From NCBI GenBank assembly GCA_018398805.1, contig JAGFBZ010000701.1:186001-250000 (forward strand): a stretch of 64,000 nt of DNA. Direction: 5' to 3'. This stretch comes from Hirundichthys speculiger (taxonomy: Eukaryota; Chordata; Actinopteri; Beloniformes; Exocoetidae). The notes under the pieces were generated by a model that ran no database searches, was not told the origin of the DNA, and saw only the letters and a program-made list of their open reading frames with translations. Shown here in pieces: positions 1-64,000 of the stretch; positions within the stretch are counted from its first letter, which is position 1, and each line of letters starts with the position of its first letter. The position numbers and the translations under genes were made by a program.

Positions 1-240
1 GAAAACAAATTTTTGGCCCCCTTGACCACAATGTTATTGAAGATTTGAAGGTGATCCAGAATCCAGGATTTCTTCCGGATCACATCCAAATTGAAATCAG
101 TTCTTCCTTTTCACATTTCTGAAAACTCCTGAAAATTTCATGAAAATCCATCCATAACTTTTTGAGTTATCTTGTACACAGACAGACAGACAGAGAGACA
201 GATCAACGGCGGCGAAAACATAACCACCTTGGCGGAGGTA
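1..240 (+). mobile_element. 3' end of an RTE/Expander-like LINE or derived SINE
   Basis: The stretch contains the familiar fish repeat tail: a segment with CCATAACTTTTTGAGTTATC, then repeats of GACAGACA, then GGCGGCGAAAACATAACC and a final CTTGGCGGAGGTAA. This order is typical of the 3' ends of RTE-type LINEs in teleosts and of SINEs that borrow them. The element runs off the left edge, so its coding part, if any, lies outside. The clade name is from memory of the family and is less sure than the repeat call. Confidence 0.6.
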
Positions 241-1537
241 ACAACGCAACAAAACCACCACCTTTAAACCTCAGTCCCTGAGTTCATGAGGGTGAGAACT
301 GCACATGCTCTCTTTCTCACAATGCCCAAGTTAGCATTTCTGCAAATTAATCTAAAACTAAATAGTGTCATTCTTTTCTTGCAGCCCTGGGGGAGAGAAC
401 AAGTTTCTTTGTTCTAGTGGAGTATATATCCACCTTAAGAGTTATACAGTCTGTGATTATTACTAACAGTGAATTCTACATCGAAGGAAATTCTGTACAG
501 AGGTGATAATAAGGTTTCCACTGCCACCTAAAAAAAAACCCAAATATATTATTGCAGAACGTACTTTAAATTTTACTCAGAAATAAAGAGGTGTTGTTAA
601 TGCTTTTCCTTTAATATGATCACAAGGCCCATTACTTAATATAAGAAAATATATCTTGACTTCAGAAGTTTTTCATGAGTTAATCTCCACACCCAAAGGT
701 CTGGTATTTTCCTTTTGTAGATCAGCTGGTTTGCAACAGTTTAAGTGTGTTGGTCACTGTTGCCATCTAGTGGACAGAAGTGCACAGTACTACATCACAA
801 GTTATACTGAGGGAGCATCTACTATACTGTACTATATATAATTCTTTGCAATCAGCATTTTTCATATAAAAGGAAATCAGTAATTGCTTTTCAAGCATCC
901 TTTTCCCTCTAAAAAAATATGCTGGCTCTTTTTTTCAGACTGAATAGAATTTACTTATATTGGTTTACACAGCAGATGACATGTCACCAGTGTTGCAGAT
1001 ACAGTGTAGCATTTACACACATTTTTGGTAAAGATTTTATCTTCAAAGTCCCTCTCAGTTTAAATCTGTTCCATTATGTAATCATTTTTATTTTGTATGT
1101 TTGGATTTTTTTATTTATCTATTTTTAAATCTCACCAATGTAGCCTAAATACTGTTAAATTCAGTATGGATTAAGAACAGTTGTTGGCTATCTGTAATGG
1201 AAATTTGTGAGCAAGAATTTCATGATGGCATCACATAGAAAAGTTGTTTTTTAAACTAGATGCTGAAAAAAAAAATTCTGAACCAAAAACACATAACAAA
1301 ACTTTAGTGGGCACAACATACTTGAGTTTTCTGCATTTGTGCAATGCAAACCGCTATTTTTGTGATATATTACTAATCAAACCTTAATCTAATCCTAATC
1401 CTATCCAGCTTGATAGGGTGTCTAAATGTCACAAAACATCAAGTTAGTATAACATTTCAAAATAATTTTTTTTATTTGAGAAATGATTAGCTGGTTAAAA
1501 ATAATTTCACATACTTGAACTATGATTGCCCAAAGTC
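241..1537. other. AT-rich intergenic DNA, no gene seen
   Basis: I see no coding frame with recognisable sequence and no structured RNA. The tract is AT-rich with short A and T runs. A CATCTAGTGG motif near 763, a common small fish-repeat signature, is the only repeat-like feature. Confidence 0.5.
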
Positions 1538-1541
1538 TTAA

Positions 1542-1779
1542 AGCCACTCTATGAAGCAATATCACTTCTGACCACATGGGGGAATCATATCAGGACAAAG
1601 TTAACATATCGGTTCTCTGGCATAAAACACAAAAAAAAACATTTCTAGTGTTACAAAGTTCTATAACAAGATGTCCTTGACCATCCCCACTCATTAAAAC
1701 ATCACAGTCAGTGGTTCTTGTGTCATTACAGCAGATCTTTAGTCTCCACATGTGGTCAAAAGTGGTTCTGAAGTGAAGT
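1542..1779. mobile_element. Degenerate TTAA-flanked MITE, same family as 4973-5175
   Basis: The left end begins AGCCACTCTATGAAGCAAT and runs into CACTTCTGACCACATGGGGG. The right end, read in reverse, gives a diverged version ending TTTTGACCACATGTGG. TTAA sits directly outside both ends (1538-1541 and 1780-1783). The same terminal sequence occurs in the better preserved copy at 4973-5175. No coding capacity. The TTAA target suggests a piggyBac- or Kolobok-type transposase in trans. Confidence 0.65.
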
Positions 1780-1859
1780 TTAATTCCTGTCCCACGGAGA
1801 TTCATTGTTATAAATCGAGTCAATGATTCCATGGAGGATGAACTATAAAAAAGTTGTGC

Positions 1860-2176
1860 GGCAGCACGGTGTCTTAATGGTCAACACTGTTGCCTCACAG
1901 CAAGAAGGTTACTGGTTCGAACCTCGGCAGGGGCCTTTCTGTGTGGAGCTTGCATGTTCTCTTCTCATGTGGGTTTCCTCCGGCTTCCACCCACACTCCA
2001 AAGACATGCATGTCAGGTTAATTGGTGGTTCTAAATTGCCCATAGGAGAGATTGTGATGGACTGGCGACCTGTCCAGGATGGACCCCTGCCTTTCGCCTG
2101 AAGAAAGCTTGGATAGACTCCAGCAGATCCCCATGACCCTGCAGAATATTAAGTGGGTATAGATAATGGATGGAAG
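1860..2176 (+). mobile_element. tRNA-like fish SINE, full length, with target duplication
   Basis: The 5' part carries a polymerase III B box (GGTTCGAACC at about 1915-1924) preceded by an A-box-like TGTCTTAATGGTC. The body has the well-known teleost text TGTGGAGCTTGCATGTTCTC, CCAAAGACATGCATG and GACTGGCGACCTGTCCAGG, ending in GATAATGGATGGA. AGTTGTGC flanks both ends (1852-1859 and 2177-2184) as a target-site duplication. Partial copies of the same family lie at 41,662, 45,757 and 61,978. An open frame across it is not a gene. Confidence 0.85.
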
Positions 2177-2184
2177 AGTTGTGC

Positions 2185-4968
2185 AGGGTGGTATCAAAAC
2201 ATTAGAAAGCAAATGCACAGAATATTTAAAGAACAGATTAGTTAGGAGAGTGTCAGTGTTGTAAGAAACCCCACCCCCCAAAAAAACTTACTGATTTTGA
2301 ATGCTCAGTGAATAAAGATGCTTTAACACCATGTTCAGACTGTTATTCCAGGTCTAGCACATGCAGATTGTATCTAGATCAATCTGATGACAGTCTGAAC
2401 AGCCAAAAAACCACAGAAAATGCAGGTTTTCCAGGTGGTTTCAGATGCGAGTCCAGCTGGATTTGCAACACCAACGACTACGTCTTCCAGAGTGGTGAAA
2501 TGAGAGGATCAGAGCTCCAGCGACTCTGTTTTGGACACATGGTTTTCACTTTGTAGACGGTTGAAGTGTCGACAGTCTGTGGCCAGATGCTGAAACAGTT
2601 GTAGTAATGGCAGTATACACTAATCTCTTCCCTCTCTGACTTATTCTTTTAGATTAAAGGCTCCTCAAAACCACTTGTGACAGTAACAAAGCCAGTTCAC
2701 CACCCTCCACTTGGGTTCGTTTACATCCTGTTAGCTACCATAGCAACAGCATGGACTGGGGAGCGTCAGCAGACGACACACAGATGGGATCTGTTTACTT
2801 GCAGTATATGGTGACAGTCAGTCAGGAAACTCAGATTCTGTTCGAATAGGCCTAAAAGTCTGATTCTCAGCCGACCAGGCTCTCTGGTGATTCAAAAGTT
2901 GAAGTACTTTTAACTGAACTCATGATGAGTGCAGCAGAAAAAAGTGTATTTTTTTCCATCCAAGACACTTAACTTGATAGGATGTGTACAGAAAGTAGAC
3001 GCTTGCAGAACAAAAACAGCCCGTGGACACAGTCTCTAATCCAACACCACTCCTCCCACCTCCGGAGGCCGAATTTGTTACTCATTCATGCTTATGGCCT
3101 CGCTTGTCATGTGAAATGACTCTCTTCCTCTCCTGCACGGGTGCCCGCTGGGCTCTTGACTTTTTCCTAGAGGAGTCCCAGCCACTTCGCTGTGACAGTC
3201 CAAAAATTGATTGAGCAACCTTGACCGTCCCCTCCAGACACCCGAGCACTCAGTGAGCACAGACAATCAATCTACGCTTTTAAGCACAAGCTTTACGCCC
3301 CGTGGCCATGAGAGGGCGCTGAGATCCTCTTGAATCCCCCCCGAACGAGCAGTCGTGCTCCTGCTCCTCTCCGCTTCACCTTTTCTCTCAGCTGCCCTTT
3401 CCTGTCTTTTGCTCTTTCACTCTTTTCACTTTCTGCCATGTGTCCAACCTCCAGGAGTATCTGTGCCACGTGAGGCCCCCTGAATGCACACTCGCCGATA
3501 CGTGTGTGCGTGTGTCTCCGTGAAGTATGCGTTCGGTATGTGTGTGCGCACACGTGCCCGTTACGCTCTCTGTTGTGGAACAAATTACACAGCGGCTGGG
3601 GAGCCAAATGACTAATCAGTGGTACACAGATTAAAATCCAATTGCTGCAATTTGAAGCCACACAGGAGTAGTACGGGAAATTAACGACTACAGTACAGAG
3701 TCTGTGCTGCTGTCTGCACGGGGCGAACCTGATAGATGTCGATCTTTTAATTAGTGTGGCCCCAAGAAACTGTAGATCAAAATGTTAAAATCATTTACCT
3801 TCAGGCTTGACACTTCAATTTTCTGACAACCAGATCGAGAATAATTTACGAAGCGTTTCTGTCTACATGCTTTCATTGTAACACGCGGATCAGTGATTGA
3901 TGCGGCTCCAGAGCCGAACTGACTGTTTGAGATTTAATCTACGCATAAAGTATAATAAAGAAGTTACAGCAAAACCGCAGATTGTGCTGTAATTCCACGG
4001 GGTCATATCCACCAGAAGGGGTGTTAGAAGATGAAATGTACTCTCTTTGATGGGGTTGGGTGAATGGGATTTTGTCCGCAGCTTCTCGTTTGCCATCGTT
4101 GTATCATCTCCTGCCCACAATAACCACTTATCAACCACAGGCTAATGTGGCCATTGCCAGGTCTTACCATCTCTGCCTTAGAAATAGATTGAAAGCAGCG
4201 CTTGTTTATTCTAAACTACAGCCCAGCAGGCAATTCTTTTCTTATTTTTTTTTTCCCGCTCTTGCAGCAGCATGTTCAGCGGGAGAATGAATGATGTGAA
4301 TAATGAGCTGGTCCTGGCCGAGCACGCTCAGTCTGCGAGGTGAAAAACCAGGCAGGTGACTCCCGTTTTTATTATATGGTCTTTTTTTTTTAACATTTTT
4401 TGTTTCATTCTTGGATGTGCAAAAGTGCAGCGCGCGCAGGAGCAGGGCCGAGACACAACATGAGCGCTCGTTTGGAATAATCTCAATGGCAAAAAAATAA
4501 TCTCATTTTGTCTGGATGTGTAAAAATCCTGTTTGCATGGCTGCGGCGTGCGTCTTTGTGCCTGAGTGTCTTATAACAGGCAGGAGATGTGTGTGCAGGC
4601 TTATTGCTGAAACCATAGCAATTGTGCTGGAACATTTCATTGGGACGACGGTGACACATGGCACGCGTACAGTTTTGACAGATGTGACATGTTTTAGGTT
4701 TTCACACGAGGGGCAGTCGTAATTTTCTCGACAGGGAGGAAAATTTTCTAAACACCAAAACTACATCTTTTACAACCTTTATGAAGCTTTAATTGGTTGA
4801 CAGAATGGAGGATCTATTTTTCACTCAGCTCTGAATTTGCTCATTCAGTAGCAAAACCAGCTGTTAAAGCCCCATGTGGACACCCAGAAACGCCAGAAGA
4901 GCAGATCCGAACTCATACACCTTGTGCAATCTTCTGTTTTCAGTATTTTTTCCAACCGCACTTTTGCT
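2185..4968. other. Low-repeat intergenic tract, no gene recognised
   Basis: No transposon signature or recognisable protein. From about 3,000 to 4,500 base composition is more balanced than around it, with a short CG/TG-alternating patch near 3,500-3,560, and there are no repeats. Such tracts in fish are often introns or regulatory DNA, but nothing here proves it. The open frames, including one of 122 codons at 3293-3661 on the minus strand, show no domain I know. Confidence 0.4.
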
Positions 4969-4972
4969 TTAA

Positions 4973-5175
4973 AGCCACACTTTGTAGTAATGCCACTTCT
5001 GACCACATGGGGGCACATAGATGTATTGACAAAAGAGCCACAGACAACACTGTCCGCCACTTTGTGTTACTAGAGGTGGACGGTGTTTCGTTTCACGTCA
5101 GGGACAGTCAAGTGCACTTTCTTGTGAGATGCCACTCCCATGTGGCCTGAAGTGCTATTACTACATAGGGTGGCT
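4973..5175. mobile_element. 203-bp TTAA-flanked MITE with about 40-bp inverted ends
   Basis: The left end reads AGCCACACTTTGTAGTAATG and continues to CACTTCTGACCACATGGG. The right end, reversed, reads AGCCACCCTATGTAGTAATA and continues to CACTTCAGGCCACATGGG. TTAA lies just outside each end (4969-4972 and 5176-5179). The element has no coding capacity. TTAA duplication is the hallmark of piggyBac and Kolobok elements. A degenerate sibling is at 1542-1779. Confidence 0.85.
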
Positions 5176-5179
5176 TTAA

Positions 5180-8100
5180 TACCGCAGGAGGAGTTTAACA
5201 CAGATGCAGGAGTTGAAGGTGTCTGGAAAATTTATGAGAACAAGATGAAAGCATACAGTCAAAACGCTGTGCCTCTTTCTTTTAAAGCTTATCACAACAC
5301 ATTTCTCCAGAAGACATGAACGTGCACTTGCATTGTAAAAAACAACAAACAAACAAACAAAAAAAACATAGCTATCATTGTGAGGAAAGCAAAGTTCATA
5401 TTGTTAACCTCTGGCTAACGATAGGTCCCGGCCCTGGGATCGATGACACAGATTCAAGCCATTTTTAATCATGAAAATCATGACACCATCTCCACCTAAA
5501 CAAAACACAGTTCCAACAGCAAGTGGCTGAGTGAACACACCGTAAAAAGACAAGAATGGACATGCAGCAGAAAAACTACAGCTGGAGTGACAGCTGCTAC
5601 ATGCTACAAACATTAACCTGTTAACGGTTTAAAGCTAAGACATGAGCCTTCAGACAGCGCAACAACAGAAGGATCGCCGCTCTGCAACAAAAACTCATTG
5701 AGCCCGCAGTCAAAGAGCAGGAAAATTAGAAATTACATTTAGCGTTTCACAATCATAAATCACATTCCAGTGCAAAACTCCACTCGATTCATCTAATCCC
5801 TAATCATCTTTCTTGGAAAATGTTGCACCATGTTGCCACAGTTCATGACTGCTCAACCTATGACTTAATGCTTTCTTTCTGCTTATTACCTGTAATTCGG
5901 GTAGCTAATTTATTTGATGTACCTTGCATAAAAATGTGCAAATATGTTCACGTGAGCAGTCTTCAAGTTTTAGTACAGAGACCTGCACCACTTCCTTTTC
6001 CATAGTTTGCTTTGACTTGAGCTGAAGACATCGAGACCATATATGTGTCCTCGTACATGCTAATTTCTTTTTTTCTAAGAAAGCTGATATGAGACGTAAG
6101 AGCCTGAATTTAAAGAGGGACGTTGTCGAAGCTTTTGATGTGTTTTTTTGTTGCCTCAAGATAATTTTTTGTGGGAGTTTTCATGCCTCTCACTGAGGTC
6201 AGACTAACCACATGTCCATGCATGTGCATAAAATAATGATTTCACAATAGCATGATTATAGGCTTTAATTTTGTTGCACACCCATAGGGCATGCCACTAT
6301 AAATAAATCATTAAACGCTGAGCTCAAGGCTTGGTCAAAGAAGCATCCAAAGCTATTACTCCAGATGGCGCATTCGAATTAATGTCATCGCGATATCGTC
6401 CCCCACAGGTCTTTTCCTTTCCTCTGCCATTCACATGCTGTCATATTTTACGTCCAGCTCCACCATTTTGATGCTTTTGAACTTACTGCCAGTTCCTTTC
6501 TCACACGGCAGCAGAAGATGAGACGCTGAGACACTCTGAACAGGTTTTTGTTGTTATTGTCTTGAAACTTCTTTTCGGCGAATTAAGGTAAGCTCTTTAC
6601 AATGGCCAGCTGAAAGAAAGAGGGATATTCCTCAGGCTGAAACCACTTCCACCCCTCTCTTCTCCTTTGCCTGTAGTTCTAAATTTACCCATCCATTAGT
6701 GGGAGACACAGAAGAAGACAGAGCTGCTTGAGCTTTTAACAAGGCTACTTCTTCTCTTCATTGTCATGCTCTGGTGAGCTTCAAAAACACACACCCTTCT
6801 TTTGTGTCTTTATTATGGGTAAGGCTGAAAGAAAGATGAGTTTAATGTTATTGGGCTTTTATATATGTGTGTGTGTTGGTTTAAGGGAGACGATATCAAT
6901 AAAAGTTTTTGCAGATGCAAATTGGTGGCATTGTATGTGAAGAAAAGGGTTGTCGTACTAGAAACGTGCATGCGTGTGCAGTCATGTCCCAGTTATCTAA
7001 CACATACAATTGATGCGGACAAGCTTGACGGAAATCTCTGTGACAGCAACAGGCTCGCTGAATGCCTGCCGTTGATGGATGCCCATGTCAGCCGCCGTGA
7101 CCCGCTCACCCTCTTCTTACGCACAGACGCACATGCACACGCTCGAGAGCGACGAGTCCTTTTTGAGCAGGGCACAAAAGGAGCAGTCTTCCTGCATGCC
7201 ATCACCAGCTCAGCTGTAATAGAGCGGTGCTCAGAGAGCACAGAGTGCAGTGGAGGTTAAAAAAAAAAAAAAAGTATCAGAGGAGGACACGCTGGAAGGA
7301 AAATATCTGTAAAGAGGGAGGATCTGAGATTATATTAACAATTAATGGTAAGAGGGGCGGGGGGAGGACTGATGGAGGACTATAAAAACTGGCTGGGTGA
7401 AGAGGTGAAGCGGGATCTCTCGAAGAGAGATATAAAAATATGCAACTAAAGTCTAAGAAGGAGTATTTCTCTAACTGCTCTGGGTTTCTCATGTGATGCT
7501 GCTTAGCAGTCATCCTCCCTCTTTCTCTTACACTCACTCCAACTTTACAGCTGGCTCAGCAGAGAACGCAAAGATGTTAAAGTGGCGTGATTAATTCAAG
7601 ATGCAAGCGGGCTCCTTTGGTCAACACACACAAGCTCGCATCAGCTTAAGGATGAGAAAGCGCTTACAGAGAAATGGCCTTTGAAAGTGAGATTTATCCT
7701 GATGATACATTCATCAGTCCTCACAGTCGGGTAATAGTATGATAAAAATGTTCATTTCTGTTCAGATTTATCAAAGTGTCGCAGCTGCACCTCTAAGTTG
7801 AGACGCTGTCAATATCAAAACAAATGTGAGACGACTGTCACCGCTGTCGTGCAGTTTCTGTTCAGGAGATATGAACCTGTTCGGCACTTAATCACCATGG
7901 GGAATGTGATGTTTCTGGGAAACAAAGTGGATGAACTTGGAGAGGCTACAAGGACGAGGGAGGAAGAGACACGGCCCCAGGAACATATTATGGACTCAAC
8001 CAGCAGAGGCTCCGAGGTAGTTTTGTTAGGGCCGGATCATTGACTCGTGTCTTTGTTGCCAGGTATGGACCTGCTAAAAAGGCTTTCAGGAACCTTCACA

Positions 8101-9230
8101 GCGCCAAGACACATACCTGTGGTGGGATTGGTACTCAGCGTCAACCCAGTAAACTTCTGGATGGGGTGGTGGTGGTGCTAACTCGCTGATTGGGTATGCT
8201 GTGGGCCGGAGATGACATCATTCAGCCGCCTAATGATCCGCTTTGTGTACGAGTCATCTAGTTGTCATTCAGCACCACAATTATGTATCATACAAATGTT
8301 CAACAGAAATGCTACAGTCATCTTTAGATCCTCCAATATTTTTTTGTATTTTGATGCGGACATCAAAATTTTGTATTGTAGTTTGTTTTCCTTCTTTTAT
8401 TTTTTTCATCTTTGCTGACGTCTTCTCCTTTTCTTTTTGACAGTTGACAGAAAGCAAAAGCAGTGGACCACCGCCCCCAGGTGGTTTGGAATGGTAGTTT
8501 ACATGCAACCCACCGTGTCATTGTAAGTGGAGACACGACAGTTGGAAGGATTGAGAAGGAGGAGTCCAGGTTTTACCCATGATTCCCTGCTAGTGGAAAC
8601 GCACCCGAAGTCTTCATTACCTGACTTACAGATTATATAGCAGAAAGACACTGCAGTGGTAAGAGTAAAGGTGGACAGATTCCAGCACTTGTCAACAGTT
8701 ACTGTGAAGGGGCATATCTGTAGCCTAGAAATCTGGATTTACCGCCAGCAAATTTAAATTTGCCTGGCAGGTCCCTCAAACTATCACCCATTGGAGCTCA
8801 GTAACTTGGTCCAAAAGTCTTGGGGGGACAATCGCATCCCTGTAGAGAGAGTCTGGGGGGTCTTAACACAATGACGACAGAGCTGTGACGTTGTAGCCTG
8901 GATAGTAAACAGTAAAGATGGCTGCAGCTGAGGAACAGCACTCATTTGACAGTTAAAGAGGTTGTTGATCAGCAGCAAATTTGAAATTGCTTAGGTTTTT
9001 TGAAGATATTGATTGAGTGTTTGAGCACACCAGTTATTCTCAAATTCTGCTTACAAAGTGGCAACAATTGTTGGATCCACTTGCTTTACATTGCTGTCTC
9101 TTTGAATCACTTTTTGACATTATTCTGTCAAAAAGCACCATAAATATGTTCTGGTGTAGAAATCAGCCTTTCAATACAGGCAGTAGACTCTCAGATCAGC
9201 ACCAATAGATGGCTTCTACCAGCCTCTGAA
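5180..9230. other. Intergenic tract with minor simple repeats
   Basis: No gene or transposon is recognised. An AAAC-type simple repeat lies at about 5340-5368 and a 16-A run at 7259-7274. Open frames such as 6865-7260 plus lack any known motif and overlap equally long frames on the other strand. Confidence 0.4.
5340..5368. repeat. (AAAC)n simple repeat
   Basis: ACAAACAAACAAAC followed by an A-rich run. A short, impure microsatellite. Confidence 0.8.
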
Positions 9231-9235
9231 TTCAG

Positions 9236-9497
9236 GATCTGAATTTTCAAAACACGCAGCTTATTTGTGTCCCAAGCAGGAAGAAATTTGCTTTGTTTCT
9301 TTTGGTATGACAAAGACATGTTTATTCTTTTTAGCCTTTATTTAACCAGGTTGATCCCTTTGAGACACAAGTATCTCTTTTTCAAGGGAAGCCTGGCCAA
9401 GAAGCAGCATAAAAACATTAAGTTACAACACATAAACAACAATAAATGCCAGAAACACCACCCTCCATGCGCTGCTGCAGTCACCTGTGTGAATCCA
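9236..9497. mobile_element. Partial MITE with GGTGGATTCACAC end, split by a LINE tail
   Basis: Segments GGAAGAAATTTG and TTTTGGTATGACAAAGA, then ACACCACCCTCCA, and finally CCTGTGTGAATCCACC match in the same order the right half of the element at 58,487-58,847. In that copy the segments are contiguous, whereas here a LINE 3' tail (about 9330-9450) sits between them. The left end is too diverged to place. Confidence 0.6.
9330..9450 (-). mobile_element. Short 3' tail of an L2/Rex1-type LINE, antisense
   Basis: The text CCTTTATTTAACCAGGTTGA, GAGACACAAGTATCTCTTTT and AAGCCTGGCCAAGAAG is the antisense of a common teleost LINE 3' end. The same tail, attached to recognisable reverse-transcriptase C-terminal sequence, is at 50,365-50,960. 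It is 5'-truncated to the tail only and inserted in a MITE. Confidence 0.65.
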
Positions 9498-9499
9498 CC

Positions 9500-9845
9500 G
9501 TAAGCCGGTCGTGCCTCCTAATGCGCGACGGCAGGTCTGTACCCGCGGGTCGATCAAGCCTAGCAGCCTAGGTGAACGATCAGGGCGTAACAACCTGCAA
9601 TCTGTCCTGTACCTCACAGTACCATTTGCACTAGTGTCTATCATTTATAGCACAACCAGAACTTTCTGTTGTACATAGTGGATTTTTTTTAATATTATGT
9701 TTATCTTATTTATCTATTTGCTAGGGTGTTTATTTTATATCTTGCACTGTTCTTTAAAGAGAGAGTGTAATGGCTTTTTGATTTTTTGTGTCATGAAAGT
9801 ATAGGAAATTGAAAAAAAAAAAAAAAATCTTTGAATCTTTGAATG
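9500..9845 (+). repeat. Probable LINE-like 3' end with (TCTTTGAA) tail
   Basis: After a GC-rich stretch (9,500-9,600) the sequence becomes AT-rich, with TGTACATAGTGGA, TTGCACTGTTCTTTAAAG, a 16-A run and a terminal ATCTTTGAATCTTTGAATG. A-rich ends followed by repeats of TCTTTGAA are typical of some fish LINE tails. No coding part is present. A 27-bp string near 9550-9578 recurs inverted near 42,620. Confidence 0.4.
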
Positions 9846-11337
9846 TGATGGAGCGTGTTTAGCCACCCACTGGCTAGTATTTCAGTCTTTCAGCTTCGAA
9901 AGAAGAAAACTGAAATGATCCAAGACGATGGTCGCTGAATTGTGAAACCCGGCTGCTGCAAGAACTAGTAAACAATGTGCCACAGGTGTCCTCTAGTTAG
10001 CCTTAGCTAGCAGCTATCAGCCAGAGATGAAGATAGCTGCTTTGCTAAGCGTCACCCCCAACCTATTCCTTGCTAACACAAAACCAGTCACAGAGGTCTC
10101 TTATTACAGTTAGAGTACAACAAACCTTATTATCTTTAAAATAAGAATAATTACGCTGTTACCTGTTTATTCAAAGCTCAGACATCAAGTTCACCGAAGG
10201 TGCTAAGTAGCTAGAGTGACAGCTAACCTTTTGATACCAGACGGTCAGTCAAAAGGCCGCACCCTTAATTATGCATAGATTTGTTGCCCTAAGTAATTTT
10301 ACATGATGAAATATATAAAAACACATTCCCATATGATTATATTAATTATTTCTGCTGTAAAGTTGGACGTATTAACACTGTGACTGACTAGTCTCCACTT
10401 GTGACTGCCCCTAGTGGTCAGTCAAAGAACTAAAATTTTGATAATTTCCTGGTTGGCCTCAGACTCTTAAAATAGAAGGCATCAGTGGTCTAACTTCATG
10501 CCAGATGTGCTTTTTTTATTTTTTAATTAAAACTTAAACATCAAATGAATTAATTAAAACATTTACCTTATCAGAAGAAAAAAAAATCGCAAAAGAAAGG
10601 ACACAAAATGCGTAACGTCCTCCCATTGGTGTTTCCAGAAAAGGGACCTGCAACAGCTGATCAACTGGCGCAGAGATGGCGGTGCCATGAGAACTGGACC
10701 GTTCTCCTAGCGTGGGCAGCATTTATGTTTTCACTGCCACAAGTGCCTGCGGTGTAGTGCGGCGCTGGCTGGCAGGCTGGCTGAAAAAGACCCATCTGTT
10801 GTATGAGATTAATTCAAACCAGGAACAGCACAGGATGTCACCTGTTTGGAGAGATTCAGGGTTGGTGGGATTATTGGGAGGATGGTGTGTGTAGTTAAAC
10901 GTTGCAAGAAAACATGACTATATGGTCACTGTACTTCTGAGAACTTATAAAATGTGTGTTGACAGTCAGCATGAAGACAATCATTCAGAACATGCTGCAT
11001 CGTTTAATTCACTGAATAAGCCTGATTTATGTATTATGACTTTAAACTGCTGACATAAATTGAACATGAACACAAATTTATCACCGAAGTGTCAGTGCCA
11101 CTTTTAGGCTGCGGTAATTTTTAAGATAAAATAAATTAAGCTTTATTAGCTTGGGCTATAAAGAAATACATACAGACATTATCTGACAACTTTTTTTAAG
11201 CCTGTAGAAGTGACACTGTATGTTTTACAATTAACCATAACTGTCAAATTCCTGTTTTAGATGAATAGCAGTAACAAATAATGCCATGTTTAATGGGCAG
11301 ACGAGCCAAATTCAAGAGACTGAAGATTCAGGAATGA
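9846..11337. other. Intergenic, no gene seen
   Basis: AT-rich DNA. CCCCTAGTGGTCAG at about 10,410 is a small fish-repeat signature. No coding or RNA feature is supported. Confidence 0.4.
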
Positions 11338-11920
11338 TAATTTAATTCAATTCTATTCTATCTGTTACAATGTCAATTGTCTCTAGGTGTTTTACAGAGA
11401 CTCAGAGCATGACCCCTGAGCAAATATCATTAACTAAAAATATAATATTAAATCCTAATTAAGGATAATGGCAAGTAAAAAACTCAGACAGCTGGAGAAA
11501 AAACCTTTAAGCCAAACAGTGGCAAGGAAAAACTCCACTTTAAGAAGGAAGAAACCCTTGAGCAAGACCTGGATCATATGGGAGGACCTTCCTGCTGAAG
11601 ACCAGCTGGGTAAAGAAAGAAAAAGAGAAGGGAGACAGGACAGAGAGAGGAGAGCACACAAATGACTGAATGAAATGACTATATAAACAGATGCAGGTAG
11701 CAGCACTGAGGTGAGATGGTCAGAGGACTAGATCACCGGTCACCACGCCAGCCGGCACCCTGAACACATCTACACACACAGGTGGAGGTAAACACTGGGA
11801 TGGACAGAGGAGGGAACTGCAAGTCAGCATGAAACTCAGGAAACTCTGGGCTGCAAACATACAGAAAGAAAGAGAATAAATGGGGCAAAACAGCACAACA
11901 AACTACAGGAAAGAAAATGG
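11338..11920 (+). repeat. Widespread teleost interspersed repeat (GGCAAGGAAAAACTCC type)
   Basis: GTGGCAAGGAAAAACTCC, AGAAGGAAGAAACC, TTGAGCAAGACCTGG and GACCTTCCTGCTGAAGACC, followed by an AGAGAGGAGAG-rich part, are familiar from a high-copy fish repeat. The first part (TTTAATTCAATTCTATTCTA) belongs to the same unit. The ends are not sharply visible, and the overlapping open frames are not genes. Confidence 0.6.
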
Positions 11921-14900
11921 AGCACAGTTACAGTAACAAGGTGCTCCTAATTAACTATGGAATGAGATGGAGGAGGAAGAAGGGAGGAGGAAAGGGAAGG
12001 AAAGGGAGAAGAACAGTGGAAACACCGCTCAGCAAATCATGTTGGTACCATAATATGGTTATTTTTTTCCCATATCAAGTGTACAGCTGGGGAAGGATAT
12101 CCAGAAACAAAAAAAAAAAAAAAAAACACAAATAAGTGTACAAATGGAGACACTTAAAGTCTATCGAAACACAGGTGCTGACAATTCAAGAAGTTGAACA
12201 AGAAACTACAGAGAAAGGGAAAACACTTTCAAGTTAAAAGAGAACAAGAAAGCCAGCACCTAAATTTGACAAAACAGGAGAACATGAACAAAATCAGACA
12301 AACCCAAATCTAAATCCCAGTACCATGACGATGTAGGCGACTGTACTACTGCAGAATATGACGTGTAAGACCTCCTACACACTGCACGATATTTAGTTGT
12401 CGCTGACAGAAGGTCATCTTGGTGAAAGAATCGTGAGGACATCTTTGGTCTGTTGTCAAAATCGGCCGTCCTACGTCCTACAATGTGAGCAGTTTGATGG
12501 CAACCGTCACACTGGTCTTGCGACCAAAGACTACCTGATATAAATTAATAATCCTACGACTCCGTCTGCTTATTAGCCAATTAAAATGCAGCATGAATTG
12601 GAACTTAGCACCATTTCAAAGAAAATTAAGAATCCAAAGTTGACCTCTTCTTCCTAAACATGACCACGAACTCGTCTTTTTCACAGCTTTTTTAAAAGCA
12701 TTTTGACACACATGAACACTACAAAAGGGGTTTATTTTCATGTGTTGTGTTTTTTTTTATTACTTTCAGTACATACTGATGACGCACTTCCACATCCGTC
12801 CGCATCTCCACATCAGTCACTGCCTCCAATTCAAGAGGACTCATCAACGTACAGTACGCATACCATTCTGGACATCATACTGAGCAAATGTAAATCATAC
12901 AGAGTGAGATGTTATAATCTTATATGACTGCAGAAATCGTGCGGTGAACAGGAGCCCTAAGGGGGCAGGACTCACATTCATCCAGGGCCACTCAGAAATG
13001 TGTCTTTTTCTCCTCTATTCCAGGCAAATATAGAAAGGATCACCCCTTGTCTAACAGTCTGAGCTGATCTGTTCCTTGGCAAACTGATGGGAACAGAGTC
13101 TGGAATTTTTCTCGTCAGGTTCAGCTTGTCGACATTCTTCCCTGTTTTGTTCTAACCCTTTCGTTAAATCAACGCCTTCCGAATCAGTGTAGTTGGCGTA
13201 GTCGCTAGTTGCTTCAAAACCGGAGGTTTATGAGTCACTCAAAAGGCCCAAATGTAGCTGCAATGACTGGTTTCAACTGGCGCTGCCACCCAGTGGATAC
13301 CGTTTTCATGGTATTGAGGTTTCCCCCATTAAAGCAGCAAACCACGAGATCAAAGCAAGAGTTTTTTTTTTTCACGTTGAAATATCGGTTTCAACTTCAT
13401 TTGACATCAGGATGTGTCCCAGCTCTCGCGCTCACTCGTCTCTAGTCTCGGCAAAAAAAAAAAAAAAACAGCCAAAGCGTCTTTTTATCCTGGTGGTCTA
13501 TGGCAACAGCTGGATATCACTTTGCGGCAGTATGTCACACATCAAGAGCAACGAATCTAGGTCACAGAGCTACAGATGACATCATGACAGCAGCCTCAAG
13601 AAAGTAATGATGGAGGAGAAAACCAGAGGATGACAGAGCAAGAGAATAAACAAGAGTTCATCTTAGACAGTGAATTAAGTTATAAAGTGAATTAACCTCC
13701 AGACTTTAAGGGGACTAACCTGGTCAGCCAATAACTTGGCAAATATTCTGTCGCGTGGATCTGGTACCCTGCACAGTCATGTCTAGTGGTACAGAACCAT
13801 AGTAAAGTGTCCAAGAACATTCTTCAAAAGGAAATATTTCTTCTAATCATTTAATTACAACAGTTGGTTCATATATTACATTCTAAATTTATTATTGCAT
13901 TTACAACATAAATCATAAATGAAAAGGTTCTAAAGCCATTTGTAACAACCTCTAGTGCAAATATGAATGCATTTTTTTTTTAAATTAACTTACAAAAATA
14001 GTAATAGCTTCTATGACTGGGAGCAAATGTATACAAGCTAATAGATGCTATATTGTAACAGGCTTTTCTTTGCTTTCATGGCCACTGTTGTCACCTCCAC
14101 ATTGCAGAGGACAGTACCGTGGCACAGCTTTAAAGGTCAAAAGGAAGTGGCTTTTCCTCCAGTTTTGACAGGCAACAAAGAGATTATAATATTTTCATCA
14201 AAGAATTTTTACTCTGTTCTTTAGAAAATTATGTTCCTGGAACTTTAAATGGTTTCAAGAGCAAAACTTGCAGATCGGCTGAGGTGGCAAAAGCTAGTCT
14301 GTCTGAAACGAAGGTCGAGATCAGGAGAGGACGGCCTCCTGCTGTCCTCCTAAACTAGGGTTTTGATCCTTCGGGATAAAAAAATCACAAAGAAAAGACA
14401 AGACTTGTCAAAGGGTGAAATAATATCTCACTTAAAACATGAGGACAAAAGACTTCCGTTGGACTCAAACTCAGATTTCCCTAATGAGACGATTTGTTCT
14501 AATGCTGTCCGTCATCCTGACGAAACCCCCTTATCCCTGTCAGGTTGTGCCAGGAAAAATTTAACCTCTCTTTTATTAGATGAGAAGATTTTGCTTCTCA
14601 AAATCTGAGTCTTTCAGGTGGCAGTCTTTCCATTTTGTGGCAGATTTGCTGCAGGCTGCCAGGAGAGGCTTCTGCCTGGAGACGACCGGAGGGGACAGTC
14701 CTGCACCAGCGGTTGTACTCCTAAAAAGGTTCTCCAGTCTCCGTGGTGACTGGCCATGCTGGTCACCTGACTGGGCAGGGCCTTTCATTCAGGTGTGCTC
14801 AGCTTTACTCTTTCATCATTATGGAATCAGATGCAGATTCATGAGGAAGGACGGATCCTCTAATACCTTTCATTGATATCAAATAACACACAAACCATCA

Positions 14901-15552
14901 TCAACAGTCGCTGTGAAGTTAAACCTTGGTTTGAGCTTTCCTTATGCCTCAGACATCTGAGTTTGACAGGTACTGTACCTGGCTGGCCCTATAAAGTTAT
15001 TTCTAATGTGTTTCTCATTCGTTATTTTTATGCCCTCTATATACAATGTGTGACAGTTTTGTTTCTAAAATCACACAGTGATGAGCAAACTGGAGCAACG
15101 CTGGTGTTCAGTGTCTTCCTAAAGACGTTTTTATTTATAAACTAAGAAACTGAAAATAGAAATGCCATTTTGCAGCCCATGTAAGTCTACTGGGGGCAAA
15201 AAGAAAAAGAAATGAGCCAACGGCGTCCAGTGTGAGACCCAGATGGATAAAGAGTCGAAAAGCCACGAAAGATGGTTCAAATTGGTCCCTGATGGGGGGC
15301 CTGATGGCAAAAATATGTTGGGACCACATGGGTTGAATCATAGCAGGTCTACGACTACAACTTTGGATTCTTGTTTTTCTTTGGAATGGCACTAGGTTGC
15401 AATAATCAATACATGATTTCATGTTGACTGCCAGCTGCTCCGGGGAAGTCACATCCAGCCCTGAATCCTTCCACGCCGACCTAGAGCTGATCATGGTGGT
15501 CTGATTGTACAGTTAACAGCAGTAAACTGGAGTGATTATGTTTTTCGTAGAT
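11921..15552. other. Intergenic tract, possible hAT scrap, no gene
   Basis: An A run lies at about 12,109-12,126. Between about 12,360 and 12,560, CTACACACTGCACGAT and CGGCCGTCCTACGTCC resemble internal pieces of hAT-type MITEs, but no paired ends or duplication could be found. T/A runs occur at 13,362, 13,453 and 13,973. Open frames of 70-119 codons between 14,363 and 15,494 have no recognisable domain. Confidence 0.4.
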
Positions 15553-15781
15553 TAAAAGCTCATTTATTCTCCACTTTCGTACGTTCATACATCTGTCCAT
15601 TCCAAATATCCGTCCATTCCAAACATCGTTTACATCGCTATTCGTCAAACCTCCGTGTGCTATTCGTGTTTGTGTGGTTGTTTAGTAGCCCAACCACCAA
15701 GGGGCAGTGACAAGTCAAGTTGCTGGCATCAACAAACATGGCAAGTATTGAGGAGGTTGCAATATCTGCACTACTCCAGAG

Positions 15782-16964
15782 TAGGGATGGAACGGTTACC
15801 GGTATTACGGTAAAGCGTGGTAAAATTTAACGCGATAACGATTACCGTTTATGTTTGACTTCATCTCATTATCGCGGTCGGTTACCGGGATATGTAATAT
15901 CAGCCTCATTCAAGTCTGCAAGCGACTTGCGGCTGTGTCTCGCGTGAATATGTAGCTTGTAACATCGGCATCGTAACGCATGGCAGAAAGTGGTGATAGC
16001 ACGCAAGACATTTACCAACCCACTAAAATGACGAAAACCAAGGTCTGGGCATTTTTTTTTTTTTTTTTAACAATGCAGAGGGACAACTAGTGGAGGACAA
16101 TGATCCTGTCTGCAGAGCACCTGTTTACATTTTACTGTAATTTGTAAAAGCAACTTGAAGGAGCTAAGGCTAATGCTTCAAGCTACTGAGATGTTTGACC
16201 GAGAGTAACCTGGTCGACGCGCTTCGCTAACTCACATTTCGTAAACGTTAACGTTGCGTGTTAAACGAAAAAGCACCGGAACCATGTTCTCCTGATGCAG
16301 TTAAAATATTAATTTATTCCATGAACTGATACGACAACCATAACGCCGGCAGTTAGCGCCACAGTGGTCAAAAACCTTTTGCCCTTCCGGTTCAAACGCC
16401 TAACCAATAACAGTATTGGTAACAGTAACAATAAACTTTATACCTGACCCTCAGGTAACAACACAGCGACACCCACAGACACACAGAGTGAACTACAATT
16501 CATAACAATATATTTAGCTCCTATACAACTGTTTCTTTATTTGCACATTTATACGTATTTAAGGTTCAGCTTAAAGTCCAAAGTTTATTTCATTTGAACT
16601 TACACTATAATTTTTGTTCCTGATAATTGTTTGCATATTTTGACCTACTATGGTTGTTAAAGTGTTTATTTAAATTTGAACCAGACAAATAAGCTTTGTA
16701 CCTGTTATTTATTTTGTTTATTCAAAATAAAACCTCTTTCTGTGCCAGTTGTTTGCCCTTTTAATGGGAAAGTTTCATTTTGATAAGATTTTGTCTTCTG
16801 ATGTTTTAGTATGACAAGAAAATCACAAGATTTTGTGAAATTATTTAAATGTATGTCCTTTTTGGACATTTGTACAGCAATTAAGAATACCGAGATAATA
16901 TCGTAAACCATGATAATTTGGTCACTATAATCAACTTAAAATTTTCCATATCGTTACATCCCTT
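15782..16964 (+). mobile_element. hAT element, 1183 bp, with 8-bp target duplication
   Basis: The ends are TAGGGATGGAACG and, reversed, AAGGGATGTAACG. CTCCAGAG lies on both sides (15774-15781 and 16965-16972), a perfect 8-bp duplication typical of hAT. The subterminal TATCGCGGT / ATATCGTAAACCATGATA text is common in fish hAT elements. Its start encodes a BED-finger scrap but the catalytic region is gone, so it is non-autonomous. A related right end lies at 38,002 in the opposite orientation. Confidence 0.9.
15980..16135 (+). pseudogene. BED-type zinc finger N-terminus of a hAT transposase (ZBED-like)
   Basis: From ATG 15980 the frame reads MAESGDSTQDIYQP then KTKVWAFF, and after a T run picks up NNAEGQLVEDNDPVCR. 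KVW..F followed some 20 residues later by the V-C-R end of the first cysteine pair is the start of a BED finger as in ZBED1-like hAT transposases. The poly-T run replaces part of the finger and the rest of the transposase is missing. Confidence 0.6.
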
Positions 16965-17344
16965 CTCCAGAGACGAAAACCACTAAATGAAAGTCACTAC
17001 ATTAACGGGAAGCTCTTTTCTCTAATTCTATCGTTGAGTCAAACTGACGATGAACGTCATTTTGAGTGTTTTCGGATGTCCGCGATAACATTTTGTGACA
17101 TCATATAAATGTATAAAATTTTGGACAAACTCGCACAGCCGACCCTCACAGTTTTCCACTATTTTTGATCATAATTTCTTTTATTTTATGTTCTTGGTTG
17201 ACAGTAGACTCACTACTGCCCCCCCTGACTTCTGCTTGTATTGCTCCATTTTGTCTGTAATATTAAGCACCATGGCTACGCACCTAAACAAAATCAGCAC
17301 AGGATACTCAACGTTTCAAACGTAGAGTATAAATGGGCCTTAAC

Positions 17345-19083
17345 CCCCACCTATCTGCACTGTATGTTCCTGTGTTCCCACATCTGAGCAGATAACATGG
17401 TGAGCTGGAAATTGTCATGGCATTAAGAAATAGTGGCCTATGGGTTAAAAATACCAGTCTTGAGTTGTCATACACTAATACGTTCCATTAAATTACTATT
17501 ATCAAATATCAATAAAGGATTAAAGCAGCTGAAAATTCCAGAACAACTACACCCGCTGCCACATCAGAACCTCAAAGAGGACACAGTACAACGGAGGGAG
17601 TAGCACCTTCAGCCAAGGTTAGAGTGACTCACCACCTGCATACTAATGGCTGTAAAGCAGACTCCCTGTCTGCAGGTGATGAATGAGTGTCATGTCAACA
17701 GGGAAGGAGGAGGTGAAGAGGAGGAGGAAGATGAAATTTGGCTCTGGAGATGTTGCCCACAGGTAGCTCAGGCACAGACCTCAGGAAGCTCTAACCCCTT
17801 CACACTGCCATCTGTGGCTCAGGAGTGTGTGTGTGTGTGTTTGTGCTCGTGTCTATTAGCGCGTGCATTTGCGTGTGTTGGAATGTGTTTGTGAAACAAG
17901 CGCAGATAGTTTTAGTAGTTTTAAATGGCCACTCATTTGAGTGCATACTTTAACCTGCATGTTTGACTGCTCTTGTTTCACATACCGGTACACTTTTGTC
18001 ATTTTTGTGTTTTTTGTGATTTTTTTTTGTCGATCTCATGTACACACATCCACGCCCGGCAGCTCTGTCACCTCCCGCACCTCCGCCGAGCAGAACAGAT
18101 GGGATAACAGGAGAGAGGGTTCCCACGTCCGCTCTTCCACTTCGTCCAAACTCACGCCATCTCTGCCTGGCCTGCCTCAACAGAGCCAAAACCACCATGA
18201 CTCAGCCAAAACACACACATGTACACACACACACCTCTGCTTCGACCCATACATGCTTTTAAAAAAATTATACGCCACATCTGGTACTTTGGTACTCAGA
18301 TGGTCTGGAGTGACACCAGTAAGGTGAGGTAATGGCGCATCTCTGCAGATTGGAGGGACTCTTTTCATAATAAGTGGCTTGTGATTAAAGTCCAAAGGGT
18401 CATTCATTGCCGCATAATGACGAGAAAAAAAAAAAAAACAACAAAACAAAACAGGAGCAATGCTTTTAAAGTTATGTGCAATTTATTTTATTTTTTCTTC
18501 TGATAAACAGCACCGAATGTTATCACAAGCTGCAATAGCCGAGATTCATTGGACTCGTTTGCTTTGAAGCCATCCTCATTAAGTTTCTGGACGGAGTGAG
18601 TGTGGACTGGGACCGCAGAAGGGCCCGCCGCCAGAGCGGTTATCACCATCCAGAAACCACATTTACAGAAAATGTCAACGTTTCTCAGCAAAAACCCTGG
18701 CAAAATGCACAAACGCTCGCATTATCAGGCACAAGCCCTCATTTGTTTGTTGATATGGCACACTGTCAATGAGAAAATAAGAGCACATTTGGAGACTTGA
18801 ACAAGTTTTGGATTCAGGTCACCTGACCTACATCAGCGACTCCAGTCTAAGACCATTGTTTTGGCTCCAAGCTTCTTTGTTTTTTCTCTTCTCAGTCACT
18901 TTTAGGCTTGGATTAGGTGTCAAAAGCACCTGCTTGGGATTAGGAAAAGAAGGATTGTAGTCAATTATAGCCTTTAAAACCCCTAAAAGAAACCAAATTC
19001 TGAGATTGTCACGGTTCTGCTCCTCCCTCTGCCTGCTGCAGCTCAGGTAATCAGCACAAGTCAGTTCACCTGTTCTACTGAGC
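17345..19083. other. Intergenic, short TG repeats, no gene
   Basis: A short TG run lies at about 17,825-17,842 and CA-rich pieces near 18,210-18,235. Open frames on both strands between 17,941 and 18,449 overlap each other and lack recognisable domains. Confidence 0.4.
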
Positions 19084-19150
19084 CAATCCAACTTTATTGA
19101 TAAAGCACTTTAAAAAACACCAACCACAGACCAAAGTGCTGAACATTTAA

Positions 19151-19167
19151 AGGAGCTGTATGTAAGA
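19151..19167 (+). repeat. Left terminal inverted repeat of the TTAA transposon
   Basis: AGGAGCTGTATGTAAGA, preceded by TTAA at 19147-19150. It pairs with 23562-23578. Confidence 0.85.
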
Positions 19168-19387
19168 AGATTAATAAAACGAATCATAAAATGACCCTGA
19201 TATGTCAAAAGACATTTAAAAATCATGTTCATTTCAAATACTTATGTCACTGACAACAGCACTCAAGCCAGGATATTCCCTTTTAAAAAGAGGACTTGAG
19301 GGCTGCAAGTCTTGTTTTTGTTGTCATTTCGTGTTTTGGCCTGAAGCGCCACCCTCCACCTATCTCCCAATCAGGAAGTCAGTAGTG

Positions 19388-19457
19388 TTTCGGCATCCGG
19401 GTTGCCAGCTCCGCTCTCATTATCGCAGCAGCCGCTACGAACGTGTTGGATGTGAAA
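19388..19457 (+). promoter_or_regulatory. 5' region of the plus-strand gene, similar to the inverted 5' region of the ballast gene
   Basis: Upstream of the plus-strand ATG, the order is GCGCCACCCTCC (near 19,346), GGTTGCCAGCTCCGCT (19,400) and CGCAGCAGCCGC. On the minus strand upstream of the ballast gene, the order is GCGGCGTGTACCCTCC, GGTTGCCAGGTCGGCT (23,482 down) and GCAGCAGG. The likeness suggests the two promoters are inverted copies. No TATA box is evident in either. Confidence 0.5.
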
Positions 19458-21813
19458 ATGGCTAGTTTACCAAAACAAAAAAGACCTCGTTATGAATCCG
19501 AGTTACGTCGTGACAAGGTCCGCAATAAAACAAGGATTTGTATAGGAGGTGCTTTTGATAGATGGAGGCGGCTGAAAGCGGAGAAGAATTTGAAGACAGA
19601 CGCCAACGTTGCTGATTTTCTCCTGGACAGGTAAGATTCATAGCTAAATGTTTGGCTAACGCTAATTTACTTGGGCAAGGTAACAGAACAAGGTAACAAA
19701 GAAATTTCAGTATTCACTACGTCGGAGTATTCACTAGTTAAACAAAGTTATGCATGTTCGTGCACAGTAACGCTAGCGCATAACGTTATGGAGCAGGTGG
19801 GTCATCGAATTGAAAAGGTAAATAATTATTATTTAGAATATAAAAACGGTGACTGATATTGCTAACAATAGCAATGTAACGTTAGGCTAATAAGCGGAGC
19901 CCGTCAGTCATCGTGCCGTGGAAAACATTAGCATGGCCATGGTAATGTGAAACCTAATTGAGACAGTAGCCTAACGTTACCACGGTAAAACGATTTCTTA
20001 TTCATTCTTTGCATATATTGTGTATTACACGTGCTGCAAATTGACCCATCTGACCATTGCTAACGTTAGTTATTAGTGTCAGTCTTTTCTGATGGAACTG
20101 ATAAAAAACGTTAGCCATTGATGACGAATGCAGACGTAATTTTCCCCGCATTATCTTTGGTTAGACACTAGTCTGTGGTAAATGTTGGTTGTTGCATATT
20201 ATTGTAAATGTGTAGAGTGTTCCATAATTATGACAAAAACGCTTGTCTCTTCAGCTATTATGGCCCAAGCACTTCAACCCCAAGTAAAAGACAGTGGAAG
20301 AAGCACCACCTGACTGCACCATCACTCTCCAGTATTGGACATGCATCGTCTGAAACGCTTTCAAATCGGTCAGTGATCAGTGCCACGTTGTTTTCATTTT
20401 CATTTCATATTTGGAAGCATTTTTTGTCTAAAAAACACTAAACTATTTATAGAGAAGACCTGCCACCTACAGAGGAAGCATTGGAAGATGAGGAGTGCAC
20501 TGTGGATGCCTCAGAAGTTCTAGAGGAGAGGTATATAAATACTCTCAAGCTTTCGAATTTGTCTAAATATAAGAAATAATTTTGGTGGTGCTGCAAAACA
20601 GCTGATTCCTGCCAAGAGTTTCTTGTAAGTTGTTATAGTTGTCAATAATGTATGAAACTAACATGCAAGATGTTACCTTGATGTTGGATATTAGCTTATT
20701 GATTACCATAAGTACCTATCCAGAGGTGTCATTGTGGTCAATCAGATGACCCACTTACATTACTAACAATCATCATCATTAGCAGTGAATAATGTTCAAT
20801 TGCCATGCTTTTTGTGTCTGTCCATTATATTTCTGTATTATTTTGTAGGAGCTGTGGCTTGGGCTCCTACCCATGTCACAAATGAACACAGGTGGGTACA
20901 GGGAGGCTGCCAGCATGCAGACTTGGAATCAGGGGGAACTCAAGAGTGGCTTGAGCGAGGCTCCCACGGCACACACGAGGCCCTGAAGAGTATTGTGTGA
21001 AACAAGCGATGGCTCAACAAAGTTCACAAATACCTGAACTTCAGGTAATTTAATGAGTGTGTACACATACTGTACCTAGAAAGTGATTTTCAAAAAAAAT
21101 CAAAAAAATGTCTCTATGTCCCACCCCCCCACAGGTCCACTGCTGATCTGGAGTCCTTCCAAAACCATATTTTAATGTATGCCAGCAAGCACTCAGCATT
21201 TAGCCCTCCTGTCTTTAAGGCCAGGATGCTCCTCGCAGCGATGGATTACAAACTACCACAAGGACCCGCCCAGAGTTTTGCAAGTCTGATGGAAGCAAGC
21301 AGTAAGTGACATGCTCATTTCTACATGTTGGATGTTGGGAACCATTTTACCTGATTACACCATTGAAACTCTATATAAAACACTGTACTGTAAAACAATC
21401 TATTTTCTCTGCTTTTATTTTAGGTACAGGAGGCTGTACAAGAAAAATGCCCAAAGGTATATGCTGTACACTAAGAAGACATCGAAGACCTATGGCTACA
21501 TCCCAGAACTGCAAACAAAGATTCTGCAAAAGAGGCTAGCTGGTAAGGGAACGCCCAGGCGGAGGAGTCTTCGGCCCGATGACCCCAGAAAGTACGGCCC
21601 TCTTCCCCCTGTGCCGGCACCAACCAAGGAGGAAACTCCTGCGCACCCAAGTCAGGAGAGGTCTTGGTAGGTAGAATACCAGTTTATTTTTCTTTTGCAT
21701 CTGCGGCTACATACCACACACCAAGTTAGATGTAATGCATATTACATTTAATTTTAAAATAATCTAATTTCTGTTTTTATTTTGCTCTCCTCAGTGTCAG
21801 CATTCCAGAGTGA
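19458..21813 (+). pseudogene. Broken multi-exon transposase-like gene of the TTAA element
   Basis: Exons read by splice signals: 19458-19630, 20255-20368, 20453-20530, 20849-21044, 21135-21301, 21430-21667 or so, and 21795-21813. The first encodes MASLPKQKRPRYES and a compact motif IGGAFDRWRRLKAEKNLK / VADFLLD, seen at the N-terminus of a large family of fish mobile-element proteins. The fourth and fifth encode HADLES, WLERGSHG, NKRWLNKVHKYLNFR, then STADLESFQNHILMYASK, where the E of ADLE is a candidate third catalytic acid. The sixth gives KTYGYIPELQTKILQKR. The gene is dead or non-autonomous: the middle with the expected two catalytic aspartates is missing between exons three and four, exon phases do not match there or at exon six, and an in-frame TGA lies at 20998-21000. 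Family assignment is by memory of related proteins, not by search. Confidence 0.65.
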
Positions 21814-22025
21814 AGACCAGTGAAACCCGTTTCCAGAGCCTCTCAGCCCTTGTCATTTCCATTTTCTGCCACAAGCTGCTTTTAAAACCATTTCATAAAG
21901 TTTCCACAGTACAGAGCAGTTAATTGTTCAATAGTTATTTATACTATTTATACTGTTTATCCCTCGTTTTATTTATTTATTTATTTTTTACTGTTCCTCT
22001 ATATCGTAAATAGGAAAGCATTGTT

Positions 22026-22052
22026 ATTATAAATAAACTTTTTTTATTGAAC
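22026..22052. promoter_or_regulatory. Overlapping convergent poly(A) signals
   Basis: AATAAA on the plus strand (in ATAAATAAAC) and AATAAA on the minus strand (plus-strand TTTATT before GAAC) lie within about 20 bases of each other, between the stop of the plus gene (21,813) and that of the ballast gene (22,157). Each is placed where its gene would be expected to end. Confidence 0.55.
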
Positions 22053-22156
22053 AAGGAAGAAGGCTCTTTACAAACTTGGAACAAAACAAACAATTTGTAA
22101 AAAACAAAGTATATACAACAAGTAACTTCAAGTAAACTGGAGTCGGTAAAGTTTGT

Positions 22157-23461
22157 TCAAATTGTGGGTAGAAAGCCAGTGTACTGGCCTTGAGGGTCAG
22201 GGTATTTGTCCCTTATTCTCCAAATGCAGCAGCTGGGGATAACACGACGGTTACCCTGGCCCAGTGATTCAAGCTGCCAAAAGGTGTACTGCCGATAAGC
22301 AGCATATCTAAACTGCCTATTATCATCACCTGGCTCTGTAACTTCTGCTACCACCAACACATCATTCCTGTAGTCTCTGTGTAGACGCAAATAGCCATCT
22401 TCCAAGCAGTAAAGCTCGAAATGAGGCAATTTGCTTATGCAGTGCTCAGGCGCCTGGCCACAGCATTTCCTTTCTGCATCTGTGGCCATCTCCCTGCAGT
22501 TCCCACAGGTACAACATGGAAGAGCAGCTGCAGGTGGGAGAGTGGTGCTATCCAATGGAGGCAGGGCATCAAAAACCAATCCAGGGTTCCGGGAGAAGAT
22601 CCGGGTTGCTAGTGCTCGTAGCCCCATTTCACTCATGTTTTGAATGAGTTCCTAAGTAAACAAACCACAAAATAGCATTTGGCATTTACATTTGATTAAA
22701 ACTACATAAGATGCTGACATAGATACAGATGATGATATTACAAGTCATAATTTTACTGCCCAGCTCTCATCAGCCTCAAGAGAGGGTACCTCAAAAGTGA
22801 GGTCTAAATCAGGCTGAAACAAGTGAGAGCAGTACAAGCAAAGATCATCTGGTACAAGTGCTAGACTACCTTGACATAAACGTGTGTTCTAAGCATATTC
22901 TATCTTTTAGCCTGTGCAATAATTTAGTGTTTGGAAGTATCAGGCGTAATTCCACGGCAACATCCTCAATACCAAAATCGCATAATTTGGTCCACATACA
23001 TAGAACTTTTGGACATGTTTTTGATTTAAATTCTACACGTCATGTAATTTTTCATATAGCCTGATGTATTTTAGGAAAATTACCCTCGACTTTACATGTG
23101 GTATTGTCGACGTTACAAAAAGTTACCATCGATATGAGCCTATAGTGTTTCCAACCAAACAATAAATTACTGCATAGCCCAAAATTAGAATTTGCATGGA
23201 TTTCTCAAATGCGTTCATAAAAAGCTTTACATCGCAACACTAGCCTAATAAAGACATTTTTAACAGGGTAACTAACTGAAAACTTATGCTCCGACTGAAA
23301 TGTGGTAACATTTACGATTCTATTTGGCTAATCGCCATTAGTAAATTTTGCAGTACATTATTACTTCGCAAAAGATGTTTCATAAAGCAATAAATATAAT
23401 TAACAGAAAATAAACTTACTGTGTAGGACTCGTCGCATGACAGCCTACGTTCCTGCTGCAT
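22157..23461 (-). CDS. P2X7-type ballast (C-terminal intracellular) domain protein, 178 aa
   Basis: Two exons: 23461-23420 (14 codons, ending before GTAAGT) and 22651-22157 (after TTTACTTAG), joined in phase 0 to give 178 residues without a stop. The first exon encodes MQQERRLSCDESYT. The second has a helix-like start (ELIQNMSEMGLRALATRI) and then the cysteine-rich fold: CCTCGNC at 60-66, CC at 77-78, HCI at 84-86, RQFRYAAYRQYTFWQ at 127-140, and IPSCCIWRIRDKYP at 152-165 ending GQYTGF. In P2X7 receptors the same order (CxCGNC, CC, C-I, R-CAYR-Y-TW, LPSCCRWRIR-FP, GQYSGF) forms the ballast, which binds a dinuclear zinc site and guanine nucleotide. No transmembrane helix or P2X ectodomain is present, so this is a free-standing domain. 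The earlier in-frame ATG at 22636 would give a shorter, 159-aa form. It lies inside a TTAA transposon opposite a dead transposase. Function is unknown. Confidence 0.8.
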
Positions 23462-23473
23462 TCTGCAGCCGAC

Positions 23474-23540
23474 CTGGCAACCTCTGGTCGGGGAGGAGGG
23501 GGAGGGTACACGCCGCTCAACAGTATTTTGAAAGTGACTG
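23474..23540 (-). promoter_or_regulatory. 5' region of the ballast gene
   Basis: The minus strand upstream of ATG 23461 carries GGTTGCCAGGTCGGCTGCAG and a CCTCCCC-rich stretch, resembling the plus-strand promoter at the other end of the element. The start codon lies about 120 bases from the right end. Confidence 0.45.
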
Positions 23541-23561
23541 CAGTACCAGTTTTGGCCATAA

Positions 23562-23578
23562 TCTTACAAACGGCTCCT
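23562..23578 (-). repeat. Right terminal inverted repeat of the TTAA transposon
   Basis: On the minus strand AGGAGCCGTTTGTAAGA, followed outside by TTAA at 23579-23582. It differs from the left copy at two positions. Confidence 0.85.
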
Positions 23579-23789
23579 TTAAATAAAATATAATTAGAGT
23601 AAAATAAGTAAAAATAAAGATTAAAGAGGGAAGCTAAAAACATAAATTCAAAACAGTAAAACTTAAATAAAAAAATTAATAAAATAACTTTAAATCAGCA
23701 TCTCACACTGGATTGAAAGCCAAATGGAAGAGGTGGGTCTCAACAATTGATTTAAAAATGAGAAAGGAAGAAGACTGCCTGATATGTAA

Positions 23790-25075
23790 AGACAATGAAC
23801 TTCACAATTTGGGAGCTCCAACAGCAAACACCCCGTCCTTTCTGAGCCTCCACCGTGTCCTCGGTACGTCCAGGAGCAGCTGGTCAGCTGATCAGGAAGG
23901 AGAGTGCAAATGCAGCCACTCAGAGAGGCAAGGCAGGGCAAGACCTGTTAAAGATTAAAAAAGCAAATAAAATAATTTTAAAATGAACTCTAAAATGGAC
24001 AGACAGCCAGTGCAGTGAGGATAAAACAGAAGTAACCCTCTTCAGAGTTTCAGTTAAAAGCCGTGCAGCAGCACTTTTGCACCAGCTGAAGACAAGACAG
24101 GGTGGACTGCCTAACACCAACAAGGGTTACAATAATCCAGCCAACTTGGAATAAAAGCATGAATCACTGTTTTAAAGTGAACCTTCAAAAGATATTTTCA
24201 ACTTGCACTGCACTGTTCTGACTGTCCAGTCTAAAATCCTTATCCAATCTAAAACCCTGGTTCGTAACAGTAGTTTTTCTGTATCCACAGGAAAAAAATC
24301 CACTGGTGACACCAGGACCAAAAAACAATCAATTCTGTTTTTTTTTTTTTTTTTGTATTAAAATCTTAGTGTATAGTGCCATCCAGGCTTTCATTTCCTC
24401 AAGAAACTCAGTTAAAGCTTGTCTGGACCAGGCATTCTTCTGTTTTAGGGGCACATAGACCTGAGTGTCATCTGCATAATAATGCTTTCTAAAAATGAAG
24501 CCGAGGGGCAGCAAATACAAAGAAAACAGCAGAGGCCCCAGTATTGAGCCCTGTGGGATGCCACATGACAAATAAGCAGAAGATATAAATCAATTTAGAC
24601 CAATACAAAAATATATCTGAGTCAGGTATGATCTGAATCATTTCAAGGCTATGCCACGAATGCCTACACAATGCTCTAAACAAGATAATAACATATTGTG
24701 ATCCCGTTAAGTCTAAAAGAACCAGGATGACATAGTTCCCTGAATGTGTAGCCAGGAGGATGTCATTTAAAAACCCTTTCATTTGATTGTAGACAATCTT
24801 TTCTAAAATCAAAAAAGAAAAGTTAGAAAAAAAGACTAACGTTAGATAACAGACTGGCCAGGTTTTTTGATCAGTGGTTGCACTGTTGCATGCTTAAAAA
24901 TTTTAGGAACCACACCTGAAGACAGGCTGCTGTAAACAAGAGAAAGAATCAATGGCCCCAAAACAGAAATTATCTCTTTACAGAATCAAGGTGGGACAGG
25001 ATCAGTGGGGGAACCAGAGGGTTTAAGATGACCAACAATCTCATGTAAAGCACTCATGTTCCAGCATTCTTGTCT
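23790..25075 (-). pseudogene. L2-type LINE reverse transcriptase remnant
   Basis: On the minus strand: LHEIVGHLKPSGSPTDPVPP and VLGPLILSLVYSSLSSGVVP (about 25,050-24,900), then ILEKIVYNQMKGFLND (about 24,800), then the RT core with [20 protein letters not shown] and [13 protein letters not shown] (24,565-24,440). Farther on come AAARLLTE, SLHWLSVHFRVHFKI (24,070-23,990) and a degraded SADQLLL..VPRT region near 23,880. PQG and F/YADD are the RT motifs, and this order is that of L2-clade ORF2. Stops and frameshifts separate the blocks. Confidence 0.8.
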
Positions 25076-25466
25076 GATGGCATGAGTTGTGTCATACAGA
25101 TGGGGCGCAGTTTTCCTTTTTCACTGCCTGGATTTTAATGGAGCCACAGCATCTGATACAGACTGGCAGGTGGAATGAAACCATGAGCTGAGCTCCACTG
25201 TATCAAGAACTCAGGAACCAAACACTTCTGACCGAAGGTCTCTAGTCCTCATTCCTGCCCTGAAGTTCAGGGAAAGTTAAAATGGCCACAGTCAGGTGGT
25301 AAAAGTTCTGAGAAGGTGCTGGACCAATCAATATTTGGCCAGGTCTCGCAGGAAATCCAAGTCTTTGGAGATGAAGAAATTCTTAAGAATGACAGTTTCA
25401 TTTGTCATGAACCTGCTGTTCACCAGACCAGTTCTGACAGGAGTTGGTGGGATCAGAGTGTGACCA

Positions 25467-25570
25467 TTACAGAGGTCCTGGCAAAAAAGATACAGATTCT
25501 CCAGCAGTAATATGTGGTCCCTTTCCTTTGTAGTTTGTGCAGCCAACAGCTACACAGTTCAAAACCATGT
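25467..25570 (-). pseudogene. THAP-like zinc finger N-terminus, truncated
   Basis: On the minus strand an ATG at 25570 opens MVLNCVAVGCTNYKGKG, then about sixteen more residues to a stop. A methionine closely followed by C-x4-C with the A-x-G-C-x-N text is the start of a THAP zinc finger (C2CH). The second half with the C-x2-H pair and the AVPTIF end is not present. THAP fingers head both host genes and P-element or Kolobok-type transposases. Upstream minus-strand DNA with GCCGCCATGTTGGAG looks like a 5' leader. It sits between an L2 LINE and a hAT element, so a transposon origin is likely. Confidence 0.4.
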
Positions 25571-25778
25571 TTTCGAACTGTTTGCTATCCACTTGAATAC
25601 GACAGATTACACACACGACGGGTAAACTGCTTAGCCGAAGGTCTTTGTTTTCACTCCAACATGGCGGCGAGTTGTTGCGACTGCAGTGTGTGACGTCAGG
25701 TGCAAAAGGTCTGTATTCACCACATTCGAATTTTACTCCAGCAGAAAGTCGAAGATCCAGGAGAGTTTGACGATAACA

Positions 25779-26444
25779 AGGGCTGGGCAACAATTAAATG
25801 TTTTAATCGTGATTAATCGCACGATTTCCCCTGATTAATCACGATTAATCGCATTGTATATGCAAAATCAAATAATGAATTCAAAAGTAGTGTAAAGTAC
25901 ATTTTTATTTAAATGTTCTGCTGCCATATGAACTAAAGTGACAAAACAATTGTTGTTCAAACACTTTTAACATCAGCACTTGTCAGTAACACATATTTAG
26001 TGAAAATCTCATCTTAAAAAAATGTAAAATAAAATGTTACATTTTTACAATTTTACAAAATTTTTATGAAAAATAAAAAAAAGTCTACCAACAAAATCCT
26101 GAGTCACAATCATAACATTAAAACAGGTAATTTCTGAGGTAACAGCAGAAACTTTTAATGGGGAGATCAACTTGTCAGTTGTTACAAATAACCTTGTTTC
26201 TGTCAAATTCGTCATCTGGGAGAACTTTAAAATGTAAATGTCCATGTAAAAGTTCTGTAACTTTACCGTCTCCATGTCTGCTTTAGCTTTCCTGTATGTT
26301 TTTCTGCCAATTCTCTTTCGGTTTCACAGAAACCAGCAGCAGACTTTTCAAAACAAAAGCATGTGAGCAACATGTGTTAATGCGTGATAAAAATAAATGT
26401 CGGCATTAATAAATTAATGAGTTCATGCGATAATACGTCAGCCT
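25779..26444 (+). mobile_element. hAT element of the AGGGCTGGGCAA family, right end lost
   Basis: The left end AGGGCTGGGCAACAATTAAA, then TTAATCGTGATTAATCGC, match the complete copy at 29,336-30,428. So do internal blocks such as AATAATGAATTCAAAAGTAG and AACATTAAAACAGGTAATTT. The right end (AATTAATGAGTTCATGCGA) stops before the expected CCCAGCCCT, so no duplication can be shown. Confidence 0.75.
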
Positions 26445-26528
26445 GATGTCAACCTGAATGTTGACATTCTGAATGATAAATGCTAAAAACAGCGCAAACA
26501 CAAACAAAACTAACAGAGACAGACGGCC

Positions 26529-26551
26529 CACACACACACACACACACACAC
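26529..26551. repeat. (CA)n microsatellite
   Basis: Eleven CA units. Directly after it, CTGGCGCCATCTTTCCTCCAG is repeated once at a 27-base spacing (about 26,551-26,600). Confidence 0.9.
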
Positions 26552-26600
26552 TGGCGCCATCTTTCCTCCAGTCAGGTTGGCGCCATCTTTCCTCCAGTTC

Positions 26601-28605
26601 TGCTGCCTTTTCAGCAGCTCCAGTCCTCCAGTTCTCTGCCAGATAGTCACCAGTAAATCTGAGACATCCAGTCGTCCGACTCTGACCTGATTTGATCTGT
26701 CCTGATGTTTGGACCTGCTTTTCTGATTCGCTTATTAGTGATGGTCAGATGAAGCTACCTGAGGCAACGAAGCTTTCCAGCGCTCTGTTTTGCTCAAAAA
26801 CAACCTTCTTTACTCGAAGCCTCATTCAGCGCTCACCAGTGACATCTGCAGCTAGAGTTAAACTTTGACAGCCAAGTCCTTCAAGTGGATCAACAAATTT
26901 AGCTTCAGATACAAGATTTTCATAATTGAACCCTTTCGCAATAACAATAAAGTCTCTTGTTTTGTATTTCACTCTCGTATCTGCTTTGTACCCAAATTAA
27001 CTCTGCCATCTGTGTGATTATCATTGCTGATTGAGCTTCTCTTTATGCCATGGACGCATTATTCATTCAAAATATTGGGTGTGTTGTGTATACACTCGTT
27101 CCAACAACCCACGGGCGCCGTGATTCCACGTGCTTTTATTTTTCTTGAAGACTGTCAAACTAAAAAGGACCAGTCATCATTGGTCAAGTGGTTTTCAGCA
27201 AAATGAAGCAAGCATCTCCATCTGGAAACATCCCTTGTTTTACTCAGTACACACCTCAAATGTACAATCACTGCAGATATGGACTGTGTAAGGATATGAT
27301 CTGTATAAGGCTTGGATTAACTGAGCTCTGTGGTTACGGCCCTGACCCGGGACTGTTTGTAGGATAAACCCCCGGTTAAACCGTCCCGTCCTAATATACA
27401 GTTGAACGCTGAGGATATCGACATGTTGCAGCAGGATTTTCACTTCGGTATCAGACTTTTTCCACAACTATAAGGCCCACTTTCTCAGTCTCTTACCCTT
27501 AATAACTGAAATGGCATCATCATATCTCAGAATCAGTGCTTCATGTGGAAAACCCACGCCCCCCCCCCCCCCGGCTGTTTTTCTCCCTCCATGAGGTGAG
27601 ACGGAGTCAGAGGGTAAGCTGGCTGATGGGCACTGATAGCGACGAATTGCAGTCAAGAGCCAGAGCGGGGTAATAATCGATACGGAGCTGGCAAAGGGCT
27701 GGGGCTCGGGATAAACAGTGGAGATTGCTCAGAGGGGGCTGAGCATTGATGTGTGATTAAAGTCCAGCCAACCCCCCCCCCCCCACACCATGCAGCTCGG
27801 AACTTGTGAGTGAGATCTCTGACACCGGCGTAATTGGTCTCAGGGAAAATCAATGGATTTGGTGAGCGAGCGAGTCGCACCTTTCGGGGACAAGCTGGAC
27901 GGCCGCAGAGCAGACGTTTTCACCTGAGGCTGAGCTTGACATTTATGCTCGAATGGGCTTAGCGCCTGACCCGACCCCGACGTAATACAGCTGGCAAAAA
28001 TATCGCCGCGGAGAGCGGGCGCCGTCGTGGACGCCGAGGTCGCGTCCTCTGCTTTTTACCTTCAGCTACCTGTTGAAACGTAAAAAAACGTTCACGCTGT
28101 GAATATGAGACACCAGACCGAACGGTCTCGCCCTTGAAGGCGCGTACGAGCATCGACAGGCGGGCCGGCGTAAATAGAGTTTTTGTAATTATCGAGCCCA
28201 GCTCTGTTCCTTGGTGCCATCTTTTTAATAAAGAAGAAATCTGTCGCAGGAAAACACATACTGACAAGTGGAATCAGGTTGCTAACTGGATTTCCGTAAC
28301 CGGATCGTCATCTCCGGCTGTGTTCGACATGACAGTTTTCTGCGGCCCGCGCCTTCACTGCAGAAAGGTCACCGATGATGCGGGGACGCATCAGCGTACG
28401 TCTGACCGACTGACAGCTGTGCCCGGGAGCCATCTCCCTCACAGCACAGGCCAATTAGAGAGCTTCTTGTATCAATCACAAATCAAATAACATCCCATCA
28501 CACTGCCTGTCTGTTTTTGATTTCCCTTCACCCCCAGGAGATCCACGTTTCTCCCCAGATTCCACCTCCATCATCCTGCACCTCTTCTGGCTTATACGTC
28601 TGCGG

Positions 28606-28636
<31 letters not shown>

Positions 28637-28894
28637 TAAGGCACTTAATAGATAGATAGATTGATTGAACACACACAGATAAATCTGGAACGAGGCCATC
28701 TCCAGGTAAGTCAGACTTACTTCCAGCCCACAGCAGGAAACGCAGCTCTGCAGCTGAATCCAGCATTTTTTTTTTTTCAAAAGTAGGTTTACGTGTTTTT
28801 TTGTTTTTCTTTTATGTCAAAAGCATAATAAAAAAAAAAAACGAATCTGAGTGTGGGCCTTAACCACAACATATAAACCTCTTTCGTTTTAATT
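26601..28894. other. Low-repeat tract with poly-C runs; no gene recognised
   Basis: Poly-C runs of about 14 and 13 lie near 27,549 and 27,772. A (GTT)10 repeat is at 28,606-28,635. The block 27,600-28,480 is fairly GC-rich and free of transposon text, and could be regulatory or exonic, but I recognise no protein in its open frames. A piece around 26,740-26,860 (AAGCTACCTGAGGCAACGAAGC) resembles the end of a hAT-type fish repeat. Confidence 0.4.
28606..28635. repeat. (GTT)10 microsatellite
   Basis: Ten uninterrupted GTT units. Confidence 0.95.
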
Positions 28895-29074
28895 CAAAAA
28901 TGCCTCACGAATCCCCGAAGGGAAATAAATTCTTGCAGTCGCTGTCGTTTTTTAAGTCTCTCCAGTGAGTCATTGTAGGTTATTGCTGCGCTCAGGAAGG
29001 ATCTCCTGTAGTTGTCTGTGTTGCAGCACCTCTGAAGAAGCCTCTGACTGAACACACTGAATTATTTTGTTGGA

Positions 29075-30950
29075 TCACTTTGTTGTAAAGAGGATGCTCA
29101 GGCTTGTCCATGTCCACTTCATTTCATTAAGTGTCCTCCTTTCCAGAACAGAGCCAGCCTTCTTCATCAGTTTGTTCAGTTTCTTTAAGTGTCGGATGCT
29201 GCTCCCCCAACAGGTGACTGCAGATAGATAGATAGATAGATAGTCCACAATAGACTTAAAGAAACTTCTTATAAACAGCATCAGTGTTGCATCTCCGGTC
29301 CAGTCTGTTATCCAGGTGAACACTGAGGTATTTACTAGGGCTGGGCAACTATTAAAACTTTTAATCGCGATTAATCGCATTATTTCCCTGATTAATCACG
29401 ATTAATCGCATTGTATGGGCGAAATCAAATAATGAATTCAAAAGTAGTGTAAAATGCACTTTTATTGAAATGTTCTGCTGACATATGAACTAAAGTGTCA
29501 TAACATTTGTTGTTCAAACACTTAACATCCTCACTTGTCAGTAACACATATTTAGTGTAAATTTCATCTTAAAAAATGTTAAATAAAATTAAGCTTATTG
29601 CCACTGCCAGGGCATTAATGTCATCCTGTTTTTATAAAGAATTAAAAAAAAAGTCTACAAACAAAATCCAACAAAATGATTGTGGCTCAGCACAATCAGA
29701 ACATTAAAACAGGTAATTTCTGAGGTAACAGCAGAAACTTTTAACGGGGAGTTCAACTTGGCAGTTGTTACAAATAACCTTGTTTCTGTTGAATCCTCCG
29801 TCTGGGAGAACTTTAAAATGAAAATGTCCATGTTAAAGTTCAGTAACTTTACCAATTTGTGTATCATTTATTCTTTCCATTTTCAATTGTCAATCAAAAA
29901 AAAATGTTTTTATTGCGTTTTTCATTTTTTAATCTAACACAAAAACAAAAAAAAAAATGCCTGCTTTTTTAATTTCAATTGGACTTGGATTAAAAATACG
30001 AAATTATAAAACGGGCCACAAAACTGAATTTGTTTTATAATGGAGGACTGGACTTTCTGTTGTCATTACACATCTGTGCCACTAGATGGAGCTGCACTGA
30101 AGTAACCAGCTAGAGAACAGCAGGACAGTGAACACATGGAGCAGATCTGATGTAACATGGAGAAATGACCCGAAAGTTTTGTTGCAGTCCAGATTTTTTT
30201 TTTTTTTGACAGAATTGTTAATATTGCTACCTGACTTGCTGTAAAGTTCACAGATTTTTACTGTCTGTTTTAACTTTTCCTTATGTTTACTGTTTTCCGG
30301 TTCCGCAGCAGCCAGTAACAGACTTTTCAAAACAAAAGCATGTGAGCAACATGCGTTAATGCGTGATAAAATAAATGTCGACGTTAATAAATTAATGCGT
30401 TAACGCAATAATAACTTGCCCAGCCCTAGTATTTACACATTCAAGATTAGATTATTCTTCCCACACCACGCCACAAAGCGGTCCACCACTTCTCTGTACT
30501 CAGCCCCACGACTGCAGAGTCATCTGAATATTTCTGCAGATGTCAGGACTGTAAATGCAACTGGAAGTCTGAGGTGCACAGAGTGAAAAGGAGTGGTGAG
30601 AGTACAGTTCCCTGTGGTGCTCCTGAGCTGCTGACCACCTGCTCAGACACACAACCATTCAGTCTCACAAACTGTGGTCTGTCAGTCGGGTAGAGGTGAT
30701 CCAGGTGATTATCCAGGTGATTGTGGAGGCCTCCACCTGTGTCTTCTGGAGTTTCTTACATAGTAAAGCAGGCTGGATGGTGTTAAATGCACCGGAGGAA
30801 CTGAAGAACACAGCGCTGGCTGCTTCGTCCTGATGACCGTGGGTTCATTGAAGCAGGTGTTAGATGACGGCTTCAACTCCAACCCTACGGCGATGAGCAA
30901 ACTGCAGTGAGTCCTGGAAGTTTCCTTACTCAGGTGGACCAATCAAAGTC
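29075..30950 (-). pseudogene. Rex1-like LINE reverse transcriptase and C-terminal remnant
   Basis: On the minus strand: near 30,950-30,700 KVLERL, SRTHCSLLIAV and text of the RT palm; near 30,640-30,540 SSGAPQGTVLSPLLFTLCTS (RT motif with PQG) followed by a degraded Y-S-DDSAVVG catalytic box. After the hAT insertion come FTWITDWTGDAT and AVTCWGSSIRHLKKLNKLMK (29,330-29,140) with KAGSVL, the usual C-terminal end of these ORFs. Stops and small indels are frequent; it is not functional. Confidence 0.75.
29336..30428 (+). mobile_element. hAT element, 1093 bp, perfect 8-bp duplication, inside a LINE
   Basis: The ends are TAGGGCTGGGCAA and, reversed, TAGGGCTGGGCAA, identical for at least 13 bases. 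GTATTTAC flanks both (29328-29335 and 30429-30436). Subterminal repeats TTAATCGCGATTAATCGC and AATTAATGCGTTAACGCAAT are typical. No transposase frame is visible, so it is non-autonomous. Confidence 0.95.
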
Positions 30951-31289
30951 TCTCCAGAACTTTCATGATGTGGGATGTTTAGAGCAACAGGTCTGTAGTC
31001 ATTAGGAGAAGATCAAAGATCATTTTGGCACTGAAACAAGGTTGGGTGTCTTCCACAGCACTGGAACCTTCTCCTTTGAGTATCTGTTCACGCTTCAGCT
31101 CTCTTAAGGACCCATCAGAGTATTTCAGCTGGGTAGAGGTCTGGAGCTTGACCATTACAAATGCTCGATTCTTTTCTTTTTCAGCTGTTCTAATGTAGAT
31201 TTGCTGCTTCTGATCACTGTCCTGCTGCATGACCCAATTTCCAACAGGTTTTTAGCTGTCGGAACAGATGGCCTCACATGTCCTGCAGA

Positions 31290-31425
31290 ATAATTTTACT
31301 ATGGAGACGAGTCAATGATTGAATCAAGAACTGCAAAGGTGTTCAGGTCCTTTGGATCAAGAATCCCTCCACCTCCGTGCTTGACGGTGGGTATGACATG
31401 TTTCTGTTGAAATGCTGTGTTTTAT
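31290..31425 (-). pseudogene. Tc1-like transposase scrap
   Basis: On the minus strand one frame reads NTAFQQKHVIPTVKHGGGGI then LDPKDLNTFAVLDS. The VKHGGGG block is the conserved glycine-rich stretch in the middle of Tc1/mariner DDE transposases. The expected continuation diverges after it, so this is a short deleted derivative of a family common in fish. Confidence 0.6.
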
Positions 31426-31429
31426 TGCG

Positions 31430-33039
31430 TCCATCCATCATGCATTACTATCCAGCCTGGTCTCGGGATAATTTGTGAATAAAAAAAAAAAAAATCACCT
31501 TGATTTTCATGCTAACGGACATTAAATGAGTCCCATCTTACTTAATTGCCAATAACTGTGCGTTCGGGACATCCTGTTGAGCTTTATAAATAATGTACAA
31601 TTTTTTTTTTTTCATGCACTGAAATCCTGTTTTGCTTCACAAAAGGGAAAGAAAAGTGCCATTCAGCCGAATGCATCTAGTAAATCTTTAATCTACTCAG
31701 CATATCATACAGATATGGACAAACAAAATAAGCTGCTCTGTGAAGTACATGAATAATTCTCGAGCGCAAGGCAAATCACAGAAGTGTGTAATGGAGTGGG
31801 CTGCTGTGTGCCTTGAGAGTTTCCTCAGATATGAAGCAAAGATTAAGAAAAGCAGTGTTGATCAAAGTCATTTACACTTTGTGAAGCCTCAGTTGGATTG
31901 GATTTTAATTGAGTTTGTGCCAGTTTAATAAACCAAACCGATGCTTTGAGATGCTATCACGTCGGTAAACACAACAGAACCCCTCCATCACTGGCTTTTA
32001 ATAGTAATAGCATTAGCGATCGTGCCGTCGTCACGGCGGCAGAACCGGCAGAAGAAGACAGAGGCAGCATGATAACGAGAGACGGAATTGAACCCGAAGT
32101 TTTGAAGAAACTTTGAATCTCTCGCTCGTGATCAAAGAGGCAGAGCGACTCGAACTTGAGCTTCGGTTTTATCCAGTTGGTCTCTCTGCAGAATTGAAAT
32201 GCAAGTTCGCCTGGAATAATAATAGCACCTTGATGAGGCTCGGCGCAGCACACTGCAGCAGCGGGGCAGGCGGTTTGATTCATGACTCTGACAAAATTCC
32301 ACTTGTTTATAATCGCACAACATCTGTTGACGGTGAATCAGTCCTTGTAATCAGCGCTCTGCTGCCATTTGATCATTTTATCAGTCGGAACCGTGTGTGT
32401 GTGCGCGCCGGGTGTGTGTGTGTTTAAGGCGCTTTGTAACACAATCTGCCGTGTAGGAGCTTCAACTACCGCTGGAGACCGTCCACGCTGACAGTTATGT
32501 TTTCATGTTACAGGCTCCAGCTGATATCGCAACCAGGTTGATGGTAGCACTCTTCTCCCATCAAAGCCGGTAAACATCAATGACGTGCTCAAACAACGTC
32601 CACTTCCATTAGCGGGAACACACCAAATACTGGCAATGATGCGGCAGCTGGAATAAATACGGCAGAATGGACGCTGAGAATAAGAGTCTCACTGTTATCT
32701 GTTTGTTTTTGAAGCGCGAGCTTGTGTTGCTGCCACTTCTAATTCCAAACACTAATTCAAAGAGGATTCGTAGGCATTTTTTTCTGGGTCAGTTATTACA
32801 ACTTTGAAAATCCCTCCACTCTCCCCCCCACCCCGACTCCTTCGCTTGTTGTTATTTATTCCCTGGTATTTCAGCTTTACTGAATTGCACTTCTGTCGAG
32901 CGTGACAGGAGCCTGGAAAACAGGAGAAAGCCGCATTGTAAAGGTTAGAAACCGGGGCTGAACACACGACGCTCTTGCTTCTGGAGAAGTCCTTAAACAC
33001 TGAAAAACATCACTTTTCCATATGTATTTGCTTTGTTTC

Positions 33040-33072
<33 letters not shown>

Positions 33073-33337
33073 TCTGTTACGCGTCTCAGTCTAAATCTTC
33101 TGCTCCCGGTAGAGCCACAAAAATCAAACCGCCAAGTGAGGCTGAGGGACCAACTACAAGAAAACTTGATCCAGAAAAGCTTAAACATCAGCTGGCTTGA
33201 GGGGTGTCGCAGGCCCCCAACAGCCGTGTGTGGAGGAGATGGGGTTTTTTTTTCCTTATACTGGGAGCTTGTTGGTGCTGAAAGATCCTCTCTGTGGGAT
33301 TCTGCTGCTTTTATATAAATATATATATCCGCTTACA
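31430..33337. other. Low-repeat tract, no gene recognised
   Basis: Apart from A/T runs (31,480; 31,600) and a TG microsatellite at 33,042-33,069, I see no repeat and no known protein. Open frames of about 100 codons at 32,113-32,427 plus and 31,957-32,283 minus overlap each other. The tract looks like unique DNA, possibly intronic or regulatory. Confidence 0.4.
33042..33069. repeat. (TG)14 microsatellite
   Basis: Fourteen TG units, in one frame giving a valine/cysteine run that is not a gene. Confidence 0.95.
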
Positions 33338-33372
33338 GGCCACTTTATTAGGTACATTTTGCGAGTACCAGG
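33338..33372 (+). mobile_element. Tc1-type terminal fragment
   Basis: CAGGCCACTTTATTAGGTAC, then TTTGCGAGTACCAGGTTG, is the end of a very common fish Tc1 family. The transposase relic at 34,385-34,846 is from a family with the same internal text (CCAGGTTGGATCCCCTTTTG). No partner end is visible. Confidence 0.7.
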
Positions 33373-34384
33373 TTGAAGGGGCGGAGCTTCAGGGGGGGCT
33401 GTGGGTTCTTATAAGATTTAGCAGAGGGAGATCCTTGCTCTTCTTTTAAATTTTATGGCCCTTTGTCTCAGAATCCAAATGGTAAACAGCAGGTCCAGGC
33501 ACATGTGGTTGTGTTTGTCCAGGAAATGATATGTCCCTCAAATGTTTATCGATGCTTTCAGACTGTTGGGGGTCGAGAAGGATGTTCCAGTCATTCAAGT
33601 CATAAAAGCTGAGGAACTCATGAAAGAAGACTGCATTCCTACATGTCATAAAGTTTAGTTTTAACAATTAAACAGTCCTCAGATAATTTTAACTAAAAAA
33701 GCTGGACACATATCCTTGTGGAGATGAACCTGACATTGTTGGCAGCGAGTCAAGCCCACCAGAACTGGTACCACAGTCAGGGAGCCAGATTCACTGGTAC
33801 AATTTCTCACAATCACTGACACTGAAAACAATATGTGAGTTAGTTGTAAACTGTTGATGTGGTTGTTATCGGAGTAGCCCGACCATCTAACGTTATTATT
33901 AGAGACCAGGTAGCCTAATGTTTTTGTTGTTCTCATGGTTTGTTAGACTTCATATCGGTTTTGTCGGGTTACTCTAGTAAAGAGGCTCGTACAACGACGT
34001 GCTCGGAGTTGTTATTTATTAACAGCAATGGAAACACATCAGGCGAAATCGGCAATTGGTACCGAGCAGAATGAATGAATGAATGAATGCCGGTAGCTAC
34101 TACAACAATAACCGTGGTGCGTCTCCAGGGTGACGTCACAAACTGCATACCGCCGAATACATTCTAAACAAAATATTATGCCATAATACTACAGGTTTGA
34201 TTGATTTCAAAATGACATGGTCGCTCTTCGTGGTGTTGAAACTCTTACTATCAAATGCTTTGAGCTATGTGTCAAAAATGTAGTAATGCTTGTAAGCCCC
34301 GCTGTTGCAGGCATGTGTATGTTGTCAAACGATGTAATCACCAGCTTTATTGGGTTTAAAGGGCCCGGTCATGTGCCCCGGCCC
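33373..34384. other. Intergenic; possible cysteine-rich exon on minus; GAAT repeat
   Basis: A GAAT repeat of five units lies at 34,069-34,089. On the minus strand a good acceptor (TGTTTTCAG) at about 33,821 opens a frame of some 50 codons, to 33,669, ending with TRCQQCQVHLHKDMCPAF. The cysteine spacing loosely recalls the C-terminal cysteine-rich finger of piggyBac transposases, but that is weak. Confidence 0.3.
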
Positions 34385-34846
34385 CCGGCCCGGCAGTGAC
34401 ATGTTCCGCTGCTGCCAGGTTGGATCCCCTTTTGCTTTCAGATCTGCCTTAATTCCTGGCGGCATAGATTCAACAAGGTTTTGGAAACATTCTTCAGAGA
34501 CTTTGGTCCATATCGACGCAGGTGTTGGCCGTTCCACCACGTCTCTACATTGGATTGAGACATTGGTGACTGCGGGGGCCGCTGGAGTACAGCGAACTCG
34601 CTTGAAATGGATCTGCCCGTCCTCTGTGTGCTCATCAGAAGATGGGTGGGTCATGAAGGAATGGACACGGTCAGCTGCAACACTCAGGTAGGCTGTGGAG
34701 TTTAGGTGGTGCTGAGTTTGTACTAAGGGGCCAAAAGTGGGCCAAGAAAATATCCCCCACATCATGACACCACCACCACCAGCCTGAACGGTTGATACGA
34801 GGCAGGATGGATCCACTGAGCATCCTACTGTGGTCCTGTTAACCAC
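34385..34846 (-). pseudogene. Tc1-family transposase remnant
   Basis: The minus strand reads STVQAGGGGVMMWGIFSWPT, GPLVQTQHHLNSTAYLSV, VHSFMTHPSSD, then a shortened middle and SIWTKVSEECFQNLVESMPP with IKADLKAKG. These are the central and C-terminal blocks of the Tc1 family that ends in GGCCACTTTATTAGGTAC. The catalytic middle between the two blocks is deleted: the DNAPCHKA-type aspartate motif and the SPDLNPIE motif are not found. The C-terminal end runs into GC-rich non-element sequence at about 34,385. Confidence 0.85.
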
Positions 34847-34859
34847 ATGTATGTGCCTG

Positions 34860-36933
34860 AGTGCAATTGAGTTGTATTATATAAGTATACTTACAGCATG
34901 GCAACATACGATAAAAGTATTTTACTTTCCATTTCAACACTTCGTCATCTTAGTTAAAAACAAACAAAATGGCTTTTACTTTTGAATGTAGCGAAGTACA
35001 TTTGGAAGGGGACGCTCTCAAGAATCAAACAATAAGTGTCCGGACAAATGTAAGGCCGTGTGGTTAGTTCAGCACTTTGTGAAAGTTATGGTTGCAGATT
35101 TGTGGCCGTTAACAAACTTTGGTTCTCCTTCATGAAAGTCAGATATAAAGCAGCCCTATTCCTCTGCCCCAGCTTCCACACTCCATGCATTCATCCCTCC
35201 TGCATAAAGGACTTCCTGCTTGCTGCGCCGGTGCCGAATGGTGACTTTGGGCCTACGCTGAGAGGTGTCAAAGAGTTTACTCTCTGCATAAGAGAGCCCA
35301 GGAGAACTGGGCTGACGAAAATAAATACAAACTCTAACCCAACATTTCCCTTTTTAGCTGTTCCAGATTTTCAACGTGCTCTTTCCCGCTCTGAAGTTAT
35401 GTCTAACAATCAACTTTTCTTCACTTTCACTCCGTCCCATCAGTCGCTGCTGGAGCTGACTCATGTGTGTCGAGCGTCGGGTTTCCGTTGCTGCGTTCCC
35501 GGTTTCAACAAACTGTTGCTGCTTTCAGAGGAACATCTGTTTCATTTGAGCCTTTGCACACTGAGGTTTTCCCTTTTAAATGAGTTTTTTTTATTTGAAT
35601 TTCTTTCACGCGTTTTCCTGAGATCTTAATGAAACGTCTGTGAAACCCGTGGGGTTGACACGCGACAGTACTGCACGTACACTCACCATCGTGCACTCAC
35701 AGCAGCCGCTCAAAGGACGTGGAGTCAGCCTCATCTGTGGGCTGGGCCTCTCTTGGATCCAGTTCTCTGTAACCGGTTGTCTTTGTTGTGGAGTGTTGCC
35801 CACCTGGTTACTCAGTGTTGAGTGCAAATGGGGTTATTATAGTGGGAGACTTTAAGATGAATATAGATGTTGAAAACGATGGCCTGAATGTTGCATTTAG
35901 TTCTGTCAGATTCTGCTGCACCCTTCATCGTGCTCTAACATAAGGAGAAATTGAACAACAAATTGAAAAGGAACAACTACACAGTATCTGAAAGGACTTT
36001 TCGTTTTCATAGGTGTTTATCAGCGAGTGCTTTTACTGAATTGTGAAATATGTCATATTCTTATATATAGAATTATTCTTATAGATTTTGTGTATAATTA
36101 GTCTTTGTTTGCTGATCTCTCTTTTCTCCAACTGGTTGAGGCAGATGGTTGACCCCTCCCATGAGCTGTGTTCTTCACTGTGGCCTTGTTCTTTCTCAGG
36201 ATGGGGAGTTGTACCAAAGTAAAGGTTTGATGCAATCTTATGGGATCCTTAACTAAATAACGGCTACCCGAGTACCGCCGAAAATGACAAATATGGGGTC
36301 AGCACTCACAATCATCCGGGGCTTTGCAGATATGCGCTGGCAAAGTAGACGGGATCGCCGCTGTCGCAGTCTGGTGACTTCGGCAGTGTTTGTGTGTTGT
36401 TGTATATGTAAATGAATGTGTGGTGGACTGTGATGTAATAAAAGGACAGACGTGCAAACGTAAGACAAACGGATAAATGCCAGCAAAGTACAAAGACGGT
36501 ACAGAAAACTGGACAACAGAAAAGGAAAGGAAGTTCTGAGACCGTGTGTGTGCGTGCATGCGCACACGAAATGTGTTGAAGTCTGAGTTTAGGTCGGGGG
36601 TTCGTAATGGTTAAATATGAATAGATATTATTACATTTAAATATACATATACCTGTGCCTGCCATGTACACAAAGATACATCTACCTTGTAACAGACGTA
36701 AATATGAATATATTGAAATAAACATATATGAACAAAACACACACACAAAAAAAGGAAGAAATAAATCCACACTGGCATCTGGTTGTGATGGTTATGTTGG
36801 CAGTGACACAGATTAGTCACAGTTCCATTGTCAACTCAGTCCTGTGGTGATTATGACTGGATGATTAATACTGTCCAGCTCCAAGCGAAGACAAGCAAGC
36901 ACATAAACATCTGTTTTATGTATATATACTTTA
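34860..36933. other. Intergenic tract; longest open frame not recognised
   Basis: Contains the longest plus frame in the window (189 codons, 35060-35629) and a 152-codon minus frame (36312-36770). Neither has a known domain, low-complexity structure is present, and nothing marks them as exons. A few TA- and TG-rich patches occur near 36,545 and 36,920. Confidence 0.4.
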
Positions 36934-36945
36934 ATATATTATGTT

Positions 36946-37314
36946 CGCAGATGGCGGATACAGGCTGCAGAAATTAGTTTTCTCTGTAGGGTGGCTGGAC
37001 TCTCCCTTAGAGATAAGGTGAGAAGTTCGGTCATCCAGGAGAGACTCAGAGTAGAGCTGCTGCTCCTTCACATCGAGAGGAGCCGGTTGAGGTGGTTCGG
37101 GCATCTGGTTAGGATGTCCTCCGGACGTCTACCTGGAGAGGTGTTTTGGACATGTCCAGCTAGGAGAAGACCACGGGGCAGACCCAGGACACGCTGGAGA
37201 GATTATATCTCTCAGCTGGCCTGGGAACACCTCAGGGTTCTCCCAGAAGAACTGGTGGAAGCGGCCGGGGGGAGGGAGGTCTGGGCCTCTCAGCTGAAGC
37301 TGCTGCCCCCATGA
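36946..37314 (+). pseudogene. Rex3 ORF C-terminal fragment, still open
   Basis: The frame is open from the 5' truncation point: IQAAEISFLCRVAGLSLRDK, then RVELLLLHIERSRLRWFGHL, ARRRPRGRPRTRWRDYISQL and a final WASQLKLLPP with stop at 37,312-37,314. R-L-RWFGHL-RM and P-R-RPR-RW-DY are the conserved C-terminal motifs of this RTE-clade ORF after the reverse transcriptase. The lack of stops and the perfect duplication suggest a fairly recent insertion. Confidence 0.85.
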
Positions 37315-37356
37315 CCCGACTCTGGATCAAGCGGGAGCTAATGGATGGATGGATGG
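36946..37356 (+). mobile_element. 5'-truncated Rex3 LINE with 12-bp target duplication
   Basis: The insert ends in ATGGATGGATGGATGG, the GATG-type tail known for Rex3. ATATATTATGTT flanks both sides (36934-36945 and 37357-37368), a perfect 12-bp duplication. The 411-bp insert holds only the C-terminal end of the ORF and the 3' end, a typical 5' truncation. Confidence 0.9.
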
Positions 37357-37368
37357 ATATATTATGTT

Positions 37369-38001
37369 AAAATATAAAGCAATAATATGCAGTGCTCCCC
37401 CGGTCTATTGTGGTAGTTACGTTCCCAACCACAACCCCCTCTTATTTTCGAGACATGTTGCTACCATGTAATCATGTCAGTATTCACCTTCAGGGTTTTC
37501 CTATTAGTGGTTCAGTATAGAGAAATGCTTATTTCACAGTAAAAAGCTTTAAAAACCCATAAAACACAGTTGCTATAAACCGCAGATCTCTGCGAGGGTT
37601 CAGCGACAGAAAAATACATCTGTTAATGAAAAAAATCAGCAATATAGCAGAACTACGAAAGAATATAGCGGGGCTCACTACTATTATATCACATAAATGT
37701 ACATGCACATCCACACCTACATACTTGCACTGTGTGCATTGTTTTTGTGGTACTCATGGTGGCCTTTATTGGTTATTATGTGGATTTTGGGCTGATTGGA
37801 ATTGGATGATGCCGGAATTTTAATGAACTGGACAGAAGTGGAATATAACTGAACTGCAGTGGTAGTAATTCATGGCATGTCAGTCGAGCAAATGTCTACG
37901 TAAACCTTTAGCAGAGCCAAGTTTAGAAGTATCAACACTCATGAAAATAGTTGTTCCAAGATTATAGCTTGTGTAAATAAGGAGTGAACATACATACTAG
38001 G
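37369..38001. other. Intergenic, no gene seen
   Basis: AT-rich, with no repeat or coding signature that I can support. Confidence 0.4.
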
Positions 38002-38135
38002 GATTCAACGATATGGAAAATTTGATATCTCGAATATCGTGACCAAATTATCACCGTTTACAATATTATCATGATATTCTTAATTGATGTATAAATGTCC
38101 AACAGACACAAAAAGATATTTATCTTAACTGAGGG
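38002..38135 (-). mobile_element. hAT right-end fragment, inverted
   Basis: TAGGGATTCAACGATATGG, GTGACCAAATTATCACCG and ATTATCATGATATTCTTAAT match in order the reversed right end of the hAT at 15,782-16,964. The opposite end is not found, so this is a partial copy. Confidence 0.7.
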
Positions 38136-41100
38136 GTATTTGCATATCTAAGCTTAAGGTTACGTTCATATAATGTGTGTTAAAAGCAGATCATCTCCTG
38201 GCTGCTGTAATGCACGTCTATTTAACACTTGACGAGTGGAAGTTTACCTGCGAAATTTGCTGTTGACACCTGTGGAGTTAACGTGGCCATTCCAACCAGT
38301 TTGATTCCTGATAAAGAGGTCTCTCCAGTTACAGAGGCCATGTGGTTGACCACAGCAGAGGAACCTCAGCCGTCAACCACAGACGGCCACCGGTTGCAGA
38401 GATGTTTAGGAAATGTAGAGAAACTGTGTGCAGTGGGTTTTTTTTTCTTCTTTTCCTTGCATCCAATATCATAGCAAGTCATTTTGTGACACCTATTGAA
38501 TGCTTTGTCGAACACAACACGTGGCGTCAACGGTTTCTACATTAGTCACGCCGTTCTACGCTGCAAAAAACACGAGCTACAACATAAGAAATAATCACTT
38601 CATTCTGGGTAAAAATGTGTCAATCTGAGTGATGCTGCAAGATGTTTTTAATTTCTGTTTTGATCTAGTAGGCATTCAAGGGTTTGAAAAAATAAGAATC
38701 CACATTTTTAGATCAAATACATAAAAACAGACTTGCTCCAGCACAGTAGCCAGTGAGACACTGAAAATTAGCAAATAATTCTTAACTGTAGGTTGCTGAA
38801 AAAGTGGAGACCCAGAATTAAGAAAATCAACCCATAAATCAAAGTGGAAATGTAGCACTAAACTAGATATGTATTTATAGCATCACGAGTTATGAAGACA
38901 AGCAACTAAATTACAAAAGCAAGCCTTTTTTCTGAGAAAAATAAACATGATTCAGTACGTTTTTAAAATGATGGCAGGCAGCCATCACTGTTTCTGCTGC
39001 GGGTGACGTCGCAGCGATGCTTCTGTGTCTGGCAGTGGTGGTTTTAAACTGCTACCAGTTGCTCTAGACTGGTTGGTACGCAGCCAACAAGTGGATTTAA
39101 CAAAACCATAGATGCCTACATGTGCAGGAGTAGAGACGTCATATGATCAACCCGAAACAAAGATGTTTTCAACTGTTTTTACTCGATGACGGGCACGTAC
39201 GGATTCTGGTCACGATGGTGCAACGTGGATGGAGATCATGAGAGCATGAAAGCAGAGCCTTTGTTCGGTAGCACTTGTTTGAGCATCCAGGATGATACCA
39301 AACGATCATCCTTATTTTTTTCCTGTGATCGATGAGTCTTTCCATCTAGAACAGCATTAAAGACAACCGGCAACCAACCATGTCAGCGACGCCACGCTTG
39401 GACTTATTCGTAAACAGCTGCACCCTTGTGGCGAAAATGTGAAATACAACATAATTTTCCTGCCAAACTTCTTAAATTTTGGGTTTAACTGTACAAACGT
39501 CAAGAGCAACTAAAATACATTCGGTGCTTTACCTCTTTGGCGTTAGCAGAGTCGGTTTATGCGGTTGCTTGAAACACGACTTTCAACGCTGGAACTCTTG
39601 AGTTATTGCCTGTTTTCACAGCAAATGACTGAATTTAAGATTTCCCGGATAATTAAGACATAAGAGACAGTATTTGTGATATATTTAAGAGCATACCGTG
39701 GACTTAGTAAGAAAATCATATTAAAAATGAGACAGTTCCCGTCACACCTGTATTAACAGAGCAAAATAAATACATTTCTGTCTAAATCTAAGTCTGAAAA
39801 AAGTTCCCTCCTCCCCCTCCCTTTTTCTTTTTTTAAGCACACACCATTTCCAGGTAGACCTCCAGGATGAGGATGGCGGTCCCTGGATGGTGATTTATGC
39901 TAATTAAAGAGCCGCGGGAGCACTCCGCCAAATCGTGATTGATTGCGCAATTCAGAACATACGCACATTTTTTTTTTTTTTTTTTTTTTTTTACAATCGA
40001 ATCCGAGTTTTACGAGGCATTCGGGAGTCCAGAGCAGGTGATTTATGTGCCGAACCGTTCACGGATTTCTGAAGATTTCTTGAATGGGGCTCTGGGAGTG
40101 TTGCGTGATGTCACGTCTGGCGGAGCAGAAAATGGAGATGAAGAGTCATTTAAGTCCCGCCTGGTTCTGTGATGTCACAGAACTGCAGTGTCACATCTTC
40201 AGGTTGTAACTTTTTAATTCAGTCATCACTTCAAAAACCCTCCAACCATAGAATTTATTTTTCTAATTATAGCTTCTCTTTAAGCATTCAAGACCGTCTT
40301 TATCTTATCGGTGTTAACACCAGGAGCAAATAGAAACAACAAAGGGAAAATGTCTTTATTCATCTATTCAAAACCCAATCTATCTATTCAAACGCCACAT
40401 ACTATTATTATTTGAGCTCCTGCTTTTAAGAGTGGGCTGAACTGGCTGATTGATATACAAAAGAGCACAACTGAACTAAAGCTGAACCTCGGGAACTCTG
40501 CAATCTATCAAACAATCCTCCCGGGTCTATGTTTAGACATGAGAAAAACCCAGAGGCAGCGGTTTGTTTTGTTCAACGGGGAATACAGTTACCGTGATGA
40601 AAGTGCGTCACACATAGCAGAGCACCCACAGTGGGAGAAGATCACAGCTGACTATTTAGCTTCTGGAGACAAATGGCACGCTGACAACACAGGCGGCGTT
40701 CGGCGACGCCAACGGAAAGCACGACGGCGATGTTTTGTATTAACGCCGCAGTTCGGCTGGCGTGTGGAGCGATCCTTTGGCAAACAAAGTCATTTGATCA
40801 AGTTCATTCCTTTGCAGCCACCTCAAAGTTCTCTGTGGTCCAAATGTCGAAGTGAAAAATACTCCTGCGGTACGTTTCCTAAACAGACACATAGAAAAAC
40901 ATAATTGGCCATGTAAAGCTGCTCGCTGAGTAAATACTGGTGTTTGTTCTCTGCTTTGCTTCACTTCGGTTTACTGGTTCAACGCGCTCCAACCTCGGCT
41001 GCAGCCGCTCTTACTGTGATGGAGGGCGTTTCACCCAAATGGGAAGAATTTCCGAATGTTGTGGTTTTTTGTGTCTGTGGTACAAGTGAAGGGTGGGACA

Positions 41101-41545
41101 AATGCACCGAGCTGGAGGACTGGAATCAGACTTCAGAGAAAAGGTACATGCTGAAACGTTCACAGTGCTGGAGGAGAAAGTAAGTGAACCTTCAGAGTTA
41201 GCGGCTGGTCAAACCTCCATCGGCAGCAACTTCAACCAAGCGATTTCAGCGGCTCAGGATCAGACCTGCCAAAGGCCTTCAGGAGGAGGTTTTTGAACGT
41301 CCCTCTTCATCTCCGACACATTTGTGGGATGTCGGTGTGAACAGTGACCCCAGGAACTAAGGATACGTTCCCAGTGCATCTCTGTCAATGTATCTGGGAA
41401 CCATCTGAAGAGATCTTTAATTTAATAATAATTAAAACAGTGCCAGAATTACCAACAGAAATCTATTTAGCAAATCACCATCCACACCAGAGCATAAAAA
41501 TGTTTTAAAGAAATCAGACAAAACTAGGAGAAAAAAAAATTATAT
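38136..41545. other. Low-repeat tract with one candidate regulatory block
   Basis: CTGCAAAAAACACGAG near 38,561 resembles a common fish transposon end, but no partner is visible. The block 39,850-39,960 is discussed in the findings. A 26-T run lies at 39,968-39,993. The 121-codon plus frame at 40,539-40,904 is arginine-rich in part but not recognised. Confidence 0.4.
39968..39993. repeat. Poly-T run of 26
   Basis: Uninterrupted T26. Confidence 0.9.
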
Positions 41546-41660
41546 AGGGCTGTCAGTCGATTCAACTTTTTAATTTTTTAATTAGGATTAATCGAAAGAT
41601 TTTCATAGTTAACTCGCGATTAATCGCACATTAATCGCATTTTTTGAATGTTCTGTTTAT
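41546..41660 (+). mobile_element. hAT left-end fragment (TAGGGCTGTCAGTCGATT)
   Basis: TAGGGCTGTCAGTCGATTCA followed by AATTAGGATTAATCG and CGCGATTAATCGCAC. The end belongs to a hAT family with TTAATCGC subterminal repeats, different from the GGGCTGGGCAA copies here. It breaks off at about 41,650 next to a SINE fragment. Confidence 0.65.
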
Positions 41661-41661
41661 C

Positions 41662-41725
41662 CATCAATCCATCCATCATCATCTATACTCGTTTTGTCTA
41701 AACAGGGTCACGGGGATCTGCTTTT
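41662..41725 (-). mobile_element. SINE 3' fragment, antisense
   Basis: CCATCCATCATCATCTATAC, then AGGGTCACGGGGATCTGC, is the antisense of the 3' end of the SINE at 1,860-2,176 (GGGTATAGATAATGGATGGA and GATCCCCATGACCC). Confidence 0.65.
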
Positions 41726-43629
41726 TTTAATTTTTTTTTAAGCCTTTTGTTTGAAAACTGGAAGTCCACCAATGCTGCTGTACTTTTTGGGGGCTTAATT
41801 CATCAGCTTCTTAGTATATTTTGTCAGAGCTGCTGCTTGACCGCAGTAATTTGCTGACGGTCCCTAAACTCCACGGCAGCAGTGAGGTACTCAGAGGGAC
41901 ATTCAGCGCTGTTCCTGAGAGTTTTAGCCACACTCACTAAGCTTGGAGGGTTGATGACACTGTTTTTTAATCTTATATATCATGAAGTGTTGACACTTGT
42001 TGTCTGTCTGAACCACAAGGCTACATCCAGCTTGCTCGTCCAACTCGATCCAGAAGGTGAAGATATCTATAGTTTTTCAACTACAGGGGCTGGCTTCAAA
42101 AGCAAGTCTCCATTGACTCCCGTGTTAAAATGTTCAGTGGACACTGGAATAAACACATGTGAAAAAAAACAAAAAAACAAACAGACATAGGTCTCTATAG
42201 TTGGATTTCACATCCGTGACAACTGTACATGGGTTGAATTTTCATTTAGCAGGTAAAATGGTATAGAGCTATAAATCTACTTGGCACCTTCACTAAACTT
42301 GACTTCTGAGCTGTGAATAAAGATCTAATGGAACATAATTGGGCTTATTTTAAAGACAATATGGCTTCCTGTACAGTTAACATTTCTAAAAGATTCCTGT
42401 GATTGTTTTTTTTTTTTTGGACTGACCAGGAGCCTGAAACATACACCCCTCACTTGCAAACTGCTAGCCAGGGCTAACTGGAGGACATCAGCTGGACTGG
42501 ACCCACTTCTGTAGCAGCTGGATTCTCTAATTGAGAGACTTCACCTCTGACCATTTCAGGACCCTTCCAAGTTGACTAGCCTGATCAGCGGCAAACTGCT
42601 AGCTCCGCTGTACTCAGCTACAAGGCTGCTAGGCTTGATTGACCCGCGGGGCCGCCGCAACCAGCCTGGACCCTCCAGCAGCCGACCCAGCAGAGCTCTG
42701 TTAGTTCTTGTTTCAGCTCATTTCAGATGCTGTTTGTTGTTGTTTAATAGCAACATAAGGTAACATTAAATAGCAAAACATCTTAAGATTAGCTAAGGCA
42801 GCTGTGCTAAAACAGCAAACGCATGACGACTGAGCTTGTGGCTTCCAGGCTTGCTTATTCCACCTATTTTCCCATTTTCTTTTTAATTGCCCACGACTGG
42901 GCTCTTACAGCTCTGCGGTAAGGTTTAAAGGCACTCTTCAGAAAACCTATGGGTGATGTCACCTGGTGTTTGTCCAGTTCTTCTCATACATCTGGTCTGG
43001 ACCAGAACAGAAAATGATTGCATTGGTGATCATTGACGCACACTTAGACTGGATTCGTTTCGGCTGCGCTCCATTCTGTCCCTGCTCTTCTTGAACCTGA
43101 ACTGTGTGGACATCTGATAGTTAACATCTGACTGAGGTTGAAATGTTAAAGCAATGAGTGACAACAAGCAGACAACTGTGAATGAGAATGCTTTTGGTTG
43201 AAAACCATTAAAAAAAAAATCAAGTCTGTTTCTTGAGCATCTGATGCCAGTTTTCACTGGCGCTGGATCCTCCAGCCTCGGGCTTAATGCAGATTCTCAG
43301 CAGACAGCTTGTCAAGATGAGTGGCAGATGTTGTGGTGTGAACTTGACCAACTGACTGAGAGGAGGAGGGTGGATGGATAATGCACTTTCTTGCCAGAAG
43401 GAACAAAGTTTTACCGTGATCTTTGAATGTCAGATTGATAAATATTGTCTTTTTCCCTTATAAATGAGCCAGAAAAGCAGGGGGGGTTCATCCCAAGGGC
43501 AGCGTGGTGCTGTAACAACTCCAGCTTTGTAATGAGAGAAAGATTACAAAGCCTCTCTGACCCTCTTCAGATGCCAAGGACTTTATGGCTTTCTGTGCCT
43601 ATTTATGACCACTTCCTGGGTGCAGGAGA
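41726..43629. other. Intergenic with faint repeat signatures
   Basis: AAGTCTCCATTGACTCCCGT near 42,100 and TTTAAAGGCACTCTTCAG followed by CTATGGGTGATGTCAC near 42,925 are phrases of common teleost repeats, but ends cannot be placed. The GGCTGCTAGGCTTGAT string near 42,620 recurs inverted near 9,560. No gene is recognised. Confidence 0.35.
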
Positions 43630-43654
43630 GGGGGGGGGGGGGGGGGGGGGGGGG
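43630..43654. repeat. Poly-G run of 25
   Basis: Uninterrupted G25. Such runs are prone to sequencing and assembly length errors. Confidence 0.9.
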
Positions 43655-43797
43655 TGCCACTGTGGCTCTATCACTCTATTAACAAAGGGAGGACACACAG
43701 GAGAGCGGCGCATTCATCATCTCGCCAGCAGCCGGCCCTGTGGGTAAGACGAGACACATTGCTTTGAGCTCACATTTGCTCATCATACGGCAGATGT

Positions 43798-43842
43798 GTT
43801 TGTGTGTGTTGTGTGTGTTTGTGTGTGTGTGTGTGTGTGTGG
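43798..43842. repeat. Imperfect (TG)n microsatellite
   Basis: TG units with two TT interruptions. Confidence 0.9.
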
Positions 43843-43965
43843 CTGATGATGCTGGATCCCTGTGTAGTTGAGGTAAGTGATGGCGACACCCCACAGATAC
43901 TCTCCAGACAGCTGGGAAAACTCTAATGAGCCCATGAACCTGCTGAGAAGTGTGTTTATGGATGA

Positions 43966-43969
<4 letters not shown>

Positions 43970-44016
<47 letters not shown>
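43970..44016. repeat. (GT)23 microsatellite
   Basis: Uninterrupted GT run of 47 bases. Confidence 0.95.
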
Positions 44017-44017
<1 letters not shown>

Positions 44018-44983
44018 CAGTACACAAACCCTGTGCTTTCCAATCTGTAATTTTTTCCTCCCAAAGACTGAGCAAAAATAGAACTCTTTTGGAGTGATAT
44101 ATCTCTTACGGTTTGAAAAAGCGGCTCCTCATATTCCTCTAAATATAAACATAGAATGAAATCAACTTTGTCTGAACCACTACATCATCCGTCTCCCTTG
44201 GTAACGCGAAATCCTGCCAGCTTCCCTTCAAACCGTGGAAGAAGAAGAAAAAAAAAAAAAGAAAAAAAGCAGTCGGTGACAGTTTTCGGCGCAGCGGTTT
44301 ATTGTAAATACAGACTGAACGTGTGTGTGTGTGTGTTGTGTGTGTGTCGTTCATGACAGCCGCCCAGCAGGAAGGGAGCTCGCGCTCCGCATCGTGACCT
44401 TCGCGTGCGACAGCGTCGTTGCCATGGCAGCACCGCTTGATGCTTTCTGACAGGTCGGATCTGCCCTTGACAGGGATGCGGCTGCGGGCCCTCGTCCTCG
44501 CCTCATCTCGCGTACAGGCAGCATCGTAGTCACAAACACACGTGCTCCAATAATCCACACGCCAACACGTACATGCTAGCGCTTACGCGCTTAAATCACA
44601 TTTTAACTGTTTGACCTCATGGCGAGCTCCCTGGCTGGAGGGGCCCCCTGCTGGCCCCTTACAGCTCCAGACCAAAGCGAGATGAAGCCGTGACTCCTGG
44701 CTCAGAGGCCTGGCTCAAGGCTCGGCGAGGGTTGAGCGTGCTCGTGGGACGGGGAGGTGTGATTTCGCGTCGCAGCCGCTAGCGTAGCGGGGAAACGTCT
44801 CACTGCGTAATAGGAGCCGGTGTAGTGAGATAACCTGATATGTCCGCCGATGATGATGCAAGCACGAGCGCGCTCTCACGCAGATGTATACACCAGTTCC
44901 ACCATCCTCCCTGCTGTTAATCTCTGTCTGGGCTGCACTGGGACCCCGAGCGCACCTCCCTGACGTTGACAAAGCGCTTCAGG

Positions 44984-44985
<2 letters not shown>

Positions 44986-45019
<34 letters not shown>
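44986..45019. repeat. Poly-T run of 34
   Basis: Uninterrupted T34 followed by GTTGTTGTTG. It could be the antisense tail of a retrocopy, but no body is recognised on either side. Confidence 0.9.
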
Positions 45020-45020
<1 letters not shown>

Positions 45021-45756
45021 TTGTTGTTGCCGATCCTCTTCCCCTTGCTCCCCCCACCCCCTCAGCTACCTGCTTACCACTTCATCAAAACCACAGGCAC
45101 CAAAATGGCGAAGGATCCATCAACTTCTCACGCTGAGAGATGATGTCATCGGTGAGGGACGTCTCTGCTGATGGCTGACATGCATCAGAGCCGCAGAGAC
45201 GTAAACTGCAGACTGCAGCGCCGCGGAACAAAAAAAAGTCCGTGCTCCCATTTGTCCTTTATGGATTTAAGCGTAAAAAGTTTTCAAATTTATGAGTCTC
45301 ATGGAGCAAAACTCCTCAAACAAACAGTTGCGGGCATGCTTCAATAAGACAAAATGTTTTTAGAACTGCAAGTCACTGTGGACTGACCACTTAAAAGGGG
45401 GCAACATAAATATAAAAGCTAAAGCGCTCCGGAGCCGTAACTGCACACACATCGAGACGCATACCGTACGAGCAGAGGCGCGGACATGAAAGAAAAATGT
45501 TTTCCAAATTGAGAAACCCACAGCACTCACGATCTAAAATGACAGACAATAAAAATTTGTTTCTGCGTAGCCTCTGAGACTGTTGGAAATGTGATATAAC
45601 ACAGAAACTATGCAAAACACATAACAAACAGTCAGAAAAGTGATAATTATGCTCACGGATACTGTGAAGTAGGCTGGAGTTCTCTTCCTCTTAGAAGGGA
45701 GTTGTTGTTTTTTTCATTTCTTTTCGCTGTTGCCAAAACTCTGTACATGCTAAGGA

Positions 45757-45840
45757 TGTGGGACTGGACCTTTTGCCCAAAAACAGCTGGGACAGTCTCC
45801 AGCAGAACCCTGTGACCCTGAAAAGAAGAAAGTGGGTATT
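45757..45840 (+). mobile_element. Degenerate SINE 3' fragment
   Basis: GGACTGGACCTTTTGCCC, then TCCAGCAGAACCCTGTGACC and AAAGTGGGTATTT, follow the order of the 3' third of the SINE at 1,860-2,176. Confidence 0.5.
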
Positions 45841-45989
45841 TGTTTACTTTCCACTAATGAACCCTGGGAGAATTTAATAAGCATTTTTTTTTTTTACAGT
45901 TTTTGGCCGTAATATGGCCCATGTCTACAGCTTTGTTTGGTGAGCATCTGGCCTTCTAATGATGACTCAGGGTAACTATGGCCATGATC

Positions 45990-46213
45990 AAAATACACAA
46001 ATACACATAGACAAAAGTGGTCAGACGGCTGGCCGACCTGTACACCAACAGGGACTGTAATGTAATGTAGTATTAGTATTCAAGTACTAATACTTTCACA
46101 CGGGGTTGGTCCTCCTTATTTGCAGATACAACAGTTTTCACTCTTCTTGGAAGGCTCTCCACAAGTTTTTGGCATTTTTCTTTGGGATATTTGAGGCAAT
46201 TCATTCTTTAAAG
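45990..46213 (+). mobile_element. Fragment of a common fish DNA transposon, cut by a MITE
   Basis: ATAGACAAAAGTGGTCAGAC, CACGGGGTTGGTCCTCCTTA, GCAGATACAACAGTTTTCAC and CTTCTTGGAAGGCTCTCCAC recall a high-copy teleost repeat with a 'GGACAAAAGTATTGGGAC' start. It stops at the hAT MITE at 46,214 and I cannot find it on the other side. Confidence 0.5.
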
Positions 46214-46596
46214 CAGTGATTCCCAAAGTGTGGGCCACGGCCCCCTGGTGGGCCATCGCGGTACTGCAGGTGGGCCGTGAGAGGTAAATTAAAATTAAAC
46301 AAATATGTTTTAAATCCTTGATCTTTTTAAAAATATGTTTTTAATTACTGTTAAATATTAACGACATGATTTAAAAACATTAGGAAGTAATAACACAAAC
46401 CAGTTAAGTGTTATTCTACTGTCATCTGAACTTAATATGACAAGTGTCACCTTATTTGTTGACCCCTTACATTAATATCGGATCATGGTTCCTTGTCCTG
46501 TATGTTGATCACAGTGTGATTAAAGGTTTCGGTGGCCTGTGGAGATTTTTCACATTTCAAATTGGGCCTTGGTATTCTGAAGTTTGGGAATGGCTG
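46214..46596 (+). mobile_element. hAT MITE, CAGTGATTCCCAAA family, copy 1
   Basis: The left end is CAGTGATTCCCAAAGTGTGG. The right end, reversed, is CAGCCATTCCCAAACTTCAG. The flanking 8-mers CTTTAAAG and CTGTAGAG differ at two positions, fitting an old hAT duplication. The interior has no coding frame. A second copy is at 55,682-56,027 with the same order of internal text. Confidence 0.85.
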
Positions 46597-46659
46597 CTGT
46601 AGAGAGAAACAGAAACGGAAATTACAGTTTTAATGGGCTGTCCCTTCAATGTTAATGTG

Positions 46660-46936
46660 AACCCTGGTTAGTTAAGGATTCCGAATTGGACGAATAGTTT
46701 TCGACAGTTAAAATGGATAAAATAATTGCCGTTTGTGGTGGGGTAGTACATGGGCAGCGGCAATCATTTTGACAAATAATTGCTCGCAGCAACATTTTAA
46801 ATGAACTAGAAATGAACTATTTTGTTCATTTTTTGAAATGGCAGTGAAGTTCTGAACCCACGTTTCAATTTTTTTAAAGTTTCTATGAACTATGAACTTA
46901 ACTAGTTCGTATAGAAAGTGAACTTGCCCAACACTG
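46660..46936 (-). mobile_element. hAT fragment ending CCCAACACTG
   Basis: The right end, reversed, is CAGTGTTGGGCAAGTTCAC, followed by TTCTATACGAACTAG and TTAAGTTCATAG, a common fish hAT end. The opposite end is not seen. Confidence 0.65.
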
Positions 46937-47387
46937 AGCATAGCATTGTCCGAAGCATCTTGGTATGCTAAGCATTAAGATTTACCCTTTACTGGAAACA
47001 TTTGGGGCTCAGTCAAACCCTGAAAAAAACAGTCCCATCCACCATCCAGCTTCCCAGCTGACACAATGCAGTCAGGCAGGTTTACGTCCTCCCAACATCC
47101 ACCAAACCTCGTCTGACTGTCCGAACAGAATGTTTCCACTATTTGGCAGTCCAGTGGCGGCGTGCTGAACACCACTCCATCTGACGCTCACTGGACTTGG
47201 TAATGCGAGGCTGGCATTTAGCTCCTCAACCATGAAAACGTCCATGAAGCTCCCCGCCCCATTTCTGTTCTTACATTAATACCGGTTCAGAAGTCTTCCG
47301 CTATGGAATCAGCCGTGTTACTTTTTACATACCTGCAGTTTCTTGCTCTTAAACACTACTTTTCTTGTAGCATCACTTTCAGTCCAA

Positions 47388-47960
47388 TTCAATCTCACTT
47401 TATTAATCCCCAAAAGGGAACTTAATAGCTGTAGTAACCGTCATTACTTCAGTCTCTCTAAAGACTCATTGTAGATGGTTATACACGTGTGAGCAGGAAG
47501 GTTCAGACTGAAGAATCTGAATTATTATGCTGTGTAGAGGATGCTCAGGGTTGTCCATGATGTTTTTCATTTTATGAAGCATCCATCTGAAGCTCCAGAA
47601 CAGTCTGTGGATGAGATTGCACTCTCCACAACACACTTATAGAAGATATGTAACATCTCGCTGCAGACACTGAAGGATTTGATGTTCCTCAAGAGGTAAA
47701 GTCTGCTCTGTCCCTTCTCATAGAGAGAATCAGTGTTGCATCTCCAGTCCAGTCTGCTGACCAGGTGAACACCAAGGTATTTATCCTCCTCCTAAAATCC
47801 ACAATCATCTCTTTTGTCATGTGCACACTCAAGGTGAGATGATCATTAATGGTGGAATATCCAGATAAATTTTGATTAACTGTCCAATTGCAAAGGTTGC
47901 GTCCCATCACAGCGCCATGATTTGAAGCCTCTGAACTCTTCAGAACAATCCACAAATGTC
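47388..47960 (-). mobile_element. Rex1/Babar-like LINE 3' fragment, antisense
   Basis: The 3' end is the antisense TTTATTAATCCCCAAAAGGG at 47,400. Upstream on the minus strand, the frame gives MIVDFRRR and FTWSADWTGDATLILSMRR, the same blocks as in the copy at 28,895-31,190 (FTWITDWTGDATLML). The frames are broken. Confidence 0.75.
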
Positions 47961-49020
47961 TGTAAATGGAGACTGCATGACAAGATGTTTTATTTCAAAC
48001 ACGTGTGGGTCTGATTACATTGTTATAGATTGACATTTTAGAAATAAATTGAATTGGAAAAAAAGCTTTCTAACAGCACAGATGTTTTACGATTGCGCGG
48101 GCAGCTTTTGGACCATAACATACTAGCACCAGACCTGGGAAAATGCAATCTGCTACACGTTTATTCAGCATACAGCAGTTACTATTACTAAGATCAGACG
48201 TCGTTTCTGCTGTCTCATAGATGCCACAGTCTTCTGTGTGGCATCTACAGATCCTACAAAGCCATTGTACGCCCCCGCAGATGATATCACTATTTTTTTG
48301 GGATAATTGCAGCTCATCTCAGGAGCTTTGGGAGTGTGAAGACTTTCTGATTGACATACTCCTCTCTCTTCTATTTGCTTTCTTGCAGTGGCTTCTGTGA
48401 GATAATATTACCCACTGCGTCCTACAGTTCTGCCCGCCTTCAGCCTGAGAAGACGTCTAATGAGATGGAATAAGCAAAAACACCTGTACACATGTGCAGT
48501 ACTTTAAAGAAGAAACATTTACTTTCAGGCCTTGAACAGCTAACTTTGCGCCAGTGAGCGTCTCAACACAACCAGATGATTAGTGAACAATAGCAAACCA
48601 GAGACTTGTCAGCCAGCTAACATCAGTAGATGAAAGACATTTCCTTTTATGGGTGAATGCTAACTCCATTGTAGAGCTAAAAAGTTAGCTTTTCTAAATG
48701 AGGCTTACTTGATATTGTAATTGTTATGTATACACAATGGATGCACGAGGATATCGGTATGACATCAGTAGAAAAGACTGAAAAATGAAACATCTGCATC
48801 GGCATAAAACACCAATGGTCCTATGGAGCACACTCGCGCAGCAAGGTTAAAAAAGAGAGGAGTCATTACGTTGATGAGCGTTAAAGAGGAACGAACCAAA
48901 GACGTCTGCTGCTTGGAGATTCTTTAAGGTGTCAGAAAGTGATAGCAAAGTTCCTGTTTACAATAAATACTCAATGTCGATCATGCGAGGAGTCAAAACC
49001 CACTCCTTCAACATCTGTAA
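47961..49020. other. Intergenic, no gene seen
   Basis: AT-rich DNA without a supportable repeat or gene. Confidence 0.4.
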
Positions 49021-49023
49021 TAA

Positions 49024-49223
49024 AGGGCCAAATTTCCAATTCCTCTCTCAACCCTCCATGTTTGGCCCTCAATCTTGGCCCTCGAAAGTAAGTGTAGGGG
49101 CTACGTTGAGACTTAGAAATGCGACACCCCTTGAGTGCAGTTACGTCTACCTCCAGTCTGTCAAGAAAAGGACAACGACCAAGAAGAAGGAGAAGAAGTA
49201 GAAAAAAAATAAGATCATACATT

Positions 49224-49301
<78 letters not shown>

Positions 49302-49613
49302 GAAGACAATAAGATGGTTTTGTAACATTTATATCTTTATTAACATTGAAATTACTTACATTCGTAGCTAGCTTTTTTCGTCGCCATCCTTTTCAAAGAT
49401 GTCTTGGCTAAAATAGGCAATGCCTTCTGGGTAGCCCTTATTCCGAAGAGGGTTTGGCCGGAGAATCTCAATATTGAGGGAGATACAGCCCTCAAACTTG
49501 TCCCTCAACTTGACTTTCTAAGAATCGGGACAGCACTTGCACTTCACAGGAGCGTGCATCTTTGAGATTGAGGATTGAGATTGAGGGTTAAGAAAGGAAT
49601 TGGAATTCACCCT
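49024..49613. mobile_element. Harbinger-type MITE, copy A, with an internal TA microsatellite
   Basis: The left end is AGGGCCAAATTTCCAATTCC. The right end, reversed, is AGGGTGAATTCCAATTCC. TAA flanks both (49021-49023 and 49614-49616). Internal text CTTAGAAATG, GACACCCCTTGAGTGCAGTT and AGTCTGTCAAGAAAA is shared with copy B at 49,786. The (TA)36 run lies where copy B has only ATAATATATATACAC. Confidence 0.8.
49228..49299. repeat. (TA)36 microsatellite inside a MITE
   Basis: Seventy-two uninterrupted bases of alternating T and A. Confidence 0.95.
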
Positions 49614-49785
49614 TAATGAATCCTCTTAAGTGCCAACATCCCAGACGAAAGAGGAAGTTGGGAAGATCAAGCAAGAGAAAGAGACTCCCGTGAAAAAAAG
49701 TTGCCAGCAGCCGCTTCTCAGCTCTCTTAACAGAGGTGAAAAGTATGACCGTGACCACCCAGAAACTCCTGGAATTTACATGTAA

Positions 49786-50060
49786 GGGCCAATTCCAATT
49801 CCGCCCTTAACCCTCAGTCTTTGGCCCTCAATCTTGGCCCTCAAAAGTAAGTGTCAGGCCTATCTTGTGACTTAGAAATGAGACACCCCTTGAGTGCAGT
49901 TACGTCTTCAGACTGTGGGGAGCGGCCTTATGCCAAAGCTACGTCCAGTCTGTCAAGAAAACAACGACAAATAAGAAGGAGAAGAAGACAGAAGAAGAAT
50001 AAGATAATATATATACACATTTTTGAGATTGAGGGTTAAGGGAGGAATTGGAATTGACCT
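49786..50060. mobile_element. Harbinger-type MITE, copy B, 275 bp
   Basis: The ends are GGGCCAATTCCAATTCC and, reversed, AGGTCAATTCCAATTCC, with TAA outside each (49783-49785 and 50061-50063). It matches copy A in order except for the expanded microsatellite and a 3' segment present only in A. Confidence 0.8.
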
Positions 50061-50364
50061 TAAATCGCAGTAGTTTTCTTATTTCGTGATGGAAATGTGT
50101 TTGAATTGGTCCCCTCACCATGACGACAAGAGCATCATAATTTAATGTTGATTCAATGTTGTCAGTATTAAGTACTTCATCAGAAGGAGGTGAATTGGAT
50201 TGGTACTGGCAGTTGGCAATCAAAATATCTACATATTGAATATCGGAATATATCCAGTAACACACACCCCGAGTATATACAGTATATATGTAGAAACCAT
50301 TATCACTGTACTAGAAGAAAATTATACGTGTGACCTGTCATTGTTGAAAATGTAGATGTATAGG

Positions 50365-50960
50365 CGCCTTTATTTAATCAGGAAAAGCACATAGAGATTT
50401 AAAATCTCTTTCACAAGAACTTCCTGGCCAAGAGGCAACAATTCAAACCAATTTCAGGGTCTTTTGCAGATTGTTGGAGCCGCAAATTTAAAAGGATTTT
50501 TTCCCCAGTTAGGTCCTCACCCTCGGTACAGTCAATAAAAATATATTCTGAGACCGAAGTCTGTATCGGTCTGTAAGGTTTCTGCAGATGTATGTCTGGA
50601 GATAAGCAAGGAGCAGACCGAGAATAGATTTATATATAAAAATATGCCAATGTTTCCGTCACCGGCCTGCCAGTGGAAAACATAATGACGAGTGTGAGTT
50701 TTGAGATTCGTTATAAACCTCGGTGCACCATGATGAACGGTGTCCAGAGTATTTAGACATTGTGACGATGCAAGAATAAAAATCACATCACCATAGTCTA
50801 GGACAGACATAAAGGTGGCCTCGACCAGCCTCTTTTTGTTTTTAAAGACAGGACTTAATTCTTAAATAAAAACCTAACTTCAGTATTGATCTTTTTAAAC
50901 ATTCTGAACATGAGGCACTAAAGGCAGACGGCCATCGATAATCTCAAAGTTTTTACTCTT
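50365..50960 (-). pseudogene. LINE ORF C-terminus and 3' tail, antisense
   Basis: On the minus strand: KTLRLSMAV near 50,950, FKKINTEVRFLFKN (about 50,900), then KNKKRLVEATFMSVLDYGDV (50,850-50,790), LNTLDTVHHGAPRFITN, and in the 3' part a degraded K-FAAP-IW text. LDYGD / LD-V-H-A-RF-T is the conserved region after the RT domain of L2-clade LINEs. The element ends with the antisense CCTTTATTTAATCAGGAAAA, the same tail as at 9,330. One frameshift lies between the first two blocks. Confidence 0.75.
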
Positions 50961-51239
50961 GTTTGCTCCTGACTGGCACATTAATCGTGCACATTCATGA
51001 GGCACTTCCTGTCCCCATGGACAGCTGGCAGCAATTCAACCAATCAGAGGGAACTTAATCAGAAGACAACATCACCTCATTTAAAGACAGTCATGTTATT
51101 GCTATTTTTCTTTATCGTTCTGAAGTAATTAAAAACTGCTTGGAGGTGATGAGTGAAAAACTAATGTAGAAGCACCCTATAAAAGACAAAAAATGGGTGG
51201 AAATGGTCAACTGATGTCCCCTTATATGTACATCATTTA

Positions 51240-51785
51240 AAGGAGGGATGGTGCAGGGCCCGAATGGGGTATCGTAGAGCTAAAAGGATGTCCCACCACT
51301 CAAGTCTGATTATTTGCATTGATGGATCCGTTATGGAAAAGGTAAGGGCACTTTCCATGACTGAATGATTGCACTGCAGCACTTCTTCAGTTGTTCTCTT
51401 GGGCTCCTCACGTCTCTTGCCAAAGTCCACAACTGGAACATTCAGTTCCAGGTTATTTCTGTCTGCTTGAAATGAAATTTGACTTCTGTGGAGTGTTTCA
51501 TCACCTCTGCTGATTAGACCCACTGCTGTAGCGTCATTTGTACATTTTTAACAATCTGATCGGCTCATAGTGTGAAATCCAGTCGCTGGTGTAAAGTGAC
51601 GGCAAGAGTGGTGACGGTACACACCCCTGTGGAGTCCCACTGCTTATGGTTAAGGGTTTCGGTGATATGTTATTACACTTAAGGGTACGCTGACACAAGG
51701 ACTGTTGAATTCCCATGTGAAGGATCTGGACATACAGCCTGGACAGCAGAATAGTATTCAGAGTTGACCCGAAATTGACTGGCAT
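51240..51785 (-). pseudogene. LINE reverse transcriptase fragment (Rex1-like)
   Basis: On the minus strand, TISSGTPQGCVPSPLLPSLY (51,660-51,600) is the RT motif with PQG. After a gap that should hold the FADD box, the next frame reads GLISRGDETLHRSQIS, NNLELNVPVVDFGKRREEPK and MESALTFSI (51,520-51,350). These are consecutive parts of one RT domain, with the catalytic aspartates lost at the junction near 51,530. No 3' tail is visible on the left. Confidence 0.75.
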
Positions 51786-51789
51786 AATT

Positions 51790-52341
51790 ACCAGGACACT
51801 CTAGATGTTGCAAAATGGACTGCAGGCGCAATTACACTGCATCATCAACAGATCTCTTAGCTCTATATGCAAACTGATATGTTCATGCTTCTACCCTTGT
51901 GTTCCAGTAGATGCAGCATTTCCCACTAAATTGCTCTTAGTGTTTGCACGTGTTTGCACACCACAAACTGGCAGCAATCTTTATTTCCAGGATAAAAGTC
52001 CGTGGATCCTTCTGAAAAACACACGTGTGAAATTAATATGGTTTCGTCTCGTCTTTTTATCTGCTCACAGAGAAAATGCTCACACGTGGTGAATCCGTAT
52101 CACCAGATGTGCTCATTGACCAGCGTGTTTCAGTCGGCGTTTCACCCCCCCTGCCGTGACAGTGAGCAGGGAGCGCCTCACCCGTGGGGGATTGTGGGTG
52201 TTTTAACACCCACACTTTTCCCTGTGAGAAGGTTTAACACCCACGCTTTTTTTCTGCAGTTTTGCACATATGGCTCTTACAGACGTCCATGTCCTCTGGC
52301 TTCACTGTGTCTGCGCTCAGTGCGCTGCGGCAGCGGCGGCC

Positions 52342-52342
<1 letters not shown>
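51790..52342. other. Intergenic, no gene seen
   Basis: A small palindrome GGGTGTTTTAACACCC lies near 52,197, and TTTAACACCCACGCTTTTT repeats part of it at 52,230. No gene. Confidence 0.4.

Positions 52343-52385
<43 letters not shown>
52343..52385. repeat. Poly-C run of 43
   Basis: Uninterrupted C43 after CGGCGGCCT. It is the longest G/C homopolymer here; its true length may be uncertain in the assembly. Confidence 0.9.
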
Positions 52386-52388
<3 letters not shown>

Positions 52389-52811
52389 CCTTAAAGCACG
52401 ACACCGGCTTTAAGTGCAACCGGCTGATGATTGGCTTTTCTGCCTCAAGTGCCGCTTCCCCTGCTGTGTTTTTGTTTCATCGTTCAGCTCCTGCTCAGCG
52501 CTTGCCAACTTAGCGACTTTGTCACTACGTTTAGCGAGTTTTCAGACCAGCCTGGTGACTCTTTTCTTTTTTCTTGCTTTTTAAAAAAGGCGGCTAGCGG
52601 CAAGTCTGGACTTTTTCTGGTGTTATTGGAGACTGTGAAATACAAGACGTGTCACTACTCTTCTTAACGACTGCCGTCCAACAGCTCTCGAAGGTGCAGC
52701 AGATAGTCCCCAAAGGACATCGGCTGTCAGCTTCAGTCACAGCTGGAGATGTTCGCCCGTCCGTGTCCAGACAACGTTTAGCGCCTGCGCAGAGCCGCCG
52801 TTGGGAATTCT

Positions 52812-52858
52812 ATGGCGCTGTTGGCTGTTGGAGGCATTGCGTACAGGAGTACGAGAAG
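52812..52858 (+). CDS. Candidate first coding exon of an unidentified host gene
   Basis: ATG at 52812 opens MALLAVGGIAYRSTR and runs into a strong donor (AGAAG|GTGAGC at 52,858) in phase 2. Just upstream, GCGCCTGCGCAGAGCCGCC resembles an NRF-1 site in a CG-containing proximal promoter, as often found before genes for mitochondrial proteins; the small basic, alanine-rich peptide would suit a mitochondrial presequence. I cannot find the second exon: the next possible one (about 52,922-52,951) gives an immediate stop in this phase. The alternative frame through the same donor has no start near by. It may be a chance arrangement or a lost gene. Confidence 0.25.
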
Positions 52859-53036
52859 GTGAGCAATTAAATAAATTTAGGATTCTAATAACTACACACT
52901 GTTTTTTTTTTATAGTTACAGTTTGTGAAAGAGGTCTGTTGGTGGATGAGGTGAGTTTTTGCGTCAGGCGGTTTCCAACTCAGGTGCACATGCGTGTCTG
53001 GTTTGCGTATATGAAATACCGATTTTAATTTCAAAT

Positions 53037-53748
53037 ACCGTATTTTCGGACTATAAAGCGCACTAAAATTAAACGAAATATATATTTTGTCACATATTAG
53101 CCGCACCGGACTATAAGCCGCCAGTATCCAGGCTGAGAAATGAGATATTTACATCTTAAGATTTTTTTCCATAAGTGTTTATTCACATACCTGAACTGAT
53201 TGTTTCTGAACAGAACCTGTAACACGGCAGTAAAAGTGCTGATCAAACAAAACAGAAAAGTCATTGATGGTTTTATTCATTTTCCTCCTGTACACTAAAA
53301 CCAAGTTGCTTTATTTGCTGGATTAAGTTATTAAGTTGCCGGAACGTGGACCTGCTGGCTCCACGCTGCGTCCGGTCCGCATCTGCGATTAAAACCATAC
53401 CTCCGTGGCGGGTCCGCTCAGAACCCTCAAATCCGCTGGGGAACCAACAAACTGACTGGACAAACTGATAAATCCAGGTGTGTCGGAGTAGCCACAATGG
53501 TCAGACACACCTGGATTAATCAGTTTGTCCAATAATAATAACAGGTATTGATGCTCACAAAATGAATGTAGAGTGGCATAGACAACATAGGCTACTGAAC
53601 AAAAACAGAAAAGCCTTTAACTACTTGGTTTATTTTTAGCGCCCCCCGAGGGCTGAAGAAAAATTCCTAGAAACGCAGCATCTCTGTATAAGCCTCGTCG
53701 TTTAAAGCGTGGGACAAAAGTAGCGGCTTATAGTCCGGAAAATACAGT
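53037..53748. mobile_element. 712-bp transposon with CGGACTATAA ends and a central hairpin
   Basis: The ends read ACCGTATTTTCGGACTATAA and, reversed, ACTGTATTTTCCGGACTATA, continuing AGCCGC. This end type is widely repeated in fish. ATTTCAA occurs just outside on both sides, possibly a duplication, but the exact boundary is ambiguous by one or two bases. Open frames inside are not recognised. A near-perfect 27-bp inverted repeat lies at 53,458-53,530. Confidence 0.75.
53458..53530. repeat. Hairpin: 27-bp arms, 19-base loop
   Basis: The left arm starts GGACAAACTGAT and ends CCAGGTGTGTC (53458-53484). The right arm (53504-53530) is its complement except at one position. The loop is GGAGTAGCCACAATGGTCA. 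A transcript would fold into a long, almost perfect stem. Confidence 0.9.
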
Positions 53749-53749
53749 A

Positions 53750-55253
53750 TTTCAATGAGGGTGTATGTGTGGATCAGTTTATTTGTTTTATGTCATGATC
53801 ATTATATTTCCGTGGAACTGAAACCGTCTGTAACCAAACTTTCAAGCGTTCTCAGCTGGCAGAGTTGGTCGATTCATGTAAATGAGTTCAAATTAAAACA
53901 TGTAATAATACCTAACAGACAGAAACCCCCCCCCCCCCCACCCCAAATGAACCACTTCCCCTGCACTTTTGAAAAGCTTGCTACGCCCCTGACTGTGTAA
54001 CAAACAGGGGTCCTCCACAGGACTTTGATGTGCACGTCTGCCTGCTCCGTTAATATGTAATCTCTCAGTATAGCTGCTGCAAATCCTATTTAAGGTAATG
54101 TGCAACACTTTAAGGCTCCCTAAGTCCTCCTCCTGACTCTCATCCTGAATTTGCATTTTGCTCTTTTTTTCATTATCACATCTCTGCGTGGCTTTCATTT
54201 AGTTGCAGCAGCAATCGCCCTCCTCAAAAATTAAAAAAATATGAGCTAATTACAATACATTTAACTGAGCGTGCATTTTCTTTTGTCGGGATTGTCTCAG
54301 CATCAGCAGGGCTTCGTTTTTGTGACGCATTTGTACGTACCTGTACTTCCCCCCCCTATTTACAAGAGGAATTTGAATTCCCTCACTCCGTTCTCCGGTC
54401 CTTTAATTGACATAATTACAGGATTACGGTGTAAAGCTGCTACTCTGTCACTTCTGCGCCGCAGCCCGTGAGGTGACAGCGCCGACTCTGTCGAGGCAGG
54501 ATCCACTCAGCCTCTCGGTTTGACACCGACACCCAGGAGGACAACAAAGATAAGGACGGCTAGAGGGAAAACCCTCGTTCTGACAAGAGCAAATTAACCT
54601 GCCGTGCCCGACAGAGAGCCGCTGCCGTCTCCTCCTTTCGCCCTCCCCCCTCCTCCCTCGCTTGTTTCCGCTGCAAATGTCTTGCTGCAGCAGTTTTTGT
54701 CTGTCTGTATTGATTGATTGCAACTTAAGATCTGCTGTTCTGTCGGCGTGAGCTGTCTTTGATGTTGTTTTGTTTCTCCTAAAAGATGACCACTCCCTCT
54801 TCCACAGACTCCCTGCCTCTGCTCTCAGGCCATTATTTTCTTTTCCTCTCTGCCCCCCTCTCATTACAAGCCAAACGTTGCGTTAGCCTCGGGCCTCTCA
54901 CCTGTTGTGGGTCGTTGCTAATTATGTCCTGGAGCTAAACTGACTGAAATGGCGTCTTTATCAAGCCTTTGTTGCCCGTAATACCTCTGCAGCACCCGAA
55001 TGAATGGATTCAATCTTTGCATATCCCATTTCATCTACTGCTGACAAACTGTGTCAGTTGGTTTGTCCGTCTTCTCTTCAGGGGGAAGCCCAGTCGGGAG
55101 GCTAGCAGTTAACTGGAGAAATCAAACCATTTAGGAATTACCGCTATTTTAGGCAGAGTACCTCGGTTTTGGGGTATTATTAGGAAGTATTAGGACAGCT
55201 TACTGAAAACAACTTCACTGGACAGCAGAGAAAAGATCTGGAGATCCTGAGTT
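53750..55253. other. Low-repeat tract, no gene recognised
   Basis: A C-rich run lies at about 53,927-53,944. From about 54,250 to 54,950 the sequence is balanced in composition and free of repeats, with TTTAATTGACATAATTACAG near 54,400; it could be conserved non-coding DNA. The 138-codon minus frame at 54,448-54,864 is arginine-rich but unrecognised. Confidence 0.4.
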
Positions 55254-55400
55254 AGGGGTGTAATGATCCGTCATCGATCTACATTTATATGTCAACTAAA
55301 CGAGGAACGATCCAGCAGCATCTAAATGAAAATATCAATCCAATATCAGTACATGTAATTGCCATCAAGACCAGGTAGCATTTTCTAGTTTATTTTTAAT
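55254..55400 (+). mobile_element. hAT end fragment (TTAGGGGTGTAATGATCC)
   Basis: TTAGGGGTGTAATGATCC, then CATCGATCTACATTTATATG, resembles the end of a common fish hAT family. The other end is not found before 55,682. Confidence 0.45.
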
Positions 55401-55681
55401 TAAAGGAAAAGATTATTCATCATTTAAGAGTCTAATTTAACCCAGAAATAAAAATATGAACTTAGCCACTTAATGTAAATTCATATTAGTGGAAGTAATG
55501 GTGTTTAATCAAGACGTGATTGAATTGTACTCCTGTTATTTAATGAAACATTGTATCGTGATGACACTTATGACTGAGTTGGCATCTAGAAGCTGTTTGA
55601 CAAGAGATACCAATATGAAGTCCAAGGAGATCCCAAGTGAAGGAGACCATTATTAGGCTGAAAAAAAAAAAACCACGAATC

Positions 55682-56027
55682 CAGTGATTCCCAAAGTGTG
55701 GGCCGCGGCCCCCTGGTGGGGCGTCAAGGTATTGCAGGTGGGCCGTGAGAGGTCATTAAAAAGAAACAAAAAATGTTTTAAACCCTCGATTTTTTTGAAA
55801 GTATGTTTTTAAATTATTGTAAAATATTGAGTCTTATTCTACTGTCATCTTAATTTAACAGGACAAGTGACAGGTGTCACCTTATTTGTTGACCCCTTAC
55901 ATTAATACTGGAATGTAGCTTTTAGTCCTGTATGTTGATCGAAGTGTCGTTTAAAGGTTTGCATGGGCCTCAGAGATTTTTTTCATTTCAAATTGGGCCT
56001 TGGTATTCTGAAGTTTAGGAATGGTTG
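55682..56027 (+). mobile_element. hAT MITE, CAGTGATTCCCAAA family, copy 2
   Basis: The left end CAGTGATTCCCAAAGTGTGG is identical to copy 1. The right end, reversed, is CAACCATTCCTAAACTTCAG. Internal CACCTTATTTGTTGACCCCT is also identical to copy 1. The flanking 8-mers CACGAATC and CGTTAATC are only partly alike, so the duplication is decayed. It lies directly before a Tc1 relic. Confidence 0.85.
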
Positions 56028-56039
56028 CGTTAATCTATA

Positions 56040-56800
56040 AGGGAGATGGTTAAAAACCTCAAGGGTGTGGCCAAAACAACAACCACTACTGAGCTCAGCA
56101 ACATCAAAAAGGCCCGGTAGACCACAGAAGACAAAGCACATGAGCACATATTCCTGTTCCTGATGAAGAAAACATCCTTCACAACATCACCAGAAGTTAG
56201 GAATACTTTGGAGGAGGTTGGCAGATCGTTTTCAAAGTCTACAATCAAGAGAGGCCTTCGTGAACGTAAATACGGAGGGTTTACAACAAACCACGGGTAA
56301 CATCCGAGAACAGGAAAGCCAAATTAGACTTTCCCAAAAAACATCTTTAGATAAAGCCTCCCATGTTGTGGAATCAGATTATACAGATGAAACCAAGATA
56401 AAACAATGTAGAAAAGTCTGGAGAGGGAAACAAAGAAGACTTGTGTCAAACATAGTGGAGGCAGTTCTATGATACTGGTTTAAATGGCTGGTGGTAGATG
56501 GACCTCACTGGTGTTTGTTGATGACTCAACTGCTGGCAGAAGCAGGAAGGTGAACGATCATCTGTCTGTTCAGATGTACTCTCTGCTCACATTCAGCCAA
56601 ATGCTGCAAGAGCGATACGACCTGACGCCACAGTACAGATGGATCTCTGAGCACACTGTGAAGGCAAATCAAGAAATTATTATTTAATATAGAAAATATT
56701 TTTTAACGGATGCCCAAGCCAGTTGGCTGGTCTCAACCCAGCGGAGCAGGCTTTTTCACAGACAAACAACAACTGAAGCTGTGAAGGTCTGGAATGATGT
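56040..56800 (+). pseudogene. Tc1-like transposase relic, nearly full domain order
   Basis: Blocks on plus, in order but in changing frames: KNLKGVAKTTTTTELSN (56,050), FLMKKTSFTTSPEVRN (56,160), STIKRGLRERKYGG (56,240), KHSGGSSMI (56,450), SLVFVDDSTAGRSRKVN (56,500), SEHTVKANQEII (56,650) and GFFTDKQQLKL (56,750). These follow a Tc1 transposase from the helix-turn-helix through the glycine-rich stretch to the C-terminus. The WP-QSPDLNPIE-like catalytic motif is not recognisable and many stops are present. It is a different subfamily from the relic at 34,385. Confidence 0.7.
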
Positions 56801-58486
56801 CATTGACCGCAAATGATTGTTCACTCGAGTATTTAAATTTATGGCTACATTTGAGGTTACCTAATTTTGTCTGATTACTTTTAAGCCCTTGAAAGTTAAG
56901 ATACCTTGTTTTAAAATGGTAACTATCATATTTTGCGAAGCCAACATCATGAAAACCCTCTCGTATTCTCAATAATTGTGGGCCTGACTGCACATAAATA
57001 CAACGTGCAAAGCCTATGTGTGTGTTTGCTTGGTCCTGTGTGCAGGGACGACCCACCGGCTCCTGGCTAATTAAGAAGAGCACACTGGTTAACAGAAAGG
57101 CTTGTTGATCTGCATGTTAACATCCTGACTTGGACGCTAAAGACCCGTCTCTCTGCCCCCGTGTGCACCAACTCCAGGTAGACTCAATCTCTCACCATGA
57201 CCTCTACTGTCAATAGAGAGTCAACCCGACCAACAATGTGTCCGGATGTCTTTCTATCTTTTCAACATCTGCCCTCCTTTGTCTCGTCTCTCTGTGACCT
57301 CTGGTCTCACTCAGCTCCTGCTAATCACGGCTGTATAAGTTTACACGCGTCAGTCCGGCGTGGCGTGTGGTTTGAACCGCTGTACGTACGTGCGCTAACG
57401 GCACACAAAAGATGATTAGAGATTGATGAGATCGCACGTGCATTTGCGTGCGTTGACTCCTGTTTAAACAGGCTGGGGCGAAACCGCACGGAGGCCTCGA
57501 CACGCCCGTCGCAGTCAAGTCGCCGTCCTCCTAATGGAGGATTGGCAGTTCGATGTTGTTGAGGCAGCTCGGGCTCACAAATGATAGGTCACAGTGAAGG
57601 AATTGTGACAACCTGCAATTTCCAGTTATGCTACCGACTCAACTTTGAGTTACAGTCAATGACATGCGGCTCCAATGATTCTTGTTTTTCGACATAATAT
57701 GACTGAATTTCCTAAAGCCGAGGGGTTAAAAATTATGGTGTAGAGTGACAAGCAGAACATCAATTCTTAATATTTCTGACATTAACGATACTTTAAAATC
57801 GGTCTGCTAGTCGTCACGTTGTGGAAGAGGAGTTGCTGTTGGCAGTGCGCCCGGCAGACAGGCGATATTAGATACCCCCAGATTAAAATACTGTTGTATT
57901 GGTAGGTGTGATGTCAGGAAACCACGGACGGGAAATGAAATAACTTCATACTATCACTGAAAATAACAGCCTCCGGGAGAAAGGGGGTAATTATGGTTTG
58001 AAATTTATGTTCTTTGGCCGGACAATGACACAGTTCCCAAATGTTTTGACACTATTTCCTGTTTCCAATAGTTTGGAAAGTTATGAGGATACAATTCAAA
58101 ATGTCCCTTTTCAGCCATGTCTTTACAGGTCTGTTCATAGCAGATGGTTTTATTGGGGGGTGGATTCAGCCACTGCATTCCCCCAACACACACTCTTGTA
58201 GGGTGTCTTTTTTAAAATAGGGACTACCCAAGCAACCATGACGTACGAGGGGGTTTGAACTCTGTCACTCTAGACCTGTGCCTTTGTGCGCTAGCAGCTT
58301 CCTCCAGTTATTCCAGGTAGTAGACAGGACCGCTGCTCATGTGGCCGTCAGCTGGACTGCTGCACTGTCAGTAAAAAAGGACTGTCGTGGTTGGTTTGCA
58401 TCAGGCATAAATCAAATATATGCTCAAGGTTACATGTCAACACACACACGTTTACAGGTGTTCACCCTGTCACGTGCAGTAACGGT
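56801..58486. other. Low-repeat tract, no gene recognised
   Basis: No transposon text is seen. The part 57,280-57,560 has several CG and ACGTAC-type motifs and balanced composition. Open frames of 60-116 codons have no known domain. Confidence 0.4.
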
Positions 58487-58847
58487 GGATTCACACGTAC
58501 ATGCGTAGTCTGCTTCCGTCTCCGTGGACTTTGAACGGGACGTCGTCATCTGTTGCTGAAATGAATTGTGGGTTCAGTGCACCGCATCCCTCAAAAGTTG
58601 GGGGGGGATTTTCAACTTTTCCCGCTTCAATGTATGCGACAGCCAATCAGGTTGCGGCTCCGCAGCTGAAGACTAGCGCTACCCGATGAAATTGCATGCA
58701 AAGGCAGCACTAATTCAAAGTACACGGGTTATTTGTGTAATGAGCTGGAAGAAATTTGATTGGTTGCTTTTAGTATGACGAAGAAACGTCAACAACAACA
58801 CCCCCCACCCTCCACCCCGCGCATTACCGCAACGCCTGTGTGAATCC
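58487..58847. mobile_element. 361-bp MITE with GGATTCACAC ends
   Basis: The left end is GGATTCACACGTACATGCG, preceded by GGT. The right end, reversed, is GGATTCACACAGGCG. The flanking bases do not give a clear duplication. The right half matches the interrupted copy at 9,236-9,497. An open frame inside is not a gene. Confidence 0.65.
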
Positions 58848-59589
58848 AGCATTAATGTTGGATGACAACTTTCAAAATAAAATCTTACCATTTCTCAGTT
58901 TCTGCAACCTTTATTTTGGAGCTGCTACATATTTTGGACACATGGAAATACATATTTGATAATGCTTTTCTAGTACAACTGGCCTGTTACTACAGCAGTG
59001 TCTGACATACCTACAGTGCCACTAGCTGACAGCAATAAGGATCCGTGTTTATTAATTGTAAACAGAGACATGCCTGATGTACATTTTCCTCTTACAGAAG
59101 ACTTTTCAACCATTTTCTTAAACAAGCATGACTGTTTCATGGATTCTGAGGACAAGGATGTGAGTTCATTGGCCTCCATGTAGAGATTCACCAGTTGACT
59201 GGAAGTGGCCAATTTCTGTCCAACTGGTTTTGGCCAGTTAGTAGAGGTATTATATACACAGCCTTGGAAAGTTTTATTTATTTGTTTACTCTTCAATCTT
59301 GGTGATGCGGTACTGGAAAGCACGTCACTGAAGAAAGTTAGCAATTTATACAACCTGTTAGGTCTGAAAAAAGACGGACTCACCAGGAACAACAACCAAC
59401 ATGTTTGTGACAACAGTCTTAATCTCAAACGTAAAACAACATTACCCTGCTGAAGTTACGAAGCTAACAAAGGCCATGTTCACATAGTAGTCAATGTATA
59501 AATGCACTGGAGATTCCCTGATGATCAATATCATCTGATGAACATATACAGCAACTTGATTTTTTATCTCTACTTTTAATTTTGATATT
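58848..59589. other. Unrecognised tract next to a hAT end
   Basis: A 152-codon minus frame (58970-59428) and overlapping plus frames occur here. It may be the interior of the hAT element whose end is at 59,711, but I recognise no transposase motif. Confidence 0.35.
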
Positions 59590-59711
59590 AACTGAGTAGA
59601 ATATCACAATATATCGTGATACATCGATATCATGACAATATCGTATCGTGACCCAAGTATCATGATACATATCGTATTGCGAGGTCCTTGCCAATACTCA
59701 CCCCTATTCCT
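59590..59711 (-). mobile_element. hAT end fragment (reversed TAGGGGTGAGTATTGGCAAG)
   Basis: Reversed from 59,711: TAGGGGTGAGTATTGGCAAG, CAATACGATATGTATCATGA and TTGGGTCACGATACG. Short ATCGTGAT repeats near the end are typical of a fish hAT family. No partner end is found. Confidence 0.65.
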
Positions 59712-60428
59712 GTCCTATTAATTTGCAGTCCACGGTGAGCAACAAGCCCCCAATGTTTCCGGTTACTGGCTGCTTTATTCAGTCAACACTGAATAAATAT
59801 TAATATTACTTTATATTCACCTTGATCAAATCTGTCCAAACATCCTAATTTCAAGTGTTGCTGCAGAAACGAGTGCTGCCAGAGCTGAAAGGAGGACTAG
59901 CAGAACTCTGGCAGGACCTGCGGTCATTTATCGTACATACGTTGCAGTCAAAGAAAATAAAACCTACTGCCATCGACCCAGAAGTCACGGGATGACTGAC
60001 TGTAAGTCCCAGCATATTTCTGCTTGGAAACGTCCTGAAATGATCCGCCATGGCTCCTCGCTCCTTCAGCCAAGCTGCACTGGAGGAGCGGCAGAGCTGC
60101 TGGCAGACATCCACAGCATGACTTCCTGTTTCAAATGTCATTCTGGTGGCGACATCAGAAATTACAGCTGCCTGTAGCCGACGCTGGGTTAGCACTGCTG
60201 CTTAGCGACGCTTCATCCTCAGATGCTTCCAGACCGACCCACAGCCAGCCACAGCAGTATGTTGATACAATTAACACAACACACGGGCACTAAAAAATAC
60301 AGTGTCTTCAAAATATGAACGACTATACTGTTTTAATTCACAGCTCAGACGGTATGATGTGAATCTCTAAGTAGATAAAATGATGCAAACAGCCAGCTGT
60401 CAATCAAATGGCCAGATGCCATTTGATT
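59712..60428. other. Intergenic, no gene seen
   Basis: No repeat or gene that I can support. Confidence 0.4.

Positions 60429-60515
<87 letters not shown>
60429..60515. repeat. (GATA)22 microsatellite, LINE tail
   Basis: About 22 uninterrupted GATA units directly abut the 3' end of an antisense LINE, so on the LINE strand they form its (CTAT) tail. Confidence 0.95.
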
Positions 60516-61204
60516 GAACTTTATTGATCCCAAACTGGGAAATTGCAGTGTAGCAGCAGCAAGGCATAAAAAAACACAATATTAAATAGCAATATAAAAA
60601 AAATATAAAAAACAGAAAGTATTCCTATTTACAATATAATTATAAGACACATATGAAACACACAAGAGCAATATGACAAGTGAACATACAACAAATAGTG
60701 CAATGAGCTGCAAGGTGCAGTGAACTGAAGGTGCATTGAACTAAGGTGCAATATGTGTTATGAAACAGAAAAACATCACAACATGTGATGTGCTCCATAC
60801 CCGTCCACACGTCCTTCACGCTGTCCTGCTGCAATTTGGCCTCCAGCTTCTTCCTGTAGGTGTCCTTACATGTCCTCAGCACCTCTCTGTCTGTCTCCAG
60901 ACCTGAAAGTCCTCTTCTTCTTGTTCAGAAGTGCTTTCAGGTCAATCCAGGGCTTGTTGTCGGGGAAGCAGCGGACAGTCCGGGCTGGCATGATGGTGTC
61001 CTCACAGAATCTGATGTAGTCTGTGATGCAGTCAGTGATGTCATCAGTGTCCTCCCCATGAGGATCACAGAGAACATCGGAGTCAGTTGACTCAAAGCAG
61101 TTCTGAAGTGCATCAGCAGCCTCCTGTGTCCACCTCCTCACCGTCCTGGTGTGCACAGGCTGCCTTCTCACAAGAGGAACACACTTTGGAGTCAACCTAA
61201 CCAA
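60516..61204 (-). mobile_element. Rex1-like LINE, internally deleted, antisense
   Basis: The minus-strand element runs from a pre-RT coding segment (61,204) to a 3' end with antisense GAACTTTATTGATCCCAAAC and a GATA tail. The reverse transcriptase expected between the two is missing, with the junction near 60,780. Confidence 0.8.
60780..61204 (-). pseudogene. Rex1-like LINE ORF2 fragment before the RT domain
   Basis: An open minus frame reads KCVPLVRRQPVHTRTVRRWT, EAADALQNCFESTDSDVLCD, DITDCITDYIRFCEDTIMPA, RCFPDNKPWIDLKALLNKKK and, after a shift, CKDTYRKKLEAKLQQDSVKD with VWTGME. This is the linker between endonuclease and RT in Rex1/Babar-type LINEs (W-EA-ALQ-CFE-TDWDVL, NKPW, YRKKLE-KL). 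One frameshift lies near 60,880. The frame is otherwise well preserved. Confidence 0.85.
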
Positions 61205-61977
61205 TTGGGCAGCAGCCAGGGCAGGACTTTCACATCATAGCCCTTCTTCTTGGCCGTGATGCCCTTCCGAAAATTGGTTGCTAAACGGCCACTGTGGCCT
61301 TGGTGCCCTGTCCTCTCCCCTTCCTTCGGCTATCAACGATACAGCACAACGATACCACGAAGACGACATTAAAGGTAAGTGTTCAAAAAGCCATCTGTTT
61401 TCTGGATCAAATAGCTTGTCAAAGAGCCTGAGGACTTTAAAGATTGAACCCAGGACTATAAATCGTAATACATCGTAATACTGAGCTATGGTTGCTAAGA
61501 CAATCCAAGTAAATGGTCTCCTGCAATCAGCTGTTTTGTCGTAAACTAAAGCCTTCAAATAATCCCTTTCTCGCCAAATCAACTTCTCCGTCTCTCTTCA
61601 ATGTGTGCAGCGAAGCTTTGCCTGTAAGTCATTTCATCACCAAAATCAGGATGCCATTAATTCGAATTCAATTATAAAGAAACCATCTGTGACTAGATAA
61701 CACATCATAAACTCACGATTGACATATAAATTAACAACAACTTACAGGCAGGATGACGACGCTAAGATGGAGACATTCAGTGTTCTATACACGATATACT
61801 TCTCTGAGACTTCAGGTGCGCGAAAGTGAAACTTAAACTCTTTAACACGTATCATTACAGAAATACGCTCCGGGGTGGCTTAAGCATTTGAATAATCAGT
61901 AGGCTTTGAAAATGTGATAAGATTATTTAAAAATATTTAACATATTCACCCGAGGCTATATATACATATTCACAGCT
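61205..61977. other. Unrecognised, possibly part of a degraded element
   Basis: GCCACTGTGGCCTTGGTGCC near 61,287 resembles GGCCTTGTTGCCCTGGCA near 62,643 on the other side of a SINE fragment. A 115-codon minus frame (61235-61582) is not recognised. Confidence 0.3.
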
Positions 61978-62165
61978 AGAAGGTTCCTGGTTCGAACCTC
62001 GGCAGGGTTTTTTCTGTGTGGAGTTTCCATGTTCTCCCCGTGCTTGCGTGGGTTTCCTCCGGGTACTCCGGCTTCCTCCCACAGTCCAAAGACATGCATG
62101 TCAGGTTAACTGGTGGCTCTAAATTGCCCGTAGGAGTGAATGTGAGCATGTGGTGGCCCAAAAAA
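61978..62165 (+). mobile_element. SINE fragment, truncated at both ends
   Basis: B box GGTTCGAACC at 61,992-62,001, then TGTGGAGTTTCCATGTTCTC, GGGTTTCCTCCGGGTACTCC, CCAAAGACATGCATG and AAATTGCCCGTAGGAGTGAA. It is the same family as 1,860-2,176 and cleaner in the middle, but lacks the A box and 3' tail. Confidence 0.8.
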
Positions 62166-62969
62166 TGGACACCTACTTCAAAAGGTTATCATGCAATAGT
62201 TAATTGTTAGATTCTTCTTATTCTAGCCTAAGTTTATGTGGTACATTTAGGAAATAGCTTTTGCAAGCTATTAATATATTAACTAGTCGTGCCACTTTGA
62301 TTAATCATAAAACTGTTTTAAATGTTGTTTTCAAATTTTTCAGCCAGTGTGCAAAAAAAACAGCCAGGGAGCATAGAGAGGTGGAGGCCAACTGTTTTTT
62401 CCTTATGGGCCTAGGAAGACCCCAGTTCTCTATCCTCATCATCAGATGACGATTTAAATTACATTTATGGCTGTGTAATAACCTGATAAAAGTCAATGAC
62501 ATTGCCTATTTTGTTGTCTGTTTCCCTTTGATAAAAGTCCAAAAGTTGTGGTAGCCTATTAAAAATATCCAAGGCTCTGAATTCAAAAACTCTGATGTGC
62601 CGTTTTTTAGCATATCATATCATATTGTGTTTTTTTTTATTATGGCCTTGTTGCCCTGGCATTTGGCCTTTGTGCCCTCAAAAAAATGTCCCTTTGAAGT
62701 GGCCTTGTCCCTCAAATCATGAAATTCCAGGCCTGGCTGCAGCCATGAATTTTATTGCTTTATATAATCCTACCCGATGTGGTACACAAACATTGAACCA
62801 CTATACAGTTGTCATGGGTGTAAAATCAGATATAGAGGCCAAAACAATTTTTTGTACCTGACTGGAAATGGAGGATTTGCTCTGTTTTGGAGCCAACACC
62901 TAGTGGTCACTCAAGGAATTGCATGTTTTGTTTTTGTTTTGTTGTTTTTGAGATTTATTTGTCTCTCGT
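62166..62969. other. Intergenic; small repeat signature at 62,890
   Basis: GGAGCCAACACCTAGTGGTC is a phrase of a common fish repeat. No gene. Confidence 0.35.
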
Positions 62970-63110
62970 GGCCTTTATTTACAGTGGAGAGAGACAGGAA
63001 GGAGCGGCAGAGGGAAGACATACAACAAACGGTTGCAGGCTGGGACTGGAAGCTGCGACTGTAGCTTCTGTACTTGGACCAGCTGCTGAAACCACTGAGC
63101 TATCCATTTG
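62970..63110 (+). repeat. Degenerate tRNA-like fish repeat
   Basis: GGCCTTTATTTACAGTGGAG, AGAGACAGGAAGGAG, GACATACAACAAACGG and CCACTGAGCTATCC follow the order of a common teleost repeat that ends in a tRNA-like CTACC-ACTGAGCTA sequence. It is strongly mutated. Confidence 0.5.
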
Positions 63111-64000
63111 TTTACTGGGTTCTAATGCTGCTGACATTAGCAGTGTTTTCACAGCTGCAGGAGGAAGACGATGTGGAGGCTCCTCCAGGTAGCTAAAGCC
63201 CCCAAGCTGAGGGAAGAAGTTCATCATGAGGCTCGTCCAGCTGGGCTCGCAAACCTGCAGCGTCTTCAGCTTGCTTTGTCTCTTCAGTGTTGTCCCTGTT
63301 GCAGCTTTACTCTTATTTTTTGTTCCGCCTTTGGCTAGGCTGGTCGTCTCACAGTTCCTGTAATGAGACTAATTTCATCCTGCGTGCAGAGTTTGTTCTC
63401 AACCTCACATTTCCGTTAAGCCTTTCCATGCTACCGCTTCAGAACAGACTAAGGGGGAAAGTATTACCTTGTTTTATACAGCAAAAACAAAAATGCCAAA
63501 CTGGGTGGAAATATAAAGTATAGATCTCAAAAACATGTCAGAGCTACTGAGTGTCTGTAAAGACTTTTGCTTATATGGATTCTCTGGATTTGTGTGTATC
63601 TGATGTTTGCATATTGTTGCTGCGTATCAGTCTGTTTCTGAACCCTCTCTGGGTCTAATGGAAAAAAACAATGGCATTCCTCAAGCTTATCTTTCAGTTA
63701 GGGACGTTGTTCGGTTTCCAAAACTGTCTCCACAAACTAATGAGCACCCTATTCTGTCACACACAAAAAAAAAAAAAAAAAGTTCTGAGATGAGATTGTT
63801 TGAGAGCGCCGTTGGCTCCAGCATGTAACAGAAACTGTTGGTTTGAGACAACAGACGACTTGGCAAAAAACAGGTTGCGCATTCATCCGCTCCGCTCTTT
63901 CTTCTCTGTCTGTGTTGGATCCAGGTCCGGGAAACATGCACTGCGAGGCGCTCGAAAAGCTCCTTCTCTCTCCTAAGAGAGACTAAACGCCTCTTCACAT
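63111..64000. other. Intergenic to the right edge, no gene recognised
   Basis: An A run lies at 63,764-63,781. The 103-codon minus frame (63687-63998) includes the translated A run and is not supported. Confidence 0.4.

Follow-up and report, generated by a model that had tools for sequence, protein, structure and literature searches.

How a gene for the ballast, the C-terminal domain of P2X7, comes to stand alone between two TTAA sites in a fish genome is the question raised by this locus of the window, a stretch of 64,000 nucleotides from Hirundichthys speculiger. The original prediction held that the gene is carried by a DNA transposon and that such elements would be a plausible source for the capture of the P2X7 tail; profile, fold and genome copies confirmed the first point, neither of the outcomes named in advance as refuting it was observed, and the second is sound and already in print (Kojima and Bao, 2022; PMC9587614). 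The ballast gene within a transposon is thus real but not new. In the passages of that paper that deal with the Kol0 group of Kolobok transposons (Kolobok-1_XT type), the group is described as having TTAA target sites, RR...YY ends and a DDE transposase with C/DxxH, together with a second protein, KolX, which resembles P2X7 476-595, the ballast, and from which the P2X7 tail is proposed to derive. We consider it very probable that the element in the window (Table 1) is an internally deleted, non-autonomous Kolobok copy of Kol0 type that carries KolX and was amplified recently, with the catalytic core supplied in trans.

Table 1. Features of the element and of its insertion site, in window coordinates
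Feature	Position	Strand	Basis
Left piece of interspersed repeat hosting the element	19081..19150	.	joined-flank search
TTAA, left target-site copy	19147..19150	.	read from window sequence
Left terminal inverted repeat, AGGAGCTGTATGTAAGA	19151..19167	+	sequence match and genome copies
Transposase exon 1 remnant, 82% identity to P0098 residues 2-56	19458..19630	+	
Transposase exon 2 remnant	20255..20368	+	
Transposase exon 3 remnant	20453..20530	+	
Stretch with internal deletion junction (near 20579-20580)	20531..20580	+	
Transposase exon remnant, FWWCCKTADSCQEFL	20580..20624	+	
Transposase exon remnant, internal stop and frame lesions	20849..21044	+	
Transposase exon remnant, reading frame altered in window copy, with glutamate motif DLESFQN starting at 21145	21135..21301	+	
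Transposase last-exon remnant, YRRLYKKNAQRY...	21424..21671	+	
KolX exon 2, encoding 164 aa before the stop; ballast domain containing CxCxxC, CC, C and CC cysteine motifs	22157..22651	-	
KolX intron, GTAAGT ... TTACTTAG	22652..23419	-	
KolX exon 1 as originally predicted, MQQERRLSCDESYT	23420..23461	-	
Right terminal inverted repeat, AGGAGCCGTTTGTAAGA	23562..23578	-	sequence match to left end
TTAA, right target-site copy	23579..23582	.	read from window sequence
Right piece of interspersed repeat hosting the element	23583..23740	.	joined-flank search

The predicted 17-bp inverted ends with TTAA outside both are present, with 15 of 17 bases identical, and a search for other copies with the same ends yielded 29 more full-length copies in the genome, with TTAA on both sides and differing flanks. 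The TTAA target site was therefore found in all 30 full-length copies, window included, and it also stood at each end of loci L009-L042 (n = 34); exceptions among the other loci were the right sides of L044 (GTAA) and L057 (TTCA). The window's group comprised 18 copies with a mean difference of 0.96%, and the second group 12 copies with a mean difference of 2.4%. KolX-like matches in the same genome numbered at least 150, with 150 of 379 candidates scored.

The predicted two-exon minus-strand gene was recovered as a frame of 178 aa (23461-23420 joined to 22651-22157) with GT/AG sites. Its product had been expected to align with the P2X7 C-terminal domain over its length; the P2RX7_C profile did match at 4.1e-26, placing exon-2 residues 42-160 of 164 on profile positions 77-191 of 192, but of the 178 residues the N-terminal ~55 are not covered by it. 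The usual start, ATGGCAAGCGA(C/T)GAG (MASDESYT...), was present in 19 of the 30 full-length copies and replaced by GTG in one, and 5 bp were missing at this site in ten, the window and nine others. Because of this 5-bp deletion, which breaks the MASDESYT start in the window, an upstream ATG comes into frame, and the start of the 178-aa reading is a secondary one. The open KolX frame in the window is best explained by recent spread.

KolX resembled the P2X7 ballast in sequence (chain 9e3q_A, E 9e-17), with a common cysteine pattern, and its predicted structure (mean pLDDT 67.5) matched the ballast in fold (Foldseek E 2.1e-06; TM 0.56-0.62 over 14 matches). On reading the alignment, KolX retains the residues equivalent to rat R546 and R578 but not those equivalent to R574 and K583; nanor is likewise without equivalents of the latter two, as reported by Rump et al. 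(PMC7016195). P2RX7_C was the sole domain found in the exon-2 product, with no sign of the ATP-gated channel domain, and a padded-alignment search for full-length P2X7 relatives showed no P2X channel domain among the 120 of 280 matches listed. In a tree built from two P2X7 tails together with 28 KolX-like proteins, the P2X7 branch measured 3.4 changes per column and lay at the midpoint root, so that the tree is silent on the nesting of P2X7 and KolX. A pattern search of viral contigs hit a single stretch, and no relative of the exon-2 protein is encoded in these contigs.

Zebrafish nanor, as characterized by Rump et al. (PMC7016195), is a small ballast protein that stands alone and has only a short region N-terminal to the domain, as is KolX here. 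Kojima and Bao regarded nanor as a domesticated KolX (PMC9587614), whereas the window gene sits in a repeated transposon. A domesticated host gene of the nanor kind, single-copy and under purifying selection, does not fit the at least 150 genome matches and the near-neutral substitutions. The element provides an independent, many-copied case of a ballast gene riding a DNA transposon and supports the published origin of the P2X7 tail, and the find opens no new question alone. The name 'P2X purinoceptor 7-like' is borne by several gene models in fishes, and these may be transposon KolX genes; in the literature, no paper was found that joins this name with transposition.

On the plus strand, the transposase remnants matched a 738-aa relative from Carassius auratus, P0098, at 2.6e-142, and the relative P0100 (Alosa alosa) carries the source name 'Transposase'. 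D389, D456, D480-x-x-H483 and E600 were invariant in 11 aligned relatives. In the window copy, the sequence following exon 3 runs straight into a later exon partway along its length, and P0098 residues about 125-514, including the D1, D2 and DxxH motifs, are absent. An exact D1, D2 or DxxH motif is missing from every one of the 30 full-length copies, the window's among them, and the E motif is present in 27. A Pfam scan of seven transposase relatives returned no gathering-level match; below the cut-off, PF20700 Mutator matched P0120 and DUF2920 matched P0104. The predicted P0098 structure (mean pLDDT 59.3) showed no match in the PDB at E <= 0.001; on these domain and structure searches, a DDE fold is weakly supported.

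A complete catalytic core of this transposase family was present at only two loci in the genome, L043 and L044, both of which keep all four motifs (D1, D2, DxxH and E), the same family ends and KolX. The Kolobok-type DDE transposase with DxxH is thus found in the family, in the 11 relatives and these two loci, but not in the core-deleted window copy. As to the full-length relatives with intact transposase envisaged in the original prediction, the core is complete at both loci, but KolX is broken in both, the transposase of one also holds a stop, and no fully intact helper was seen among the two.

Considering these results, the full element would have ends beginning AGGAG, lie between TTAA target sites, and encode a transposase on one strand with KolX on the other. 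KolX has the ballast fold and cysteines in a zinc-type arrangement and, judging from its pairing with the transposase, is most likely an accessory protein of transposition. The window copy and its sisters have lost the catalytic core, so that their movement would have depended in trans on the transposase of core-bearing copies with the same ends. The P2X7 tail would be a captured relative of KolX, as argued in the published proposal (PMC9587614).

KolX is present in no fewer than three classes of core deletion, which may also be read as selection keeping the gene on core-deleted copies, either through a cis action that aids movement or spread or through use of the protein by the host. Such a role would explain both this retention and a shortage of frame-altering indels: KolX exon 2 was unbroken in 20 of the 30 full-length copies, with one more lacking the stop only, and private frame-altering indels numbered 4 in its 495 bp, compared with 27 in 893 bp of five transposase exons (p about 0.008) and 76 in 2720 bp of noncoding sequence (p about 0.008). 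However, exon 2 showed 52 nonsynonymous and 20 synonymous substitutions against 58.0 and 19.5 expected without constraint, and 5 new stops against 4.2, and the KolX substitutions among the 30 copies look neutral. Single-copy indels most likely arose after insertion, out of reach of selection among elements, and their shortage is more simply put down to sequence context or chance; transposase exon 1, with 1 such indel in 173 bp, has just as few. The 5-bp loss at the usual start in ten of the 30 copies also speaks against selection, as do the 37 of the first 100 left ends listed that were without a scored KolX within 9 kb, on the same scored share of KolX candidates. We regard maintenance by selection as improbable, and recent amplification in trans of a Kol0-type copy as the better account.

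Judged against the published description, the element fits the Kol0 group of Kolobok in its ends and target site as well as in its transposase and its ballast gene, and its ballast protein is KolX. Its termini, AG...CT at 19151 and 23578, follow the 5'-RR ... YY-3' rule, and the family shares with the group the TTAA sites, the DxxH transposase and a KolX with ballast similarity; unlike full elements, the window copy and the 29 other full-length copies are without the core. The T2-MITE/XKol Kolobok elements of Xenopus, as described in PMC6004289, have TTAA sites, AGGRR ends and non-autonomous derivatives beside full-length copies; in the main text of that paper, P2X and KolX occur 0 times. Capture of a host gene of the P2X7 or nanor kind by an unrelated, piggyBac-like transposon would accord with the TTAA target site, which piggyBac shares, and with the few piggyBac families stated by Kojima and Bao to carry a KolX-like protein (PMC9587614). 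This origin is highly improbable, however, given ends that start with AG, a transposase remnant of the DxxH family, and KolX joined with this transposase in both core-bearing loci; no piggyBac transposase match was found by Pfam among the seven relatives scanned.

A chance arrangement of ends and gene within ordinary repeats, suggested by at least two end-pattern matches (up to 3 mismatches) in 9 of 100 shuffles of the window, is scarcely credible beside the full-length copies, each flanked by TTAA at either end, and beside 230 exact genome-wide occurrences of TTAA plus the first 18 left-end bases, the reversed control pattern giving 0. End matches inside the window alone are no proof; the genome copies supply it. 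Five other window frames (34325-34876, 36907-37314, 40416-40904, 54448-54882 and 58970-59455) were without a match in Pfam at E <= 0.01. In the joined-flank search (40 of 112 candidates scored, own locus among them), 35 of the 39 other matches crossed the insertion point uninterrupted as one interspersed repeat. The element (19151-23578) is inserted within another repeat, and an RVT_1 reverse-transcriptase match (8e-9) lies in the flank at 24329-24589 on the minus strand.

The exon-2 product of KolX, the two-exon gene on the minus strand of the element, matches the Pfam family P2RX7_C (PF20478; 4.1e-26; score 92.5 bits, cut-off 23.5) and contains the ballast cysteine motifs, so the original prediction was right in describing a TTAA element with a ballast-domain gene. 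By sequence, every PDB match at E ≤ 0.001 was a P2X7 chain (four distinct sequences, the best at 9e-17), and its AlphaFold2 model (mean pLDDT 67.5) retrieved nothing but P2X7 structures in Foldseek at the same threshold (14 matches; TM 0.56–0.62 on the model's length). The organisms named among the protein relatives P0002–P0046, many of which are unnamed, were all teleosts, and the closest named relative in the tree was Sphaeramia orbicularis (support 97/84), which makes a teleost host probable. Kol0-group KolX proteins are described as similar to residues 476–595 of human P2X7, a region with the ballast fold, and P2X7 is proposed to have originated when a P2X4-like gene fused with the KolX of a Kol0 Kolobok (Kojima and Bao 2022, PMC9587614). 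The suggestion that ballast genes in DNA transposons were a source for such a capture is thus correct and already in print. Capture of an older ballast domain was proposed earlier by Rump et al. (2020, PMC7016195), who also described free-standing nanor-like proteins and in whose main text the string 'transpos' has 0 occurrences. The transposon family studied here is one further member of the Kolobok/KolX kind.

The inverted ends of 17 bp, identical at 15 bases, and the TTAA on either side of the element were confirmed. The joined flanks match one interspersed repeat. With the locus itself set aside, the match crosses the insertion point uninterrupted in 35 of 39 rows by our own count, 40 of the 112 candidates having been scored; this shows the empty site of the insertion. 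The nearby reverse-transcriptase match fits a LINE and is probably a fragment of the LINE-like repeat.

Positions in the window of the element and associated features
Feature	Position	Strand	Remark
Element	19151–23578		4428 bp
KolX exon 2	22157–22651	minus	
KolX exon 1 region	23420–23461	minus	Site of the 5-bp deletion
Reverse-transcriptase match	24329–24589	minus	RVT_1, 8e-9

In the genome (1.04 Gb, 3002 contigs), at least 59 DNA matches to the element (35 of 851 candidates scored) and at least 150 KolX matches by protein search (150 of 379 candidates scored) were found. Both ends were present in 29 of 34 fetched loci, with TTAA beside every end present and flanks that differed between loci. 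Eighteen copies, including that in the window, formed a first group with a mean divergence of 0.96%, and 12 formed a second, 2.4% apart, the divergence between groups being 3.9%. TTAA followed the right end in 11 of 13 further loci; TTCA followed it in L057, and a search for it in L049 found none. TTAA followed by the first 18 bases of the left end occurred 230 times in the genome, against 0 for the reversed control pattern.

Transposase exon pieces lie on the plus strand of the element, and their best relative is P0098, a 738-aa protein of Carassius auratus (2.6e-142). Its alignment to the window gave exons for residues 2–124 and 515–729, and nothing between residues 124 and 515 matched at E ≤ 1. 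The residues D389, D456, D480, H483 (DMWH) and E600 are invariant among 11 aligned relatives; an exact D1, D2 or DxxH motif was found in 0 of 30 full-length copies, the window included, and the E motif is kept in 27. The retained part in the window has a stop and frame changes. In the second group, 10 of 12 copies (L028–L037) showed a different gap pattern near the deletion junction, the four of them inspected there having a different junction, and L027 shares the junction of the window. A third deletion class (31 rows) retains no more than the initial ~43 residues of the 317-aa core query, with a KolX match nearby in 28 rows by our own count.

Only two loci, on contigs C53 and C344, hold the family's complete core (99 of 99 candidates scored), and a damaged core piece lies on C102. 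The family's ends are 7829 and 6827 bp apart at the two loci, one having TTAA on both sides and the other TTAA and GTAA; KolX is interrupted by a stop in both, and the transposase also has a stop in one. Copies without the catalytic core have ends and TTAA in common, and two loci carry a core and KolX between those ends; we propose that transposase from core-bearing copies moved the core-deleted copies in trans. KolX may aid transposition, and its cysteine pattern points to an accessory with a structural or nucleic-acid-binding role. In Alosa alosa (P0006, P0100) and likewise in Perca fluviatilis (P0005, P0107), the KolX and transposase matches are on equally long contigs and so perhaps lie on one chromosome. 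The remaining long core rows, at 36–67% identity, were taken as more distant families. Further Kolobok-like cores occur on C1768, C1383, C54, C234, C144, C2217, C1442, C1614 and C843, the longer rows having 57–67% identity to P0098 and some lacking stops; other Kolobok-like families seem to share the genome.

The predicted 178-aa frame is present in the window; it is a by-product of a 5-bp deletion at the usual KolX start, ATGGCAAGCGA(C/T)GAG, which in 19 of 30 full-length copies gives MASDESYT followed by exon 2 and resembles that of the relative P0006 (MASDDDTELIEKMSE). The usual KolX of the family would be 172 aa. The deletion is common to 10 of the 30 copies, the window among them, indicating that copies with a broken usual start kept spreading; one copy has GTG in place of ATG. 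Exon 2 was unbroken in 20 copies, had lost the stop alone in one and was broken in nine, and by our own count 14 copies combine the usual start with an unbroken exon 2.

Relative to a neutral expectation from noncoding parts of the copies, substitutions in KolX exon 2 were close to neutral (N/S 0.87 of expected; 5 stops against 4.2 expected), and N/S in five transposase exons ranged from 0.67 to 1.66 of expected. For changes common to several copies, N/S was 2.4 in KolX and lower in three transposase exons (1.0, 2.0, 1.25). Private frame-altering indels were rarer in KolX than in the other parts compared (p about 0.008), which speaks against a neutral reading. This is not taken as proof of selection: an indel confined to one copy most likely postdates its insertion, no matching deficit is seen for stops, and transposase exon 1 has equally few indels. 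Among the first 100 listed left ends, 37 had no scored KolX within 9 kb, with KolX scoring covering 150 of 379 candidates, and at least five of these adjoin a transposase remnant.

The KolX stop ISK*PHF and a DYGND variant are common to L017, a core-deleted copy, and L044, a core-bearing locus, which suggests exchange or descent. In two gene models the ballast domain is combined with a second domain, PF18701 in P0169 (Alosa sapidissima) and PF00075 (RNase H) in P0200 (Epinephelus lanceolatus); these perhaps reflect read-through of neighbouring transposons, or are possibly genuine fusions.
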